NCBI GenBank assembly: GCA_030066685.1
Contig: JASJBF010000001.1
Span: 1-64,000 of the forward strand
DNA: 64,000 nucleotides
Source of the DNA: Kiloniellales bacterium
Lineage (GTDB): Bacteria > Pseudomonadota > Alphaproteobacteria > Kiloniellales > JAKSBE01
Direction of reading: 5' to 3'
The notes beneath the pieces were generated by a model, which saw only the letters and a program-made list of their open reading frames with translations, made no database searches and was not told the origin of the DNA. Position numbers and translations under genes: made by a program. Numbering within the stretch: the stretch's first letter is position 1; every line of letters begins with the position of its first letter. Of the stretch, positions 1 through 64,000 are shown one piece after another.

Positions 1-99
1 TTGCGATAACCAACCTTGGCACATCGATGCCGCAAGGGGGCCATCCACCCCATCAAGTCCGGGCATGACAGCAGAGTTTAAGAAACGAGTGTCAAGCAT

Positions 100-822
100 T
101 TGATCAGATACGATTTCTCCGGTCAGGTGGCCGTCGTCACCGGCGGGGCGCAGGGCATCGGCAAGGCCATCGCCGAGGGCCTCGGCCGCTTCGGCGCCGT
201 AGTGCGGGTCTGGGACCTCGAGGCGCCGGAGTCCGAGGACCTGATCGGGCAGCGGGTCGACGTGACCGATCCCGACGGCATTGCCGCGGCGCGCGACGGC
301 CTTCTGGCGGAGCAGGGCCGGATCGACATCCTGGTCAACTGCGCCGGCATCGCCGGCTCGACCCGGCCGGTGGTGGAGACCGATCCGGCGGAGTGGCGCC
401 GGGTGGTCGAGGTCAACCTCTTCGGCGTCTATCACGTCAGCCGCCTGGTCGTGCCGGTCATGCAGACGGTCGGGCGGGGCCGGATCGTCAACGTCGCCTC
501 CCTGGCGGGCAAGGAAGGCACGCCCAACGCCTCGGCCTACAGCGCCGCCAAGGCGGGGGTCATCGCCTTCACCAAGTCCCTGGGCAAGGAGCTGGCGGCG
601 ACCAATATCCGGGTCAACGCCATCGCGCCCGCGGCCGTGAAGACCGCGATCCTCGATCAGATGGCGCCGGCCCACGTCGAGACCATGATCGCCAAGAGCC
701 CGATGCAGCGCCTGGGCAGGGTCGAGGAGGTAGCAGCGCTCACCCTTTGGCTCTGCTCCGAGGCCTGTAGCTTCAACAGCGGCGCGGTTTTCGACCTCTC
801 CGGCGGCCGCGCGACCTACTGA
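100..822 (+). CDS. SDR family NAD(P)-dependent oxidoreductase
   Basis: Classical short-chain dehydrogenase/reductase of 240 residues, a cytosolic Rossmann-fold enzyme. The cofactor motif TGGAQGIG lies near residues 14-21, the NCAG motif near 80-83, and the catalytic Ser134, Tyr147 and Lys151 are in place. The only in-frame start near the fold's beginning is TTG at 100, because the first beta strand begins about ten residues later; no good ribosome binding site is visible, so the start is uncertain. The C-terminus SGGRATY and the active-site block GKEGTPNASAYSAAKAG are shared with the SDR at 62537-63289, so the two are paralogues. The substrate is unknown; relatives act on sugar acids or 3-oxoacyl compounds. 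It stands alone, convergent with the CinA-like gene. Confidence 0.85.
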   Translation: MIRYDFSGQVAVVTGGAQGIGKAIAEGLGRFGAVVRVWDLEAPESEDLIGQRVDVTDPDGIAAARDGLLAEQGRIDILVNCAGIAGSTRPVVETDPAEWRRVVEVNLFGVYHVSRLVVPVMQTVGRGRIVNVASLAGKEGTPNASAYSAAKAGVIAFTKSLGKELAATNIRVNAIAPAAVKTAILDQMAPAHVETMIAKSPMQRLGRVEEVAALTLWLCSEACSFNSGAVFDLSGGRATY

Positions 823-831
823 CGCCGCCGG

Positions 832-2028
832 TCAGTTGCGCGACAGGGTCAGCCGCAGGTAGTTCAAGAGGCTGATCACCGCGAAGCTGCGCAGGCGGCG
901 GCGGTCGCCGGGCAGGGCGATGCTGGTCGCCTGTTCCGCCTCGGCGCTCGAGATCGCCAGTGCGACGGTCTTGCTCGGCCCGTCGTCGCCGCCTGCGACG
1001 AGAAGGGCGGCGAGGCCGAAGTCGCTGCCGAAGGCCTCGCGGACAGCGCGGGCGGCGGCGAGCGCCCGGTCTTCGCCGGCCGTGTCGCTGTCCTCCGCCG
1101 GCGCGATACGGGCGCCGCGGAAGACCGCCATCGCTGGGTCGATCTCGCTCAGGCGCAGGGCCATGAGGCCGCCGGTCAGGCTCTCGGCCACGGCGAAGCC
1201 CTGACCGCGCGCGCGCAGCATCTCGATGACCACGTGCTCCATGGTCTCGCCGTCGACGCCGAAGACGATGTCGCCCAGGGCCTCCCGGATCACCCCTTCT
1301 TCCGCCGTCAGGATCTTTTCGGCCGCGGCTTCGTCCCTGGCCTTGACCGTGATCCGGACCTTGATGCCCTCGATGCCGCTGGCCTGGAAGGCGAGGGTCG
1401 GGTTGCCGGGGCCGTCCAGTTCCTCGACCCGCGCGGCCAGGATCTCGGCCAGGCCGGACTCGCTCTGGCCCCAGGTTCGCAGGACCCGGCTGCGGATCAC
1501 CGCGGTCTGGCCCGAGCGTCGGCGCAGGTCCGGCAGCACCGTCTCGCGCATCATCTCCTGCAGCTCGTAGGGCACGCCGGGCAGGGCGTAGATCACTTTG
1601 TCGCCGACCGGGCAGATCAACCCGGGCGCCGTGCCGGGCATCTGCGGGATCACCGTCGCGCCCAGAGGCACGTCGGCCTGGCGGCGGTTGTTGTCGGCCA
1701 TGACCCGGCCGCGTGATTCGAACATGACCCGGATCTTCTCGACGATGGCTTCGTCGCGCCGCATCTCGACGCCCATGATCCCGGCGACGACCTCGCGGGT
1801 GATGTCGTCCTGGGTCGGTCCCAGGCCGCCGCAGCAGATCACCGCGTCGCTGCGCTCAAGCGCCTGGCGCAGCGCCGCCTCCATGCGCGCGAAGTTGTCG
1901 CCGACCTTGACCTGGAAGTGGGAGTCGATGCCGGCCAGGGCCAGTTGCTCGCCGATCCAGGACGAATTGGTGTCGACGATCTGGCCGAGCAGCAGCTCGG
2001 TGCCGATGGCAACGACTTCGCAGCGCAC
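832..2028 (-). CDS. cinA: CinA-like protein with degenerate C-terminal domain
   Basis: Residues 1-170 form a MoCF/CinA nucleotide-binding domain (GTELLLGQIVDTN at 9-21, CGGLGPTQDD at 66-75, ALPGVPYELQ near 149-158). In the family this part hydrolyses ADP-ribose-type dinucleotides. A KH-like middle section follows. The C-terminal domain, which in CinA/PncC deamidates nicotinamide mononucleotide, begins normally but reads AESLTGG at 281-287, with Leu284 where the family has Cys. The usual TYSN.AK segment after it is replaced by an Ala/Asp/Glu-rich stretch. The deamidase half is therefore probably inactive while the N-terminal half looks intact. Total length (398) is close to normal CinA. It is convergent with the SDR at 100-822. 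Confidence 0.85.
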   Translation of the reverse strand: MRCEVVAIGTELLLGQIVDTNSSWIGEQLALAGIDSHFQVKVGDNFARMEAALRQALERSDAVICCGGLGPTQDDITREVVAGIMGVEMRRDEAIVEKIRVMFESRGRVMADNNRRQADVPLGATVIPQMPGTAPGLICPVGDKVIYALPGVPYELQEMMRETVLPDLRRRSGQTAVIRSRVLRTWGQSESGLAEILAARVEELDGPGNPTLAFQASGIEGIKVRITVKARDEAAAEKILTAEEGVIREALGDIVFGVDGETMEHVVIEMLRARGQGFAVAESLTGGLMALRLSEIDPAMAVFRGARIAPAEDSDTAGEDRALAAARAVREAFGSDFGLAALLVAGGDDGPSKTVALAISSAEAEQATSIALPGDRRRLRSFAVISLLNYLRLTLSRN

Positions 2029-2328
2029 GCACCTTCCTCTCTTCGAGCCGGGGTCTTATCCCCCGCCGAGAGGGTCCTGTCCAGCCGGCGTCGCCGGCAT
2101 CGCGCTGCGCGCCGATCGCTGCGTCGGTGAGCGGTTGCGCCGGCCTGCGTCAAATCTGTGGCATTGGAGATTCCGCTGCAGGCGACGGGCCTTTTGCGAT
2201 TAGAATGACTCAAAACAAACGTTAAGACGATTGATATACAACTTAAAAATGATGTCTAACGTCAAATCCACAACCATAAAGATCTGCGTCGATGAAGCGC
2301 AGGCGATAAACACGGGAGGTTGTCGGAA
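2029..2328. promoter_or_regulatory. Intergenic region with imperfect inverted repeat
   Basis: About 300 bases between the divergent cinA-like gene and the small secreted-protein gene. The second half is clearly AT-richer than the surroundings (about 2200-2285) and probably carries the promoter of the plus-strand gene. It holds an imperfect inverted repeat, ACGTTAAGAC at 2219-2228 against GTCTAACGT at 2254-2262 (one base missing in the right arm). This may be a regulator site, but that is only inference. No gene is seen here. Confidence 0.35.
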
Positions 2329-2661
2329 ATGCGAAACTTTGCAGGGTTCTGCAGCGTTCTAGTCTTTGGAACGACCCTGGGGATCGGGCTGGCGGACCCG
2401 TCCGCGACGCGGGCCCAGGACTATTACACGAAGAAGTTCGAGTCCTTTCCCCAGTGCTGCCGAGTGCTGCGCGAGCATTCCAAACAGATGGGTGCCGAGG
2501 GCAAGCTTGCGACCAAGGTGGTCGACAACCAGGCCCTCTTCGTCGGGATGACCTTCGAAGGCTTGCCGAAGGTCTACACCTGCACGCCGACGGCCGATGG
2601 GGGCGGCATTCTCGGCAGCAGCCACGCGAACACAGATCTGGGTCTAGCCCCAATCGAGTAG
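2329..2661 (+). CDS. Small secreted protein of unknown function
   Basis: I do not recognise this family. The start is taken at ATG 2329 because GGGAGGT at 2314-2320 stands eight bases upstream; a TTG at 2320 would overlap that site. The product has 110 residues. A signal peptide is evident: Met-Arg-Asn, a hydrophobic run to about residue 22, then a likely cleavage after ATRAQ near residue 27. The mature part of about 83 residues contains a Cys-Cys pair (FPQCCRVL) and a later Cys (VYTCTP), so a disulfide in the periplasm is possible. It is followed after 141 bp by the TAXI binding-protein gene on the same strand and may be cotranscribed with it. Confidence 0.6.
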   Translation: MRNFAGFCSVLVFGTTLGIGLADPSATRAQDYYTKKFESFPQCCRVLREHSKQMGAEGKLATKVVDNQALFVGMTFEGLPKVYTCTPTADGGGILGSSHANTDLGLAPIE

Positions 2662-2802
2662 GCGCCGCCTCTTGCGCCAGGGTCTCGCCTGCAAGGGGGG
2701 GCAGGCGGACCTGGCGGCGGCGGGGCGCGGCCGCGCGAAGGCTTGCGGCTTCCGCCCGATCCGGGAAAGCGAGATCTTCTGACCATGGGAGGGGGTCCTG
2801 AG

Positions 2803-3936
2803 ATGTCACACAGTCTGTCCAAGGCCTTGGTTCTGGCCGTTGCTACCGCAGCGGTTTCGATCGGCTTCGCCGCCTCGCAGCCTGCCGAAGCGGGCAGTGC
2901 CGCGAAGCTGCGCGAGCAGGTCAACCGCGGCACCGTCGGGATCGTCGCCGGCGACATGCACAGCGCCACGGTCCGCATGTCGAGGGACCTCGCGGCGGTT
3001 CTCGACGACGGCGACAACCGGCGGGTCCTCACCGTGGTCGGCAAGGGCTCGGTTCAGAACATCCTCGACCTGCTCTACCTGCGCGATATCGACGTCGCCA
3101 TCGTACAGTCGGATGTCCTGGAGTATTTCAAGGCCCGAAGCGTCCATCCGGATGTCGAGAACGCGATCCGCTATCTGGCCAAGCTGCACAACGAGGAACT
3201 GCACCTGCTGGTCCGCGACGACATCCAGAGCATCGACGATCTGGCCGGCAAGCCCGTGAGCTTCGGCGCCCTCGGCAGTGGCACCTACATCACCGCGTCG
3301 ATCCTCTTCGGGGCCCTGAAGGTCGGTGTCCAGCCGCTGATGCTCGACCAGTCCCTGGCCCTGGAGAAGTTGAAGGCCGGCAAGATCGCCGGCCTGGTCT
3401 CCGTCGTCGGCAAGCCTGCCCGCCTCTTTACCGAGATCACGTCGGAAGACGGCCTCAAGCTTCTGCCGGTGCCGCTGCCGCCGAAGCTCCTTGAGGCCTA
3501 CCTGCCGGCCAAGCTGACCAGCGACGACTATCCGGATCTGATCGCGGCAGACGCGCCGCTCCAGACCGTCGGCGTCGGCAGCGTCATGGCGGTCTACAAC
3601 TGGAACCCGAACAACTGGCGCTACGCCAAGGTCGAGAGGTTCACCGAAGCCTTCTTCGCGGAGTTCGAGTCGCTCCACGGCCCGGGCCGCCATCCCAAGT
3701 GGGCCGAGGTCAACCTCGCCGCCGAGCTGCCGGGGTGGCAGCGCTTCGGGCCCGCGCAGCGCTGGCTGGAGGACCACAGGGGCAAGCGCTCGGTCGAGGT
3801 CGCCGAGGGCGAGCTGCTGCTCGAGTTCCAGCGCTTCCTGAGTCAGGCCAAGATCGGCGAGGTGCCCCCTTCGCAGGAGTCGAAGGAGACCCTCTTCGAG
3901 GAGTTCGAGCGCTGGATGAGCGCGACCAGGAACTGA
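2803..3936 (+). CDS. TAXI family TRAP-type solute-binding protein
   Basis: Periplasmic substrate-binding protein of the TAXI (TRAP-associated extracytoplasmic immunogenic) type, 377 residues. ATG 2803 is chosen because GGGAGGGGG ends seven bases before it; an upstream in-frame start at 2743 has no such site. A signal peptide covers about residues 1-30, ending in a QPAEAG-type cleavage site. The body shows family hallmarks: a G.GS.QN segment (VVGKGSVQN), DIAIVQSD-type strand 'DVAIVQSDVLEYF', and the domain-joining block VSFGALGSGTYITA. TAXI proteins usually capture organic acids such as glutamate or 2-oxo acids for a DctQM-type TRAP membrane unit. No TRAP membrane gene is in this window, so it is an orphan here. 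The ligand cannot be read from the sequence. Confidence 0.8.
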   Translation: MSHSLSKALVLAVATAAVSIGFAASQPAEAGSAAKLREQVNRGTVGIVAGDMHSATVRMSRDLAAVLDDGDNRRVLTVVGKGSVQNILDLLYLRDIDVAIVQSDVLEYFKARSVHPDVENAIRYLAKLHNEELHLLVRDDIQSIDDLAGKPVSFGALGSGTYITASILFGALKVGVQPLMLDQSLALEKLKAGKIAGLVSVVGKPARLFTEITSEDGLKLLPVPLPPKLLEAYLPAKLTSDDYPDLIAADAPLQTVGVGSVMAVYNWNPNNWRYAKVERFTEAFFAEFESLHGPGRHPKWAEVNLAAELPGWQRFGPAQRWLEDHRGKRSVEVAEGELLLEFQRFLSQAKIGEVPPSQESKETLFEEFERWMSATRN

Positions 3937-3970
3937 TACCAAGGAGCGCTGATTGAGGCGGAGCCCCTCT

Positions 3971-4016
3971 AGATCAAACTGCGCTCGATTGGACTCAATT
4001 GAGCGCAGTTTGATCT
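3971..4016. terminator. 16-bp perfect inverted repeat, candidate bidirectional terminator
   Basis: AGATCAAACTGCGCTC at 3971-3986 is repeated exactly in reverse complement at 4001-4016, and the 14-base loop can pair further (ATTG/CAAT). The element sits between convergent genes, 34 bp after the TAXI-gene stop. There is no clear T-run, so it may equally be a dispersed palindromic repeat with a terminator or mRNA-stabilising role. Confidence 0.55.
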
Positions 4017-4029
4017 ATTCCATATAGAT

Positions 4030-4069
4030 AGAGCAGCTTATCTGCGTTCGAATGAACGCAGGCTGCTCT
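4030..4069. terminator. Second hairpin in the same convergent gap
   Basis: AGAGCAGC at 4030-4037 pairs with GCTGCTCT at 4062-4069, and inside it CTGCGTTC at 4042-4049 pairs with GAACGCAG at 4054-4061 around a GAAT loop; only a 4-base bulge (TTAT) interrupts the stem. It lies 26 bp before the stop of the minus-strand SDR and could terminate either transcript. Confidence 0.5.
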
Positions 4070-4095
4070 AGGCGGGTCCTGCCTTTCGCTCCTGC

Positions 4096-4869
4096 CTACC
4101 AGCAGGTGTAGCCGCCGTCGACCAGGACCACCGAGCCGGTCATCAGGCTAGCGGCGTCGGAGGCCAGGAACAGCACGGCCGAGGCGATCTCGTCGACCTC
4201 GCCCATGCGGCCCATGGGCGTGCTGGCCATCCAGACGTCGTAGAGCGCCGGGTTCTCTTTCACGAAGGCGGTCAGCGGCGTGTTGATATAGGTCGGCGCC
4301 ACGGCGTTGACCCGCACCCCGCGGCCGGCCCACTCGGCGGCCAGGGACTTGGTCAGGTGGTGCACGGCGGCCTTGGAGGCGTTGTAGTAGGACTGCTCCT
4401 GCGGCTTGTTGACGATGAAACCGGACATCGAGCCGATGTTGACCACCGCGCCCCTGCCGGCTTGCAGCATGTGCCGGCCGAAGGCGCGGCAGCACCAGAA
4501 GACGCCGTTGAGGTTGACGTCGACGACGTTCAGCCAGTGCTCGTCGGTCACCTCTTCCGCCGGGGTCTCGCTGCGCGCGATGCCCGCATTGCAGACCAGG
4601 ATGTCGATGCCGCCGCGGGCGGCGGCGATCTGGTCGGCAACGGCTGTGACCCGGTCCGGGGCCGTGACGTCCATCTCGACGATCTCGGCGTCATAGCCCT
4701 TGCCGCGCAGGATGTCGCGGCCGGCCTCGGCCTCGGCCATGTCGACCTCGGCGATGACGACCTGCGCACCGGCCTCCGAGAGGGCCTCGCAGCAGGCCAG
4801 GCCGATGCTGCGGCCGCCGCCGGTGACAACGGCGCTGCGCCCCGACAGGTCGTATTTCTCCAGATACAT
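4096..4869 (-). CDS. SDR family polyol/sugar dehydrogenase
   Basis: Short-chain dehydrogenase of 257 residues. TGGGRSIG at 16-23 is the dinucleotide-binding loop, CNAG at 93-96 the second motif, and Ser147, Tyr162, Lys166 (YNASK) the catalytic set. It ends in DGGYTCW. Its start is 14 bp downstream of the smoS stop, so it is the last gene of the polyol operon. The family includes xylitol, threitol and iditol dehydrogenases, and the context suggests it oxidises a second polyol or interconverts a ketose. This is inference from position; the exact substrate is unknown. The two hairpins at 3971-4069 follow its stop. Confidence 0.82.
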   Translation of the reverse strand: MYLEKYDLSGRSAVVTGGGRSIGLACCEALSEAGAQVVIAEVDMAEAEAGRDILRGKGYDAEIVEMDVTAPDRVTAVADQIAAARGGIDILVCNAGIARSETPAEEVTDEHWLNVVDVNLNGVFWCCRAFGRHMLQAGRGAVVNIGSMSGFIVNKPQEQSYYNASKAAVHHLTKSLAAEWAGRGVRVNAVAPTYINTPLTAFVKENPALYDVWMASTPMGRMGEVDEIASAVLFLASDAASLMTGSVVLVDGGYTCW

Positions 4870-4882
4870 TTCCGCTCCCCGG

Positions 4883-5650
4883 TCAGCTCATCCAATTGCC
4901 GCCGTCGACGTTGAAGGTCTGGGCGACCACGTAGTCGCTCTCCGCCGAGGCCAGGAAGACCGCGGCGCCGACGTGGTCCTCCGGCCGCCCCATGCGGCCG
5001 AAGGGCACGGCCTCGCCGACCAGCCGCTTCTTCTCGCCGATCGCGCGCCCCTCGTACCTGGCGAAGAGCGCATCGACCTCGTCCCACATCGGCGTGTCGA
5101 CCACGCCCGGCGAGATCCCGTTGACGTTGATCCGGTACCGGATCAGGTCCAGGCCGGCCGACTGGGTCAGGCTGATCACCGCCGCCTTGCTGGCGCAGTA
5201 GACGGCGACCAGGGCCTCGCCGCGACGTCCCGCCTGGGAGGCCATGTTGATGATCTTGCCGCCGCGGCCCTGGGCGATCATCTGCTTGGCGGCCGCCTGC
5301 AGGGTGAACAGCAGGCCCTTGACGTTGACCCCGAAGACACGGTCGTAGCTCTGCTCGGTGATCTCGACGATCGGCGCCATGTCGAAGACCGCCGCGTTGT
5401 TGACCAGGATGTCGATCGGCCCGCTTCCGGACACGGCCTCGACCATCGCGTCGATCGAGGCCCGGTCGGTGACGTCGAGGGTGAGGCCCGCGGCCCTGTC
5501 GCCGACGGCGCGGGCGGTCTCGGTAGCGGCGGCGCCGTCGAGATCGGCGACGAAGACCTCGGCGCCCTCGGCGAGAAAGCCGGCGGCGATGGCGCGGCCG
5601 ATCCCCCGCGCACCGCCGGTGACGATCGCCCGTTTGCCGTCGAGCCTCAT
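4883..5650 (-). CDS. smoS: Sorbitol (L-iditol/galactitol) 2-dehydrogenase, SmoS-type
   Basis: SDR of 255 residues that oxidises D-sorbitol to D-fructose (and related polyols) with NAD+. The sequence closely follows the Rhodobacter SmoS enzyme as I remember it, including NMASQAGRRGEALV before the active site, FGRMGRPED near the end and the C-terminus NVDGGNWMS. The cofactor loop is TGGARGIG (11-18), and Ser138, Tyr151, Lys155 form the catalytic triad. The start at 5650 (MRLDGK) fits the family; a longer reading frame upstream would run into the ATPase gene. It lies 10 bp after smoK in a continuous operon with the SmoEFGK importer. Confidence 0.92.
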   Translation of the reverse strand: MRLDGKRAIVTGGARGIGRAIAAGFLAEGAEVFVADLDGAAATETARAVGDRAAGLTLDVTDRASIDAMVEAVSGSGPIDILVNNAAVFDMAPIVEITEQSYDRVFGVNVKGLLFTLQAAAKQMIAQGRGGKIINMASQAGRRGEALVAVYCASKAAVISLTQSAGLDLIRYRINVNGISPGVVDTPMWDEVDALFARYEGRAIGEKKRLVGEAVPFGRMGRPEDHVGAAVFLASAESDYVVAQTFNVDGGNWMS

Positions 5651-5660
5651 CGGGTCACTC

Positions 5661-6665
5661 TCATCGGGCCAGGGCCTTTCCCTCCGGGTCGAAGCGGTGC
5701 AGGCGTGTCGGGTCCGGGCTGACGAAGACCGCCTCGCCATGGCTGAGCGCGAACTCGCCGGGAGTCCGGACCGTGATCGGGCCGGTTCCTTCCGCCTCGA
5801 CATGGATGAAGGTGTCGGAGCCCAGGTGCTCCGCAACTCCGGCGGTGCCCCGCCACTTGCCAGCCTCGCGCGAGAGCGTCAGATGCTCAGGGCGGATTCC
5901 GATCGTCGCGGCGCCGAACTCCGCCGCCGCCGCACCCTCGATCAGGTTCATCCGGGGCGAGCCAATGAAGCCGGCGACAAAGAGATTGGCCGGCGCGTTG
6001 TAGAGCTCCAGTGGGGTACCGCTTTGCTCGATCTCGCCGCCGTTCAGGACCACGATCTTCTCGGCCATAGTCATGGCTTCGACCTGGTCGTGGGTGACGT
6101 AGATCATCGTGGTCTTGAGCGACTGGTGCAGCTCGCTGATCTCCAGGCGCATCTGCACCCGGAGCGCGGCATCGAGGTTCGACAGGGGCTCGTCGAAGAG
6201 GAAGGCGCGGGGCTGGCGCACGATGGCGCGGCCGATGGCGACGCGCTGCCGCTGGCCGCCGGAGAGCTCGCGGGGCTTGCGCTCGAGGTAGTCCTCCAAC
6301 TGCAGGGTGCGCGCGGCGGCCCGGACCTTCTCCGTCCGCTCGGCCTTGGCGACGCCGGCCAGGCGCAGGGCGAAGCCAAGGTTGTCGGCCACGGTCATGT
6401 GCGGGTAGAGGGCGTAGGACTGGAAGACCATGGCCAGGCCGCGGCCGTCCGGCGGTATGTCGTTGACCCGCTCGCCGTCGATCCGGATCTCGCCTTCGGA
6501 GATGTCCTCGAGGCCGGCGACCATGCGCAGCAGGGTCGACTTGCCGCAGCCCGAGGGGCCGACGAAGACCACGAAGGCGCCGTCCTCGATCTCCAGGTCG
6601 ACGCCCTTGATCACCTCGAGGTCGCCGTAGGTCTTGCGCAAGCCTTGCAGGGTGAGCTGTGCCAC
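5661..6665 (-). CDS. smoK: Polyol ABC transporter ATP-binding protein (SmoK/MalK type)
   Basis: Cytosolic ATPase of 334 residues that powers the polyol importer, probably as a homodimer since this operon has one ATPase. Walker A GPSGCGKS is at 36-43, the Q-loop FQSYALYPH follows, the signature LSGGQRQR is near 134-141, Walker B is [11 protein letters not shown] and the switch histidine is in YVTHDQ. A MalK-type C-terminal TOBE/OB domain occupies the last ~100 residues, which in MalK binds regulators. The [18 protein letters not shown] segment matches SmoK of Rhodobacter. It starts 14 bp after the smoG stop. Confidence 0.9.
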
Positions 6666-6679
6666 GGGCCGCTCCCGTC

Positions 6680-7501
6680 CTACTTCACGGCACCGAAGGT
6701 CAGGCCGCGTACCAGCTGGCGCTGGCTCATCCAGCCGAAGATCAGGATCGGCGCGATGGCCAGGCTGGAGGCGGCCGAGAGCTTGGCCCAGAACAAGCCT
6801 TCAGGCGCCGAGAAGGAGGCGATGAAGGCGGTGAGGGGTGCGGCATCCGAGGTCGTCAGGTTGAGACTCCAGAAGGCCTCATTCCAGCAGAGGATGATCG
6901 ACAGCAGGGCGGTCGAGGCGATGCCTGGCAGCGCCAACGGCATCAGCAGGAAGAGCAGCTCCTGCCGCGGCCGGGCGCCGTCCATGCGGCCGGCCTCGAG
7001 GATGTCCTTCGGCACCTCCTTGAAGAAGGTGAAGAGCATCCAGATCACGATCGGCAGGTTCATCAGCGCGTAGACCAGGATAAGTCCGAGGTGGGTGTCG
7101 ATCAAACCGAGGTCGCGAAAGATCAGGTAGATCGGCACCAGCACGCCGACCGGCGGCAGCATCTTGGTCGAGAGCATCCACAGCAGGGTGCCCCGGGTCC
7201 GGCGGCTGGGATAGAAGGCCATGGCATAGGCGGCCGGCACGGCGAGGAGCAGCGCCAGCAGGGTCGCGCCCAGGGAGATGACAGTGGAGTTGAGGGCGAA
7301 CTTGACGTAGTCGGCGCGCTGCTGGACCGCGGCGTAATTCTCCAGGGTCGGCTCGAAGAACAGGGAAGGAGGGGTCGAGACGGCCTCGACCTCGGTCTTG
7401 AAGCCGGTCAGCAGCATCCAGAAGATCGGGAAGAAGAGCAGCGCCGAGACCAACCAGGCCAGACCTGTGACGATCAGCTTGTGGCGGGTCTTGCGGGTCA
7501 T
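6680..7501 (-). CDS. smoG: Polyol ABC transporter permease (SmoG/MalG type)
   Basis: Inner-membrane permease of 273 residues with about six membrane helices. ATG 7501 is taken because the product then begins MTRKTRHKL, a short basic N-terminus before the first helix; the reading frame stays open further upstream only as a shadow of the next gene. The EAA loop that docks on the ATPase reads [20 protein letters not shown]. The C-terminus RGLTFGAVK is typical of MalG-family subunits. It lies 8 bp downstream of the partner permease stop and pairs with it in the SmoEFGK importer. Confidence 0.9.
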
Positions 7502-7509
7502 GGTCGGCC

Positions 7510-8397
7510 TCAAGTCTCCAGGCCGCGCGCGATCGTGCGAATCAGAAAGACCGCGACGACGTTGGCCAGGATGATGGCGACGACTCCGCCGGCGGAAGCG
7601 CCGCCGACGTCGAACTCCAGCAGCGCCCGGATGTAGATCAGGAAGGCGAGGTTGGTGCTCGCCAGGCCCGGCCCGCCCGAGGTGGTCACGAAGATCTCGG
7701 CGAAGACCGTCAGGAAGAAGATGGTCTGGATCATGACCACGACGCTGATCGCGCGGCCGAGGTGCGGCAGGATGATGAAGAAGAACATGGCGAGGGGCCT
7801 GGCGCCGTCCATGCGCGCGGCCTCCTTCTGCTCGTGGTCCAGGGACTGGATCGCGGTCAAGAGGATCAGGGTCGCAAAGGGGATCCACTGCCAGGCAACG
7901 ATGATGACGATCGAGGTCAGCGGCAGGTCGGCGAACCAGTCGATGGTGCCGAGACCCAGGGCGTTGGTGATCGCCGCGAAAAGCCCGTTGACCGGGTGCA
8001 TCAGCATGTTCTTCCAGACCAGGGCGCTGACCGTCGGCATGACGAAGAAGGGCGCGATGGCCAGCAGGCGCGCCACCGGACGGCCCCAGAAGTCCTGGTC
8101 GAAAAGGACCGCCAGCAGGATGCCGCTGACCACCGTGATCAGCAGCACGCCGCCGACGAGCAGCAGGGTGTTCCACAGCACGGGGAGGAGCGCCGGATCC
8201 TCCAGCAGGAAGACGTAGTTCTCCCAGCCCGCGAAGCCGGTCATCAGCGGATTGAGAAGGTTGTAGCGCTGGAAGGAGAACCAGAGCGTCATGCCCAGCG
8301 GCACCAGCATCCAGAGCAGCAACGCGCCGACCGAAGGCGCCAAGAGCGGTAGGGTCCTGACGCTGCGTTGCGTGCCTATCGCCGTGGTTCGAAGCAT
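7510..8397 (-). CDS. smoF: Polyol ABC transporter permease (SmoF/MalF type)
   Basis: Inner-membrane permease of 295 residues with six predicted helices, the MalF-type partner of the downstream permease. The EAA loop reads EAARMDGARPLAMFFFIILP. The start is placed at ATG 8397 (MLRTTAIG). A GTG 33 bp further upstream would reach into the repeat element at 8424-8530 and is less likely. The segment ITTSGGPG-like 'VTTSGGPGLASTN' is characteristic of sugar permeases. The gap to the binding-protein gene is 170 bp and contains the palindromic repeat, which probably lowers expression of the membrane and ATPase genes relative to the binding protein. Confidence 0.88.
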   Translation of the reverse strand: MLRTTAIGTQRSVRTLPLLAPSVGALLLWMLVPLGMTLWFSFQRYNLLNPLMTGFAGWENYVFLLEDPALLPVLWNTLLLVGGVLLITVVSGILLAVLFDQDFWGRPVARLLAIAPFFVMPTVSALVWKNMLMHPVNGLFAAITNALGLGTIDWFADLPLTSIVIIVAWQWIPFATLILLTAIQSLDHEQKEAARMDGARPLAMFFFIILPHLGRAISVVVMIQTIFFLTVFAEIFVTTSGGPGLASTNLAFLIYIRALLEFDVGGASAGGVVAIILANVVAVFLIRTIARGLET

Positions 8398-8423
8398 GTT
8401 CTGGCGGGATTCTCCGGAGCGAA

Positions 8424-8530
8424 CCCTCACCCGCTCGCGGCTCTCGCCGCTTCCACCCTCTCCCCGGGGGAGAGGGTTGTGGAGGCTTGGCGAGGCGATA
8501 GCCGCGCCCTAGCCGGAGCCGGGTGAGGGG
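8424..8530. repeat. Palindromic intergenic repeat, copy A
   Basis: A ~107-bp element bounded by CCCTCACCC (8424-8432) and GGGTGAGGGG (8521-8530), with a central perfect palindrome CCCTCTCCCC-G-GGGGAGAGGG at 8456-8476. Its reverse complement matches the element at 18759-18869 over nearly its whole length, including the block ATCGCCTCGCCAAGCCTC. It sits between the binding-protein gene and the first permease gene. In transcripts it would form a strong hairpin able to stabilise the upstream message or cause partial termination. Confidence 0.75.
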
Positions 8531-8567
8531 AGCGAACTTAGCCGAAACGGATCGAAACCCCGGCCGG

Positions 8568-9878
8568 TCATTTCGGGTAGCCGGCCTGCTTCATGGTCCG
8601 CTCGGTCGCCCGTTGCGCGGTCTCCAGCGCCTGATCGACCGACATCTGACCGGAGAGGGCGGCCGCGACCGACTGACCGACCTGGGTGCCGATTCCCTGA
8701 AACTCCGGAATGGCGACGAATTGGATGCCGGTATAGGGCACCGGATCCTTGGTCGGTTTCGAAGGATCGGCGGCCAGGATCGAGCCGACCGTGAACTCTG
8801 CGAAGGGCGCCGCCTTGATGTAGGCTGGATTATCGTAGGTCGATTTTCTCGTGCCCGGCGGTGCGGCGACCCAGCCCTCGGTCTCGCCGACCAGCTTGAC
8901 GTAGTCCTTGGAGGTCGCCCACTTCATGAAGTCTTTCGCCGCCGCAACCTTCTGGGAGCTTGCCGGGATCGCGAGCGCCCAGGCCCAGAACCAGCCGGCG
9001 CCGTTCTCGGTCGCCTCGACCGGCGCCTTGGCGAAGCTGGTCTTGTCCGCAACCTTGCTCTCTGAGGGATTGTAGATGTAGCCGGCGGCCGAGGTCGCAT
9101 CGACCCACATCGCGCAGTTGCCGCTGGCGAAGAGGGCGCGGTTCTCGTTGTGGCCGTTGGAGCTGGCGCCCGGCGGGCCATAGTTGTTGAGGATGTCGAC
9201 GTAGTAGTTGATCGCCTTCTTCCAGGGCTCGGAGGTCAGCTGCGGCTTCCAGTCCATGTCGAACCAGCGGCCGCCGAAGGTGTTCACCAGGGTGCCGACG
9301 AAGGCCATGTTCTCGCCCCAGCCCGGCTTGCCGCGGAGGCAAACGCCGTACTGCTGCTTGTCCGGTTTATGCAGCTTCTTGGCGAAGTCCAGGAACTGCG
9401 CGTAGGTCGGCTGGTCCGGCATGGTCAGGCCGGCGGCCTCGAAGAGGTCCTTGCGGTAGAAGGTGAAGGAGCTCTCGGCGTAGAAGGGCACGGCGTAGAG
9501 CTTGCCGTCCGCGGAGAGGCCGTTGCGCACGCCCTCGAAGATGTCCTCGTAGTCGTAGTCGTCGCCGAAGTCGTCGAGCTGGACCAGCCAGTTCTGCCGG
9601 CCCCAGATCGGAGCCTCGTAGGCGCCGATGGTGATGATGTCGAACTGTCCGCCCTTGGTCGCGATGTCGGTGGTCACCCGCTGGCGCAGGACGTTCTCCT
9701 CCAGGACCACCCATTCCAGCTCATGGCCGCTGTCCTTCTCCCACTGGGGAGAGAGCTTCTGCATGATGATCATGTCGGAGTTGTTGACCGTGGCGATGGT
9801 GATCTTTTCGGCCTGCGCGGGCAGGGCGGCGGCCAGCAGGCCGGCCAGGAACGCGCAGGTCGTTGTTGCTTTTTTCAT
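8568..9878 (-). CDS. smoE: Polyol ABC transporter substrate-binding protein (SmoE/MtlE type)
   Basis: Periplasmic sorbitol/mannitol-binding protein of 436 residues. The start ATG 9878 (MKKATTT) follows AGGGAGG by about six bases; an upstream in-frame start has no such site. A signal peptide ends near LPAQAEK (residue ~24). The mature protein follows the SmoE/MtlE family throughout: TIATVNNSDMI, LEENVLRQRVTTDIATKGGQFD, GKPGWGENMAF, GPPGASSNG and the late block YTGIQFVAIPEFQGIGT. The match to SmoE is strong, so a hexitol ligand is likely but not proven. It lies 105 bp after dhaK, which probably holds either a promoter or only the leader. Confidence 0.9.
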   Translation of the reverse strand: MKKATTTCAFLAGLLAAALPAQAEKITIATVNNSDMIIMQKLSPQWEKDSGHELEWVVLEENVLRQRVTTDIATKGGQFDIITIGAYEAPIWGRQNWLVQLDDFGDDYDYEDIFEGVRNGLSADGKLYAVPFYAESSFTFYRKDLFEAAGLTMPDQPTYAQFLDFAKKLHKPDKQQYGVCLRGKPGWGENMAFVGTLVNTFGGRWFDMDWKPQLTSEPWKKAINYYVDILNNYGPPGASSNGHNENRALFASGNCAMWVDATSAAGYIYNPSESKVADKTSFAKAPVEATENGAGWFWAWALAIPASSQKVAAAKDFMKWATSKDYVKLVGETEGWVAAPPGTRKSTYDNPAYIKAAPFAEFTVGSILAADPSKPTKDPVPYTGIQFVAIPEFQGIGTQVGQSVAAALSGQMSVDQALETAQRATERTMKQAGYPK

Positions 9879-9983
9879 TCTTGCCTCCCTCATATGGCCT
9901 TCGACTATAGGACAAGTGTCGAGGCGGGTCATAGGTTTCCGGCCGAGTCTTCAGCGCCCGTTGAATCCGCCCCGCGGCCTTTG

Positions 9984-10976
9984 TCACGCGCCCCAGCGCA
10001 GGGCCGCGGTGTGGACCGGCGCGTCCCAGAGCCGGAGCATCTCGTCGTCGAGCCGGGTGAGGGTGATCGAGCAGCCGGCCATGTCGAGCGAGGTGCAGTA
10101 GTTGCCCACCAGGGAACGGGCGATGGTGAGCCCGCGGTCCCGGCAGAGCGTCGCCGCGGCCTGGTAGACCAGATAAAGCTCCATCAGAGGCGTGCCGCCC
10201 ATCCCGTTGACGAACAAAAGAACCCGCTCGCCGTTTTTCGGCGCAAGGGCCTCGGAGATGGCGCCGACCATCTCGGCCGCGATCTCCTCCGCGCTCGCCA
10301 GGGCGACCCGGCGCCGGCCCGGCTCGCCGTGGATGCCGACGCCCATTTCCATCTCGCCCTCGCCGAGCTCGAAGGTCGGCTTGCCGGCGGCGGGCACGGT
10401 GCAGCTGGTCAGCGCCACGCCCATCGAGCCGGTCGCCGTGTTGACTCTCGCGCCCAGGGCCTGACAGGCGGCAAGGTCGGCGCCGTCCTCGGCGGCGGCG
10501 CCGACGATCTTCTCGACCACCACGGTGCCGGCGACACCGCGCCGGCCCTGGGTGTAGAGCGAGTCCTCGACTGCGACGTCGTCGTTGGTCAGCACCGTCG
10601 CGACCTCGCCGTCGAGCATCTCGGCGGCCATCTCGAAGTTCATCACGTCGCCGGAGTAGTTCTTCACGACGAAGAGGACGCCGGCGCCGCCATCGACCGC
10701 CTGGGCGGCCGCCAGCATCTGGTCCGGGGTCGGCGAGGTAAAGACCTCGCCGGGGCAGGCGGCATCCAGCATGCCCTTGCCGACGAAGCCGGCGTGCAAC
10801 GGCTCGTGCCCGGAGCCGCCGCCGGAGACCAGGGCGACCTTGCCCTGGCTGGCGCCGCCGGCGCGGGTCACGAACTTCGGCGCCAGGCTGACCCTGACCA
10901 GGTCGCCGTGGGCGGTACCGAAGCCGCTGAGGCTGTCGTTCAGGACGTCGTCGACGGCGTTGATCAGCTTCTTCAT
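9984..10976 (-). CDS. dhaK: Dihydroxyacetone kinase subunit DhaK
   Basis: Substrate-binding subunit of PEP-dependent dihydroxyacetone kinase, 330 residues. It holds dihydroxyacetone covalently as a hemiaminal on a histidine, here His216 in VGIHGEPG, with SGGGSGHEP at 51-59 forming the other side of the pocket (His57). DhaL then transfers the phosphate. The gene is separated from dhaL-dhaM by six genes' worth of PTS/regulator sequence and the repeat at 11000-11107, and instead stands directly upstream of the sorbitol importer. That arrangement ties short-ketose phosphorylation to polyol uptake. Related kinases accept erythrulose, so the true substrate may be C3 or C4. Confidence 0.93.
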   Translation of the reverse strand: MKKLINAVDDVLNDSLSGFGTAHGDLVRVSLAPKFVTRAGGASQGKVALVSGGGSGHEPLHAGFVGKGMLDAACPGEVFTSPTPDQMLAAAQAVDGGAGVLFVVKNYSGDVMNFEMAAEMLDGEVATVLTNDDVAVEDSLYTQGRRGVAGTVVVEKIVGAAAEDGADLAACQALGARVNTATGSMGVALTSCTVPAAGKPTFELGEGEMEMGVGIHGEPGRRRVALASAEEIAAEMVGAISEALAPKNGERVLLFVNGMGGTPLMELYLVYQAAATLCRDRGLTIARSLVGNYCTSLDMAGCSITLTRLDDEMLRLWDAPVHTAALRWGA

Positions 10977-10999
10977 CGCTTCTCTCCCCTAACGCTCCG

Positions 11000-11107
11000 A
11001 AAAAGGGATCAGAGTCATTTTCGGGTTCGCTTCGCTCCGGCGCAACGAGCCGCCCTCAGCAGGCCTCGAAGATGATCGCTTGCGAAAAATGACTCTGACC
11101 CCTTTTT
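11000..11107. repeat. Palindrome-bounded element with TGACTCTGACCCC arms
   Basis: The left arm AAAAAGGGATCAGAGTCATT (from 11000) is the near-perfect reverse complement of the right arm that runs 11083-11107 and ends TGACTCTGACCCCTTTTT. Between them lie about 60 bases with no gene. Arms of this kind (AAAAGGGGTCAGAGTCATTTT) are a recurrent palindromic repeat in many bacterial genomes. The T-run at the 3' end on either strand would also suit a terminator, here between the regulator gene stop (11128) and dhaK. Confidence 0.6.
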
Positions 11108-11127
11108 CATGGCTCCTCTGACTAGAA

Positions 11128-11559
11128 TCACTCGTCCTTGCGTGCGAGCGCAATCATGCGTCGGGCCATCTCCTCGATGGCTTCGGCGACTTCGTTCTGG
11201 CGCTTCGGATCCTCGAAGGCCGGGATCTCGATCTCGAGCACGCGGCGGCCGGACGGGGCGACCTCCTCCGGGAAGACCGCCTGCTGGGGGTGCGCCTTGC
11301 GGTAGGCGGCCAGGAAGGCGCGGCGCTCCTCCGGCGAGAAGTGGCAGATCTTCATGATGCTGGCGACGTGCTGCGCCGGCAGGGGAACCCGGTAGTTGGG
11401 ATTGGTGATCTGCGAGACGAAGCTCTTGTGGGTGCCGAGAGCCTCGGCGATGCGCTGCCGGGTGCCGGAGGGCCGGCGTTCCAGGAAGGTCTTGAGGAGG
11501 CTCTTATAGGCCCCGACCGCCTGGCCCGTATCCGGCCGGTCCTCGGCGGCGTCGGTCAT
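11128..11559 (-). CDS. Small HTH (XRE-like) regulator at the end of the dha operon
   Basis: Protein of 143 residues. Residues about 20-80 fit a Cro/XRE-type helix-turn-helix: the block RQRIAEALGTHKSFVSQITN contains a first helix, a turn at G.HKS and a recognition helix. The C-terminal part is predicted helical and charged (QNEVAEAIEEMARRMIALARKDE), possibly for dimerisation. The start overlaps the ptsI stop by four bases (ATGA), so it is translationally coupled and likely reports on or controls the same operon. It is a candidate for the repressor of the palindrome at 20314-20332, though XRE proteins often bind different sites; this is inference. I cannot name the subfamily. Confidence 0.75.
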   Translation of the reverse strand: MTDAAEDRPDTGQAVGAYKSLLKTFLERRPSGTRQRIAEALGTHKSFVSQITNPNYRVPLPAQHVASIMKICHFSPEERRAFLAAYRKAHPQQAVFPEEVAPSGRRVLEIEIPAFEDPKRQNEVAEAIEEMARRMIALARKDE

Positions 11560-13184
11560 GGGGCAGCCGCCTTTCCGCGCTCGCCGCGCAGCGCCAGCTT
11601 GACCCGGCCGAGCTGCGCCGGCGCCACGGACAACGAGCGCAGGCCGCAGTCGAGCAGCAGCGTGACCAGGGCGGTATCGCTGGCCAGGTCGCCGCAGAGC
11701 CCGATCTCGACCCCGCGCGCCCGGGCGGCCTCGACGCTGCGCGCGATCAGCTCGAGCACCGCCGGATGGTCGGCAAGGGCGAGGGCGGCTAGCGCCGGGT
11801 TGTCGCGGGCCGCCGCCATGACGTACTGGATCAGGTCGTTGGAGCCGATGGAGTAGAAGTCGGCCGCGAAGTCTCCGGCGGTCAGCGCCGCCGCCGGCAC
11901 CTCGATCATGATGCCGAGCGCCGGCCTGCCGTGCGGCAGGCCCTCGGCGGCCAGCTCGGCCAGGACCTCGTCCAGCAGGCGCCGGGCCCGGTCGAGCTCC
12001 TCCGGCAAGGTCACCATCGGCAGCATGACCTTCAGCGGGCCCTCGGCGGCGGCCCGCGCCAGGGCGCGCAGCTGGACCCGGAAGACCTCGGGGTGGGCGA
12101 GGGAGAGCCGCAGGCCGCGCTGGCCCAGGAAGGGATTCGTCTCGGCGTCCATGGTGATGCCGGGGATCGGCTTGTCGCCGCCGGCATCCAGGGTGCGGAT
12201 GGTGACCGGCTTGCCGCCGGCCCAGGCCAGGATCCGTCGGTAGACCGCGAGCTGCGCCGCCTCGTCCGGCGGCTCGCTGCCCGCGAAGAGGAACTCGGTG
12301 CGAGTCAGGCCGATGCCGTCGCAATGGGCCGGCGAAAGGCCCTCGAGGATCGCCGGGTCGTCGACGTTGATCAGGACCTGGACCCGTTCACCCTCGGCGG
12401 TGACAGCGTCCTCGGCGAGCGCCTCGGCCGCGGCCGCGTCGCCCTCGGCCCGGGCCTGGATGCGGCTCTGTACCTGTGCCAGGGTGCCGTCGCTGGGCGC
12501 CAGGATCAGCCGCCCGGCCTCGGCGTCGAGCACCGCCGGCGCGTCCGGGGCGAGGTGATCGAGCTCGGCGTCGAGGCCGACGATCAAGGGGATGCCCCGC
12601 GCGCGGGCCAGGATCGCGACGTGGCTGGTCTTGCTGCCGCCGCGGATCGCGCCGCCACCGAGGCGCTGCCAGTCGAGCTCGAGGAAGCGGCTCGGAGTCA
12701 GGTCTTCGGCGACCAGGATGGCGCCCTCGGCCAGGGCCGGCCGGCTGCCGCTTTCCTTGCTCGCCAGCGCCCGCAGCACCCGGTCCTTTAGGTCGGTCAG
12801 GTCCTCGGCCCGGGCCGAAAGGTATTCGTCCGCGCCGCTGCGGTACTCGGCGATCTCCCTGTCCAGGGCCTGGTCCCAGGCGCCGTGGGCGCTGCCGCCG
12901 GCCTGGACGTCCTTGAAGATCGGCGCCAGGAGGTCGTCGTCCTCCAGCAGCGCGAGCTGGAACTCCAGGATTCCGGCGGCCAGCTCGTCCTCGCCGGCGA
13001 TCAGGGCGGCCAGATCCTCCTTGGCCCGCGCGACGGCGGCCAGCAGGGCCTCGCATTCCTGGGCGATGCTGCCGACCCGGCGCCCGCCGAGGCGGACGCC
13101 GCCGTCGCGCGCGATGCGGCCGATGACCAGGCCTTCGGCGGCCGGAATGCCCGCGATCACGCGCTCGCTGGTCGCTTCAGCCAT
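11556..13184 (-). CDS. ptsI: Phosphoenolpyruvate-protein phosphotransferase (enzyme I)
   Basis: PTS enzyme I of 542 residues, which takes phosphate from PEP and passes it to HPr. The phosphorylated residue is His188 in GGSKTSHVAILAR, and the PEP-binding C-terminal barrel shows DAGGDKPIPG, NPFLGQRG, IMIEVPAA, GSNDLIQY and the active-site cysteine in LCGDLASD. ATG 13184 (MAEATSERV) is chosen because the preceding residues in the open frame are a Trp-rich shadow of HPr. The start overlaps the HPr stop by eight bases. Its place between HPr and a regulator in a dha operon makes it a dedicated phosphate donor for DhaM, a job that in E. coli is done by domains fused to DhaM plus the general EI. Confidence 0.92.
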   Translation of the reverse strand: MAEATSERVIAGIPAAEGLVIGRIARDGGVRLGGRRVGSIAQECEALLAAVARAKEDLAALIAGEDELAAGILEFQLALLEDDDLLAPIFKDVQAGGSAHGAWDQALDREIAEYRSGADEYLSARAEDLTDLKDRVLRALASKESGSRPALAEGAILVAEDLTPSRFLELDWQRLGGGAIRGGSKTSHVAILARARGIPLIVGLDAELDHLAPDAPAVLDAEAGRLILAPSDGTLAQVQSRIQARAEGDAAAAEALAEDAVTAEGERVQVLINVDDPAILEGLSPAHCDGIGLTRTEFLFAGSEPPDEAAQLAVYRRILAWAGGKPVTIRTLDAGGDKPIPGITMDAETNPFLGQRGLRLSLAHPEVFRVQLRALARAAAEGPLKVMLPMVTLPEELDRARRLLDEVLAELAAEGLPHGRPALGIMIEVPAAALTAGDFAADFYSIGSNDLIQYVMAAARDNPALAALALADHPAVLELIARSVEAARARGVEIGLCGDLASDTALVTLLLDCGLRSLSVAPAQLGRVKLALRGERGKAAAP

Positions 13185-13473
13185 CGAAGTCCCGTTCCAC
13201 CAGGTCCACCAGGGCGGCCACCGCATCCGCGGCGTCGTCGCCGCTGGCCCGGAAGCAGAGGGTCGCGCCGTGGCCGGCCTTCAGCTTCATGACCGCGTTG
13301 GGCGACTTGGCGTTGACCCAGTCCGCCTCGGCCCCGACCCGGACCTCGACCGCGGCCTGGTAGGCCTTGGCGAGCTTGGTCAGCTTGACCGCCGGCCGGG
13401 CGTGGAGGCCGGTCGGGTCCCGGACCACCGCCTCGCCCAGCGCCTCGGTCAGGTCCTTGGCTGCGTCGCTCAT
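13177..13473 (-). CDS. ptsH: HPr family phosphocarrier protein
   Basis: HPr of 98 residues, the small carrier between enzyme I and DhaM. The phosphorylation site is His24 in DPTGLHARPA. The second conserved region WVNAKSPNAVMKLKAG aligns with the usual regulatory-serine area; a serine is present (AKSPNA), so I make no claim on HPr kinase control. The start overlaps the dhaM stop by four bases (ATGA). The product is slightly longer than the ~85-90 residues of typical HPr because of an N-terminal extension of about ten residues. Confidence 0.92.
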   Translation of the reverse strand: MSDAAKDLTEALGEAVVRDPTGLHARPAVKLTKLAKAYQAAVEVRVGAEADWVNAKSPNAVMKLKAGHGATLCFRASGDDAADAVAALVDLVERDFDG

Positions 13474-13859
13474 GACAGGAACTCCTCGGCCGTGGCCCGG
13501 ACCTCGGCCAGGGTGGAGCCGCCGGCGGCCTCGGTCGCGGCCATGACCGCGCCTTCCACGATCGGCGCGTTGCAGATCACGACCCGTTCCTGCATCTCGG
13601 CGGGCAGCATCTCGATGGCCATCTCGCTGTTGGTTTCCGCGCCGCCGAGGTCGATCAGCAGGGCCACGCCCGGAGGACCGAAGACCGACCGGATGGCCTC
13701 CATGATCGCCGGCACGCTGGTGCCCAGGCCGCCCTCGGGGTTGCCGCCGCAGTGGGCGACGCGGACCTCGTCGCCGACCATTTCCCGCACCATGTCGGCC
13801 GCGCCCTTCGCGACCTCGGAGGAATGCGAGACGATGACGATGGAGACGCAGTCGCTCAT
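13470..13859 (-). CDS. dhaM: Dihydroxyacetone kinase phosphotransfer subunit DhaM (EIIA domain only)
   Basis: Single-domain DhaM of 129 residues (mannose-family EIIA fold), which rephosphorylates the ADP bound to DhaL. The active histidine is His12 in IVIVSHSSEVAKG. E. coli DhaM is one polypeptide with EIIA, HPr and truncated EI domains. Here those three functions are three adjacent genes with 4- to 8-bp overlaps. The start overlaps the dhaL stop by four bases. Confidence 0.93.
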   Translation of the reverse strand: MSDCVSIVIVSHSSEVAKGAADMVREMVGDEVRVAHCGGNPEGGLGTSVPAIMEAIRSVFGPPGVALLIDLGGAETNSEMAIEMLPAEMQERVVICNAPIVEGAVMAATEAAGGSTLAEVRATAEEFLS

Positions 13860-14470
13860 GTCTTGCCCTCGATGACGTCACAAACGGCATGGACCAGCAG
13901 CGTGGAGGATCGGGCCCCTGGATCCAGGTGCCCGACCGAGCGCTCGCCCAGGAAGGAGGCGCGGCCCTTGGTCGCCAGCATGTCCTTGGTCGCGGCCAGG
14001 CCTTGGTCGGCGGCCGCCCGGGCCGCCGCCGGGAGGTCGTCCCCGGCCGCCTTCAGGGCCGCCGCGACCGGGACCAGCACGTCGAGCATGGTCTTCTCCC
14101 CGGCCTCCGACTTGCCGCGCTTCTTCACCGCCTCCACGCCCTCGGCGAGCATCGCGGCCACGTCGGCCCCGCCGCTCGGGCTCTCCTGGCCGGCCGCCTT
14201 GCCCATGCCCATCAGCAGCGAGCCGTAGAGCGGACCCGAGGCGCCGCCGACGGTCATGACCAGGGTCATGCCCGCCTTCTGCAGCGCGCCGGGCAAGGGC
14301 AGGGCGCCGATCTCCTCGGCGGCCGCGGCGATGGCGTCGAAGCCGCGCTTCATGTTGACGCCGTGGTCGCCGTCGCCGATCGCCTGGTCGAGGGCGGTCA
14401 GCTCCTCGGCGTGCGCGGCGATGGTCGTCGCCGTCCGGGCGATCAGGCGCTGGAGCAGGTCAGGTGCCAT
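13856..14470 (-). CDS. dhaL: Dihydroxyacetone kinase subunit DhaL
   Basis: ADP-binding phosphotransfer subunit of 204 residues. The Mg-binding aspartates lie in LDQAIGDGDHG (Asp28, Asp33, Asp35), and the lid/ADP motifs GGASGPLYGS and LGERSVGHLDPGARS are complete. DhaL passes phosphate from DhaM to dihydroxyacetone held on DhaK. Its start overlaps the 3' end of the preceding ATPase gene by 11 bp, so kinase subunits and importer 1 form one transcription unit. Confidence 0.93.
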   Translation of the reverse strand: MAPDLLQRLIARTATTIAAHAEELTALDQAIGDGDHGVNMKRGFDAIAAAAEEIGALPLPGALQKAGMTLVMTVGGASGPLYGSLLMGMGKAAGQESPSGGADVAAMLAEGVEAVKKRGKSEAGEKTMLDVLVPVAAALKAAGDDLPAAARAAADQGLAATKDMLATKGRASFLGERSVGHLDPGARSSTLLVHAVCDVIEGKT

Positions 14471-15515
14471 AGGCGGCCTCCACCTTTGCCTTGGTTTCCG
14501 GTCCGGTGATCCTCCGGCCCGCCTTATCGAAGAAGAGCGCGGCGCCGGGGCGGACGGCGATCCGGGTCTTCTCGCCCTCGGCCACGGGATCGTGGGCGCC
14601 GAGCAGGGCCCGCAGGGTCAGACCCTCGACCGAGAGCAGGACCAGAGTCTCGACGCCCAGGTGCTCGACTGCCAGGACCTCGGCTGCCACCCCGTCCTCG
14701 CGATGCAGCAGGACATCCTCGGGCCGGACCCCGGTGGTCGCCGCCTCCGCGGGCAGGTCCTTCACGCCCAGGGTCCCGCTCGGCACCAGGTTGATCTGCG
14801 GGCTGCCGAGGCGGCGGGCGACGTGGATGTCGTTGGGCCGCTCGTAGACCTCGCGCGGCGCGCCAACCTGGACCAGGCGTCCCTCGGAAAGCACGCCGAT
14901 GCGGTCGGCCAGGGTCATGGCCTCGAGCTGGTCGTGGGTGACGTAGAGGATGGTCGCGCCCAGGTCGCGCTGGATGCGCTTGAGCTCGATCCGAAGGTCC
15001 TCACGCAGCTTGGCGTCGAGCGAGGACAGCGGCTCGTCCATCAGGTAGATCGACGGGCGGCGGACCAAGGCGCGGCCGATGGCGACTCGCTGCATCTCGC
15101 CGCCGGAGAGCTGGGTCGCGCGGTTCTTCAGCTTGGACTCGATCCGCAGCAGGCGGGCGATCTCCCGCACGCGGGCCTCGATCTCCGCCGCCGGCCGCTT
15201 GCGGCCCGGCGCGCGCAGCGGAAAGGCGAGGTTGTCGAAGACCGTGTAGTGGGGATAGAGCGAGTACTGCTGAAACACGAAGCAGACGTCGCGCTCGGCG
15301 GGCGTAGTCTTTGTGACGTCGCGGCCGTCGATCTCGATGCGGCCTTGCTCCGGTCGTTCCAGGCCGGCGACCAGGCGCAAGGTGGTGGTTTTGCCGGCGC
15401 CGGTCGGGCCGAGCAGCACCACGAACTCGCCGTCGGCGATCGTGAGCGAGAGGTCGGAGACGGCCACCGTCTTGTCGAAGCGCTTGGTGACGCCGGTCAG
15501 CGCGACTTCAGGCAT
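14460..15515 (-). CDS. ABC transporter ATP-binding protein, second ATPase of importer 1
   Basis: Cytosolic MalK-type ATPase of 351 residues. Walker A is GPTGAGKTTT (36-45), an uncommon variant for sugar ATPases, which normally have GPSGCGKS/T. The Q-loop is FQQYSLYPH, the signature [14 protein letters not shown], Walker B YLMDEPLSSLD and the switch YVTHDQ. A C-terminal regulatory OB domain follows. ATG 15515 (MPEVALTG) is preferred to a GTG six bases upstream. It overlaps the end of the other ATPase gene by 8 bp. Two unlike ATPases in one operon suggest a heterodimer, as in GlpS/GlpT glycerol importers of rhizobia. Confidence 0.88.
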   Translation of the reverse strand: MPEVALTGVTKRFDKTVAVSDLSLTIADGEFVVLLGPTGAGKTTTLRLVAGLERPEQGRIEIDGRDVTKTTPAERDVCFVFQQYSLYPHYTVFDNLAFPLRAPGRKRPAAEIEARVREIARLLRIESKLKNRATQLSGGEMQRVAIGRALVRRPSIYLMDEPLSSLDAKLREDLRIELKRIQRDLGATILYVTHDQLEAMTLADRIGVLSEGRLVQVGAPREVYERPNDIHVARRLGSPQINLVPSGTLGVKDLPAEAATTGVRPEDVLLHREDGVAAEVLAVEHLGVETLVLLSVEGLTLRALLGAHDPVAEGEKTRIAVRPGAALFFDKAGRRITGPETKAKVEAAYGT

Positions 15516-16617
15516 GACCACCTCGCTGGCCGGCTCCGGCGTAGAGGTCGCTCATCACCGCCTTGTCGCTCTCCGGATGGAAGACCACGAGCCGCTCGGT
15601 CTCGAAGTCGAGCCCGACCGCCTCCCCGTAGTCGACCCGCACCGTGTTGGGCGCGCGGATCTTCAGCCGGCCGGCGTCGGTATCGACCGTGACCAGCTGG
15701 CGCGTGCCCATGTACTCGACTCCGAAGACGCGGCCGCGCAGCGGGCCATCCTCGGCGATCCGGATGTGCTCCGGCCGGACGCCGAGGACCGCGTCCGCAT
15801 GGTCGAGACCTTCGTGCAGCTTCGGTATGGCGATCTGGCCGCCGTTGACCTCAACGCCGCTGGCACCGGCCTCGAGACCGCCCTTGGCTTGGAGAAAGTT
15901 CATCGCCGGGCTGCCGATGAAGCTGGCAACGAAGCGGGTCGCCGGGCGCTCGTAGACCTCGACCGGCGGGCCGACCTGCAGCACCTCGCCCTCGTCCATG
16001 ACGCAGATCCGGTCGGCCATGGACATGGCCTCGATCTGGTCGTGGGTCACGTAGACCGTGGTCGCCCCGATGCGGTTGTGCAGCAGGCGCAGCTCCTCGC
16101 ACATCAGCTCGCGGAACTCGGCGTCCAGGGCGCCCAGGGGCTCGTCCATCAGGAAGGCCTTGGCCCGGCGCACAATGGCCCGGCCCAGGGCGACCCGCTG
16201 CCGGTCGCCGCTGGACAGGCCGCTGACCGGACGATTGAGCAGGTGATCGATGCGTAGCAGCCTGGCCACCTCCTCGGTGCGCTCGCGGATCTCGCGGCGC
16301 GGCAGGCGCTGGATCCGGAGCGGGAAGGAGATGTTCTTGCGCACGTTCATGTGCGGGTAGAGCGCGAAGAGCTGGAACACGAAGGCGATGTCGCGCTCCG
16401 AGCCGCGGTTGAAGGTGACGTCCTCGCCGTCGAGGAAGATCTGGCCGGCGCTCGGCATCTCCAGGCCGGCGATCATGCGCAGGGTCGTGGTCTTGCCGCA
16501 GCCCGAGGGGCCGAGCATGACGAAGAACTCGCCGTCGCGGACAGTGAAGGACGAATCCCGCACCGCGACGAAGTCGCCGAAGGCCTTGTGCAGCTTCTCG
16601 ATGCGGATCTCGGCCAC
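15508..16617 (-). CDS. ABC transporter ATP-binding protein, first ATPase of importer 1
   Basis: MalK-type ATPase of 369 residues with Walker A GPSGCGKTTT (36-45), Q-loop FQLFALYPHMNV, Walker B FLMDEPLGALD and switch YVTHDQ. The signature motif is LSSGDRQRVALGRA (134-147). LSSGD in place of LSGGQ is a clear deviation that could make one ATP site weak. The C-terminal OB domain is complete. The gene starts 4 bp after the small membrane-protein stop and overlaps the second ATPase gene. Confidence 0.88.
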   Translation of the reverse strand: MAEIRIEKLHKAFGDFVAVRDSSFTVRDGEFFVMLGPSGCGKTTTLRMIAGLEMPSAGQIFLDGEDVTFNRGSERDIAFVFQLFALYPHMNVRKNISFPLRIQRLPRREIRERTEEVARLLRIDHLLNRPVSGLSSGDRQRVALGRAIVRRAKAFLMDEPLGALDAEFRELMCEELRLLHNRIGATTVYVTHDQIEAMSMADRICVMDEGEVLQVGPPVEVYERPATRFVASFIGSPAMNFLQAKGGLEAGASGVEVNGGQIAIPKLHEGLDHADAVLGVRPEHIRIAEDGPLRGRVFGVEYMGTRQLVTVDTDAGRLKIRAPNTVRVDYGEAVGLDFETERLVVFHPESDKAVMSDLYAGAGQRGGHA

Positions 16618-16621
16618 GGGG

Positions 16622-16822
16622 TCACTCCGGGAAATGGCTGACGACGACGAAGCCGATCGTGCCGGCCAGGATCACGGCGAAGGAATAGCCGAAGAGGGTC
16701 AGCGAGAAGGGTTGCATCAGCATGACCACGCCGGCCGCGATGGCCGCGGTCGCCGCGTTCTCCCAGGGCCCGCGGCGGAAGAAGCGGGCCGGGCCCTTGG
16801 CCGTTTCCTGGTGATCGCTCAT
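16622..16822 (-). CDS. 66-residue two-helix membrane protein of the ABC operon
   Basis: A small protein not recognisable by family. A charged N-terminus of about 20 residues (ending FFRRGPWEN) is followed by two hydrophobic segments at about 24-42 and 44-62, and a short tail SHFPE. It starts at 16822 with a four-base ATGA overlap with the upstream permease and stops 4 bp before the first ATPase gene. Such tight coupling on both sides argues that it is translated and belongs to the importer. Glycerol-type ABC operons of rhizobia also carry a small membrane protein at a comparable place (GlpU), but this sequence does not obviously resemble the DUF2160 proteins I know. Confidence 0.75.
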   Translation of the reverse strand: MSDHQETAKGPARFFRRGPWENAATAAIAAGVVMLMQPFSLTLFGYSFAVILAGTIGFVVVSHFPE

Positions 16823-17772
16823 TTGCGCACCGCCCCGAAGGTGATGCCGCGCAGCAGCTGGTTGCGCAGCACTACGGTGAAGACGACGATCGGCAGCAGG
16901 AACAGGGTCGTGCCCGCGGCCACCGCCGGCCAGTCCAGGCCGCCCTCGCCGATGATCAGCGGGATGTAGGGCGGCGCGGTCTGGGCCTCGCCGCTGGTCA
17001 GCAGCAGGACGAAGGCGTACTCGTTCCAGGCGAAGATCAGGCAGAAGATCGCGGTCGCCGCGATGCCGGTGCGCGCCTGCGGCAGCACCACCTTCCAGAA
17101 GGCCTGCAGGCGGGAATAGCCGTCGACCACCGCGGCCTCCTCGTACTCCCGCGGGATCTCGTCGATGAAGCCCTTCAGCAGCCAGACCGCGAGCGAGATG
17201 TTGACCGCGGTGTAGAGCAGGATCATGCCCAGCGCGGTGTCCGAGAGCCCCAGGGTCCGGTACATCAGGTAGATCGGAATCGCCACCGCGATCGGCGGCA
17301 TCATCCGGGTCGAGAGGATGAAGAACAGCAGGTCGTCCTTCAGCGGCACCTTGAAGCGCGAGAAGCCGTAGGCCGCGAGGGTCCCGAGGAAGACCGCCAG
17401 GAAGGTCGAGCCGAAGCCGATGACGATGGAGTTGATATAGCGGTCGGCGAACTTCGACGGCCCGGCGATGACCATGTTCCGCTTGCGCACGATCTCGTCG
17501 TACCAGGTCTGGGGCGGACCCAGGCTCTCGATGTACTCGGAAGTCTGCCGGGTGCGGGTGGTGAAGAGGTTGACGTAGCCTTCCATCGAGGGCTCGAAGA
17601 AGACCTTCGGCGGATAGGCGATGGAATCCGGCGGCGACTTGAATCCGGTCAGGAAGATCCAGACCAGCGGGATCATGGTGATCAGGGCGTAGGCCGCGAC
17701 CAGGCCTCCGGCGAGCCACTTGCCGCCGCTGCTGGCCTCGACGACCGAATGAGCTGTGCTCTTGGCGCTCAT
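16819..17772 (-). CDS. ABC transporter permease (MalG type) of importer 1
   Basis: Inner-membrane permease of 317 residues with about six helices. The EAA loop is YEEAAVVDGYSRLQAFWKVVLP and the C-terminus RGITFGAVRK is typical of MalG-type subunits. It is longer than usual because of an insert of about 45 residues in the first periplasmic loop (around TRTRQTSEYIESLGPPQTW). The start at 17772 overlaps the preceding permease stop by ATGA. With its partner it forms the pore of importer 1. Confidence 0.9.
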   Translation of the reverse strand: MSAKSTAHSVVEASSGGKWLAGGLVAAYALITMIPLVWIFLTGFKSPPDSIAYPPKVFFEPSMEGYVNLFTTRTRQTSEYIESLGPPQTWYDEIVRKRNMVIAGPSKFADRYINSIVIGFGSTFLAVFLGTLAAYGFSRFKVPLKDDLLFFILSTRMMPPIAVAIPIYLMYRTLGLSDTALGMILLYTAVNISLAVWLLKGFIDEIPREYEEAAVVDGYSRLQAFWKVVLPQARTGIAATAIFCLIFAWNEYAFVLLLTSGEAQTAPPYIPLIIGEGGLDWPAVAAGTTLFLLPIVVFTVVLRNQLLRGITFGAVRK

Positions 17773-18719
17773 TGCTTCACCCGATTCAGGGCTTTGACGT
17801 AGATGTTGCCCAGGCCGAAGACGGTGACGAAGAGAATGACCGCGAAGGCCGAGGAGTAGCCGGTGCGCCACTTCTCGAAGGCCTCGCGCTTCAGGTTGAT
17901 CGAGGCCAGCTCCGTGGTCGATCCTGGCCCTCCGGAGGTCAGCTCAACCACCATGTCGAACATCTTGAAGTTCTCGATGCCGCGGAACAGCACCGCCAGC
18001 ATGAGGAAGGGCAGGACCCGGGGCAGGGTGATGTGCCAGAACTTCTGCAGGGCGTTGGCGCGGTCGATCTCGGCGGCCTCGTAGAGGTACTCGGGGATCG
18101 AGCGCAGCCCGGCCAGGCAGAGCAGCATGATGTAGGGCGTCCACATCCAGGTGTCGACGATGATGATCGACCAGGGCGCCAGGCCGACCGAGCCGATCAT
18201 GTCGATGGGGCCGAAGTCGCCGAAGAGGTTCAGGATGTAGCTGAAGATTCCGGTCTGGGGCTGGTAGAGGTAGGTCCAGAACACGCCCACCACCGCCGGC
18301 GAGAGCATCATCGGGATCAGGATCACCGTGGTCCAGAAGCCCGCGCCCTTGAAGTTGCGGTTGATCAGCAGGGCCAGGCCGAGGCCGAGCAGCACCTGCA
18401 GGGCCATGGTCCAGCAGACGAAGTGCGCGGTCGCCTGCAGGTAGCCCCAGATGTCCTCGCTCTCCAGCAGGCGCTCGTAGTTCCGGGTGCCGACCCACTT
18501 GATCGGCCGTCCCGGACGGTTGGCCCGGTAGTTGGTGAAGGAGAGGTAGACCGTCCAGATCAGCGGAAAGATGTTGATCGCCAGCAGCAGGACGATGGTC
18601 GGCGAGATGAAGAGCCAGGCGATGGCCCGGTCGGAGAGCCCGCGGAAGCGGCTCGCCAGGGGCTGCGGCGTGCCGCGCGCCACCTGTCCCGCAATACCGT
18701 TGATCGGACTGTCCGTCAT
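17769..18719 (-). CDS. ABC transporter permease (MalF type) of importer 1
   Basis: Inner-membrane permease of 316 residues with six predicted helices after a cytosolic N-terminus of about 33 residues. The EAA loop reads YEAAEIDRANALQKFWHITLP and the ELTSGGPGSTTELAS segment marks a sugar-type permease. It is separated from the binding-protein gene by 169 bp that hold repeat copy B at 18759-18869. It overlaps the second permease by four bases. Confidence 0.9.
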   Translation of the reverse strand: MTDSPINGIAGQVARGTPQPLASRFRGLSDRAIAWLFISPTIVLLLAINIFPLIWTVYLSFTNYRANRPGRPIKWVGTRNYERLLESEDIWGYLQATAHFVCWTMALQVLLGLGLALLINRNFKGAGFWTTVILIPMMLSPAVVGVFWTYLYQPQTGIFSYILNLFGDFGPIDMIGSVGLAPWSIIIVDTWMWTPYIMLLCLAGLRSIPEYLYEAAEIDRANALQKFWHITLPRVLPFLMLAVLFRGIENFKMFDMVVELTSGGPGSTTELASINLKREAFEKWRTGYSSAFAVILFVTVFGLGNIYVKALNRVKQ

Positions 18720-18758
18720 CTGGCCGCTCGCCTAGTGGGGCTATCGCCCGGAGATTGA

Positions 18759-18869
18759 CCCCTCACCCTGCTCCGGCTAAGGCTCGTCTGATCGCCTCGC
18801 CAAGCCTCTACATCCCTCTCCCCGGGGGAGAGGGAGGGGCCCGCCGCGGAGCGGTGGGAGGGTGAGGGG
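18759..18869. repeat. Palindromic intergenic repeat, copy B
   Basis: A ~111-bp element bounded by CCCCTCACCC and AGGGTGAGGGG with the central palindrome CCCTCTCCCCGGGGGAGAGGG. It matches the reverse complement of copy A (8424-8530). It lies between the stop of the binding-protein gene and the start of the first permease gene, the same operon position as copy A but in opposite orientation. Confidence 0.75.
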
Positions 18870-18888
18870 CCCCTCATCTGTGCCAGCG

Positions 18889-20208
18889 CTAAAGCTTGCC
18901 GTCGTCCTCGAAGGTCACGGTCCAGTCCTCGATCAGCTTGTCGAGGGCTTCCTGGGCCGTGCCCTTGTCGGCCACGACGTAGTCGTGCACCCGCTTCTGC
19001 ATCGACTGCATGAGCTCGGCGTAGGTCGGTTCCTGCCAGAAGTCCTGGACGCCGGACATGGCCTTGAGGAAGTCGGCCGCGAAGGGCGCCGTCTTGGCGA
19101 AGTCGGGATCTCCCAGGACCGCGGTGTGGCAGGAGTAGCCGCCCAGCGACCACCACTTCTTCTGGACGTCGGGCTTGGCGAACCACTTGATGTACTGCAG
19201 CGCAAGGTCCTTCTTGTCCGAGTAGGACACGACCGAGATGCCCTGGCCGCCGAGGGTCGAGGCCTCGATCTTCTGGCCCGGGTTGACGAAGAAGCCGGTC
19301 TTCTCGCCGCCCACGGCCTCGTCCTTGGCCAGGCCCGGGAAGAAGGCGAACCAGTTCATCATCATGGCCACCTGGCCCGACTTATAGGCGTCCAGGTTGG
19401 CGACCATGTAGGAGTCGGAATAGCCTGGCGGCGTGCAGCACTCGTACATGGTCTTGTAGAACTCGAGGCCCTCCACCGCGTCGGCCGAGTTGACGAAGCC
19501 CTTCATGTCGTAGGGCTTGTCCGGGTTCTGGTACTTGAAGCCCCAAGAATACAGCGCCGAGGTCACACCCATTGTGATGCCCTCGGAGCCGCGCTCGGTG
19601 AAGATGGCGGCGCCATAGACCTTCTTGCCGTCGATCTCGCGTTCTTGGAAGAACTCGGCAACCTCTTTCAGCTCGGTCCAGGTCTTGGGCGGCGCGAGGT
19701 CGCGGCCGTGCTTGGCCTTGAACTCGGACTGAAGCTCTGGCCTGGCGAACCAGTCCTTTCGGTAGACCCAGCCCAGCGCGTCGCCCATGGCGGGCAGGGC
19801 CCAGTACTCCGGGGCGCCCTTGGGCCAGGTCGAATAGGCGTAGACCGTGGCCGGCAGGAAGTCATCCATCGAGATGCCTTCCTTCTCGAAGAAGTCGTTC
19901 AGCTTGACGTAGTGGCCGTAGGTCGCGGAGCCGCCGATCCACTGGCTGTCGCCGATCAGCAGGTCGCAGAGCTTGCCGCCGGAGTTCAGCTCGTTCAGGA
20001 ACCGGTCGGCGAAGTTGGTCCAGGGCACGAACTCGAACTTCATCGAGATCCCGGTCTCGGCCGTGAAGTCCTTGGACAGCTCGACCAGCGCGTTCGCCGG
20101 GTCCCAGGCCGCCCAGCAGAGGGTGATCTCCTTGTCTTGAGCGTTGGCACCGGTCGCGGCCGCAGCCGTGAGTCCCACGGCGGCCAGACACGCCTTCCAT
20201 GTCCGCAT
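18889..20208 (-). CDS. ABC transporter substrate-binding protein of importer 1
   Basis: Periplasmic binding protein of 439 residues, family 1 of extracellular solute-binding proteins. ATG 20208 follows AGGGAGGA by about six bases. The signal peptide ends near residue 23 (GANAQDKE). The mature protein begins EITLCWAAWDPANALVELS and has an LCDLLIGDSQWIG segment and several aromatic-rich ligand-pocket blocks (MNWFAFFPG, FQYQNP-like FKYQNPDKPYD). It is the first gene of the operon, behind the promoter at 20325-20353. The ligand is unknown; downstream dhaLM suggests glycerol, erythritol or another short polyol. Confidence 0.88.
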   Translation of the reverse strand: MRTWKACLAAVGLTAAAATGANAQDKEITLCWAAWDPANALVELSKDFTAETGISMKFEFVPWTNFADRFLNELNSGGKLCDLLIGDSQWIGGSATYGHYVKLNDFFEKEGISMDDFLPATVYAYSTWPKGAPEYWALPAMGDALGWVYRKDWFARPELQSEFKAKHGRDLAPPKTWTELKEVAEFFQEREIDGKKVYGAAIFTERGSEGITMGVTSALYSWGFKYQNPDKPYDMKGFVNSADAVEGLEFYKTMYECCTPPGYSDSYMVANLDAYKSGQVAMMMNWFAFFPGLAKDEAVGGEKTGFFVNPGQKIEASTLGGQGISVVSYSDKKDLALQYIKWFAKPDVQKKWWSLGGYSCHTAVLGDPDFAKTAPFAADFLKAMSGVQDFWQEPTYAELMQSMQKRVHDYVVADKGTAQEALDKLIEDWTVTFEDDGKL

Positions 20209-20313
20209 GGCTTCCTCCCTAAAGAACGGCCGTCCTTCTTGCTTGTCCTCGGCATCCGCTCGGGCGGGCGCTCGCAACCGGCGAAAGCGAACGGCCTTCG
20301 GCTTGGGTTCGCC

Positions 20314-20332
20314 GGTTTAGTTCAACTAAACC
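20314..20332. promoter_or_regulatory. 19-bp perfect palindromic operator
   Basis: GGTTTAGTT-C-AACTAAACC is a perfect 9-1-9 palindrome. A further half-site ACTAAAC stands at 20338-20344, and GTTTAGTT recurs at 20499-20506, about 43 bp before the start of the divergent amidohydrolase gene. The palindrome contains the -10 box of the importer promoter, so a bound protein would act as repressor. TTTAGTT/AACTAAA half-sites resemble operators of ROK-family sugar repressors such as XylR; the actual regulator is not identified. Confidence 0.75.
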
Positions 20333-20353
20333 TATTTACTAAACTCCTGTCAA
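20325..20353 (-). promoter_or_regulatory. Sigma-70 type promoter of the importer 1/dha operon
   Basis: On the minus strand a perfect TTGACA (plus 20348-20353) is followed after exactly 17 bases by TTTAGT (plus 20325-20330), a fair -10 box. Transcription would begin near 20317, giving a leader of about 110 bases before the binding-protein ATG at 20208. The -10 lies within the 19-bp palindrome. Confidence 0.7.
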
Positions 20354-20548
20354 GCGGCGACTGGACGGCGGCGACGGATTATGAACGTTTACAGGGCCAA
20401 GCGGGACATTTAGCATCCTGAAAGGGATCATCCGCGCAGCAATATTGCTGCATTGCACCAATCATTGCTGCGCCGCAAAACCGGCAAGCGGACCAAAAGT
20501 TTAGTTCGTCTCAAGCCTCGGCCGGACCAGGGCACAGGAGAGCAAGCC

Positions 20549-21823
20549 ATGGCAGACCTGCAGTTCACCAACGTGCGCGTCATCGACGGCAGCGGCGCGG
20601 AGCCTTTCGACGGCAGCGTCCTGCTGCGCGGCAACCGCATCGTCGAGGTCGCCAAGGCCGGCGAGCCGCTGGCCGGCGAAGGGGCGGAAGTCATCGACGG
20701 CGGCGGGGCGACCCTGATGCCCGGCCTGATCGAGCCGCATGCCCACATCAGCTTCTGCGACACGGCCGACCTCGAAAGCCTGGGTGACATCCCGCCGGAA
20801 GAGCACACGCTGCTGACGATGAAGTACGCCAGGAAGATGCTCGACCAGGGCTTCACGGCGATCTTCTCGGCGGCCGCCGCCAAGCCGCGGCTCGACGTCG
20901 TGATCCGCAACGCGATCGAGGCCGGCGACATCCCGGGGCCGCGCATGCGCGCCGCCAGCCCCGAGCTGACCCCGACCAGCGGCCTGGGCGACGTGCGCCG
21001 CTGGCACATGCACCGCGAGACCTTCGCCCTGACCTGCGACGGCGCCGACGAGTTCCGCCGGGTCGCCCGCGAGATGGTCCGGGAGGGCGTGGACACCTTG
21101 AAGATGAATCCCTCGGGCGACGAGTTCATCCCCTTCGCCCGTGCCCATGAGACCATCATGAACGAGGCCGAGATCGCCGCCGTCTGCGAGGTCGGCAAGA
21201 GCCGCGGCAAGAACATCGCCGCCCACGCCCGCTCGGCGCAAAGCGTCAAGCTTTCGGTCAAGCACGGCGCCCAGGTGCTCTATCACTGCACGCTTTCGGA
21301 CGACGAGGCCTTGGACATGCTGGAGGCCAAGAAGGACGAGGTCTTCGTCGCACCGACCGCCGGCATGGCCTACGTCACCTCGATCGGCGAGGGCCGGGAC
21401 TACGGGATCGATGCCGATCACCCGGTCGCCCAGTTCTTCGCGGCCGAGCTGGAGACCGGGGCGCGGAACATGAACGAGCTGAAGCGCCGCGGCGTCCGCG
21501 TGCTGCCGGGCGGCGATTACGGCTTCGCCTGGAACCCCATCGGCACCAACGCCCGCGACATGGAGCATTTCGTCAACCTGCTCGACTTCACGCCGTTGGA
21601 GGCGATCCGCGCCGCCACGCAGTACAGCGGCGAGCTCTTCGGCGAGGCCATCGGCCTGGTCAAGGAGGACTACCTCGCCGACCTGATCCTGGTCGACGGC
21701 GATCCCTCAAAGGACATCAAGATCCTGCAGGACGCCGACCGGCTGCTGGCGATCATGAAGGACGGCGCCTTCCACAAGGCCCCGGCCGAGGGGCTCGGCG
21801 CCGGCCGGGCGGCGGCGGAGTAG
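20549..21823 (+). CDS. Amidohydrolase family protein (imidazolonepropionase-like)
   Basis: Metal-dependent hydrolase of 424 residues with a TIM barrel and a composite beta-sandwich. The N-terminal metal motif is EPHAHISF (after LMPGLI), a candidate bridging lysine is in VDTLKMNPSGD, further ligands are His in NIAAHARS and YHCTLS, and the late Asp is in LPGGDYGFAW. The C-terminus returns to the sandwich with DLILVDGDPSKDI. ATG 20549 has a CAGGAGAG site upstream. The substrate is unknown; relatives hydrolyse cyclic amides, dipeptides or N-acyl compounds. It is divergent from the importer operon, with a TTTAGTT half-site in its own upstream region, so shared control is likely. Confidence 0.82.
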   Translation: MADLQFTNVRVIDGSGAEPFDGSVLLRGNRIVEVAKAGEPLAGEGAEVIDGGGATLMPGLIEPHAHISFCDTADLESLGDIPPEEHTLLTMKYARKMLDQGFTAIFSAAAAKPRLDVVIRNAIEAGDIPGPRMRAASPELTPTSGLGDVRRWHMHRETFALTCDGADEFRRVAREMVREGVDTLKMNPSGDEFIPFARAHETIMNEAEIAAVCEVGKSRGKNIAAHARSAQSVKLSVKHGAQVLYHCTLSDDEALDMLEAKKDEVFVAPTAGMAYVTSIGEGRDYGIDADHPVAQFFAAELETGARNMNELKRRGVRVLPGGDYGFAWNPIGTNARDMEHFVNLLDFTPLEAIRAATQYSGELFGEAIGLVKEDYLADLILVDGDPSKDIKILQDADRLLAIMKDGAFHKAPAEGLGAGRAAAE

Positions 21824-21921
21824 CGACCGCCGCCCACGCGAGGGGCGGGGCCGAAAAAGTTGCGTCCTTTCCGGCCCGGCTGCGTCTAACCGGACGAAGC
21901 CCACCGGCAAGGAGAAAGACG

Positions 21922-22359
21922 ATGCGCCTTCAACTGGCCCTCAACGTGCGCGATATCGACGAGGCCGTGGCCTACTATGGCCGACTCTTCGGCGTGAAGC
22001 CGCACAAGCGGCGGCCGGGCTATGCCAATTTCGCGATCGCGATGCCGCCGCTGAAGCTCGTACTCTTCGAGAACCCCGAGGCCGCCGAGCGCCTGCACCA
22101 TCTGGGCGTCGAGGTCCTCGGCCAGGGCACCCTGGCCGAGACCCAACGGCGTCTCGAGACTGTCGGCTTGCTCGACGACGTTCAGCTGGAGGAGACCTGC
22201 TGCCACGCGACCCAGGACAAGCTCTGGTCCCAGGAACCCCAGGGCCTGCGCTGGGAGTGGTATCGGATCACCGACGATGCGCCCGCCGAGGCCCAGGAGA
22301 CTCCGGCGCCGGGCTGCTGCACCGGGGACAGCGCGGCGCGGCCGGTGGCCGCGACCTGA
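21922..22359 (+). CDS. ArsI/CadI family glyoxalase-fold protein
   Basis: Vicinal-oxygen-chelate (glyoxalase) fold protein of 145 residues. The N-terminal strand-helix MRLQLALNVRDIDEAVAYYG is characteristic, and the vicinal cysteine pair in LEETCCHATQDKLW matches the arsenic-binding pair of ArsI. ArsI cleaves the C-As bond of trivalent organoarsenicals; close relatives (CadI) are cadmium-induced. A further Cys-Cys pair (PAPGCCTGDS) is in the C-terminal tail, as in ArsI. It is 14 bp upstream of the SigZ-like gene, which implies cotranscription. No arsR or arsB is in the window. Confidence 0.82.
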   Translation: MRLQLALNVRDIDEAVAYYGRLFGVKPHKRRPGYANFAIAMPPLKLVLFENPEAAERLHHLGVEVLGQGTLAETQRRLETVGLLDDVQLEETCCHATQDKLWSQEPQGLRWEWYRITDDAPAEAQETPAPGCCTGDSAARPVAAT

Positions 22360-22373
22360 AGGGCAGGTGAGGC

Positions 22374-22964
22374 ATGGCGGAGCAGAGCAGTGCGGATCAG
22401 GTCTCCTGGGTGGCCTTCCAGGCCCGTCTGCGCGCCTATCTGCGCCGGCGGGTCGATCCGGCCGCGGTCGACGACCTGGTCGGCGACATCCTGCTCCGCC
22501 TGGTCCGGCACCGCGAGGCCCTCGAGGCGGCGCGCGATCCGGTGGCCTGGATGCTCCGCCTTGCGGCCAATGCCGTGACGGACCATCACCGCCGGCGCGA
22601 CGTCGAGAAGCGTGCCTTGTCGCGTGCCCGGATCGAGTTCGTGACGGAAGCCGCGGCGGAGGCGGCCGACGAGGGCGCCACCGAGGAGATCGGCCACTGC
22701 CTGCGGCCGCTCGTCGAGGCCCTGCCGGCCCGCTACCGGGAGGCCCTGCTGCTGACCGAGATCGAGGGCCTGACCCGGGCCGAGGCCGCGCTGCGCCTCG
22801 GCCTCTCGCCTTCGGGCATGAAGTCCCGGGTTCAGCGCGGCCGCGCCAAGCTGAAACAGGCGCTGCTGCGCTGCTGCGAGATCCGGACGGATCGGCGCGG
22901 CGGCGTCCTGGACTACCGGCGGCGGCGCGCGGACGTCGGACTGACGGGTTGCCGTCCTTGCTGA
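22374..22964 (+). CDS. sigZ: ECF-type RNA polymerase sigma factor, SigZ-like
   Basis: Sigma factor of 196 residues. Region 2 covers about residues 12-80 (LRAYLRRRVDPAAVDDLVGDILLRLVRH, MLRLAANAVTDHHRRR) and region 4 about 105-165 (LPARYREALLLTEIEGLTRAEAA then LSPSGMKSRVQRGRAKLKQ). The C-terminal tail after region 4 has a Cys-Cys pair followed by an Asp-Arg-Arg-Gly-Gly block, typical of SigZ, and the very C-terminus has another Cys pair (GCRPC). No anti-sigma gene follows. Vicinal cysteines in both this protein and its ArsI-like partner suggest a thiol- or metalloid-sensitive pair; that link is inference. Confidence 0.82.
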   Translation: MAEQSSADQVSWVAFQARLRAYLRRRVDPAAVDDLVGDILLRLVRHREALEAARDPVAWMLRLAANAVTDHHRRRDVEKRALSRARIEFVTEAAAEAADEGATEEIGHCLRPLVEALPARYREALLLTEIEGLTRAEAALRLGLSPSGMKSRVQRGRAKLKQALLRCCEIRTDRRGGVLDYRRRRADVGLTGCRPC

Positions 22965-23338
22965 AATTCTCGCGCCCCGCGCAGTTGCGAGACAGGCAAT
23001 CGGTTGCCTCGGCGGCCGGTCTTCGATCACCAAAACTTGATCGGCGTAAAAATAATTAAGTATAAGCCCGGCCAAGATTTCCCAATCTGCCAAGTATTTC
23101 TGGGGCTTCCAGGAAAAACCTAGGCCTTTACTGTTGCTTAAGGAACCGGGCGCACCGTCTTCGCGCTGGCCTCCGGAACCCGGAGGGCCCCTGCCTGCCG
23201 GTGCTCCCGGCGGGCCGTGGCCCGCCCGAAGCGGCGGGATTCGAGAGCCTTCGGACCGGGACCAAGGAGCGTCGGCGGAGCCGGGCCTGTAGCAGGGCCC
23301 GGCCCCGATTGGTGACAGCAAAACGGGGGATCGGTGAG
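22965..23338 (+). promoter_or_regulatory. Promoter and long structured leader of the MHYT gene
   Basis: A 374-base gap without a gene. A plausible promoter is TTGATC at 23037-23042, 18 bases, TATAAG at 23061-23066, in a short AT-rich island. That would give a leader of about 265 bases, very GC-rich, with several inverted repeats (for example GCCGGGCC around 23280 with GGCCCGGC just after 23295). I looked for known riboswitch cores, including c-di-GMP, and did not find one I could support. Confidence 0.4.
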
Positions 23339-24184
23339 ATGTTCTCGGAGTTCTTCCTCACGGAACAGCATGCCCAGTTCTACGACGTGGAGCAGAACTA
23401 CACCTTGTGGTTGGTGCTGGTGTCCTATGCGATCGCGGCCTTCGCCGCCTTCGTGTCCTTCTACGTGGTCGAGCGCGTCGTCGCCGCTCCCTCGGCCGGC
23501 GTCCGTATGCGCTGGCTGATGACCGGCGGGGCGGCCATGGGGGCCGGGATCTGGTCCATGCACTTCTCCGGCATGATGGCCTTGAGGATGCCGGCCTGGT
23601 TGTGCGGCAACGCCAATGGCGACATCCACTACGATCCTTTCCTGACGATTTTCTCGGCCGTTTTCGCCATGCTGGCCAGCGGCTTTGCCTTCTACTTCGT
23701 CAGCAAGCGCTCCAAGAACATCGGCCTCCTGCTGGTTGCCGGTACGATCCTCGGCGCCGGCATCGGCCTGATGCACTACACCGGCATGGCGGCAATGCGG
23801 ATGTACGCGATCATCCGCTACGATCCCCTCTGGTTCGCGGTTTCGATCCTGGCCGCCGTGATCCTGGCCAGCTATGCGCTCTGGCAGATGTCCTACACCC
23901 TGGAGGCCCGGCGCCAGGAACGCAGCAACAACCGCGGTGTGGCGGCCATGATCATGGGCCTGGCGATCACCTTGATGCACTACGCGGGCATGGCGGCGAC
24001 CCATTTCCTGGCGGTTTCCGGCGAGCCGGCCAAGGCGCCGCTGGATGGCATCGCGCTCGACGGCACGCTGGTCGGCGTGGCGATCACCGGCGTCGCGGTG
24101 CTGATCCTGGGCATGGCGCTCTTCGCCGCCAACAAGGAGGCCCAGCGGCAGGGGCATCCGATTCCGGCGGTGCAAGGGAGCTGA
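23339..24184 (+). CDS. MHYT domain integral membrane sensor
   Basis: Seven-helix membrane protein of 281 residues made only of the MHYT domain, thought to bind copper and sense diatomic gases. The three signature motifs are WSMHFSGMMA, GLMHYTGMAAM and TLMHYAGMAAT. ATG 23339 (MFSEFFL) is the family-like start; an upstream frame is GC-rich leader. Unlike the better-known members, no GGDEF, EAL or kinase domain follows, so an output partner must be elsewhere or the domain works alone. It stands alone, convergent with the RND pump operon. Confidence 0.88.
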   Translation: MFSEFFLTEQHAQFYDVEQNYTLWLVLVSYAIAAFAAFVSFYVVERVVAAPSAGVRMRWLMTGGAAMGAGIWSMHFSGMMALRMPAWLCGNANGDIHYDPFLTIFSAVFAMLASGFAFYFVSKRSKNIGLLLVAGTILGAGIGLMHYTGMAAMRMYAIIRYDPLWFAVSILAAVILASYALWQMSYTLEARRQERSNNRGVAAMIMGLAITLMHYAGMAATHFLAVSGEPAKAPLDGIALDGTLVGVAITGVAVLILGMALFAANKEAQRQGHPIPAVQGS

Positions 24185-24219
24185 CCCCCGTCCGCGACGA
24201 CCTTTGGACCCAAGTTCTT

Positions 24220-24247
24220 CGGGCGGCGGCCTAAGGGTCGCCGCCCG
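24220..24247. terminator. GC-rich hairpin between convergent genes
   Basis: CGGGCGGCG at 24220-24228 pairs with CGCCGCCCG at 24239-24247 across a 10-base loop. It lies 36 bp after the MHYT stop and 132 bp before the RND permease stop, in a gap of 194 bases. There is no T-run, so terminator function is a guess. Confidence 0.4.
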
Positions 24248-24378
24248 TCGCGTTGCCGCTGGCTTGAGGCCGGGCGGACCCGCGCGAGCCCCGCCGTCAC
24301 CGGCGCCTGTGAGGGCCGCTCACCCGTCGCGTCGTCCCGATCCTGCGGAGCGAAGATCCCGCGAAGGGCCCATCATGG

Positions 24379-27300
24379 CTATTCGGCGGGCGAGGGCGCT
24401 TCGCCCTCCGCGGGCTTCGGTCGCCGGAACTCGCTCAGGCGCTGCATCACCAGGTAGAAGACCGGCGTGAACAGCAGGGACATGATGGTCGCCGCCGCCA
24501 TGCCGCCGACGACCGCGGTGCCGACGGCCTGGCGGCTGGCCGCACCGGCGCCGGCGGCGACCACCAGCGGCATGAAGCCGGCGATGGAGGAGATCGCGGT
24601 CATCAGGATCGGCCGGAACCGCAGCCGGGCGGCCTCGGCCGCCGCCTCCAGGATGCCCTTGCCGGCCTCGCGCTCGGCCTTGGCGAACTCCACGATCAGG
24701 ATCGCGTTCTTGCTGGCCAGGCCGATCAGCAGGACGATGCCGACCTGGGTGTAGACGTTGTTGTCGAACTCGCGGGCGATCAGCGCCGCGACCGTGCCGA
24801 GCACCGCCAGGGGCACGACCAGGATCACCGCCGCGGGGCTGGTCACGCTCTCATATTGGGCGGCCAGCACGAGGAAGACGAGGAGGATCGCCAGGGCGAA
24901 AATGGCGATGGCTTCATTGCCGACTTGGCGCTCCTGGAAGGACACGCCGGTCCACTCGAAGCCCATCGAGGACGGCAGCTCCTCGCGGGCCATGTCCTCC
25001 ATCAGATCCAGGGCCTGTCCGGAGCTGAAGCCGGGCGCCGCCTGTCCGGTGATCGAGGCGGCGGGGTAGAGGTTGTAGCGCAGGATCGTCTGCGGGCCGG
25101 TCACGTAGTCGACGGAGACGAGGGTCCCGACGGGCACCATCTGCCCGGCCCGATTGCGCACCTCGAGCTGCCGGATGTCCTCGGGTCTCAAGCGGAAGGG
25201 ATGATCGGCCTGGATCTTGACCTGCCAGGTGCGGCCGAACCTGTTGAAGTCGTTGACATAGGCCGAGCCCAGGTAGGCCTGGAGGGTGCCGAAGACCTCG
25301 TTCAGGGAGATCCCCAGCGTTTTCGCCTTGGTCCGGTCGACTTCGGCGAAGAGTTGCGGCACGTCGGCGCGGAAGGTGGTGTTGAGGTTAGCGAGGCCCG
25401 TCTGCCCCTCGCCACGCGCGAGGAGTTCCCGCGCCGCTTTTCCCAGTTCGACCAGGCCCGCGCCGCCGCGGTCCTGGAGCTGGAACTGGAAGCCGCCGGC
25501 GACTCCGAGGCCGCTGATGGCCGGCGGCGGGAAGGCGAAGGCGATCGCTTCTTGGATGCCGGCGAGCTGGGCTTGCAGATTTGCCAAGATCGCCCGCTGG
25601 CTGAGCGAGGGGTCGCTGCGCTCGTCCCAGGACTCCATGATGATCCAGACCGTCGCGGCGTTGGCGGCATTGGTGCCGTCGATCACCGAAAAGCCGCCGA
25701 GCGAGACCCAATCCTGCACCCCGGGCGTCTTCTCGAGCATCGCGTCGACCTGATTGAGAACCTGCTGGGTCCGTCCCAAGGAGGCGCCGTCGGGCAGCTG
25801 GATGCTGGCGATGACATAGCCCTGGTCCTCTTCGGGCAGGAAGCCGGTCGGCAAGCGGCCGAACTGCCAGCCGGTCAGGCCGAGGAGCGCGAGGAACAGC
25901 AGCATCACCAGCGCCGATCGACGGAGCAGGGCCCGGGTGAGCGCGCCGTATCCGGCGCCGGCCTTTTCGAATCCCGCATCGAACCAGCGGAAGAAGATGT
26001 TCTTCTTCTCCTTCTGCGGGCGCAGCAGAAGCGCGGCAAGTGCTGGGCTCATGGTCAGGGCGTTGATCGTGCTGAACACCGTCGCCACGGCGATGGTCAG
26101 CGCGAACTGCCGGTACATCTCGCCGGTGATTCCGGGCAGGAAGGCGGCCGGCACGAAGACCGCCAGGAGCACCAGGGTCGTCGCGACGACCGCGCCGGAG
26201 ACCTTGGACATGGCCTTGATCGCGGCCTCGCGGGAATTCATCCCCTTGGCCATCTGAACGTAGGTCGCCTCGACGATGACGATGGCGTCGTCGACGACCA
26301 CGCCGATGGCCAGGACCAGGCCGAAGAGCGTCAGCATGTTGAGGGAGAATCCCATGGCCCCCATGACGGCGAAGGTGCCGATCAGTGAGACCGGGATCGA
26401 GACGGCCGGGATCAGGGTCGCGCGCCAGTCCTGGAGGAAAATGAACAGGACCAGGAACACCAGCCCGGCCGCCTGGAACAGCGTCGAATAGACCTCGTCG
26501 ATCGAAGCCTCGACGAAGAGCGTGGTGTCGTAGGGAATCCGGTATTCCATCCCCTCGGGGAAGCGGTCGGAGAGCTCCTTCATCGTTTCGCGAACGGCGA
26601 CCGCCATATCGAGCGCGTTGGCGCCGGGCAGCTGATAGATGACGACGCTGGCCGAGGGTGCACCGTTCAGGCGGGAGGTCAGGTTGTAGTCCTTGCCGCC
26701 GAGCTCGACCCTGGCAACGTCTTTCAGGCGGACGATGCGGCCGTCCTCCGAGGACTTGACGATGATCTCTTCGAACTGCCCGATCTCGCTCAGGCGGCCC
26801 AGGACGTTGATCGACAGCTGAAAGTTCTGTGATTCCGGGGCCGGCGGCTGACCGATCTGGCCCGCGGCGACCTGGACATTCTGCTCGCGGACTGCGTCGA
26901 ACACGTCCTTGGTGGTGATGCCCCTTGATCTGAGCTGCTGCGGATCGAGCCAGATCCGCATGCTGTAGTCACTCGCCGGGAAGACCGTGACCTCGCCCAC
27001 GCCGTCGATCCGGCTCAAGGTGTCGCGCAGCTGAAGCGTTGCATAGTTGCTGAGAAAGAGGTCGTCGTAGCGGCCATCGGGCGACACCAGCGAGATGAAC
27101 TGGACGATGTTGGTCGACTTCTTCTTGGTGTTGATTCCCTCGCGCTTGACCTCCTCCGGGAGCTTGGGCTCCGCCAGCGTGACGCGGTTCTGGGTGAGGA
27201 TCTGCGCCAGGTCGAGGTCGCTGCCGACCTCGAAGGTCACGGTCAGGGTATAGGTGCCGTCGCTGGCGCTGGTCGAGGACATGTAGATCATGCCTTCGAC

Positions 27301-27516
27301 GCCGTTCACCTCTTGCTCGATCGGCGCGGCGACCGTCTCGGCGATGACGCTGGCGCTGGCGCCGGGGTAGACGGCCCTGACCTCGACCGTGGGCGGCGTG
27401 ATGTCCGGATACTGCGAGATCGGCAGGGTGCCCAGGGTCACCCAGCCGGCGATCACGATGACGGTCGAGATCACGCTCGCGAAGATCGGCCGCTCGATGA
27501 AAAACCTGGAGAACAT
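24379..27516 (-). CDS. RND multidrug efflux permease (HAE1/AcrB type)
   Basis: Inner-membrane proton/drug antiporter of 1045 residues, normal for the family. The N-terminus MFSRFFIERPIFASV and TLPISQYPDI are classical. The proton-relay aspartates lie in GVVVDDAIVIVE and the family motif GASASVIAETVAAPIEQ follows in the porter domain. It has the usual two halves of six helices and two large periplasmic loops. It ends in a short acidic tail. The adaptor gene lies 18 bp upstream on the same strand. No TolC-type channel gene is near, so the pump probably uses one encoded elsewhere. Substrates cannot be told from sequence. Confidence 0.93.
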   Translation of the reverse strand: MFSRFFIERPIFASVISTVIVIAGWVTLGTLPISQYPDITPPTVEVRAVYPGASASVIAETVAAPIEQEVNGVEGMIYMSSTSASDGTYTLTVTFEVGSDLDLAQILTQNRVTLAEPKLPEEVKREGINTKKKSTNIVQFISLVSPDGRYDDLFLSNYATLQLRDTLSRIDGVGEVTVFPASDYSMRIWLDPQQLRSRGITTKDVFDAVREQNVQVAAGQIGQPPAPESQNFQLSINVLGRLSEIGQFEEIIVKSSEDGRIVRLKDVARVELGGKDYNLTSRLNGAPSASVVIYQLPGANALDMAVAVRETMKELSDRFPEGMEYRIPYDTTLFVEASIDEVYSTLFQAAGLVFLVLFIFLQDWRATLIPAVSIPVSLIGTFAVMGAMGFSLNMLTLFGLVLAIGVVVDDAIVIVEATYVQMAKGMNSREAAIKAMSKVSGAVVATTLVLLAVFVPAAFLPGITGEMYRQFALTIAVATVFSTINALTMSPALAALLLRPQKEKKNIFFRWFDAGFEKAGAGYGALTRALLRRSALVMLLFLALLGLTGWQFGRLPTGFLPEEDQGYVIASIQLPDGASLGRTQQVLNQVDAMLEKTPGVQDWVSLGGFSVIDGTNAANAATVWIIMESWDERSDPSLSQRAILANLQAQLAGIQEAIAFAFPPPAISGLGVAGGFQFQLQDRGGAGLVELGKAARELLARGEGQTGLANLNTTFRADVPQLFAEVDRTKAKTLGISLNEVFGTLQAYLGSAYVNDFNRFGRTWQVKIQADHPFRLRPEDIRQLEVRNRAGQMVPVGTLVSVDYVTGPQTILRYNLYPAASITGQAAPGFSSGQALDLMEDMAREELPSSMGFEWTGVSFQERQVGNEAIAIFALAILLVFLVLAAQYESVTSPAAVILVVPLAVLGTVAALIAREFDNNVYTQVGIVLLIGLASKNAILIVEFAKAEREAGKGILEAAAEAARLRFRPILMTAISSIAGFMPLVVAAGAGAASRQAVGTAVVGGMAAATIMSLLFTPVFYLVMQRLSEFRRPKPAEGEAPSPAE

Positions 27517-27534
27517 GCCCCGACGCCCGTCAGA

Positions 27535-28947
27535 TCATTCCTTGGCCGGTTCCGTGGCGGCCGCGTCCGAACTCGTCTTGGCGGCGGCGGCGGCTCCATT
27601 CTCTTCCCTCCGGCCGGCGGGTTCGGCTTCCGCTTGGGTTCCCTGGTCGGTGCTTTCGAGACCGGCACTGACGTCATCCGACTTCGCACGCTGCGATTCC
27701 CTGTCATCCGGTTTCGCGTCGCTCTCGGCACCCAGCCGCTCTTTGATCGCCGAGGCCTTGAGGGTCGCCATGTCGATCTCCCTAGCCTTGACCGCCGCGC
27801 CTTCACGCGCCCGTTGAAGCCCCTTGACCACGACCATGTCGCTGGCTTCGATGCCATCGGTGATGACGCGCAAGCCGTCGACGATCGGCCCCAGGGTGAC
27901 GTTGCGCTTCTCGACAATGTTCTCCGAGTTCACCAGCAGGACGTACTGTCCGCTCTGGTCGAAGCCGACGGCCCGCTCCGTGACCAGCGGCATATCCGGA
28001 CGCGTTTCGAAAGGGAGACGAACTCGGACGAAGAGACCTGGCACGAAAACCGGTTGCTCTCCCGGATTCTGGACGATGCCGCGCACGCGGATCGTTCCGG
28101 TGTCTGGATCGACCTGGGACTCGGCGAAATCGGTGAGCGCAGGGTGCGGATAGCCGTCCTCGTTCGCCAAACCGATTTCAAGCGGTACGGGCTGTCGCTT
28201 GCCGGCCCGACCTTCGTCGACAGCTTCGGCCGCTTGGCTTTGGCCCCGCGCTTCGGCGCGGCTCTTGTTCATGTAGCGCAAGAGGTCGCGTTCGTTTACC
28301 TCGAAGTAGACGTACATCGGGTCGAAGGTAGTGATGTCCGTCAGGATGGTCGCTTCGCCCTGGCCGACCAGGTTTCCGACATCGACCAGGTCCCGCCCGA
28401 CGCGGCCGGTGATCGGCGCCCGCACCTGAGTATAGCCGAGGTTGATCCGGGCCTGGGTGAGGTTGGCCTGGCGGACCAGGATTTCGGCCTTCGCCGAGAG
28501 GAAGTTGGCGCGGGCCTCGTCGACCTTGGCCTGCGAGATGTTGCCCCGCTTGATCAGCGTCTCGGCCCGCTCCAGGGTCTTGGAGGTCTCGGTCCGACGC
28601 GCCTCGGCCCGCGCCAGCTCGGCCTCGGCGGCCTTGACCTCGGCCTCGTACTCTACCGGATCGATGGTGAACAGCAGGTCGCCCTCGGTGACCGGCGTTC
28701 CGGGCTCGAAATGCAGGTTCTGCAGCACGCCCGGGACCCGGGCCGGGACCTCGACCCGGGCGTAGGCGACCGTCGTGCCGGTGAACTCGAGATACTCCGT
28801 GACGTCTTTCACCAGGGGCCGCGCGACCGTGACCTCGGGCGCGGGCGGAGCGACGTAGGTGTTCTGATCCTCGCAGGCGAGCAGGAGCGCGGACAGGCCA
28901 AGCCCAGCCAGCAGCAACAGCGCTCGCCCGCAATTCCTCCCTGGCAT
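27535..28947 (-). CDS. RND efflux periplasmic adaptor lipoprotein
   Basis: Membrane-fusion protein of 470 residues that links the RND permease to an outer-membrane channel. ATG 28947 has GGGAGG about six bases upstream. The lipobox LLLAC (Cys ~25) follows a signal peptide, so it is a lipoprotein. Beta-barrel, lipoyl and hairpin regions are present: ARVPGVLQNLHFEPGTPVTEGDLLFTID, then a coiled-coil hairpin near residues 100-165, then YTQVRAPITGRVG. Two oddities stand out. There is a basic/Ala-Glu insert near SRAEARGQSQAAEAVDEGRAGK, and a low-complexity C-terminal tail of about 70 residues rich in Ala, Glu, Asp and Lys that is not part of the fold. Confidence 0.9.
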   Translation of the reverse strand: MPGRNCGRALLLLAGLGLSALLLACEDQNTYVAPPAPEVTVARPLVKDVTEYLEFTGTTVAYARVEVPARVPGVLQNLHFEPGTPVTEGDLLFTIDPVEYEAEVKAAEAELARAEARRTETSKTLERAETLIKRGNISQAKVDEARANFLSAKAEILVRQANLTQARINLGYTQVRAPITGRVGRDLVDVGNLVGQGEATILTDITTFDPMYVYFEVNERDLLRYMNKSRAEARGQSQAAEAVDEGRAGKRQPVPLEIGLANEDGYPHPALTDFAESQVDPDTGTIRVRGIVQNPGEQPVFVPGLFVRVRLPFETRPDMPLVTERAVGFDQSGQYVLLVNSENIVEKRNVTLGPIVDGLRVITDGIEASDMVVVKGLQRAREGAAVKAREIDMATLKASAIKERLGAESDAKPDDRESQRAKSDDVSAGLESTDQGTQAEAEPAGRREENGAAAAAKTSSDAAATEPAKE

Positions 28948-29080
28948 CCGCGCCTCCCATCTCAGGGCGTGAAGCTCTTCGAGTGTCGTCTCCGAGACAC
29001 TACTTCGGGACGCGACCCGGTTCCACGGATTCCTGGGCGCTCGTGACAAACGCGCGGGGCCGGCTCAAAATGAAGCGTTC

Positions 29081-29111
29081 GGAGGGCCGACGGTCTCCGC
29101 GCCGGCCCTCC
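29081..29111 (-). terminator. Hairpin upstream of the efflux operon
   Basis: GGAGGGCCG at 29081-29089 pairs with CGGCCCTCC at 29103-29111. It follows the OmpA-type lipoprotein gene (stop at 29153, minus strand) by about 40 bp, and the bases beyond it on that strand include a short T-rich run. It probably ends that transcript before the efflux operon. The remaining ~130 bases to the adaptor start hold its promoter. Confidence 0.5.
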
Positions 29112-29152
29112 GGGCTGCCTGGCTTCCGATGGCGCCTGTTTCCGGCGTTTGC

Positions 29153-30004
29153 CTAGTTCGGCGTGGCTTCGCGGATCACGATCAAGGCGCGGCGGTTCAT
29201 CGCCTCCGGCCGGCGCTCCGGGTTGGCGACGGCCGGGGCCTGGTCGCCCCTCGGGATGATGGCGTCCGGCTTCACGCCGTTGGCCTCCAGTTCCTTGGCC
29301 ACGACGTTCGCTCGCCGGCCCGACAGATCGACGTTGTAGTCCGTGGCGCCGACCTGATCGGCGTTGCCAAGGACGGCGACGACCGGCCTCTCGTAGGTGC
29401 GGGTGATCGCCGCGATGGCCGCGAGATGCTCCTTGGCGACGGCGCTCAGGCTGTCGCTGTCGAAATCGAAGAACACGTCGAAGACCAGCCGGTCCTCGCT
29501 CACGGCCCGACCCGTATCCGAGAGGGCCGCCTCGAGCTTGACCATCGCCGTCTCGAAGCCGTCACGGCAGGCGGCGATGTCCTTCGGCTGGAAGTTTTCC
29601 TCCTGTTCCTGCATCCAGCAGTCGAAGCGGACCTGAGCCTCTGCGGAGGTGACGGGCAGCTTCTGGACCGAGCCCCGATAGACCGCCGTGATGTACTGGC
29701 CGCGTGCGGCGGCCATCTCGTTCAGCTTGTCCGCCGGCAGGTCGCGCGCTTCGATCAGCTGGGGCTCGAACTTCTGGTTGGCCCCGGCCATCATGGCGCG
29801 CTCCGCGAAGTAGTCGGAGTCCCGATAGTCGCCCTCCGAATACTCGAGTCTGGATTGGCCGAGATAGCCCTGGTAGAGCGCGTCGCCGTGCTCGTCGGTC
29901 GCCGGCTCGATCTTCTCGGCTTTTTGCAGCTCCAGTCCGCAGGCGGCGACGCCGATGGCGCAGCCGAAGGCGCAGAGCAAAATAAGGGGTGTTCTGCGAT
30001 TCAT
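29153..30004 (-). CDS. OmpA-family lipoprotein
   Basis: Outer-membrane-associated lipoprotein of 283 residues. ATG 30004 (MNRRTPLIL) follows GGGAGGA by about six bases; the frame is open further upstream without a start site. The lipobox is GVAAC (Cys ~22). A helical N-terminal region of about 130 residues follows. The last ~110 residues form a peptidoglycan-binding OmpA-C domain with VFFDFDSDSLS, VLGNADQVGATDYNVDLSGRRA and NRRALIVI. It probably anchors the envelope to peptidoglycan. It is a single gene ahead of the efflux operon on the same strand. Confidence 0.85.
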   Translation of the reverse strand: MNRRTPLILLCAFGCAIGVAACGLELQKAEKIEPATDEHGDALYQGYLGQSRLEYSEGDYRDSDYFAERAMMAGANQKFEPQLIEARDLPADKLNEMAAARGQYITAVYRGSVQKLPVTSAEAQVRFDCWMQEQEENFQPKDIAACRDGFETAMVKLEAALSDTGRAVSEDRLVFDVFFDFDSDSLSAVAKEHLAAIAAITRTYERPVVAVLGNADQVGATDYNVDLSGRRANVVAKELEANGVKPDAIIPRGDQAPAVANPERRPEAMNRRALIVIREATPN

Positions 30005-30210
30005 GAAGTTCCTCCCGCCGAATTCCTGAGATGCCTCCGCACGTTGGACCCGACCTTCAGTCGCTGGAGACCAAGCATGCAACAGAACTATGTCGCATAA
30101 TCTACAGATTTGCCACGACCGGGTTGTCGGAGACTTGAACTTTTTCAACTCTCCTCAACCGCGGGAGCACGACGGGCGCAGAAAGGCGGCGGAGCGGCGC
30201 CGCCCGGGTC

Positions 30211-31395
30211 CTAGAAGGGCGTTTCCGACATCTCCAGATGCAGGGCGTCGCCCTTGTATGGGTGCTTCGCGGCGACCACCTCGTCCAGTTCGACGCCCAG
30301 TCCAGGCGCCTCGGACGGGATGACGTAGCCGTCCTCCCAGCGGATTGGTGTCTTTAGGATCTCGGCGTGGAAGCCGCCCCAGGTCTGGATGCTTTCCAGG
30401 ATCAGGAAGTTGGGGCTGCAGGCGCTGATCTGGATGTTGGCGGCGCCGACCACCGGGCCGCAGTAGAGGTGCGGGGCGATCTGGGCGTAGTGGGTCTCAG
30501 CCATCCCGGCGATCTTCTTGGCCTCGAGCAGGCCGCCGACCCGGCCCAGGTTCATCTGCAGGATCGAGGCGGCGCCGCAGTTCAGAACCCGGGCGAACTC
30601 GTACTTGGTGGCCAGGCGCTCGCCGGTGGCGATGGGGATCGAGGTGCCGCGGGCGACCTTGGCCATCCCCTCCGGCATCTCCGGCGGGGTCGGCTCCTCG
30701 AACCACAGCGGATCGTAGGGCTCCAGCCGGCGCGCCAAGCGCAGAGCGCCGCTGGCCGTGAACTGACCATGGGTGCCGAACAGGAGATCGGCCTTGGTGC
30801 CGACCGCCTCGCGCAGCTTCCTGACGAAGCGCTCCGAGCGCTCCAGGGCCTCCAGATCCGGCTGGCGGCCGTCGTAGACCGTGTAGGGGCCGGCCGGATC
30901 GAACTTGACTGCGGTGAAGCCCCGGGCGACGCAGACCGCGGCCCGCTCGGCGGCGAGATCGGGGTCGCTGTAGACGCGATCGTCCTCGCCCGCTTCCGGA
31001 TAGAGGTAGGTGTAGCTGCGCAGGCGCTCGTGGACCCGACCGCCGAGCAACTCGTAGACCGGCTTGTCCAGGGCCTTGCCGACGATGTCCCAGCAGGCCA
31101 TCTCGATCCCGCTCAGGACCCCGACAAGAGAGAGGTCCGGCCTGAGGCTGTAGCCGCGGCCGTAGACCGCGCGCCACAGCTTCTCGATCTTGAAGGGATC
31201 GGCGCCGACGACATGGCGTTGGCAAACGTCCTCGATCATGCGTGCCAGGGTCTGCGGACCGAAGGTCGCCGCGTAGACCTCGCCGATGCCTTCGATCCCG
31301 CCGTCCGTCGTCAGCTTGACGAAGACGAAGTAGCGGCCGCCGAAGTGCGGCGGCGGGTTGCCGACGACGAAGGTCTTGAACTCGGTGATCTTCAT
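30211..31395 (-). CDS. Mandelate racemase/muconate lactonizing family (enolase superfamily) enzyme
   Basis: Enolase-superfamily enzyme of 394 residues, probably a sugar-acid dehydratase or cycloisomerase. The N-terminal capping domain runs to about 130 (GRYFVFVKLTTDGGIEGIGE) and the barrel follows. The catalytic strand is TAVKFDP. The second and third metal ligands are the Glu residues in LWFEEP and ATGERL, and a barrel histidine is in IAPHLYCGP. The segment holding the first metal ligand reads LLFGTHGQFT, without the Asp seen in DgoD-type enzymes (DFHGR); a Glu/His variant subgroup is likely. ATG 31395. Divergent from the ABA-sandwich gene. The next two minus-strand genes (isochorismatase-like and alpha/beta hydrolase) may belong to the same catabolic theme. 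Confidence 0.83.
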   Translation of the reverse strand: MKITEFKTFVVGNPPPHFGGRYFVFVKLTTDGGIEGIGEVYAATFGPQTLARMIEDVCQRHVVGADPFKIEKLWRAVYGRGYSLRPDLSLVGVLSGIEMACWDIVGKALDKPVYELLGGRVHERLRSYTYLYPEAGEDDRVYSDPDLAAERAAVCVARGFTAVKFDPAGPYTVYDGRQPDLEALERSERFVRKLREAVGTKADLLFGTHGQFTASGALRLARRLEPYDPLWFEEPTPPEMPEGMAKVARGTSIPIATGERLATKYEFARVLNCGAASILQMNLGRVGGLLEAKKIAGMAETHYAQIAPHLYCGPVVGAANIQISACSPNFLILESIQTWGGFHAEILKTPIRWEDGYVIPSEAPGLGVELDEVVAAKHPYKGDALHLEMSETPF

Positions 31396-31471
31396 GGTGC
31401 TGGCTCCCGTCGCTGGTCCGGCATCGGCCTGGGCGGGCGCAGCATAGGCAGCTTCCTCGACGCCGGATAGG

Positions 31472-31487
31472 GTCACGGCGTCGTGAC
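31472..31487. promoter_or_regulatory. Palindrome in the gap upstream of the enolase-superfamily gene
   Basis: GTCACGGCGTCGTGAC (6-4-6) lies 77 bp upstream of the minus-strand start at 31395 and 71 bp upstream of the plus-strand start at 31558. It could be an operator of a GntR- or LysR-type regulator, but GC-rich palindromes of this size occur by chance. Confidence 0.3.
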
Positions 31488-31557
31488 TGTCGCAAAGGCG
31501 CCGCTGGGCGGCCTCCGCGGGCTTGCCAGGACCGTCGGCGGGCACGATCCTGCAGCC

Positions 31558-31917
31558 ATGACGACGGAGCTCGACGACCTCCTGCAGCGGATCGCAGGCG
31601 CGACCGGTGCCGACAGCGAGCTGGACCGGGAGATAGCCGACCGGCTGGAGCGTGCGGACCGACCGAACCCGGTCCCGGACTATACGGCCTCGGTCGACAG
31701 CTGCCTGGGCCTGATCGGGCGGATCCTGCCCGGATGGCACTGGCACATCGGTTTCGGCCCCCGGGGGATCTTCCCGTACGCGACCCTGCAGGACGGCGAG
31801 GATCTCTTCGAGGCCATGGCCCCAACGGTGCCCTTGGCGCTGCTGCACGCAGTGGGGCAGGCCAGGCGGGCAATCGGGCGACGCGCCAAGGGGCGGCCAA
31901 AGCCCTCCGCAGGGTGA
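31558..31917 (+). CDS. Phage ABA-sandwich-like small protein
   Basis: Protein of 119 residues. After a helical N-terminus of about 38 residues (ELDDLLQRIAGATG...) comes PDYTASVDSCLGLIGRILPGWHWHIGF followed by a YATLQDGED strand and an ATP-like helix PTVPLALLHAVGQA. This order is that of the phage ABA-sandwich domain, found in phage and chromosomal hypothetical proteins without known function. ATG 31558 is used; a GTG 75 bp upstream is possible. No phage genes surround it. Confidence 0.65.
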   Translation: MTTELDDLLQRIAGATGADSELDREIADRLERADRPNPVPDYTASVDSCLGLIGRILPGWHWHIGFGPRGIFPYATLQDGEDLFEAMAPTVPLALLHAVGQARRAIGRRAKGRPKPSAG

Positions 31918-31931
31918 GGCTGTCGCCGATC

Positions 31932-32588
31932 TCAGGCGGACTGCGCGGCAATCTCGGCGATCAGCTGCCCGCTGTCCCGCTGGCGGCAATAGCCCTTGAT
32001 CGTGCGCAGGCTGTTGTCGTGGCGCTCCGGACTCATGGTCGCGCAGCCGTCGGTCACCAGGGTCACCAGGTAGCCCAGGTCGCAGGCGTCGCGGACCGCC
32101 GATTCCACGCATTGGTCTGTCAGGCAGCCGGCGATCATCAGCTGCCGGACGCCGAGGTTGCGCAGCAGGTAGTCGAGGTTGGTCGAAATGAAGACGCTGG
32201 AGGAGCTCTTGGGCAGGACGATCTCGTCCGCCTCGGGGGCGATCTCCTCCAGGACCTGGGCCTCGCGGCTGCCCCGCGGCACTTTGAAGCCGGTGATCTT
32301 GTAGTCCAGGCTACGGTCGCGGCCGTCCCGGGTCAGGCTCTCGATCACGGTGAAGATCACCTCGATGCCCCGCGCCCGGCAGGCCTCCTGCAGGCGCCGG
32401 ATCGCCGGCAGGGTCACCTCGGAGAGCTGCCGGAAGAAGTAGCCGCAATCCCGCTCGACCTCGTCCGGGCCGCGACCGGCGAAGTGTCCGCCCTCGGGCC
32501 GGCAGAAGTAGGTCTGGACGTCGATCACCAGCAGCGCCGTCGCGCCCGGCGTGATCGGCACCTCGCGGCTGAGTTCTGGGCTTTCCAT
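31932..32588 (-). CDS. Isochorismatase-family cysteine hydrolase
   Basis: Cytosolic hydrolase of 218 residues. The catalytic triad is Asp23 in LLVIDVQTYF, Lys127 in VLPKSSSSVF and Cys160 in GCLTDQCVESAVRDACDLGY. The family splits small amides and acyl-ureas (ureidoacrylate, biuret, N-carbamoyl compounds) or isochorismate; the Cys triad favours an amidase. It lies 91 bp downstream of the alpha/beta hydrolase and upstream of the enolase-superfamily gene on the same strand, with the ABA-sandwich gene between them on the other strand. Confidence 0.85.
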   Translation of the reverse strand: MESPELSREVPITPGATALLVIDVQTYFCRPEGGHFAGRGPDEVERDCGYFFRQLSEVTLPAIRRLQEACRARGIEVIFTVIESLTRDGRDRSLDYKITGFKVPRGSREAQVLEEIAPEADEIVLPKSSSSVFISTNLDYLLRNLGVRQLMIAGCLTDQCVESAVRDACDLGYLVTLVTDGCATMSPERHDNSLRTIKGYCRQRDSGQLIAEIAAQSA

Positions 32589-32678
32589 CGCCTCGCTCCG
32601 CCTGCTTTTCCCTGCCGAACAGGCCTATCACCCTTCTTGCCGGCAAGAAAGCGCCCCGGTGCGCGCGAGCTTGCCCCT

Positions 32679-33515
32679 CTATCCGCGGCCGTCCAGGAAG
32701 GCGGCGACGATCGGGTTGATCAGGTCGGGGTGCGTCAGGGGCGCCATGTGCCCGCCCTCGGCGAGTTCGCGATAGCGCCAGGCCGGGCAGGCTTCGCGCA
32801 GCAGCTCGACGATCTCGCGGATGGGCCGGACGGTCCGGCGCGCCGAGACCACCAGGGTCTCTTGCGGCAGCATCTCCGCCCAGTCGTCGAGAGCGGTCGC
32901 TTCGCCCATGACGGCATCCCATTCATGGAGGTTCGGCCTGAGCGCCTCGGCGAAAGCGGCCCTGCGGGCCTCGGGCATGGCCGTCCAGGTGCCGGCGCCG
33001 CCCCAGTAGTCCGCGAAGCTTTCCGCGGCCGCCGTCCATTCGCGGGCGGCGCCCGCCTTCTTCACCCGGGAACGGAGCGTGGCGATCTCGGCGAAGGCCT
33101 CCTGCCGCCCATGCCGCTTCAGGAGGTAGAAGGGGTTGGGCTCCAAGAGGACGAGCCGCGCCACGCGGTCGCCGAGCTTTGCGGCGGCCCGCATGGCGAC
33201 CGAGGCCCCGAAGGAATGCCCGACCAGGCAGAGGCGGCCGTCGCGGTCGGGCAGGGCAGCTTCGACCAGGGTAGCCTGGTCCTCGAGCGTCTGCTTGTTC
33301 GGGCCGGACCAGGCCGGCGTGCTGCCGTAGCCGAAGAGGTTCACGGCGACGAGGCGGAAGCGATCTTCCAGGTCGGCCATCAGCCGGCGCCATTGCCGGG
33401 CGCCGGAGACGCTCGAATGCACCAGCACGACGAGCGGACCCTGGCCGGCCTCGACTCTGTCGACAATCGCCACACGAGCCGTCATCTCTCGTTCCACCGG
33501 GCTTTTCGCGGGCAT
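32679..33515 (-). CDS. Alpha/beta hydrolase
   Basis: Alpha/beta-hydrolase fold enzyme of up to 278 residues. The oxyanion-hole strand is VVLVHSSVSGARQW, the nucleophile elbow LVGHSFGASVAMRAA, and the catalytic histidine is in LAEGGHMAPLTHPD. Family members split esters or C-C bonds. The start at 33515 has an AAGGA-like site; an internal ATG at 33485 (MTARVAIVD) would give 268 residues and is equally possible. No close functional cue in its neighbours. Confidence 0.82.
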   Translation of the reverse strand: MPAKSPVEREMTARVAIVDRVEAGQGPLVVLVHSSVSGARQWRRLMADLEDRFRLVAVNLFGYGSTPAWSGPNKQTLEDQATLVEAALPDRDGRLCLVGHSFGASVAMRAAAKLGDRVARLVLLEPNPFYLLKRHGRQEAFAEIATLRSRVKKAGAAREWTAAAESFADYWGGAGTWTAMPEARRAAFAEALRPNLHEWDAVMGEATALDDWAEMLPQETLVVSARRTVRPIREIVELLREACPAWRYRELAEGGHMAPLTHPDLINPIVAAFLDGRG

Positions 33516-33599
33516 GGCCGCGATCCTTCGGCGCGAGGCGACGAAGGTGAGGCGCTGCGCGCCGCGCCGCCTATGACATTTCCCACTCGCCCGGCAGGT

Positions 33600-35411
33600 T
33601 TAGGCGGCGGAGGCGGCGCGGGCCTCGCTGCCGCTCAAGTCCTCTTCGCCGGCTTCGCCCAGGTCGGCCTCCGCTTCAAGCAGAAGCTCGTAGACGCCTT
33701 CGCCCAGCACCGTCTGGGCGCCGTGGATCAGCCTGCGAGCGATGTTCTGGGCGTAGCCGTTGTCGTTGATCAGGGAGGTGCCCATGTCGCGGGTGATCTT
33801 GTTGTCGCGGATCAGGCCGTCGAGCGTGCCGTCTTCGACGATGTCTTCGGCATCGATCTCCTGGGACAGCTCATCGAGCTTCTTCAGCGACGCCGCGCGG
33901 TCCTCCACGACGTGGCTGACCGCGCGCAGGACCTCGGCGATCCGCCTGCGGATCGTGGCGTACTGGATCCGGATTTCCGCGTTCTCGGATCTGGCGTAGC
34001 GCGCTACGTTCTTCTCCAGGTGCTTCACGTCCTTGACCGCCTGCACGATGTCGCGCGCGACCATTTTCGCGGCGTTCAGCGCCTCGACCTGTTCGGGCAG
34101 CATCTGCGCTTCCGCCTTGCTGGAGAACTCGACGATGGCGCCGTGGAGGCCCTTGATGCGCCGTTGGTAAAGGTCGTTGAAATCGATCTCCGCTCTGGGT
34201 CGGTCCTGACGCAAAAGCTCTCCTAGATCCCGGTCGGCGTGCAGCTCGTCGTAGGACACGCCGAGGCCCTTGGCAATAAAATCGGCGGCGTTGTCGAAGA
34301 GGTGCCCGACCTCGGCGAAGACCGACTTCAGGGCGGTATCGGGGAAGTCGAGCACGGCCTCGTTCAGGTAGCGCGGCTGGGCGACGTCCAGCACCTGCTC
34401 AGGGATCAGCCGTTCCAGGTGGCGGACCAGCAGCGGGATCAAGGGCAGCATCAGCGCGACGCCGGCGACGTTGAACAAGGTGTGGAAGACGGCGAACTTC
34501 AATGTGAAGTTATCGGCGGCGATTCCGATCGCCCCGCTGATGGCGTCGACGGCCACGGCGACGTAGCTGAGCAGGACTACGGCCAGCACGCCGGTCGTCA
34601 GGTTGAAGATGAGATGGGCGCCGGCCAGCCGCTTGCCGGCCGCGTTCGCCCCGAGCGCGCCGAGCAGGGCGGTTACCGTCGAGCCGACGTTGGAGCCGAT
34701 CGCGATCGCCAGGCTGTTCTCGTAGGTGATCTGGCCGGCGGCCAGGGCGGCGATCGCCAGGATCAAGGTGGCGTGGCTCGACTGCATCACCACCGTCGCG
34801 GCGATCCCCACGGCGGTGTAGATCAGGACGCCGGTGAAGCCGGGCACGGCGAACTGCGTCAGGTCGAGGCTCTCCTGGAAGGTCTCGAAGCCGACCTTCA
34901 TGAAATGGATGCCGAGAAAGAGGAAGCCGATGCCGGCGAGGATGAAGCCGGCGCCCTTCAGGACCTTGGCGCTTTGGAAGTTGAGCACCACGCCGAACAC
35001 GATCAGGGGCATGGCATAGGCCGAGATGTTGATGTTCAGCCCGATGCCGGCGACCAGCCAGGCCCCCGTCGTGGTGCCGATGTTAGAGCCGAAGATGATG
35101 CCGATACCGGCGGCGAGGCCGATCAGCCCGGCGCTGAGGAAGGAGATCGTGATCACCGAGACCAGCGAGCTCGATTGCATCAGGGTCGTGGTGACGAAGC
35201 CGAATGACAGGCTCTTCCACGTCCGGTCGGTCGAGACCCGCAGCACCTTCTCGAGAACGCCGCCGGTGAAGGCCTTGAAGCCTTCCTGCATCGCCATCAT
35301 GCCGAAGATGAAGATCGCCACTCCGGCCGCGATCTCCTTGAACTGCGGGCTGACCCACAACCCCCAGGCCAGGACCAGAAGCGCCGCGAGCAGCAGAGCC
35401 TTCTTCGCCAT
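33600..35411 (-). CDS. Na/Pi cotransporter family protein with PhoU-like domain
   Basis: Inner-membrane sodium-phosphate cotransporter of 603 residues. Two inverted repeats each carry the QSSS-type substrate motif (TTTLMQSSSLVSVITISF and VVMQSSHATLIL), with GSNIGTTTGA and GSNVGSTVTA beside them. Residues from about 350 onward form a cytosolic PhoU-like helical domain. ATG 35411 has GGGAGG eight bases upstream; the frame's first start at 35429 lacks a site. The second QSS motif has His in place of a third Ser (QSSH). It probably imports phosphate, or exports it under load. Confidence 0.88.
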   Translation of the reverse strand: MAKKALLLAALLVLAWGLWVSPQFKEIAAGVAIFIFGMMAMQEGFKAFTGGVLEKVLRVSTDRTWKSLSFGFVTTTLMQSSSLVSVITISFLSAGLIGLAAGIGIIFGSNIGTTTGAWLVAGIGLNINISAYAMPLIVFGVVLNFQSAKVLKGAGFILAGIGFLFLGIHFMKVGFETFQESLDLTQFAVPGFTGVLIYTAVGIAATVVMQSSHATLILAIAALAAGQITYENSLAIAIGSNVGSTVTALLGALGANAAGKRLAGAHLIFNLTTGVLAVVLLSYVAVAVDAISGAIGIAADNFTLKFAVFHTLFNVAGVALMLPLIPLLVRHLERLIPEQVLDVAQPRYLNEAVLDFPDTALKSVFAEVGHLFDNAADFIAKGLGVSYDELHADRDLGELLRQDRPRAEIDFNDLYQRRIKGLHGAIVEFSSKAEAQMLPEQVEALNAAKMVARDIVQAVKDVKHLEKNVARYARSENAEIRIQYATIRRRIAEVLRAVSHVVEDRAASLKKLDELSQEIDAEDIVEDGTLDGLIRDNKITRDMGTSLINDNGYAQNIARRLIHGAQTVLGEGVYELLLEAEADLGEAGEEDLSGSEARAASAA

Positions 35412-35749
35412 CCCTAGCCTCCCTCTCACCGTTCCTCCCTGCGCCCGACACGCGGCCCGCGCAGACCCAGAAGCCTATCGCTGTGCTCCGCGGTGTCGCA
35501 AGACTGTAACAAACGACGGTCTGCGGTCTGCCGGACTGCGGAATCCCGACTTACGGCCCTGGAGAGACTGGGGGGCACAGCGAACTTCACCCCTCCGTAA
35601 TGCAGTCAGGGGGCGCAGCCGCTTGCAGGATTTGCGCGCGGGGGTGTAAGCTTTTCAAGCTCCTTCTTACCAGGGGAGCGAGGTCACCCAGGCGCTCGGT
35701 CGGGGCGCTGAAGGAAAGGGTGCAAAGACTCCAGGAAAGGAGGTTAGCC

Positions 35750-35770
35750 ATGGGTCCGCCGGGCCATTGA
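35750..35770 (+). CDS. Candidate leader peptide MGPPGH
   Basis: ATG 35750 follows AAGGAGGT (35737-35744), a full match to the anti-Shine-Dalgarno sequence, by five bases. The frame encodes Met-Gly-Pro-Pro-Gly-His and stops at 35768-35770. Pro-Pro-Gly is a known ribosome-stalling motif relieved by EF-P. The stop is one base before the terminator stem, so a ribosome here would cover its 5' arm. The same frame is open back to an ATG at 35600 (56 residues in all), so this may be the end of a longer small protein. Function is inferred from geometry only. Confidence 0.4.
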   Translation: MGPPGH

Positions 35771-35771
35771 C

Positions 35772-35801
35772 AGCCCCGCCAAAGGCGACTTTGGCGGGGC
35801 T
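35772..35801 (+). terminator. Strong intrinsic terminator or attenuator
   Basis: AGCCCCGCCAAAG (35772-35784), loop GCGA, CTTTGGCGGGGCT (35789-35801): a 13-bp perfect stem followed by TTCGCTTGT. It lies on the plus strand 52 bp before the acyl-CoA dehydrogenase start, with no full-length gene before it on that strand. It must therefore end either a small RNA/peptide transcript or attenuate the downstream gene. Confidence 0.75.
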
Positions 35802-35852
35802 TTCGCTTGTCCGCAGCCCGGATCGGAGGTGCTTGACGAGCGGAGCCAGCCG

Positions 35853-37577
35853 ATGAGTGACCAGAGTGCGATGGCGGTGGCACGCGCGGATCTCGAAGCT
35901 TGGCGCGCGGGGCTCTGGCGCAACCGCCTGGATCAGGACCCGGTCTTCCTTCGCCTGCTGCGCCGCTATCTCGGCGAAGGTTACGCCGGGCTGGTGCCCG
36001 AGCTGGAACGCCTTGCCGAGGCGAGCGGTGCGGCGCTCGATCGCCTCGTCATCGAGAGCAATCGCGACGAGAACCTGCCGGTCCTGCGTCGCCACGACGC
36101 CGACGGCCGCCCGGTTGAGGCGGTGGTCTTCCATCCCAGCTATCACGCGGCCGGCCGGGTCTTCTGGGGTAGCGGCGTGCTTTCCGTCCTCGGCGAGCCA
36201 GGATCCGAAGTCCTGTCCGGGGCCCGCGCCTACCTGCTCGACCAGCATGGCGAAGGCGGGCATGCCTGTCCGGTCGCCTGCACCGCCGGGGCGATCAAGC
36301 TGCTCCGCATCCTGGGGACGGAGGATCAGCGAGCCCGCTACTTGCCCGCCCTGCTGGAGCGGGACTACGACCGCCGGCTCCACGCCGCCCAGTTCGTCAC
36401 CGAGGTCCAGGGCGGCTCGGACGTCGGCGTCAATGCCTGCCGGGCGGTCCCCGAGCCCGGGCGGCCGGGCTGGTACCGGATCAGCGGCGAGAAATGGTTC
36501 TGCTCGGTGGCCGACGCCGGGCTCTTCGTGGTCAGCGCCCGCCTCGAGGGCGCGCCGGCCGGGACCCGGGGGCTGGGCCTCTTCCTGGTGCCCCGGACGC
36601 TCGACCGCCGGGTCAACGGCTTCGCCCTGCGGCGCCTGAAGTACAAGCTGGGCACCCGGTCCATGGCGACCGGCGAGATCGAGTTCGAGGGCGCGCTGGC
36701 GGAGGCGATCGGGCCGACCGACCAGGGCTTCCGCAACCTGGTGGGCATCGTGCTCGACGCCTCGCGGGTGCACAACGCCCTGGCGGCCTGCGGGATCTCG
36801 CGGCGTGCGCTCATGGAGGCCCAGGGCTACGCGCGCAGCCGCCGCGCCTTCGGCGCGCGCATCTTCGACTTCGCGCCGGTGCAGGAGGTCCTGGCGCGCA
36901 TGCGGCTGCGCAGCCTCGCCGGGCTGGCGACGACCTTCCGGCTGCTGGCCATGACCGATCGCTGCGAGCGCGGGGAAGGGGGCGAGGCCCTGGTCGCAGC
37001 GCGGCGGATCGGAGTGATGATCAACAAGTACTGGACCTCGCTGGCCGCGACTCGCAGCGTCCGCGACGGGATCGAGATCCTCGGCGGCAACGGCACCATC
37101 GAGGACTTCTCGGTGCTGCCGCGCCTCTACCGCGACGCCATCGTGATCGAGAGCTGGGAAGGCACCCACAACACGCTCTGTGCCCAGGTGCTGCGCGACT
37201 TCGCCGAACGCGGCCTGCACCACCCTTGGCTCGAAGGGCTTACGGCGGAACTTGGCTTGGTCGTGCGGCCCGAGCTCGACACGCAGGCCGGCGTCGCGCG
37301 CGGGCTTCGGGACGATGTGAAGGCGCGGATCGAGACGCTGCTGGGTGCGGAGCCCGGCGCCGCGGCCGCCGGAATCCGCGCCGTGGTCGACCGGATGTGC
37401 CGCCTGACCGACCTGGTGGCCCTGCTGTCCCAGGCGCAATGGGATCTCGAAAACGGGGAGGGCGAAGACCTCTTGCCGGTGCTCGAGCTCTATCGCCTCT
37501 TGGAGCTCGAGCGCAGCGATCCTGCGGATCGTCCCGAACTCGCCGCGCTCAATGCGGAGCTCGCATCCCGGCTTTAG
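35853..37577 (+). CDS. Acyl-CoA dehydrogenase family protein, AidB-like
   Basis: FAD-dependent acyl-CoA dehydrogenase-fold protein of 574 residues, longer than ordinary ACADs (~380) and similar in plan to AidB-type proteins. Recognisable pieces are FVTEVQGGSDVGVN (FAD/substrate loop), KWFCSVADAGLFVV, KLGTRSMATGEIEF, GIVLDASRVHNALAACG, and IEILGGNGTIEDFSVLPRLYRDAIVIESWEGTHNTL, the latter with the glutamate at the catalytic position. A C-terminal extra domain of about 130 residues follows. ATG 35853 has a CGGAGC site; a GTG at 35829 is less likely. Its stop overlaps the convergent AAA ATPase reading frame by four bases. Confidence 0.88.
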   Translation: MSDQSAMAVARADLEAWRAGLWRNRLDQDPVFLRLLRRYLGEGYAGLVPELERLAEASGAALDRLVIESNRDENLPVLRRHDADGRPVEAVVFHPSYHAAGRVFWGSGVLSVLGEPGSEVLSGARAYLLDQHGEGGHACPVACTAGAIKLLRILGTEDQRARYLPALLERDYDRRLHAAQFVTEVQGGSDVGVNACRAVPEPGRPGWYRISGEKWFCSVADAGLFVVSARLEGAPAGTRGLGLFLVPRTLDRRVNGFALRRLKYKLGTRSMATGEIEFEGALAEAIGPTDQGFRNLVGIVLDASRVHNALAACGISRRALMEAQGYARSRRAFGARIFDFAPVQEVLARMRLRSLAGLATTFRLLAMTDRCERGEGGEALVAARRIGVMINKYWTSLAATRSVRDGIEILGGNGTIEDFSVLPRLYRDAIVIESWEGTHNTLCAQVLRDFAERGLHHPWLEGLTAELGLVVRPELDTQAGVARGLRDDVKARIETLLGAEPGAAAAGIRAVVDRMCRLTDLVALLSQAQWDLENGEGEDLLPVLELYRLLELERSDPADRPELAALNAELASRL

Positions 37578-37729
37578 CTCGGCCCGTGAAAGCCGATGAT
37601 CTGGCCGGTCGAGCCTTCGCTGAAGCGTTGCATTTCCTCGAAGGCGGCGTCGAAGTCGCCGTGTTGCAGCTCGACGCGCGTCTCCGCGTCCTCCAGGCGT
37701 TCGCAGCCGATCTGTATCGCCCGATGGAC
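37574..37729 (-). pseudogene. In-frame continuation of the AAA ATPase beyond TGA
   Basis: Directly after the TGA at 37730-37732 the same frame stays open for 51 codons to a TAA at 37574-37576. It reads VHRAIQIGCERLEDAETRVE then a helical, acidic stretch and ends STGQIIGFHGPS. Its third codon positions are almost all G or C, as in real genes here. The join FLKE-stop-VHRAIQI suggests an original Trp (TGG to TGA). This is either a nonsense mutation, a recoded codon or a sequencing error. Confidence 0.65.
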
Positions 37730-38944
37730 TCATTCCTTGAGGAAGGCCTGGGTCGCACCCTCGGAGCGCATGACCAGCCTCCCGAACTCCAGCGCCCCGG
37801 TCGCGTGGTGACGCAGGTAGTGTTCGAGGTAGCGCTTGCGGAGCTCGGCGTCCGGCGGTCCGAAGAAGATGCACTGACTGATCCGGCCCGGCCGATCCTT
37901 GATCGCAGCTTCCATGCGGTCGATGGAGTTGGTGGTCAGCACGATGCCGATGTCCTCGAAGGGCCGCAGGCCGTCCATCTGGTCCAGCAGATCGCCCAGC
38001 ACCGAGCTGTAGAGGTTGATCTCGCGTGCGGCGAAGACCAGGTCGACGTCCTCCAGGATGACCAGCGCCGGCTGGAGCATGCGGGCGAAGCTGAAGACCG
38101 CGCTGACCTTGAGCAGAGCCGTGCCGGTAACGATGATCCGGGTCGTCTCAGTCAGCTTGCTGCAAAGGTAGCGGCAGGCGAAGGTTTTACCGGTGCCGGG
38201 CGGGCCGTAGAGCAGGACGCCGCGCCGCACCGGGACCCGGTTGGCCTTCAGGATGTCGCGCCGCAGGTGCAGGTCGATGACGTTGCGGCGCAGGATCTGC
38301 CGCACGTCTTCGTCGATGACGACGTCGCGGTCCCCCAGCGGCTCGTGGGCCTTGAACAGGATCCGGAAGCGCTCGGGCTTCTCGACGTCGCCGTACTCGT
38401 CCTTGGTGCCGCTCTCGAAGGCCAGCTCCAGGACGTGGTTGCGATAGATCGAGCCCGCCAGGCTGAGGTCCAGGATCTCCTTCAGGCAGGCCTCGCCCAG
38501 ATCCGGGCTCTCCGCCGCCGCCTCGAGGATCGCCGTCTCCCCGTAGGCGTTGTAGCGCAGGCGCAGGACCAGCTCGCCCCGGGAATCGCCCTCCCGCGCC
38601 CGGCAGAGCCAGAACTGGTCGACCGGGAGGTAGGCTTCCTCGTCGGGGCCGGCGGGCCAGGGGACGGTTCCAGATCTCTGGATCCGGCGGTTGACAAAGC
38701 GCGGCCTCTTGCCGTGAAGCAGGGCGTTGAGGGGCTCGTTGTGCTCCGAGCTGACCGCCCGCACCCGGTAGTGCTCTCCGGTGTAGGCCTCGATCGCGCG
38801 GAAAAGGTCGACGTAGCGGTAGGCGGGCAGGTCGCGGGTATGGACGCGGAAGGACTCCATCGACCCCCGGCCCATCTCCGAGAGGATCAGGGTGTCGATC
38901 TCTTGCGGCTGCGGCGCAAGGAGCTGCCGTAGGAAGGCTCGCAT
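37730..38944 (-). CDS. AAA family ATPase, C-terminally truncated by TGA
   Basis: ATPase of 404 residues before the stop. Residues 1-210 are a non-AAA N-terminal domain of unknown type (contains YRYVDLFRAIEAYTGE and PVDQFWLCR). The AAA module has Walker A LLYGPPGTGKTFA, Walker B ALVILEDVDLVF, sensor 1 VLTTNSIDRME and arginine-finger region IKDRPGRISQCIFFGPPD. The start is uncertain: ATG 38944 is used, but ATG 39022 keeps a coding-like stretch and no clear ribosome site helps. The frame is cut at 37730 and continues for 51 codons (see the neighbouring entry). It is divergent from the MAPEG gene and convergent with the AidB-like gene. Confidence 0.75.
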   Translation of the reverse strand: MRAFLRQLLAPQPQEIDTLILSEMGRGSMESFRVHTRDLPAYRYVDLFRAIEAYTGEHYRVRAVSSEHNEPLNALLHGKRPRFVNRRIQRSGTVPWPAGPDEEAYLPVDQFWLCRAREGDSRGELVLRLRYNAYGETAILEAAAESPDLGEACLKEILDLSLAGSIYRNHVLELAFESGTKDEYGDVEKPERFRILFKAHEPLGDRDVVIDEDVRQILRRNVIDLHLRRDILKANRVPVRRGVLLYGPPGTGKTFACRYLCSKLTETTRIIVTGTALLKVSAVFSFARMLQPALVILEDVDLVFAAREINLYSSVLGDLLDQMDGLRPFEDIGIVLTTNSIDRMEAAIKDRPGRISQCIFFGPPDAELRKRYLEHYLRHHATGALEFGRLVMRSEGATQAFLKE

Positions 38945-39074
38945 GAGGTGACGTCCGTCCCCTGGGTTTCGATCGGAGCGAAACAAGAACGTCTTGCCCT
39001 CCGATGCAAGCGGCAAGATCATCCGCAGCGCCGGATCGGGCGTAAACCCTTCCACAGTCCCGGAGAGCCCCCGC

Positions 39075-39464
39075 ATGACCGTCACGCCGCTCTACGCCGC
39101 GCTCTGCGGCCTGCTGCTGATCCTGCTTTCGCGACGCGTGATCCAACAACGGCAGCGTTTCAAGGTCGCCCTGGGCGATGCCGGCGAGCCGCAGATCCAG
39201 CGCGCCATGCGGGTCCAAGCCAACTTCGTCGAATACGCCCCGATCGGCCTGGTGCTGCTCGCCCTGGCCGAGCTGCAGGGCCATGCCGTCTGGCTGCTCC
39301 ACGGTCTCGGGCTGCTGCTGATCTGCGGCCGCCTGCTGCACGCCTTCGGGGTCGCGCGCGAGCCGGAGAACATCCGCTTCCGCGTCGCCGGCATGGCCCT
39401 GACCTTCGCGGCCATCGCGCTTGGGAGCCTCGCCAACCTGGCCGGCGTGCTGCTGCTCTGGTAG
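39075..39464 (+). CDS. MAPEG family membrane protein
   Basis: Membrane protein of 129 residues with four hydrophobic segments, of the MAPEG (eicosanoid/glutathione metabolism) superfamily. The hallmark is RVQANFVEYAPIGLVLLALAEL, matching the glutathione-binding R.hQN..E..P motif; LLHAFGVAREPENIRFRV is the second conserved block. Bacterial members are glutathione transferase-like proteins of unknown substrate. ATG 39075 has no strong site (GGAGAG about ten bases upstream). It is followed after 71 bp by the creatininase-family gene. Confidence 0.88.
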   Translation: MTVTPLYAALCGLLLILLSRRVIQQRQRFKVALGDAGEPQIQRAMRVQANFVEYAPIGLVLLALAELQGHAVWLLHGLGLLLICGRLLHAFGVAREPENIRFRVAGMALTFAAIALGSLANLAGVLLLW

Positions 39465-39535
39465 CGGCAAACTCTGCTGGGCCGCGCCGGGCCCGGTGCT
39501 ATCATGCCGCCGGATTTCAAGGGAGGAGGGGTTCC

Positions 39536-40297
39536 ATGGAGTTGAGGTTCTGCACCTGGCAGGAGGTCGAGGCCTATCTCGAGCGCAGCCGCGCGATCAT
39601 CGTCCCCATCGGCTCGACCGAGCAGCACGGCCCCAACGGCCTGATCGGGACCGACGCGCTCTGCCCGGAGGCCCTCGGCCAGACCCTCGGCGAGAAGCTG
39701 GAGGCGCTGGTCGCGCCGACCATCTCGGTGGGCATGGCCCAGCATCATCTGGGCTTTCCCGGATCGATCACCCTCAGGCCCTCGACCCTGCTGGCGGTGC
39801 TGCAGGACACGGTGAACTCGCTGGTCCGCCACGGCTTCGACTCCTTCTATTTCCTCAACGGCCACGGCGGCAACATCGCCACGGTCAGCGCCGCCTTCTC
39901 GGAGATCTACGCCCAGACCAGCCTGCAGCCCGGCCCGCACAACCGGCCCTCGATCCGCTGCAAGCTGACCAACTGGTGGGACGCGCCGGGGGTCAAGGCG
40001 CTCTGCGACCAGCTCTTCGGCGATCAGGACGGCGGCCACGCCACCTGCTCCGAGATCTCACTGACCCAGTACGCCTATCCGGACAGCATCAAGACGGCGG
40101 AGATGACTCCGGGCAAGGCGCCGGTCGGACCGATCTACGACGCCGAGGACTACCGCCGCCGCTTCCCGGACGGCCGCATCGGCTCCAACCCAGCCCTGGC
40201 CAATCCCGAAGCCGGCGAGAAGATCTTCAAAACCGCCCTCGCCGGCTTGGAGAGCGACTACAAGAGATTTGTCGCGAACGGGGCAGGGGCTGCGTAG
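39536..40297 (+). CDS. Creatininase family hydrolase
   Basis: Metal-dependent amidohydrolase of 253 residues in the creatininase/MftE/FAPy-deformylase family. The metal-binding motifs are all present: PIGSTEQHGPNG (His, Glu), GTDAL (Asp), AQHHLGFPGSITL, FLNGHGGN and ATCSEISLT (Glu). ATG 39536 follows GGGAGGAGGGG by six bases, a strong site. Members act on creatinine, on mycofactocin precursor peptides or on formamidopyrimidine rings; no mycofactocin genes are seen, so the substrate is open. Confidence 0.88.
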   Translation: MELRFCTWQEVEAYLERSRAIIVPIGSTEQHGPNGLIGTDALCPEALGQTLGEKLEALVAPTISVGMAQHHLGFPGSITLRPSTLLAVLQDTVNSLVRHGFDSFYFLNGHGGNIATVSAAFSEIYAQTSLQPGPHNRPSIRCKLTNWWDAPGVKALCDQLFGDQDGGHATCSEISLTQYAYPDSIKTAEMTPGKAPVGPIYDAEDYRRRFPDGRIGSNPALANPEAGEKIFKTALAGLESDYKRFVANGAGAA

Positions 40298-40372
40298 ACC
40301 GGTGGTCGCGCAGGCCCTGCCGACCGCGAGATAGGCTTGGATGCGTCACTTGCCCGTTGAGTTGGGCCCGCC

Positions 40373-40792
40373 TTACGCCGGTGCGGCCTCTGCCGCCGCC
40401 CGCTTCATGGTGTCGGCCAAGGCGGTGTAGGCGCCGATCCAGGCGGCCCTGACCTCCTCGGTGAAGGCTTCTCCCAGTCCTCTTTCCAGCGTCCAAATCA
40501 GAGCGGCGGCCACCGCGTCGTAATCGGCATCCTTGACGCCGTATCCGGCGTGGCGTCTGCCGAGCGCCTGCAGCGCCGGGACGAGCTGATCCCACCGCTG
40601 CAGTTCCTTGACCGCGGTGTCGATCATGTTCATCAGGCGTTGCCCCTGGGCGCGCATGTCGCCTTTGAACAAGGCCTTCAGTTCCGGTGAAACCTCGAAC
40701 AGCCGGCGATAGAACATCTCCGCGGCTTGCGTCGAGATCGGGCGGACTTGCGCCCAGCTGGCTTGGACCAGATACAGCTCCTCGCGCGTCAT
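40373..40792 (-). CDS. Single-domain bacterial globin
   Basis: Globin of 139 residues, comparable in plan to Vitreoscilla haemoglobin or the heme domain of flavohaemoglobin, without the reductase part. The B-helix tyrosine is in [18 protein letters not shown], the E-helix region [11 protein letters not shown] supplies the distal glutamine, and the proximal histidine is His81 in [13 protein letters not shown] 40792 is used; 33 residues of open frame before it are not globin. It probably binds O2 or NO, with dioxygenase action needing an external reductase. It is divergent from the H-NOX-like/sigma-54 activator pair with two palindromes between, so it is the likely target gene. Confidence 0.85.
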
Positions 40793-40957
40793 GGATGGCG
40801 TCTCCTCTGTCGAGTCGATGGAAGTCGGGGATCGGAGCCTTTCCGGCTCGTACTCCGGATCACCGGGACGGCTACGCAGGATCCGTACCAAGGCGGAACG
40901 CGTTCATAACAAGCGGACACACAATGCTTTTCTCGCGAGGCGCCATCGGCCAGGCGG

Positions 40958-40973
40958 CCGCAAAATTTTGCGG
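40958..40973. promoter_or_regulatory. 16-bp perfect palindrome CCGCAAAATTTTGCGG
   Basis: A perfect palindrome in the 290-bp gap between the globin and the H-NOX-like gene, 166 bp from the globin start and 110 bp from the H-NOX start. An imperfect second copy lies at 40997-41012. This suits an enhancer site for the sigma-54 activator encoded just downstream. Confidence 0.6.
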
Positions 40974-40996
40974 TTCCACATTATTTTGGGACAAGG

Positions 40997-41012
40997 CCGC
41001 AAAATCTCGTGG
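40997..41012. promoter_or_regulatory. Second, imperfect copy of the palindrome
   Basis: CCGCAAAATCTCGTGG repeats the left half of the 40958-40973 palindrome exactly and the right half with changes. The two centres are 39 bp apart, close to four helical turns, so both would face the same side of the DNA. I could not find a clean -24/-12 sequence nearby. Confidence 0.5.
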
Positions 41013-41082
41013 TCCTGTGCTAGTCTGGAGCGCGGTTTCGGGACCGTCGCACCCGACCGCACGTCGAAAGGAGCCTCCGGCG

Positions 41083-41637
41083 ATGCTGGGCTACCCGTTC
41101 AGGCCGATGCTGCAGGCGATCGAGGCCAAGGGCGGCGCGGCCGCCGTGGCCGAGGTGAAGCGACGGGCCGGCGTGCCGCCGGAACGGGTCTACCGGATGA
41201 GCGAGACCTATCCGGACGCGGAATGCCAGCGCCTGCTGGCCGCGGCGGGCGAGGTCCTGGCGCTGAGCGTGGAGGAGACCTGCGATCTCTGGGCGGCGGC
41301 CTTCCTGCAGGACACGCAGAAGCGCTTCCCCGCCTGGTACCGGATGTGCGCCGATTCCCGCGCGCTGCTCGAGTACCATCCCGAAATCCACAGCGGCTTT
41401 GCCGCGAGCCTCCGGGATCCGAAGGCCAGCCAGGCGGTCACGGACAAGTTCCGCCTCGAGAAGCTGGAGCAGGAGCTCGTCGTCCACTATCGCTCGCCCA
41501 ATCGCCTCTGCAAGCTCTACCGCGCCCTGGCGCGCCGGGTGATCGCCCACTACGGCGACGAGGCCGACATCGAGGAGAGGCGATGCCAGCATCGTGGCGA
41601 CCCCGAATGCGAGATTCGCATTCGTTGGATGCCCTAA
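41083..41637 (+). CDS. Heme NO-binding (H-NOX/HNOB-like) sensor protein
   Basis: Protein of 184 residues with the size and order of a bacterial H-NOX. The proximal histidine is most likely His103 in [16 protein letters not shown], at the canonical position. The heme-propionate motif YxSxR appears as HYRSPNRL (Tyr136, Ser138, Arg141), one residue longer between Ser and Arg than usual. The end [13 protein letters not shown] is typical of HNOB/V4R-fold proteins. ATG 41083 has AAAGGAG nine bases upstream. It is 17 bp ahead of the sigma-54 activator and thus very probably its sensor partner. NO binding is inferred from the family; heme ligation has to be shown. Confidence 0.78.
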
Positions 41638-41654
41638 GCTCGGAGAGTCCCATC

Positions 41655-42911
<1,257 letters not shown>

Positions 42912-43026
42912 CGGCGCCCTCGGCCGCAGCCGATGCGACAAGGTTCCCTAGGCATCCCCCGCCGTGCCATGATCCTGCGCCTGTCCGGCGCGACCGAGGC
43001 GTTACGGGGGTAGGGAGAGAAAAACG

Positions 43027-44853
43027 GTGACGGCGGATATCGCCTACGTCTTCGGCGTGCTCGCCATCGCCATCGTGCTCTTCGCCAGCGGCAGGGTCCG
43101 CCTTGACGTCGTGGCCCTGCTGGTCGTCTTCGCTCTCGTTCTCGGCGAGGTCGTGACCCTGCGCGAAGCGCTCGCCGGCTTCAGCGATTCGGTGATCCTG
43201 ATGATCGCCGGCCTCTTCATCGTCGGCGAGGCCTTGGTGACCACCGGGATCGCCTTCGCCATCGGCGAATGGCTGATGCGCATCGGCGGCGCCAGCGAGA
43301 CGCGCCTGCTCGTCTTGCTGATGCTGGTGGTCGGCTGCGTCGGTGCCTTCATGAGCTCGACCGGCATCGTCGCGCTCTTCCTGCCGGTCGTGCTCAGCAT
43401 CTCGGCCAAGACCGGCTACCCCAAGACCCGCCTCCTGATGCCGCTGTCCTTCGCCGCCCTGGTCAGCGGCATGATGACCCTGATCGCGACGCCGCCGAAC
43501 CTGGTCGTCAGCGCCAAGTTGCAGGAGCAAGGTCTGGAACCCTTCGGCTTCTTCGACTTCACGCCGATCGGCATTGCCGTTCTCGTCGTCGGCACGCTCT
43601 ACATGCTCCTCATCGGTCGCAGGCTGCTCTCGGCCGGCCATCCCGAGGACCGGGGACGACAAGACGAGATGACCATCGAAGCCCTGATCGATCGCTATGG
43701 ATTGAGGGACCGCTTTCTGCGCCTGCGCGTTCCCGCCGGCTCGCCGCTGGTCGGCCATGCCGTCGGGGCGGTCGAGCTGCGCACGGTGTTCGACATCGCC
43801 GCCGTCGCGATTGAACGTCGCAGGGGGCGTCAGTACGTGATCAAACCGGTCCTTCCCCATTCGGAGCTTCGGGCCGGCGACGTTGTCTATGCGGTCGGGA
43901 CGGAAGCGGCCGCGGCGCATTTCATTTCCGATCAAGGCCTCGAGCGCCTGTCGATGGAGACCGCCCCGCTCCGGGACATCCAGCGGGAGCTGGGCTTGGC
44001 CGAGGTGATGATTTCGCCGGACTCGAATCTCGTCGACCAGACCCTCCGGGACGCCGAGTTCCGTTCCCGGCATCGCGTGACCGTGCTGGCGATCCGCCGC
44101 GGCGGCGCGCCGATCGAGGCAAGCTTCGCGGAGGAGGCCCTGGAGGTCGGCGACACCTTGCTGGTCGGCGGCGGGTGGAAGGACCTGGGCCTCCTTCAGG
44201 CTGAGAAGAAGGACATGGTCCTGCTCAACCTGCCCATCGAGCGCGAGGACTTCGCGCCGGCGCGCCGCCGGGCGCCCTGGGCGCTCGGCATCCTGGTCGC
44301 GATGATCGCGACCATGACCTTGGGTCTGATCCCCAACGCCATCGCCGTCCTCATGGCGGCCTTGGCAATGGTCGCGGCCCGTTGCCTGACCATGGAAGCC
44401 GCCTACAAGGTGATCAACTGGCCAAGCCTGGTCCTGGTCGCCGGCATGCTGCCCCTGGCGACGGCCCTGATGAACACCGGGGCGACGGATCTCATCGTTG
44501 ACAGTCTGGTTACCTTGTTCGGCGACTACGGTCCAACGGTGATGATGAGCGGACTCTTTCTCATGACCGCGGTTCTGGGGCTGTTCATCTCCAACACCGC
44601 GACCGCCGTGCTCCTGGCGCCCATCGCCATCGGGATTGCCGGCGACATGGGGGTGGCGCCCTATCCCTTCGCGATGACCGTGGCCGTGGCGGCTTCCGCG
44701 GCCTTCATGACGCCTGTCTCGACGCCGGTGAACACCCTGGTCGTGGCCCCGGGCGGCTACACCTTCAAGGACTTCGCGAAGGTCGGCATCCCTATGACCC
44801 TCCTGGTCATGGTCGTCGCCGACCTGCTGATCCCGCTGCTGTTTCCGTTTTAG
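43027..44853 (+). CDS. SLC13-type permease with central TrkA-C domains
   Basis: Inner-membrane transporter of 608 residues, about ten helices in two halves. Each half carries the anion-transporter signature (VGAFMSSTGIVALFLPVV and LGLFISNTATAVLLAPI). Between them, residues about 205-370, lie two RCK/TrkA-C ligand-binding domains (RVPAGSPLVGHAVGAVELR and EVMISPDSNLVDQTLRDAEFRSRH). Members move sulfate, citrate or dicarboxylates with Na+ or H+. The start is GTG 43027 behind a GGGAGAG site. It stands alone and overlaps the convergent hydrolase gene's stop by four bases. Confidence 0.88.
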   Translation: MTADIAYVFGVLAIAIVLFASGRVRLDVVALLVVFALVLGEVVTLREALAGFSDSVILMIAGLFIVGEALVTTGIAFAIGEWLMRIGGASETRLLVLLMLVVGCVGAFMSSTGIVALFLPVVLSISAKTGYPKTRLLMPLSFAALVSGMMTLIATPPNLVVSAKLQEQGLEPFGFFDFTPIGIAVLVVGTLYMLLIGRRLLSAGHPEDRGRQDEMTIEALIDRYGLRDRFLRLRVPAGSPLVGHAVGAVELRTVFDIAAVAIERRRGRQYVIKPVLPHSELRAGDVVYAVGTEAAAAHFISDQGLERLSMETAPLRDIQRELGLAEVMISPDSNLVDQTLRDAEFRSRHRVTVLAIRRGGAPIEASFAEEALEVGDTLLVGGGWKDLGLLQAEKKDMVLLNLPIEREDFAPARRRAPWALGILVAMIATMTLGLIPNAIAVLMAALAMVAARCLTMEAAYKVINWPSLVLVAGMLPLATALMNTGATDLIVDSLVTLFGDYGPTVMMSGLFLMTAVLGLFISNTATAVLLAPIAIGIAGDMGVAPYPFAMTVAVAASAAFMTPVSTPVNTLVVAPGGYTFKDFAKVGIPMTLLVMVVADLLIPLLFPF

Positions 44854-46334
44854 GATCCTGTCCGGGTCCGGCCACCGGTCTCGTCGAGCCACTCCATCGT
44901 CCGGTTCTCGAGAAAGTCGTAGAAGGGATTGTGCCTCAGGCGCAGCAAGCGGTCGGATGAGAACAGCAGGAGCCCCAGCTCGCCCTGGAGGTTGATTTGC
45001 CCGAGGAACACGAGCTCGCCGTCTGCAGGCGCACGCCGGCCGTAGAGGGGATCGTCCGGGGGAAAGGGCAGGGCCACGTGGGACAGCGAGATCAAGCCCA
45101 AGGGCCAGGAGAGCCCGAGCGGCTCGGTCACCGAGGCCGTCGAAAGCGTTGCCTTGCGCCGGCTGACCACGGCATCGGTCCCCGGGTCAATATTGGTGAC
45201 GAGGACCAGTTCGAAGGGCAGGCTCTCGTTCCCCATCAGCCGTTCGATCAGCGGGCTCGGGTCGGAGATCAGCAGGGTCGACTTGGCGCTCTTGCGGTTG
45301 ATGTCGAAGAGGACGAGTTCGTGGTCGCCAGGCGCCAGGTGCTCGAGCAGATTGTCGACCACGGCGTCGACCGAGACCGTCGCATCGACGCTCGACAGGA
45401 AGATCAAGGTCGGCGGAAAGCCCTCGATCGGCCCGGGCTCCGCCAGGGCCTCGACGCGCTCGGCGAGGGAGACCGTCAGTCGGCGAACCTGCACGATGGA
45501 ATTGGTCGTGAAGGAGTTGTACTTGAAGGGATCGAACTCCGGCACGACGTCCGCCCAGGCGAAGCTTTCCAGGCCGGGCAGGGCTGCCAGGCGGGCCTTC
45601 CACTTGGCCAGCGTCGCCAACGGGCTGATGCCGATTGCCGGGGACACGAGGGTCAGGCTGGCCGGCGGCGGCGCGACGACCCCCGCCATGGCGTCCAGTC
45701 CGTATTCGACGGCCAGGGCGGAGCCGGTCGAATAGCCGATCATGTGGACCGGGCCGTCTCCGACCTTGGATGCAAGGTGCGCCATGCCCAGCCGCACCGC
45801 CGCGGTGGTGTCTTCCCAGCTTGCGGCCAAGAGCCCCGAGGGAATGGTCCCGTGGCCGGGCAGGCGGAGCCCGAGCACCCAGTAGCCCTGTCGGTTCAAG
45901 GCCTCGCCGATGGCCCGCAGACTGTAGGGCCCATCGGACCTGCCATGGAGCAGAAGCACGCCGCCCGCGGGCCGATCTGCGCTGAGCTCGAAGCTGCGGT
46001 TCCAGTTGGTCTCGCGGCGCCGCGGGTCCGCGGCGCTGCCGGCGCTGTAGCGGACCAGGTCGTTGGCCGGTCCGGTGTCGACCCGCGCGACGACCTGCCG
46101 CTCCAGTTGCGCGAAGAGCTCGTCCTCAAGCCGCCGATAGTCCTCGAAGCTGCGAATCTCCTCCGCCCGATCCAGCGTGAACTCGGCGTCCAGCCTCTCG
46201 GTATGCCAGAGCTGCAGGTCCGGTCTGCCGGGCGCCACCAGGTTGTGCATCACCACGGCTCCGAGTGCGAAGGCGACACCGCCGAAAGAGAGAACCAGTG
46301 CCGCACGTCCGAGCAGTGAGAGGGCAGATCTCAT
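44850..46334 (-). CDS. Membrane-anchored alpha/beta hydrolase (full-length copy)
   Basis: Protein of 494 residues with an N-terminal signal anchor (about 7-31), so the body is periplasmic. The hydrolase domain runs from about 120: GGVLLLHGRSDGPYSLRAIGEAL (oxyanion strand), nucleophile elbow HMIGYSTGSALAVEY, catalytic Asp region FLSSVDATVS. The C-terminal ~100 residues have no obvious match and end in LDETGGRTRTGS. Its first ~101 residues are nearly identical (8 differences by eye) to the chimera at 47617-47994, showing that the region was duplicated. The gene follows the DUF900-type gene at 46365-47561 by 30 bp. Confidence 0.85.
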   Translation of the reverse strand: MRSALSLLGRAALVLSFGGVAFALGAVVMHNLVAPGRPDLQLWHTERLDAEFTLDRAEEIRSFEDYRRLEDELFAQLERQVVARVDTGPANDLVRYSAGSAADPRRRETNWNRSFELSADRPAGGVLLLHGRSDGPYSLRAIGEALNRQGYWVLGLRLPGHGTIPSGLLAASWEDTTAAVRLGMAHLASKVGDGPVHMIGYSTGSALAVEYGLDAMAGVVAPPPASLTLVSPAIGISPLATLAKWKARLAALPGLESFAWADVVPEFDPFKYNSFTTNSIVQVRRLTVSLAERVEALAEPGPIEGFPPTLIFLSSVDATVSVDAVVDNLLEHLAPGDHELVLFDINRKSAKSTLLISDPSPLIERLMGNESLPFELVLVTNIDPGTDAVVSRRKATLSTASVTEPLGLSWPLGLISLSHVALPFPPDDPLYGRRAPADGELVFLGQINLQGELGLLLFSSDRLLRLRHNPFYDFLENRTMEWLDETGGRTRTGS

Positions 46335-46364
46335 GCTTGCTTCCTCCGAACGCGAGATGGACCG

Positions 46365-47561
46365 CTATCGGCCACGGGTCAGGACCCAATAGAGCTTGCC
46401 GTCCGGTGTTTCGACCTTGTACAGCAGCCGGCTGCGGGGCAGACCCGGGTTGGTCAAACGCAGGAACAGGTCGTCGAAGAACTCCGGCGTCTCGAGGCTG
46501 AAGTTATGGAAGTTGCGTGTGCGGTTTACCGGGGTGACGTCCACCAGGGTGATCAACTGGCTGTCGGGCTCGATAAGATCCACGACCTGGATTGCCTCTT
46601 CCAGCTGATCCACGTCCAAGGTGCTCTCGCCGCGCCGCCGCCCCCAATTGACGATGCGGCTCATCAGCAGGGCCCGGTCGTTCGAGGAGACGTAGACCGT
46701 CAACTGATCGGCGAGGGCGCTGATTTCCCGCTTGAAGCGCTGATCGAAGGCGTCCCGGTCGACATCCGGCGCGGTCAGGATCACGTGCTCGATCTCGGTC
46801 TCCGCATCGGCCAGGTCCGCCTGCTTCGACAGCAGGCTGAAGGCGTCGGTCACCACCTGGGCCCCCATGCTGTTGGCGACGAGCCAGAGGCGTTCGGGCC
46901 GGACATCGCGGATGACCATCTCGATGGCGGCGGCAAGTTCAGCGCCGGACTCCTTGGCCACCCGTTGCGCGCGACGGTAGCCGCGCAGCGAGGTCCCCTG
47001 GTTGCCAGGCCAGTCGAAGACCAGCACCGGGGTGTTGATATCCAGGACATGGCCCAGAAACGCCGTCTTGCGCAGGGCCGAGGGGAAGGCCTCCCGGAAG
47101 CCGTGCACGACGACGAGCACCGAGCGGTAGGGCGATGCCTGGACCTGATCCCGCAGTTGCGCGACGAAGGCCGCCCGCTCCACGGTCGCCACGTCCTGCA
47201 GGTTGATGGCCTTGTTCTGGAACCACTCGGTGGGATTGATGATCATGCCGATGCCCAAGGTCGGCTTGATCCTCGTGTCGAAGGACCCGAAGGTGAGCGC
47301 ATCCGATACTTCGATGCCGAAGCGCTCCTCCACCGCTTCGCCCTCGGCCTTCGAACGACGATTGGTGACGAAGAAGAACCTGTAGACTCCCCGCTCGGCC
47401 AGCTGGGCGACCGTCATGCGTCGGAACACGAAGGTCTCGGCGCGCTCCAGGGCGGCTTCCAGGTCGAGAAAGACGACCATGTAGAGCCAGATCCCGAGCG
47501 CCAGCACGAGAAGCGAGATCGCCGCCAGAGCGAGCCACAGCCGCCGTTTCAGCACTGCCAT
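46365..47561 (-). CDS. Membrane-anchored DUF900-type alpha/beta hydrolase, active copy
   Basis: Protein of 398 residues with one N-terminal membrane anchor (about 8-32). The DUF900 alpha/beta-hydrolase domain has VLVVVHGFREAFPSALRKTA, VFDWPGNQGTSLRGYRRA and the nucleophile elbow LVANSMGAQV with Ser231. A conserved basic block RNFHNFSLETPEFFDDLFLRL is near the end. It is about three quarters identical by eye to the copy at 48025-49218. Gene order hydrolase pair here repeats that of the upstream copy, the result of a tandem duplication. Family members are lipase/esterase-like with unknown substrates. Confidence 0.85.
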   Translation of the reverse strand: MAVLKRRLWLALAAISLLVLALGIWLYMVVFLDLEAALERAETFVFRRMTVAQLAERGVYRFFFVTNRRSKAEGEAVEERFGIEVSDALTFGSFDTRIKPTLGIGMIINPTEWFQNKAINLQDVATVERAAFVAQLRDQVQASPYRSVLVVVHGFREAFPSALRKTAFLGHVLDINTPVLVFDWPGNQGTSLRGYRRAQRVAKESGAELAAAIEMVIRDVRPERLWLVANSMGAQVVTDAFSLLSKQADLADAETEIEHVILTAPDVDRDAFDQRFKREISALADQLTVYVSSNDRALLMSRIVNWGRRRGESTLDVDQLEEAIQVVDLIEPDSQLITLVDVTPVNRTRNFHNFSLETPEFFDDLFLRLTNPGLPRSRLLYKVETPDGKLYWVLTRGR

Positions 47562-47616
47562 CGTCTTCGACTACTTCCGCTTCCGCCGGTCCTGACTTGT
47601 CCTGATGGTGGCAGCG

Positions 47617-47994
47617 TCACCAGCCATTGATCCTGGTCCAGACGGTCTTCGGTTCGCCGTCCTCTAGGACCTGGTAAGCCGGATAGGCGGCGGCGCTGCC
47701 GGCGCTGTAGCGGACCAGGTCGTTGGCCGGTCCAGTGTCGACCCGCGCGACGACCTGCCGGTCCAACTGCGCGAAGAGCGCGTCCTCCAGCCGCCGATAG
47801 TCCTCGAAGCTGCGGATTTCCTCGGCCCGTTCGGCCGTGAACTCAGCGTCCAGCCTCTCTGTGTGCCAGAGCTGCAGCTCCGGTCTGCTGGGCGCGGCAA
47901 GGTTGTGCATCACCACGGCCCCCAGTGCGAAGGCGACACCGCCGAAAGAGAGAACCAGAGCCGCACGTCCGAGCAGCGAGATGGCAGATCTCAT
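47617..47994 (-). CDS. Chimeric truncated hydrolase fused to the tail of the aldolase-like gene
   Basis: An open frame of 125 residues. Residues 1-101 copy the N-terminus of the hydrolase at 44850-46334, including the signal anchor. The last ~24 residues (AYPAYQVLEDGEPKTVWTRI then Asn-Gly-Trp) are identical to the C-terminus of the aldolase-like protein at 49274-50404. The switch occurs in a GCGGCG run at about 47690-47700, present in both parents. Only the anchor and stalk survive, so no enzyme function is expected. It may be expressed, as it has an intact start and follows the DUF900 copy by 30 bp. It marks the joint of the tandem duplication. Confidence 0.8.
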   Translation of the reverse strand: MRSAISLLGRAALVLSFGGVAFALGAVVMHNLAAPSRPELQLWHTERLDAEFTAERAEEIRSFEDYRRLEDALFAQLDRQVVARVDTGPANDLVRYSAGSAAAYPAYQVLEDGEPKTVWTRINGW

Positions 47995-48024
47995 CTTCGC
48001 TTTCTCCCAACGCGAGACGGACCG

Positions 48025-49218
48025 CTATCGACCACGGGTGAGAACCCAGTAGGTCTTGCCGTCGGGCGTCAGGACCTTGTAGAGAAGCCGGCTGCGGGGC
48101 AGACCGGGGTTGGTCAGGCGCAGGAACAAATCGTCGAAGAACTCCGGCATGTCGAGGCCGAAGTTGTGGAAATTGCGGGTGCGGTTGACCGGGGTGACGT
48201 CCACCAGATTGATCAGCTCGCCGCCAGGTTCCATAATGTCCACAACGTTGATCGCCTCTTCCAGCTGTTTCGGTCCCAGGGGGGTCTCTTCGCGACGCCG
48301 TCCCCAGTTGACGATTCGGCTCAGCAGGAGGGCTCGATCGTTGGAGGAGAGGTAGACTGTCAGATGATCGGCCAGGGCCTGGAGCTCCTGCTTGAAACGC
48401 TGGTCGAACTCCTCGCTATCGACATCGGGCCCGGTCAAGATCACGTCTTCGAATTCGGCTTCCGCGTCGGCCATATCCGCCTGCTGGTAGAGCAGGCTGA
48501 AAGCATCGGCCACAACCCGGGCGCCCATGCCGTTCGCGATGAGCCACAGGCGTTCGGGTTGGATGTCGCTGATGATCAGCTCGATCGTGGTTGCGAGCTC
48601 CGCCCCGGACGCCTTGGCCACCATTTCCGCGCCGCGCCGATACCCATCCCGCGAAGTGCCCTGGTTGCCGGGCCAGTCGAACAGGAGTACCGGGGTGTTT
48701 ATGTCCAGGACGTGGCCCAGGAACGCCGTCTTGCGAAGGGCCGAGGGGAAGCGCTCCCGGAACCCGTGCAAGACGATCAACATGGATCGGTAGGGCGATG
48801 CTTCGACCAGCTCTCGCATCTGCTCGACAAAAGCCGCCCGCTCCAGAACCTTAGCGTCCTGCAACTTGATCGCCTTGTTCTGGAACCAGTCGGTGGGATT
48901 GATGATCATGCTGATGCCCAAGTTCGGCTCAATCCTGGTGTCATAGGATCCGAAGGTCACTGCGTCTTCTCGCTCGCGCCCAAAGCGGTCTTCCACCGAC
49001 CCGTCCTGGACCTCCGAACGACGATTGGTCGCGAAGAAGAAGCGGTGGTCTCCCTGCTCCGCCAACTTGGCCACCGTCATGCGCCGAAACTCGAAGGTCT
49101 CGGCGCGCCGTAAGGCAGATTCCAGGTCCAGGAATACGACCATGTAGAGCCAGATCCCGAGCGCGAGTAGCGAGATCGCCCCGAGAGCGAGCCAAAGCGG
49201 CCGTTTCAAGACGGACAT
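48025..49218 (-). CDS. DUF900-type alpha/beta hydrolase copy lacking the nucleophile
   Basis: Protein of 397 residues, anchor at about 8-31, same layout as the gene at 46365-47561. The blocks VLHGFRERFPSALRKTA and LFDWPGNQGTSRDGYRRG are kept. The nucleophile elbow reads LIANGMGARV: Gly230 (GGC, plus 48529-48531) stands where the other copy has Ser231 (AGC), a single A-to-G change. The rest of the protein is intact and without stops, so this looks like a conserved pseudoenzyme, possibly a binding or regulatory partner of the active copy. It lies 55 bp downstream of the aldolase-like gene. Confidence 0.85.
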   Translation of the reverse strand: MSVLKRPLWLALGAISLLALGIWLYMVVFLDLESALRRAETFEFRRMTVAKLAEQGDHRFFFATNRRSEVQDGSVEDRFGREREDAVTFGSYDTRIEPNLGISMIINPTDWFQNKAIKLQDAKVLERAAFVEQMRELVEASPYRSMLIVLHGFRERFPSALRKTAFLGHVLDINTPVLLFDWPGNQGTSRDGYRRGAEMVAKASGAELATTIELIISDIQPERLWLIANGMGARVVADAFSLLYQQADMADAEAEFEDVILTGPDVDSEEFDQRFKQELQALADHLTVYLSSNDRALLLSRIVNWGRRREETPLGPKQLEEAINVVDIMEPGGELINLVDVTPVNRTRNFHNFGLDMPEFFDDLFLRLTNPGLPRSRLLYKVLTPDGKTYWVLTRGR

Positions 49219-49273
49219 GGTCTTCGACTACTCCCGCTTCCACCAGTCCGGCAGAGTCATCATGCTAGCATCT

Positions 49274-50404
49274 TCACCAGCCGTTGATCCGGGTCCAGAC
49301 GGTCTTCGGCTCGCCGTCCTCTAGGACCTGGTAAGCCGGATAGGCGGCGGCGGTGAAGCAGGCGTGGTTGGGCAGGACGCGGACCAGGGTGCCGACCGGC
49401 AGGCGGTCGTACCAGGCCGGATCGGGGACCGCGATGCGGCCGTGCTCCTGGCTGACGCCGATCACAGCGAGCCCCGGCAGCCGCTTGCCGTCGGCGTCGC
49501 AGACGTAGCCGAAGCCGGCATCGGGCAGGAAGGTATTGGCGCCGAGATCCTTGGACAGGGCCAGGCCGCCGGCGTCGATCAGGACCGTGCCCGCCGCCCG
49601 GTTGTGGCCGATGACGCTGGCCAGGACCGAGAGCGCCAGGTCGTCCGGCCCGCAGACGCCGCGGCCGAGCTGGTCCAGGTCGAAGAAGACGTGGACCCCG
49701 CAGCGCACCTCGGTGACGCCAGTCAGGTCCTGGGCGAAGGCCACGGTCGGGGTCGAGCCGAGGCTGACGATGTCGACGGCATGGCCGGCAGCGCGCAGGC
49801 GCTGCGACGCCCGGACCACCGCGGCCCGTTCCTCCTCGGCGATCTTGGCGATCTCGGCCGGGTCCTTGGTCCCGTAGGACTGGCCGGCGTGGGTCATCAC
49901 CCCGCGCAGGGTGATCCTGGGGCAGGTGCCGAGAACCTGAGCGACGCTCAGCAGCTCCTCGCTCTCCGGCGACAGACCGGCGCGGCGGTCGCCACAGTCG
50001 ATCTCGATCAGGAACTCTAGGTCGACCTCTTCGCCCTCGGCGTAGGCCGCCGCCGCCTCGGCCAGAGCGAGGTTGTCGGTGACCAGCTTCAGCCCTGTGC
50101 CGTACTCGAGCATGACCCGCACGGCCCGGGCCAGCTTGTTCGGAGACAGGCCGACCGCATAGAGGATGTCCTTGAAGCCGGCGCCGGCGAAGTACTCGGC
50201 CTCGGCCAGGGTCGAAACCGTGATCGGCGCCCCGGCTTCCGGGTCGGTGACACGCCGCGCGACCTCGATCGACTTGGCGGTCTTGAGGTGCGGGCGCAGG
50301 GTGACGCCGTGCCGCTTCGCGATCTCCAGGAAGCGCCGGGCGTTGGCCTCCATCACGGCGCGGTCCAGCAGAAGGCAGGGAGTCTCCAGGGACTCCAGGG
50401 TCAT
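49274..50404 (-). CDS. PLP-dependent D-threonine aldolase/D-serine dehydratase-like protein
   Basis: Fold-type III PLP enzyme (alanine racemase N-terminal domain family) of 376 residues. The PLP lysine is probably Lys41 in LRPHLKTAKS. The metal-binding pair of the DSD1/DTA family is in LPNHACFTAAAYPAYQV (His and Cys), and VMTHAGQSYG and YGFVC-type FGYVCDADGK are also typical. ATG 50404 has GGGGGAG upstream; an earlier start at 50428 is weaker. It cleaves D-threonine/D-3-hydroxyaspartate or deaminates D-serine; which one is open. The divergent neighbour is a D-arginine-dehydrogenase-like gene, so D-amino-acid use is the shared theme. Its 3' end was copied into the chimera at 47617-47994. Confidence 0.85.
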   Translation of the reverse strand: MTLESLETPCLLLDRAVMEANARRFLEIAKRHGVTLRPHLKTAKSIEVARRVTDPEAGAPITVSTLAEAEYFAGAGFKDILYAVGLSPNKLARAVRVMLEYGTGLKLVTDNLALAEAAAAYAEGEEVDLEFLIEIDCGDRRAGLSPESEELLSVAQVLGTCPRITLRGVMTHAGQSYGTKDPAEIAKIAEEERAAVVRASQRLRAAGHAVDIVSLGSTPTVAFAQDLTGVTEVRCGVHVFFDLDQLGRGVCGPDDLALSVLASVIGHNRAAGTVLIDAGGLALSKDLGANTFLPDAGFGYVCDADGKRLPGLAVIGVSQEHGRIAVPDPAWYDRLPVGTLVRVLPNHACFTAAAYPAYQVLEDGEPKTVWTRINGW

Positions 50405-50587
50405 GGCTGGCTCCCCCGTTTGCTGCATATCCCCCGGTGCATATCTCCTGTATAGCGCACTTGGACCGCCGGGATAGAGCGAAAGCGGGCGGCAAGGGCG
50501 CGGCGCGGCGCGGCGGGAGGTCTCGCCGACCCGGGCCTTTCGGCGCTAGTCTGCGCTCGGTGGAATCGGGCGAGGGCGCGTCGAGCG

Positions 50588-51715
50588 ATGAAGACTTGCG
50601 ATTTCCTGGTGGTGGGCGGCGGCATCGCCGGCGCCTCGGCGGCGTACGAGCTGGCGGCCGGCGGCACGGTGGTCCTGCTGGAGCGCGAGGACCGGCCCGG
50701 CTACCACAGCAGCGGCCGCTCGGCCGCCCAGTTCATCGAGACCTACGGCAACGCCAGCGTTCGGGCGCTGACCCGGGCCAGCCGGCCCTTCTACGAAGCG
50801 CCGCCGGAGGCTTTCGCGGGCCAGCCCCTGCTGAGTCCCCGTCCGCTGCTCTTCATCGCCCGGGCGGACCAGCGCGCGGCCCTCGCCGCGCACATTGCCG
50901 AGGTCAAGCCGCAGGCCGCCGCGCTGGAGGAACTCGACGGTCCCCAGGCCGAAGCCCTGGTCCCGGTGCTGCGGCCCGGCTATGCCGCCGCCGCGGTGCT
51001 TGAGCCGGGGTCCAGCGACATCGACGTCCACGCCCTGCACCAGGGCTACCTGGCAGCCTTCAAGCGGCGCGGCGGTGAGCTGGGCCTCAAGGCAGAGGTC
51101 GCCGGACTGGCCCGCGAAAACGGGGCCTGGCGGATCGAGGCCGGCGGCGAGACCTATCACGCCGCGGTGGTCATCAACGCCGCCGGGGCCTGGGGCGACG
51201 AGCTCGCGGCCCTGGCCGGCGCGGCGCCGGTCGGCCTGGTCCCCAAGCGGCGCACGGCCGTGACCTTCGATCCGCCGGCCGGCCTCGATCCCGCCCCCTG
51301 GCCCCTGGTCGCCGACGTCGAGGAGGACTTCTACTTCAAGTCCGAGGCCGGCCGGATCCTGGCCTCGCCGGCCGACGAGACGCCGAGCCCGCCCTGCGAC
51401 GCCCAGCCGGAGGAGCTCGACGTCGCGATCGTCATGGACCGCCTGGAAAAGGCGACCACCTTGGCGCCGCGCCGCCTGGCCCACCGCTGGGCGGGCCTGC
51501 GCAGCTTCGTCGCCGACAAGTCCTTGGTGATCGGCATGGACGACCGGGTCGAGGGCTTCTTCTGGCTGCTCGGCCAGGGCGGCTACGGCTTCCAGACCGC
51601 CCCCGCCGCCGCCCGCGCTGCCGCCGGCTTGTTGCTGGAGGGTGCGCTCCCGGCCGACATCGCCGCCGAAGGCGTCACCGCCGAGGAGCTCGCACCGACC
51701 CGGCTGCGCAGCTGA
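50588..51715 (+). CDS. dauA: FAD-dependent D-arginine dehydrogenase-like oxidoreductase
   Basis: FAD enzyme of the DAO family, 375 residues. The FAD motif VVGGGIAGASAAYEL begins at residue 8, followed by LLEREDRPGYHSSGRSAAQF, DIDVHALHQGYL, VINAAGAW, PKRRTAVTF, HRWAGLRSFVAD and FFWLLGQGGYGFQTAPA. This order and wording follow Pseudomonas DauA closely. DauA oxidises D-arginine and other D-amino acids to 2-oxo acids and passes electrons to an acceptor other than O2. It is divergent from the D-threonine-aldolase-like gene; no anabolic partner (DauB) is adjacent. Substrate range is inferred from resemblance. Confidence 0.85.
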   Translation: MKTCDFLVVGGGIAGASAAYELAAGGTVVLLEREDRPGYHSSGRSAAQFIETYGNASVRALTRASRPFYEAPPEAFAGQPLLSPRPLLFIARADQRAALAAHIAEVKPQAAALEELDGPQAEALVPVLRPGYAAAAVLEPGSSDIDVHALHQGYLAAFKRRGGELGLKAEVAGLARENGAWRIEAGGETYHAAVVINAAGAWGDELAALAGAAPVGLVPKRRTAVTFDPPAGLDPAPWPLVADVEEDFYFKSEAGRILASPADETPSPPCDAQPEELDVAIVMDRLEKATTLAPRRLAHRWAGLRSFVADKSLVIGMDDRVEGFFWLLGQGGYGFQTAPAAARAAAGLLLEGALPADIAAEGVTAEELAPTRLRS

Positions 51716-51738
51716 AGCCTCTCCCGCCGGGTGAGGGG

Positions 51739-52734
51739 TCAGGCCGCGTCGTGGAAGATGATGCCGAGGGTGTGGCGGCGGCCGCAGCGCAGGCGGCTGA
51801 CGCCGTGGCGCAGCTTGACCCGGTAGGGGCCGCGGCCGCCCTGGACCGGGCGCTCGTTGACGGCGAAGATCACGGCCTCGCCCCGAACCAGCGGCACGAC
51901 CTCGGCGCGGGACTGCATCCGGGGGCGCTGCTCGGTCAGGACGAACTCGCCGCCCTCGAAGTCCATGCCGGGCCGATCGAGCAGGACGGCGAGCTGCAGC
52001 GGGAAGGCCAGGTCGCCGTAGAGGTCCTGGTGCAGGCAGTTATAGTCGCCCGTCCCGTAGCGCAGGAGCAGCGGCGTGGGGCGCTCCTGGCCGGCGGCGT
52101 GGCAAGCGGCGAGGAAGTCCGCCAATTGCTCTGGATAGCGCTGCGCCTGCCCGGTGACCTCCATCCAGCGGTTGGCCAGGGGCACGATGCGGGAGTAGGC
52201 GGCCTGGCGCAGGTCCTCGACCAGGCCGGGAAGGGGATAGCGGAAATAGCGGTACTCGCCGGAGCCGAAGCCGTGCCGCTTCATCACCACGGTGCTGCGG
52301 TAGAGCGCGTCGTCGTCGTAGACGGCCGCCAGTTCGCGGCATTCGGCCTCGGTCAGAAGGGGGCCGGTCAGGCCGTAGCCCCGGTCGTCGATCTCGGCGG
52401 TGATCCGCTCCCAGTCGAGGGCCGCGACCCGTTCGCCGATGCGGTGCGGCCGGCGGGCTCGCTGGCGCCTGGCGTCGGGTCCCTGGTCGGGGCGGCAGCG
52501 CTTGCAGGGCCGGAAGCCGGCCCGCTCGGCCGCCTCCCTGCTGTCGTAGAAGGTGATGTTGGCGCGGTGCGGCAAGCGGGCCGGGCAGGAGGGCTGGCAA
52601 TAGATGCCTGTGGTCCGAACGGCGGTCCAGAAGTGGCCCTCCGCCGCTGCTGATCCGGCCTGGACCGCGGCCCAGCGCGCGGTATCGCTGGAGAAGTCTT
52701 CCGCCGTCTCCTCGATCTCTCTCGCACTTTCCAT
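51739..52734 (-). CDS. Ada-type zinc domain fused to a 2-oxoglutarate/Fe(II) oxygenase
   Basis: A two-domain protein of 331 residues. Residues about 33-82 are an Ada N-terminal zinc domain: TTGIYCQPSCPARLPHRANI with Cys46 and Cys50, then GFRPCKRCRPD with Cys77 and Cys80. In Ada this domain takes methyl groups from DNA phosphotriesters. Residues about 115-331 are a 2OG-Fe(II) dioxygenase: CLHQDLYGD supplies His235 and Asp237, His310 in KLRHGVSRL is the third ligand, and the Arg pair before HTLGIIFHD binds 2-oxoglutarate. ATG 52734 has AGGAG nine bases upstream. The fusion suggests alkylation sensing joined to oxidative demethylation, in the manner of Ada plus AlkB. It is convergent with the dauA-like gene. 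Confidence 0.85.
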   Translation of the reverse strand: MESAREIEETAEDFSSDTARWAAVQAGSAAAEGHFWTAVRTTGIYCQPSCPARLPHRANITFYDSREAAERAGFRPCKRCRPDQGPDARRQRARRPHRIGERVAALDWERITAEIDDRGYGLTGPLLTEAECRELAAVYDDDALYRSTVVMKRHGFGSGEYRYFRYPLPGLVEDLRQAAYSRIVPLANRWMEVTGQAQRYPEQLADFLAACHAAGQERPTPLLLRYGTGDYNCLHQDLYGDLAFPLQLAVLLDRPGMDFEGGEFVLTEQRPRMQSRAEVVPLVRGEAVIFAVNERPVQGGRGPYRVKLRHGVSRLRCGRRHTLGIIFHDAA

Positions 52735-52823
52735 GGCGACCACTCCTGCAGCGAAGCCTGTGCGCCACAATAGCCTTTGGCGGGAGAGCTTTCCGTCCGA
52801 AGTTTGCGCTCCCGCCGCGCTCT

Positions 52824-53699
52824 TCAGTCGTCCGGCAGCGGGATGAACTCGCTCTCCCCCGGCACGGGATCGAAGCGGCCCTCCTTCCAGTCGGCCTTGG
52901 CCTGCTCGATGCGTTCCTTGGAGCTGGAGACGAAGTTCCACCAGATGTGCCGCTCCCCGTCCATCGCTGCGCCGCCCAGCAGCATCACACGGGACTCTGT
53001 CTCGGCTTTCAGCGCGACCTCGGCCCCGGCTGCGAATACCGCCATCTGCCCGACCTTCAGGGACCGGCCCGCCACGGTCACAGCGCCCTCGGCGACGTGG
53101 GCCGCTCGCTCTTCGTACTCCGATGGCAGAGTCAGGGAACTCCCGGCCGGCATCTCGGCAGCCAGGTAGAAGGTCGGCGAAAAGACCTTCACCGGCGAGG
53201 TCTCGCCGTAGGCGCTGCCGGCGATGAGGCGCAGCCGGACACCGTCGATCTCCAGGGCCGGCAGGGTCTCGCCCCCGTGGTGGTGGAAGCTCGGCTCGGT
53301 TTCCTCGTGGCTCTGCGGCAGGGCGACCCAGGACTGGATGGCGTGCAGGGTCAGATCCCGGTCGCGGGCGTCCGGGCTGCTGCGCTCGGAATGCACGATG
53401 CCGCGGCCGGCGGTCATCCAGTTGACGTCGCCCGGGCGGACCTGCTGGGCGAAGCCCAGGCTGTCGCGGTGCATCAGTTCGCCCTCGAAGAGGTAAGTCA
53501 CGGTCGCCAGGCCGATGTGCGGGTGGGGCCGCACGTCGATCCCTTTCCCGGCCGCAAAGACCGCCGGCCCCAGGTGATCGTAGAACACGAAGGGTCCGAC
53601 CATGCGCCGCTTGGCGAAGGGCAGGATCCGTCGTACCTCGAAGCCGCCCAGATCCCGCGACCGCGGCTCGATGATCATCGCAATGGGATTGTCCATCAT
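52824..53699 (-). CDS. Pirin family protein
   Basis: Bicupin of 290-291 residues. The N-terminal metal motif is [28 protein letters not shown], with the following [13 protein letters not shown], all typical of pirin/quercetinase proteins. The C-terminal cupin ends with [29 protein letters not shown]. Two adjacent ATG codons (53699, 53696) are both possible. Bacterial pirins may open quercetin with O2 or bind pyruvate dehydrogenase; nothing near it tells which. It lies 89 bp upstream of the Ada-oxygenase gene on the same strand. Confidence 0.88.
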
Positions 53700-53745
53700 T
53701 CCAATCAACACCTTCGACTTAAGACTGCGTCGCGGCCTCGCACGA

Positions 53746-55146
53746 TCAGTCGGGTTCGTCCTCGGAAGGCGACCAGTCGGTGACAACCTGGAATGCCGCC
53801 TCGCAGCTCTCGCGTTCGAAGACGGAACCCACGGGCGCCTCGAAGATCATGGCCAGGCTGTCGTCGCCTTCGATCAGTTTCCAAATCGGTACGAGCTGGA
53901 TTCTCTTCGGATCATTCAGTTCCTCGTCGCTTTCGCTGCCGGCAAAGACGCGCCAACCGCTGTCCTGCTCGCGGTCGGTGGCCTCGCGGTAGAGAAAACG
54001 AACACAGCCCCCGTCCTCCAAGACGCGCTCGGAGACGAAAGCCAGCTTCGCGCCTTCGCCGAAATAGCGGTCCTGGACCTTGCGCATTCTGGAGACCGTC
54101 TGCTCCGAACCCAGCAGGACTCTGACCCGAGCCAGCCGGTCGGAGGCATCGTAGTCAGCGTAGACCTCGAAGAGGCCGTCGCCCCAGGTGGTCATGAAGA
54201 GGCAGAGCTCGGCCTCGCCGAGGCGCAGGACGCCGGACTCGGTATCGCTGCGCCGGACTTGGCTCATCAGGCGCCAGTGATGCGAATGCGGCCGGAGGTC
54301 GACCGCGTAGAGCCAGTCGTTTTGCGCCTTCAGACCTTGGAGCTGTCGGGCCCGCTCGCGGGCCGTCCCCTCGTCCAGGTCCGACCAACCGAAATGGCCG
54401 TCTTGGTCCGGACCGGGCGGGGCTTCGGCAGCCTCAGCCGCTGCCGCCGCGTCACGCCCCCAGAAGACGACGTCCGCGAGGCCATCCAAGCTGTCGTCGT
54501 GCACCCAGCCGCCGAGGGATTCGACGTCGGCGAGGATCAGCCGAGCCTCGTCGACCGCGGCGTAACCGCGGAACTCGGAGCGGAGGATCTCCGCGTCCGG
54601 CCGCAGCTCGACATAGACCTCCTGCCAGCGGCCGGCGAACTCCTCGTCCTCGGACCGGCGGCGGCCCATGACCGGCAGCACGGCGTCCTTCGGCAGGCCC
54701 GGCGCGACCGCGGCCCAGACGCCGTGAAAGGTGATCCCGTTCTCGACCACGCCGTTCTCGAGATACTGGTCGACTCTCGCGCGATGGCTGACCCTCTGGT
54801 CCAGCGGCACGAGCTGCGCCTGAAAACCCCGGTCTCGGCAGAGGGACTCGAAGTCGGCCTTGAACTCTTCGAGGCTCGCACCGGGGACGTCGTAGGCGTA
54901 GAGCGGATGGGCGCTGCGATCGAAGGCGAGGCCCGCCGCGCGCGCGTCGGGGCCCTCGAGCCGGAAGTCGCGGGCCGCTTCAGCGCTCGCTCGTGCCTCT
55001 TCACTGTTCAGATGGTGGGGCGGCAGCACGGGATCCCGGTCATGGTTCCAGAGGTTCAGAAGGCCGCCGTCGAGCACCAGAAGGATCCCGCTCGGCACCC
55101 GGATCCGGCCCAGCCGTTCCGGCGGATCGAGGCGCAGACGTGTCAT
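53746..55146 (-). CDS. Multi-domain immunity-like protein (DUF2185 C-terminus)
   Basis: Soluble protein of 466 residues, no signal peptide or membrane segment. The last ~100 residues ([37 protein letters not shown]... to [11 protein letters not shown]) fit the DUF2185/Imm33 pattern seen in immunity proteins of polymorphic toxins. The middle part, [25 protein letters not shown], resembles the DUF4241 C-terminal pattern. The N-terminal third ([22 protein letters not shown] and [18 protein letters not shown]) is unassigned. No toxin gene is next to it. It is 47 bp upstream of the pirin gene, and a gap of 48 bp separates it from deoA. Domain calls are by eye and moderate. Confidence 0.65.
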
Positions 55147-55194
55147 GGCAGTCTCCTTCTGAAAGCGCCTCGGGTCACCCTACGAGGAAAGCGC

Positions 55195-56532
55195 CTAATC
55201 GACTGGAGCGGTGATCTTTGCACGGATGCAAGGGCCGGGCAGCTCTGGACTGCCTTCCAAGGTGAAGGCGCTGCGAAGCCGCTCGGCGGTGGCTTCGCAA
55301 TCGCCTGCGCTGCGGGCATGGATCAAGGCAAGAGGCCGCTCCGGACCGACCGCCTCGCCGAGGCCCGCGATCTCGGTCAGACCGACGCTGTGGTCGATGG
55401 CGTCTTCGGCGCGGCGCCGGCCGCCGCCCAGGCTCAGCACCGCAAGGCCGACCGCACGGACGTCGATCGCGGCGACCGAGCCCGCGGTCTCCGGATGGGC
55501 GGCGAGCGTGCAGGCCGATTGCGGCAGGTGCCGATCCGGGTCTTCGATCAGGTCGCCGGGGCCGCCGAGGGCGGCGACCATGCGCTGGAACCGCTCCGCC
55601 GCCGCGCCGCCGTCGAGCGCAGACTCGATGGCGGCCTCGGCTGCCGCGGCGTCGGCGGCCAGGCCGCCGATCTGCAGCAGCTCCGCCGCGAGCGCGGCCA
55701 CCACTTCGTGCAGGCGCGGGTCGCGCTGTGCGCCGGTCAGGTAGTCGACGGCCTCGCGGACCTCCAGGGCGTTGCCGGCGCTGCGGCCGAGGACCTGGTT
55801 CATGTCGGTGATCAGGGCCCGGGTCCTGAGGCCGGCGCCCTCGGCGACCGCGACGATGCTCTCGGCCAGGGCCTTGGCATCGTCTATATCGGCCATGAAG
55901 GCGCCGCTGCCGACCTTGACGTCCATGACCAGGCCCTGGAGCCCGGCGGCCAGCTTCTTGGACAGGATCGAGGCTGTGATCAGCGGGATGGACTCGACGG
56001 TCGCGGTGACGTCGCGGATCGCGTAGAGGCGCTTGTCGGCCGGCGCCAGGTCGGCGGTCTGTCCGATGATCGCGCAGCCGGTCTCGGCGATCGCCCGCCG
56101 GAAGGTTTCGATATCGGGTTGGCTTTGATAGCCCGGGATGGAGTCCAGCTTGTCCAGCGTGCCGCCGGTGTGGCCCAGGCCGCGGCCGGAGATCATCGGC
56201 ACCGCGGCGCCGCAGGCCGCCAGGATCGCGGCCAGGGGCAGGCTCACTTTGTCGCCGACGCCGCCGGTCGAATGCTTGTCCAGCACCGGCCGCTCTTCCC
56301 CTGGCCAGTCGAGCACCCGGCCCGAGGCCATCATGGCGCGGGTCAGGGCGACGCATTCCTCGCGCTCGAGCCCTCGGAAGAAGACCGCCATCGCGAAGGC
56401 CGCCGCCTGACCCTCGGAAATCGAGCCGTCGGTGATGCCGGCAACGAAGGCCGCGACCTCCTCGGGCGCCAGCCGGGCGCCGTCGCGCTTGCGGCGGATC
56501 ACTTCCTGCGGCAGGAAGCCGGGCGCGCTCAC
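55195..56532 (-). CDS. deoA: Thymidine (pyrimidine-nucleoside) phosphorylase
   Basis: Enzyme of 445 residues that splits thymidine or deoxyuridine with phosphate into base and 2-deoxyribose 1-phosphate. Motifs: QEVIRRKRDG at the N-terminus, LDKHSTGGVGDKVSL (phosphate/ribose site), MISGRGLGHTGGTLDKLDSIPG, ITASILSKKLAAGLQGLVMDVKVGSGAFM. The start is GTG 56532, overlapping the deoC stop by GTGA; the open frame upstream is a deoC shadow. It is the last gene of the salvage operon. Confidence 0.93.
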   Translation of the reverse strand: MSAPGFLPQEVIRRKRDGARLAPEEVAAFVAGITDGSISEGQAAAFAMAVFFRGLEREECVALTRAMMASGRVLDWPGEERPVLDKHSTGGVGDKVSLPLAAILAACGAAVPMISGRGLGHTGGTLDKLDSIPGYQSQPDIETFRRAIAETGCAIIGQTADLAPADKRLYAIRDVTATVESIPLITASILSKKLAAGLQGLVMDVKVGSGAFMADIDDAKALAESIVAVAEGAGLRTRALITDMNQVLGRSAGNALEVREAVDYLTGAQRDPRLHEVVAALAAELLQIGGLAADAAAAEAAIESALDGGAAAERFQRMVAALGGPGDLIEDPDRHLPQSACTLAAHPETAGSVAAIDVRAVGLAVLSLGGGRRRAEDAIDHSVGLTEIAGLGEAVGPERPLALIHARSAGDCEATAERLRSAFTLEGSPELPGPCIRAKITAPVD

Positions 56533-57266
56533 CCGCCGGCCTCCAGGGCCGCGAGCACGGTGTCGAGCAGCTTTGAGGCACCGATCCGGAAATGCGTCGG
56601 GCCGATCCAATCCGCGCCCAGGTGGCGTTCGGCGATCTCCAGATAGGCCGCCGCGTCCTCCAGGCTCCGGATGCCGCCGGCCGCCTTGAAGCCGACCCGT
56701 CCGCCGCGCTCCTGGATCACCCCGAGCAAGGCCTCGGCTGCCTCGGGCGTGGCGCCGACGGCGATCTTGCCGGTCGAAGTCTTGAGGACGTCGGCGCCGG
56801 CGGCGATGGCGTCGCGGGCCGCCTCGGCCGTTTCGGCCGGACCGGGAAAGGCGCCGGTCTCCAGGATCACCTTCAGCTTCGCCGCACCGGCCGCCGCCTT
56901 GACCGCGGCGATGTTGGTCTTGGCGGCCTCGTGCTCGCCGGCCAGCCAGGCCCGGTAGGGCATGACCAGGTCGAGCTCGGTCGCGCCCGCGGCCACCGCC
57001 TGCCGGGCCTCCGCCGCCGCGCCCTCGGCCGATCCTTCGCCCTCGGGGAAGTCGACGACCACCGCGACGGCGATCCCGCTGCCGGCCAGGCGCTCGGCCA
57101 TCTCGGCGGCGAAGTCGGGCCAGGAGCAGACCGCCGCGACCTTGCCATGAGGCGTGACCGCCTTGGCGCAGAGCGCAGCGATGTCGTCGTCGCGGGCGTC
57201 GTTCAGGCTGGTCAGGTCGAGCAGCGGCAGCAGGCGCCGCGCCAGCCCGCGCAGGCTTTCGCTCAT
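56529..57266 (-). CDS. deoC: Deoxyribose-phosphate aldolase
   Basis: Aldolase of 245 residues that splits 2-deoxyribose 5-phosphate into acetaldehyde and glyceraldehyde 3-phosphate. The Schiff-base lysine is in ADVLKTSTGK and the second lysine in VGFKAAGGIRS; ELDLVMPYRAW carries the catalytic Asp. It overlaps cdd upstream by ATGA and deoA downstream by GTGA. A phosphopentomutase (deoB) is missing from this operon and must lie elsewhere for the pathway to work. Confidence 0.93.
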   Translation of the reverse strand: MSESLRGLARRLLPLLDLTSLNDARDDDIAALCAKAVTPHGKVAAVCSWPDFAAEMAERLAGSGIAVAVVVDFPEGEGSAEGAAAEARQAVAAGATELDLVMPYRAWLAGEHEAAKTNIAAVKAAAGAAKLKVILETGAFPGPAETAEAARDAIAAGADVLKTSTGKIAVGATPEAAEALLGVIQERGGRVGFKAAGGIRSLEDAAAYLEIAERHLGADWIGPTHFRIGASKLLDTVLAALEAGG

Positions 57267-57664
57267 GCCTTGCCCCGCTCGAAGAAGAAGGCCTCGGGCA
57301 GCAGCTCGCCCAGGGTGAAGCTGCGACGCAGGCCCTCAGGTCCCGCGATGTGAACCGGGGTCCCGGAGCCCGCGAACTCGGCCAGGCGCTGGCGGCAGCC
57401 GCCACAGGGGGTGCAGAGCCGCTCGCCCTCCGCCAGGACCAGGACCTCGGCGACCTCGCGGGCGCCGGCGGCGACCAGGGCGCCAAGGGCGCCGGTCTCG
57501 GCGCAGAGCCCCTCGGGGTAGGAGGCGTTCTCGACGTTGCAGCCAGAAAAAAACCGACCGTCGCCGCTGCGCAGGCAGACACCGACCTGGAAGCCGGAGT
57601 AAGGGGCATGTGCATTGTCCCGCGCCGCCTTGGCCAGGCGGATCATCTCATCGAGGTCGCTCAT
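57263..57664 (-). CDS. cdd: Cytidine deaminase
   Basis: Zinc enzyme of 133 residues, the short tetrameric form, deaminating cytidine and deoxycytidine to uridine forms. Substrate motif FSGCNVENASYPEGLCAETGAL contains the zinc Cys and catalytic Glu (CAETGAL); CTPCGGCRQRLAEF gives the other two zinc cysteines. Its start overlaps the upstream permease stop by four bases, so import and salvage are coupled in translation. Confidence 0.94.
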   Translation of the reverse strand: MSDLDEMIRLAKAARDNAHAPYSGFQVGVCLRSGDGRFFSGCNVENASYPEGLCAETGALGALVAAGAREVAEVLVLAEGERLCTPCGGCRQRLAEFAGSGTPVHIAGPEGLRRSFTLGELLPEAFFFERGKA

Positions 57665-58635
57665 TTGTCCTTCACGTAGGGGATGCCGCTGGCCTTGGGC
57701 GCCACGGCGCGGCCGACGAAGCCGGCCAGCAGGATCACGGTCAGAGCGTAGGGCAGGGCCTGGATGACCTGGACCGGGATCACGCCGATGCCGGGCAGGG
57801 CGACTCCCTGGAGCCGGATCTGCAGGGCGTCGGCGAAGGCGAAGAGCAGGCAGGCCAAGACCGTCGGCACCGGCTTCCACTTGCCGAAGATCATCGCCGC
57901 CAGGGCGAGGTAGCCCTTGCCCGCGGTCATGTCGCGCACGAAGCCGGCGGCGTGCGCGGTTGAGAGGTAGGCGCCGGCGATCCCGCAGAGGAATCCGCAG
58001 AGCAGCATCGCCCGGTAGCGCAAGGCGGCGACCGAGATCCCGGCGGTGTCGACGGCGTGGGGGTTCTCGCCGACCGCGCGCAGGCGCAGGCCGAAACGGG
58101 TCCGGTAGATCAGGAGGGCGACCAGCGGCAGGACCCCGATGGTCAGGTAGACCAGGAGGTTGTGGCCACTGATCACCTCCGAATAGACCGGGCCGATCAG
58201 CGGGATCGGTGCCAGCCACTCGCTCATCGGCAGGTCGAAGCCGATGAAGCGGCCCGGACCCTGCAGGGACGGCGTCACCCCGTTGAGGCCGAACCAGGCG
58301 ACGGCCAGGGTCGGCCCCAGGCCGGCGACCAGGATGTTGATCGCCATGCCGGAGACCACCTGGTTGCCGTTGTGGGTGACGCAGGCGTAAGCGTGCAGCA
58401 GCGCGAAGGACATGGAGACGATGATCGCCGCGCCGAGCCCGAGCCAGGCCGAGTTGGCGACCGCCGCCACCGCCGCCGCGGCGAAGGCCCCGGCCAGCAT
58501 CTTGCCCTCCAGGCCGATGTCGATGACCCCGGAGCGTTCCGCGACCATGCCGGCGAAGGCGGCGAGCAGCAGAGGCGTCGCCACCCGCACGGTGGCGTCG
58601 ATCAGAAGCAAAATGAGGAGGAAGGTCTCGCCCAT
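57661..58635 (-). CDS. Nucleoside ABC transporter permease 2 (BmpC/NupQ type)
   Basis: Inner-membrane permease of 324 residues of the branched-chain-amino-acid/ribose family. ERSGVIDIGLEGKMLAGAF near residue 33 and GFVRDMTAGKGYLALAAMIFGKW are characteristic of nucleoside/BMP-type importers. ATG 58635 shares one base with the stop of the other permease (TGATG), so the pair is translationally coupled. An upstream extension of the frame is a shadow. Confidence 0.92.
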   Translation of the reverse strand: MGETFLLILLLIDATVRVATPLLLAAFAGMVAERSGVIDIGLEGKMLAGAFAAAAVAAVANSAWLGLGAAIIVSMSFALLHAYACVTHNGNQVVSGMAINILVAGLGPTLAVAWFGLNGVTPSLQGPGRFIGFDLPMSEWLAPIPLIGPVYSEVISGHNLLVYLTIGVLPLVALLIYRTRFGLRLRAVGENPHAVDTAGISVAALRYRAMLLCGFLCGIAGAYLSTAHAAGFVRDMTAGKGYLALAAMIFGKWKPVPTVLACLLFAFADALQIRLQGVALPGIGVIPVQVIQALPYALTVILLAGFVGRAVAPKASGIPYVKDK

Positions 58636-59750
58636 CAGGCCGGCGCCTCCTGTGGCGCCTCCCGGGACCTTGCCCGGAAGAAGGCGACGATGGGACTGCG
58701 GAAGATGTTCTCCAGGGCGCCGCAAAACAGGATCACCAGGCCCTGGATCACCACCACCATGTCGCTGGTGAAGGTCGGGATCTCGAAGGCCAGCTCGCTG
58801 CCGCCCTGGTAGAGCGCCCCGAAGAGCAGGGCGGCCAGGATCACCCCGAGCGGGTGGTTGCGCCCCATCAGGGCGACCGCGATGCCGGTGAAGCCGAAGC
58901 CGGCGGAGAAGCCGAGCATCAGGCGGTGCTGGGAGCCCATGACCTCGTTGATCGCCAGCAGGCCGGCCAGGGCGCCGGAGAGGGCCATGGCCAGCATGAT
59001 GCTGCGCCCGGGCGAGATGCCGCCGTAGCGCGCGGCCTGCTCGTTGGCCCCGGTGCAGCGCAGCTCGTAGCCCCAGCGGCTGCGCCAGAGGAAGAGCCAG
59101 ACCAGGCCGGCCGCGGCCAGGGCGACCAGGAAGGTCACGTTGAGCGGCGAGGGCCCGGTCCGCACCCCCAGCGCGCGCAGGACCTCGTGGGCGTAGGGTA
59201 GGTGCCCGGCGTCGGCGAAGCGCGCCGTCTGCGGCACCTGCTGGCCGGGCTCGATCAGGACCTCGACCAACAGGTAGTTGAGCAGGATCGCGGCCAGGAA
59301 GTTGAACATGATGGTCGTGATCACGGTGTGGCTGCCGCGCTCGGCCTGGAGGTAGCCCGGCACGAAGGCCCAGAAGCCGCCGAAGAGCATGGCGCCCAGC
59401 ATTGCCAGCGGCAGCAGCAGCGGCCAGGGCAGGTCGCCCAGGGCTAGGCAGACCAGGGCCACGCCCAGGCCGCCGATCAGGGCCTGGCCCTCGCCGCCGA
59501 TGTTGAACAGGCCGCAGTGGAAGGCGACGGCCACGGCCAGGCCGGTGAAGACCAGGCTCGTGGTGTAGAAAAGCGTGTAGCCGATCTGGTCCCAGGACCC
59601 GAAGGCGCCCCAGACCAGGGCCTTCAGCGCCTCCCAGGGGTTCTCGCCGACCAGCAGCACGACCACGCCGGCCAGCAGCAGGGCGACCAGCAGGTTGACC
59701 AGCGGAATCAGGGCCAGGTCGACCCAGCGCGGCAAGCCGTTGCCGGTCAT
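58635..59750 (-). CDS. Nucleoside ABC transporter permease 1 (BmpB/NupP type)
   Basis: Inner-membrane permease of 371 residues, partner of the next gene. FHCGLFNIGGEGQALIGGL is the family signature, and AERGSHTVITTIMFNFLA and the late LMGRNHPLGVILAALLFGALYQGG are typical. It overlaps the ATPase gene by four bases (59747-59750). Its C-terminal tail is short and charged. Confidence 0.92.
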   Translation of the reverse strand: MTGNGLPRWVDLALIPLVNLLVALLLAGVVVLLVGENPWEALKALVWGAFGSWDQIGYTLFYTTSLVFTGLAVAVAFHCGLFNIGGEGQALIGGLGVALVCLALGDLPWPLLLPLAMLGAMLFGGFWAFVPGYLQAERGSHTVITTIMFNFLAAILLNYLLVEVLIEPGQQVPQTARFADAGHLPYAHEVLRALGVRTGPSPLNVTFLVALAAAGLVWLFLWRSRWGYELRCTGANEQAARYGGISPGRSIMLAMALSGALAGLLAINEVMGSQHRLMLGFSAGFGFTGIAVALMGRNHPLGVILAALLFGALYQGGSELAFEIPTFTSDMVVVIQGLVILFCGALENIFRSPIVAFFRARSREAPQEAPA

Positions 59751-61270
59751 GCCGCGTCCTCCGTGATCCCGGCCATCAGCAGGCCGATCTTCCGGCGGTC
59801 GGCCTCGGCGGTTGGCATCTCGCCGACGATTCGGCCCTCGTGCATGACCACGATCCGGTCGGCCAGGGCCAGGATCTCCTCCAGTTCGGCGGAGACCAGC
59901 AGGATCGCCTTGCCAGCGTCGCGCATTTCGATCAGCCGGCGGTGGATGAACTCGATGGCGCCGATGTCGACCCCGCGGGTCGGCTGCCCGACCAGCAGCA
60001 GGGCCGGGTCGCGCTCAATCTCGCGGGCCAGGACCAGCTTTTGCTGGTTGCCGCCCGAGAAGGATCCGGTCCGCAGCAAGGGGGCCGCCGGGCGCACGTC
60101 GAAGGACTGCATCAGGTCCTGGCAGTGCGTGACGATCTTGGGCCGCTCGCTCAGCAGGCGGCCGTTGTAGGCCGGGTCGTCGTGGTAGCCGAGGATCGCC
60201 GTCTCGCTGGCGTCGAAGCCGACGATGACGCCCATGCGCAGTCGGTCCTCGGGCACGTGGCCCAGGCCGAGGTGGCGCAGCTCCCGGGGATCGCTCGACT
60301 GGTAGCCGGAGAGGATGCGCCGGCCCTTGAGCTTGACCTCGCCGTCGGTGAAGCCGCGCAGGCCGACCAGGGCCTCGATCAGCTCGGTCTGGCCGTTGCC
60401 GGAGACCCCGGCGACGCCGAGGATCTCGCCGGCGCGGACCTCCAGGCTGAGGTCGACGACCTTGGGCTGATGGGCCTCGTCGGTCACCGTCAGGCCTTCG
60501 ACCGTCAGCACTGGGTCGCCCGGCTTGGCCGGCGTCTTGTCGACCCGCAGCAGGACCTTGCGGCCGACCATCATCTCGGCCAGCTGCTCGCGGCTGGTTG
60601 CGGCCGTGACGACCCTGCCGACGACCGCACCATCCCGCATCACCGTCACCGCGTCGGTGACCGCCATGATCTCCTGCAGCTTGTGGGTGATCAGGACCAC
60701 CGTCTTGCCCTCGGCCTTGAGGCGCCGGAGAATCTTGAAGAGGTCGTCCGTCTCCTGCGGGGTCAGGACCGCGGTCGGCTCGTCGAGGATGATGGTCTGG
60801 GCGCCGCGGAACAGGATCTTCAGGATCTCGACCCGCTGCTGCAGGCCCACCGGCAGCTCGGCGACCAGGGCGTCGGGCGGCACCTCCAGGCCGTAGTCGC
60901 GCTCGATGGCGATCAGCTCGTCGCGGGCCTGGTCGAGGCTGGGGCGCACCCAGAACTGGTCCTCGGCGCCGAGGATCAAGTTCTCCAGCACAGTGAAGGT
61001 ATCGACCAGCATGAAGTGCTGGTGGACCATGCCGATCCCGGCGCCGATGGCGTCGCGCGGGTCGCGGATCCGCACCGGCTTGCCCCTGACCCGGATCTCG
61101 CCGGCGTCGGCCTGGTAGAAGCCGTAGAGGATCTTCATCAGGGTCGACTTGCCGGCGCCGTTCTCGCCGACGATGCCGTGGATCGTACCCGCCGCGACGG
61201 CGAGATCGACCTCGCGGTTGGCATGGACCGGGCCGAAGCGCTTGTCGACGCCGACCAGCTCAATCGCCAT
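59747..61270 (-). CDS. Nucleoside ABC transporter ATP-binding protein, tandem ATPase
   Basis: ATPase of 507 residues with two fused nucleotide-binding domains (NupO/RbsA type). Domain 1: GENGAGKSTLMK, VHQHFMLVDTF, signature LPVGLQQRVEILK, ILDEPTAVLTPQE. Domain 2: GVSGNGQTELIEAL (Walker A without the Lys, as usual in this family), GLGHVPEDRLRMG, SGGNQQKLVLARE, VGQPTRGVDIGA. The start is open: ATG 61270 is used, but GTG 61336 (adding 22 residues rich in Ala, Thr and Lys, 10 bp after the lipoprotein stop) is possible. Confidence 0.9.
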   Translation of the reverse strand: MAIELVGVDKRFGPVHANREVDLAVAAGTIHGIVGENGAGKSTLMKILYGFYQADAGEIRVRGKPVRIRDPRDAIGAGIGMVHQHFMLVDTFTVLENLILGAEDQFWVRPSLDQARDELIAIERDYGLEVPPDALVAELPVGLQQRVEILKILFRGAQTIILDEPTAVLTPQETDDLFKILRRLKAEGKTVVLITHKLQEIMAVTDAVTVMRDGAVVGRVVTAATSREQLAEMMVGRKVLLRVDKTPAKPGDPVLTVEGLTVTDEAHQPKVVDLSLEVRAGEILGVAGVSGNGQTELIEALVGLRGFTDGEVKLKGRRILSGYQSSDPRELRHLGLGHVPEDRLRMGVIVGFDASETAILGYHDDPAYNGRLLSERPKIVTHCQDLMQSFDVRPAAPLLRTGSFSGGNQQKLVLAREIERDPALLLVGQPTRGVDIGAIEFIHRRLIEMRDAGKAILLVSAELEEILALADRIVVMHEGRIVGEMPTAEADRRKIGLLMAGITEDAA

Positions 61271-61346
61271 GCCCTCGGTCGCGGGCCGGTCGGTCGTCTT
61301 CCCGGCCGGCGCCGCTCCAGACGCCGTCTTGGTCACGGCCGGCCGC

Positions 61347-62342
61347 TCAATAGTTGCAGCTGTTGCCGGCGGTGTAGTCCGCGACCTTGATGTCGCCGGC
61401 GACGATCGCCTCGCGGGCCGCGCCAAGGGCCGTCTCCATCTCCGCCGAGATCAGCGCGCGGTTGTTGTCGTCCAGCGCCCAGCCCACGCCTTCTTCGGCC
61501 AGGCCCAGGACCTTGAGCCCCGGCTTCCATTTGCCGTTCATGGCGTCGGTGAAGGCTTCATCGATCGCCACGTCGACGCGCTTGACCATCGAAGAGAGCA
61601 TGGTGCCGGGATGCAGGTGGTTCTGGTTGGAGTCCACCCCGATGGCCAGCTTGCCGCCGTCCTTGGCCGCCTGGTAGACGCCGACTCCGGTCGCGCCGGC
61701 GGCGGCGAAGACCACGTCGGCGCCGCGGTCGAACTGGCTGCGCGCCAGTTCGCCGCCCTTGGTCGGATCGTTCCAGGCCGCGGGCGTGTTGCCGGTCATG
61801 TTGACCAGGACCTCGGTCTCGCCCTTGGCGTGCTTGGCGCCCTGCTCGTAGCCACAGGCGAACTTGCGGATCAGCGGAATGTCCATGCCGCCGACGAAGC
61901 CGACCTTTCCGGATTTGGACGCCATGGCTGCCAGCATGCCGACCAGGAAGGATCCCTCGTGCTCCTTGAAGACCACCGATTGCACGTTGGGCGCCTCGGT
62001 CACGCCGTCGATCAGGGTGAACTTGACGTCGGGATACTCCTTGGCGACCGTCTCGATGGCCGAGGTCTGGGAGAAGCCGACGCCGACGATGATGGTGGCC
62101 CCCCGGCGCGCCATGCGGCGCAGCGCCTGCTCGCGCTGGGCCTCGTTGGTCGGCTCGAACTCCAGGTACGCGATCCCGGTCTTCTTCTTGAAGGATTCGG
62201 CGCCGTTGTAGGCCGCCTCGTTGAAGGACTTGTCGAACTTCCCGCCCATGTCGAAGAGCAGGCCCGGCACCACCTCGGCCGCTGTGGCCGGGCCGGCCGC
62301 GGCCCAGGCGACGACCACCAACCCCGCAAAAAGCTTGCGCAT
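61347..62342 (-). CDS. BMP-family nucleoside-binding protein
   Basis: Periplasmic binding protein of 331 residues (PnrA/Bmp/Med family), the first gene of the salvage operon. ATG 62342 follows AGGGAGGAA by about eight bases. A signal peptide runs to about residue 22 (PATAAEV); I see no lipobox cysteine, so it appears soluble and not a lipoprotein. Family blocks are FDMGGKFDKSFNEAAYNG, VGVGFSQTSAIETVA, GMDIPLIRKFACGYEQGA, VFAAAGATGVGVYQAA and IGVDSNQNHLHPGTMLSSMVKRVDVA. The ligand is most likely purine or pyrimidine nucleosides, given cdd-deoC-deoA downstream. Confidence 0.9.
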   Translation of the reverse strand: MRKLFAGLVVVAWAAAGPATAAEVVPGLLFDMGGKFDKSFNEAAYNGAESFKKKTGIAYLEFEPTNEAQREQALRRMARRGATIIVGVGFSQTSAIETVAKEYPDVKFTLIDGVTEAPNVQSVVFKEHEGSFLVGMLAAMASKSGKVGFVGGMDIPLIRKFACGYEQGAKHAKGETEVLVNMTGNTPAAWNDPTKGGELARSQFDRGADVVFAAAGATGVGVYQAAKDGGKLAIGVDSNQNHLHPGTMLSSMVKRVDVAIDEAFTDAMNGKWKPGLKVLGLAEEGVGWALDDNNRALISAEMETALGAAREAIVAGDIKVADYTAGNSCNY

Positions 62343-62536
62343 TTTCTTGTTCCTCCCTGAGAGCTGAAGCGCTTTGGCTCGTATTTTGTCCAGGCAGTCA
62401 AACACCAATGCCGATCATCTGCAAGCGCAGGTGGTGCCGCCCACGGGGGCGCCGGCGTGCCACGGCATTGACCCCCGGCGGCCCCGGGCGCAGGCTCGCC
62501 GGCGGGAGTTGAGATGCGGGCAGGGGAGGGCCGCAG

Positions 62537-63289
62537 ATGAACCGAATCGACCTGGAGGGGCAACACGCCATCGTCACCGGCGGGGCGCAGGGCATCGGCC
62601 GGGCCATCGCCGAGCGCTTCCTGGCCAGCGGCGCCAGGGTCAGCCTCTGGGACCGGGACGAAGCCCTGGCGGCCGAGAGCGCGGCCGATCTGGCGGACCA
62701 GGGCGAGGTCCTGGCCTTCGCTATGGACGTCACCGACGAGACTTCGGTCGCGGCGGCGCTGGCGGCGAGCCGCGACGCCCACGGCACGCCGGCCGTGCTG
62801 GTCAACAACGCCGGAATCGCCGGGCCCGCCGTCCTGACCTGGGACTACCCGGTCGAGGACTGGCGCCGCGTCTTGGCCATCGACCTGGACGGCGTCTTCC
62901 TCTGCTGCCGGGCCGTGGTCCCGGCCATGATCGAGGCCGGCTACGGCCGCATCGTCAACGTCGCCTCGATCGCCGGCAAGGAAGGCAACCCCAACGCCTC
63001 GGCCTACAGCGCCGCCAAGGCGGGGGTGATCGCGCTGACCAAGTCCCTGGGCAAGGAACTGGCCGACCACGACATCGCGGTCAACTGCATCACACCGGCG
63101 GCGGCGAAGACCCGGATCTTCGAGCAGATCACCCAGGCCCATATCGACTACATGCTCTCCAAGATCCCGCGCGGCCGCTTCGTCGAGGTCGGCGAGATCG
63201 CGTCCCTGGTCGCCTGGCTGGCCTCGAAGGAATGCTCTTTCACCACCGGCGGGGTCTTCGACATCTCCGGCGGCCGGGCGACCTATTGA
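62537..63289 (+). CDS. SDR family NAD(P)-dependent oxidoreductase, paralogue of the first gene
   Basis: SDR of 250 residues. TGGAQGIG at 14-21, NNAG at 90-93, Ser144, Tyr157 and Lys161 complete the active site. The stretch from VNVASIAGKEGNPNASAYSA onward and the end SGGRATY match the SDR at 100-822, with DNA conservation too. ATG 62537 has GGGGAGGG upstream. It is divergent from the nucleoside operon with a 194-base gap between. Relatives include 2-keto-3-deoxy-L-fuconate and similar sugar-acid dehydrogenases, but the substrate is not known. Confidence 0.88.
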   Translation: MNRIDLEGQHAIVTGGAQGIGRAIAERFLASGARVSLWDRDEALAAESAADLADQGEVLAFAMDVTDETSVAAALAASRDAHGTPAVLVNNAGIAGPAVLTWDYPVEDWRRVLAIDLDGVFLCCRAVVPAMIEAGYGRIVNVASIAGKEGNPNASAYSAAKAGVIALTKSLGKELADHDIAVNCITPAAAKTRIFEQITQAHIDYMLSKIPRGRFVEVGEIASLVAWLASKECSFTTGGVFDISGGRATY

Positions 63290-63322
63290 ACCGAGAGCAC
63301 GGAACGCGACGAGGAAAGGACG

Positions 63323-63778
63323 ATGCCCGGTCTCAAGCTTCCGCTTTCCGTGTTGGTCGTAGGTCTGGCGCTCTCCTCGTCGGCGCTCGGCAGCGAGGAG
63401 AAGTTCACCCTGGTCGACCGCATGCCGCAGGTCGAGGGTGAGCTGCAGCGCACGATCTCGGAGCAGGAGGAGTCCGGCCTGACCTTCACGCAGAAGGTCT
63501 ACCTCCAGGACTTCGGCGATGCCGCACTCTTCACCTACGTGACGGAAGCCAACTGTGCGGAGGGCGCGGCTGGGGTCGAAGCCTCCGCGCCCTTCATCGT
63601 CGCGCTCCGATACATCATCAAGCGGCCGCAGGACTTCTCGACCGCCGTCCTGCACGACATCTTCAAAGAGGTCTATGTCGAGGATCGCGAAGGCCGGGTC
63701 CGGCTCTACCAAGACCTGCGTGGCCCGCAGATGATCGAGCTGACGGAGAACTTCAAGCCGGCCTGTTCCGGGATCTAG
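63323..63778 (+). CDS. Secreted protein of unknown function
   Basis: Protein of 151 residues that I do not recognise. A signal peptide is clear: MPGLKLPLSVLVVGLALSSS and a cleavage site around SALGSEEK (residue ~24). The mature part has two cysteines (EANCAEG, KPACSGI), possibly one disulfide, and no membrane segment. It starts 33 bp after the SDR stop with a GAGGAAAGGA site, so it is likely cotranscribed with it. Confidence 0.65.
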   Translation: MPGLKLPLSVLVVGLALSSSALGSEEKFTLVDRMPQVEGELQRTISEQEESGLTFTQKVYLQDFGDAALFTYVTEANCAEGAAGVEASAPFIVALRYIIKRPQDFSTAVLHDIFKEVYVEDREGRVRLYQDLRGPQMIELTENFKPACSGI

Positions 63779-63899
63779 CGCGAGGCCGCGCCTCGTGGCC
63801 GTCCTGTCGGTCAATTCGCATAGATTCTGAACTTTCATCTGTAAAACAATGTAAATACATACAAATATAATCGAAGCGAGCTTCTCTGGAGTGAATGCG
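63779..63899 (+). promoter_or_regulatory. AT-rich promoter region of the last SDR gene
   Basis: Bases 63825-63875 are strikingly AT-rich compared with the rest of the window, with TGTAAA repeated twice and a TGTAAATACATACA block. This is the likely promoter and perhaps regulator site for the gene beginning at 63900. No further feature seen. Confidence 0.45.
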
Positions 63900-64000
63900 A
63901 TGGCGCTTTCGGACTACAAGACGGCCCTGGTCACCGGCGCCTCGAGCGGGATCGGCGCGGCCTGCGTGCGGGCGCTGCGGGAGCGGGGCCTGGACGTCGT
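63900..64000 (+). CDS. SDR family oxidoreductase, partial at the window end
   Basis: The first 33 codons of a short-chain dehydrogenase: MALSDYKTALVTGASSGIGA, then a helix and the second beta strand. The cofactor loop TGASSGIG is complete. ATG 63900 follows GGAG at 63888-63891 by eight bases. The gene runs off the window, so the length and active site are not visible. Confidence 0.8.
   Translation, partial: MALSDYKTALVTGASSGIGAACVRALRERGLDV

Follow-up and report, generated by a model that had tools for sequence, protein, structure and literature searches.

An Ada zinc domain joined to an Oxygenase-NA domain in a Kiloniellales genome and its proposed place in the adaptive response to alkylation

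The window, meaning the whole stretch of 64,000 nucleotides that was analysed, comes from a Kiloniellales genome of 6.0 Mb in 73 contigs. On its minus strand lies a gene for a protein of 331 amino acids (51739..52734; ATG at 52734, stop codon at 51739-51741) in which ORF and Pfam analysis identified an Ada zinc domain, a linker and an Oxygenase-NA domain, in that order. A sequence-only reading of the window had proposed an Ada zinc domain joined to a 2OG/Fe(II) oxygenase at this site, and was right about the frame, the strand and the coordinates as well as about the pairing: PF02805 and PF09859 occupy a single reading frame, both far above their cut-offs. Ada_Zn_binding (PF02805) covers residues 19-83 (52486..52680, minus strand) with 104.5 bits against a cut-off of 23. 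Residues 84-100 (52435..52485, minus strand) form an Arg-rich linker at the fusion junction, which is poorly conserved between the two groups of fusions described below. The oxygenase domain extends over residues 101-331 (51742..52434, minus strand), and within it PF09859 matches residues 159-330 (51745-52260) at full length, model positions 1-172 of 172, with 280.1 bits against a cut-off of 26.2. Pfam found neither an AraC helix-turn-helix (HTH) nor a methyltransferase part in the protein. The gene holds the sole PF09859 match of the source genome, which encodes one other Ada zinc protein, that one with an AraC HTH. A pirin gene lies upstream on the same strand, with a gap of 89 nt to the fusion gene.

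The four zinc cysteines (Cys46, Cys50, Cys77 and Cys80) are those which the sequence-only reading had named, and the HxD...H ligands that it noted are H235, D237 and H310. In alignment A1 the cysteines are the same in all seven fusions collected, so no cysteine loss was seen among them, and the iron ligands are likewise invariant in 7/7. The E. coli Ada residue that corresponds to Cys46 in the alignment is Cys38. The iron-ligand motif H235-Q-D237 is located at 52024..52032 and the segment from H310 to R320 at 51775..51807, both on the minus strand; H235, D237, H310 and R320 are each invariant in the 28 rows of alignment A3. From the roles known in the superfamily, we take H310 to be the third iron ligand and R320 to be the probable 2OG anchor.

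Elsewhere in the window, positions 46030-49355 hold a diverged tandem duplication, its pieces 81-91% identical at a spacing of about 1.66 kb, that contains a DUF900-type hydrolase gene together with the first part of a second hydrolase gene. A short ORF at 47617-47994 is chimeric: its C-terminal 25 residues are identical to those at the end of a racemase-like gene at 49274-50428. At 53746-55146 a protein of 466 amino acids has a Pfam match at residues 370-447 (Imm33 immunity domain), the remainder having none at E 0.001.

The AlphaFold model of the fusion protein has a mean pLDDT of 88.9, with the oxygenase part mostly above 90. In this model the Ada part superposes on 1u8b, the methylated N-Ada bound to DNA, with an rmsd of 0.9 over 68 residues and 50% identity. 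Together with the four invariant cysteines, this bears out its assignment as a true Ada N-domain. In E. coli Ada the first zinc cysteine is the methyl acceptor, and methylation turns the N-domain into a tighter, specific DNA binder.

The oxygenase is a full-length member of PF09859, a family already named in Pfam, where the damaged-DNA wording of the title is annotation only and not an assay. The AlkB model PF13532 did not match the fusion protein at E 0.001 and had no match in the rest of the source genome. When the protein was searched with phmmer against the PDB, AlkB chains were the only oxygenases matched, weakly (E 0.016-0.8, the best spanning residues 217-320). A profile built from alignment A3 and run against PDB sequences produced five matches with E no higher than 5; none was an oxygenase, and the lowest E was 0.26. 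An AlkB identity was thus rejected on Pfam, although the weak phmmer match points the opposite way. The nearest folds of the predicted oxygenase are the Pseudomonas putida prolyl 4-hydroxylase (P4H), PHD2, an algal P4H and OGFOD1 (Z 14.5), the best match for the AlphaFold model being 4j25 (Z 15.8, 176 residues, rmsd 3.3). Among the best 50 Foldseek matches ALKBH6 ranked 48th and E. coli AlkB was absent. The sequence-only reading had named grouping with prolyl or small-molecule hydroxylases, together with cysteines not conserved in orthologues, as the result that would count against it. The cysteines are conserved in the fusions, and the oxygenase groups with prolyl hydroxylases by fold only: the prolyl 4-hydroxylase-like model PF13640 scores 22.6 bits, below its cut-off of 27.

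A domain search for further fusions, which had been suggested from the sequence alone, recovered seven in all, from two genera of one order. The same architecture is present in a congener (locus L120, 84% identical) and in five species of another genus of the order; a third congener genome, 81% complete, gave no match. The fusions make up seven of the 113 distinct oxygenase domains collected, a Variovorax-rich set gathered by similarity to the window protein in which the other 106 are unfused, and they occur in 7 of 61 genomes of the order. Judged from the match range, the window has the only fused form among 385 sampled Alphaproteobacteria and also among 398 sampled members of the phylum, with G572, whose row has an early range and an internal stop, left aside. 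Three other candidates proved to have no Ada part: G034 (match range 33-330) and G154, both taken up for their match range, and G588 (locus L146), which had an early range in the 398-genome survey.

Both domains are under purifying selection. In five within-group pairs dN/dS ranged from 0.06 to 0.28 in the Ada part and from 0.06 to 0.47 in the oxygenase part, and in one between-group pair it was 0.53 and 0.60, respectively, the linker being looser. A literature search, mainly of open-access titles and abstracts, returned no report of an Ada-oxygenase fusion and no assay of PF09859. A likely source of the family prediction for Oxygenase-NA is Iyer et al. 2009 in Cell Cycle, and that paper or the Pfam architecture pages may already include the fusion. 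What would be new is the fusion; both domains are known, and their operon is present in annotated records.

The fusion mirrors an operon of Ada and Oxygenase-NA genes. On Azospirillum lipoferum plasmid AZO_p2 the ada and oxygenase genes overlap by 4 nt, and on Paracoccus aminophilus pAMI5 the order is alkB-ada-oxygenase. We surveyed the same-strand neighbours of 140 other oxygenase loci, a Variovorax-rich set gathered by similarity to the window protein, with the window and loci from L170 on left out. Six are the other fusions. An Ada-methyltransferase gene lies upstream in 28 (21 alone, 7 together with AlkB), while AlkB alone accounts for 16 loci, a methyltransferase alone for 7 and methyltransferase plus AlkB for 1. 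The remaining 82 have no gene of these kinds (Ada zinc, methyltransferase, AlkB) on the same strand within the stretch covered, which for many loci is a flank of about 1.5 kb and for some ends at a contig end. With Paracoccus AlkB as the query, an AlkB gene was found on the same strand within 2.5 kb in 24 of the 140 loci, directly downstream in 22; of the other two, one (L020) lies about 1.3 kb further on and one (L169) upstream of ada. An unvalidated AlkA motif pattern run over the oxygenase loci had no match. In one genome (G207:C88, loci L095 and L236) an Ada zinc domain is encoded on either side of an Oxygenase-NA gene, at 24198-24389 and 22239-22430 around the oxygenase at 22636-23445.

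A separate AlkB gene so close by indicates that the oxygenase is not simply AlkB. The proposal made from the sequence alone, that the protein combines the jobs of Ada and AlkB, is therefore not upheld in that form: PF13532 is unmatched, a separate AlkB lies near the oxygenase in those 24 loci, and the folds are nearest to P4H and PHD2.

The association extends to gene content. Oxygenase-NA is present in 75 of the 385 sampled Alphaproteobacteria. Taken without regard to genome size or relatedness, 64 of these 75 genomes carry an Ada zinc domain against 85 of the 310 others, and 48 carry AlkB against 63 of the 310, and the same uncorrected counts show mutual co-occurrence of Ada and AlkB (76/149 against 35/236). 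Eleven of the 75 have no Ada zinc domain, and six of these also have no AlkB. At the level of the order, with the weak row G026 left out, an Ada zinc hit was obtained in 32/32 oxygenase genomes and in 6/29 others; AlkB is found in 23/32 and 8/29, respectively. AlkB (PF13532) passes its cut-off in 31 of the 61 genomes of the order, in each of the five genomes of the other genus that carry a fusion, and in none of the three genomes of the window's genus, one of which is 81% complete. As frequent neighbours and through co-occurrence across genomes, the Ada-methyltransferase and AlkB genes thus corroborate the link to alkylation repair drawn in the sequence-only reading.

Between the pirin stop codon and the fusion gene lies an adaptive-response-like box of the form GCAA-N4-CGG, GCAAACTTCGG (52797..52807, minus strand), whose start lies 73 nt ahead of the ATG; the corresponding distance for the fusion gene of the congener is 72 nt. 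When the search ran upstream from the point where the Ada or oxygenase part becomes conserved, the pattern was found to precede 7/7 fusions, which represent two independent groups at most, 16/25 operons and 26/81 solo genes, as compared with 3/113 on the opposite strand and a random background of 3%. With the initially chosen start codons three fusions (L121, L124 and L125) had shown no box, because those starts, which were probably set too far upstream, lie before it. In the three genomes of the genus the box also stands 73, 73 and 76 nt ahead of the HTH-methyltransferase gene, 73 nt being the distance in the window genome. Genome-wide, the pattern is rarer than its reversed control (109 versus 148), and the other genes that it precedes in the window genome are mostly chance-looking frames.

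In the Caulobacter adaptive response GCAA (B-box) and CGG (X-box) are reported with a 3-nt spacer, and its regulator Cada2 is described as an HTH plus methyltransferase protein with an RLHD motif and no zinc domain (PMC10957082). The candidate regulator in the window genome combines HTH_18 with PF01035 and has neither a zinc domain nor the RLHD motif. As the spacer is 4 nt here and in a Caulobacter relative (L017), we call the box similar and not the same. The most induced Caulobacter gene under methylation damage is reported to be ccna_00745, a 2OG dioxygenase gene in an operon with the Ada-like ccna_00746 (PMC10957082). In L017 an Ada-zinc-methyltransferase gene is followed by a PF09859 gene, with GCAAGCATCGG upstream, and the C. 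vibrioides control genome contains a PF09859 match; on these grounds ccna_00745 is probably a PF09859 member. The classical alkB of Caulobacter is given as a different gene, CC0009 (PMC1839093).

A tree built from 80 oxygenase domains groups the fusions of the window's genus with the operon forms found in G035-G038 (99/93). Their Ada part is, outside the congener, closest to the Ada of the same operons, in agreement with the oxygenase tree. The other five fusions form a second group (100/99) with G207 as the nearest row (92/91). For their Ada part the nearest sequence is the operon Ada of G053. This species belongs to the same genus and has its oxygenase elsewhere in the tree, so that the Ada and oxygenase parts of this group disagree. 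The starred branches of the tree favour two separate fusions, although the AU test does not reject a single origin (p 0.186). At the junction, Ada is kept up to CRPD and a short linker, and the oxygenase begins just before its conserved start. This arrangement points to an in-frame loss of the HTH-methyltransferase part of Ada as the probable origin of the fusion, whereby the two genes of an overlapping operon would have been joined. The same tree places two related Oxygenase-NA copies of genome G034 (loci L126 and L127) on a long shared branch.

We consider it somewhat probable that the fusion is an alkylation-repair protein of the adaptive response: damage-inducible, targeted by its Ada domain, acting as an oxygenase on DNA adducts, and born by the joining of operon genes. 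Methylation damage would switch the gene on through the GCAA-N4-CGG box. The Ada domain would bind alkylated DNA and take the methyl group of a backbone methylphosphotriester onto Cys46, and the methylated domain would then keep the joined oxygenase on the damaged DNA. There, the oxygenase might remove or hydroxylate an alkyl adduct that is poorly handled by AlkB and by O6-methylguanine methyltransferases; because AlkB is so often a neighbour gene, its substrate probably differs from that of AlkB. Counting against this reading are the prolyl-hydroxylase-like fold, the 82 loci with no such neighbours in the stretch covered, the 11 oxygenase genomes that carry no Ada zinc domain, and the shortness of the box, together with its 4-nt spacer and the missing RLHD motif of the candidate regulator. 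A natural fusion to Ada, apparently made twice, suggests that the oxygenase works on methylation damage.

The main rival to this DNA-repair reading is a protein substrate. The oxygenase could be a prolyl-hydroxylase-like enzyme acting on a protein of repair, replication or translation, with the Ada domain doing no more than bringing it to damaged DNA; we regard this as unlikely though a serious option. The closest folds of the predicted structure, from the P. putida P4H (Z 15.8) through PHD2 and the algal P4H to OGFOD1, are consistent with such a role. P4H and PHD enzymes carry an arginine 10 residues past the last histidine ligand, just as R320 stands 10 residues past H310, and OGFOD1 has a relative in yeast Tpa1. 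Tpa1 has itself been proposed as a DNA repair oxygenase, which is disputed (PMC6746446). However, a common fold does not establish the substrate, PF13640 remains below its cut-off, the sole PDB oxygenases matched by sequence are AlkB chains, if weakly (E 0.016 and worse), and the partners tested across the genomes belong to DNA repair.

Two co-expressed response proteins might also have become one chain by deletion and act independently, with no joint mechanism. The poorly conserved linker would fit this, as would the 106 unfused homologues and the fact that operons with a 4-nt overlap already co-express both parts. Yet in both groups the cysteines of the Ada part have been retained and the part has stayed under purifying selection despite the loss of the methyltransferase, and the tree favours the same pair having been fused twice, a single origin not being rejected, as noted; we think independent action quite improbable. 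More doubtful still is that the Ada domain has lost methyl uptake and serves as a mere DNA-binding or zinc structural module. Position 47 is Gln in the window and Arg in the other six fusions, and in 3/7 fusions a Gly replaces Arg45, a residue with which E. coli Ada contacts the A-box (PMC4437013). Against this stand the four cysteines, the Cys38 equivalent included, which are invariant in every fusion, and the close fit of the model to methylated N-Ada.

It is conceivable, but very improbable, that the oxygenase acts on the Ada (or methyltransferase) domain itself, with its S-methyl-cysteine as the substrate, the methyl group being oxidised to formaldehyde and the acceptor recharged. This would agree with the operons that pair the oxygenase with suicide methyltransferases, with the two parts having apparently been fused more than once, with the oxygenase tending to occur alongside Ada zinc domains and with a fold like that of protein hydroxylases; if it were true, a one-shot suicide repair protein would become a true enzyme. 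Nonetheless, the 11 oxygenase genomes without an Ada zinc domain speak against it, as does the lack of an Ada neighbour within the stretch covered at most loci. Lastly, an artefact, whether from reading through a GC-rich frame or from a join in the assembly, can be dismissed and the fusion is confirmed as real: long open frames in GC-rich DNA can mimic fusions, and the stop-to-stop frame at this gene is 659 amino acids, so 10 other long frames with Oxygenase-NA, a selection of those available, were scanned, none of which (0/10) had a second, non-oxygenase domain, while the fusion recurs in seven species of two genera with both domains over cut-off and end-to-end alignment.

Under the preferred reading, the fusion would join DNA targeting, methyl capture and oxidation in a single protein. 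If the methylated Ada domain gates the oxygenase, this would be a new use of the Ada switch, in the control of an enzyme instead of transcription. Oxygenase-NA itself has been little studied, though it occurs in about one in five of the sampled Alphaproteobacteria and its probable Caulobacter member is the most methylation-induced gene there.

Several known systems invite comparison. AlkB (PF13532) belongs to the same 2OG/Fe(II) superfamily and to the alkylation response, and is the neighbour gene noted above; it differs in being of another Pfam family than Oxygenase-NA, and both can be found in one gene cluster. Prolyl 4-hydroxylases, PHD2 and OGFOD1 are the closest solved folds to the predicted structure (Z 14-16), whereas they are just 10-18% identical to the oxygenase domain, and we know of no link between them and Ada. 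E. coli Ada shares the N-terminal zinc domain with four cysteines. It continues, however, into an AraC HTH and a methyltransferase where the fusion protein has the oxygenase, and with those parts absent the classic transcription switch is impossible for the latter. The principle of an Ada regulatory domain joined to a base-repair enzyme is shared with the reported Ada-AlkA fusions (PMC1839093), which carry a glycosylase in place of the oxygenase. With the Cada2-type regulon, as described for Caulobacter (PMC10957082), the window has GCAA and CGG in common, while the spacer differs (4 versus 3 nt). A further system is the Ada operon pair, including Caulobacter ccna_00746 (Cada1)/ccna_00745: it has the same two domains in the same order, its genes overlap in the examples named above, and a similar box lies upstream in 16/25 operons, but it consists of two proteins, of which Ada (zinc, with or without HTH) keeps its O6-methylguanine methyltransferase.
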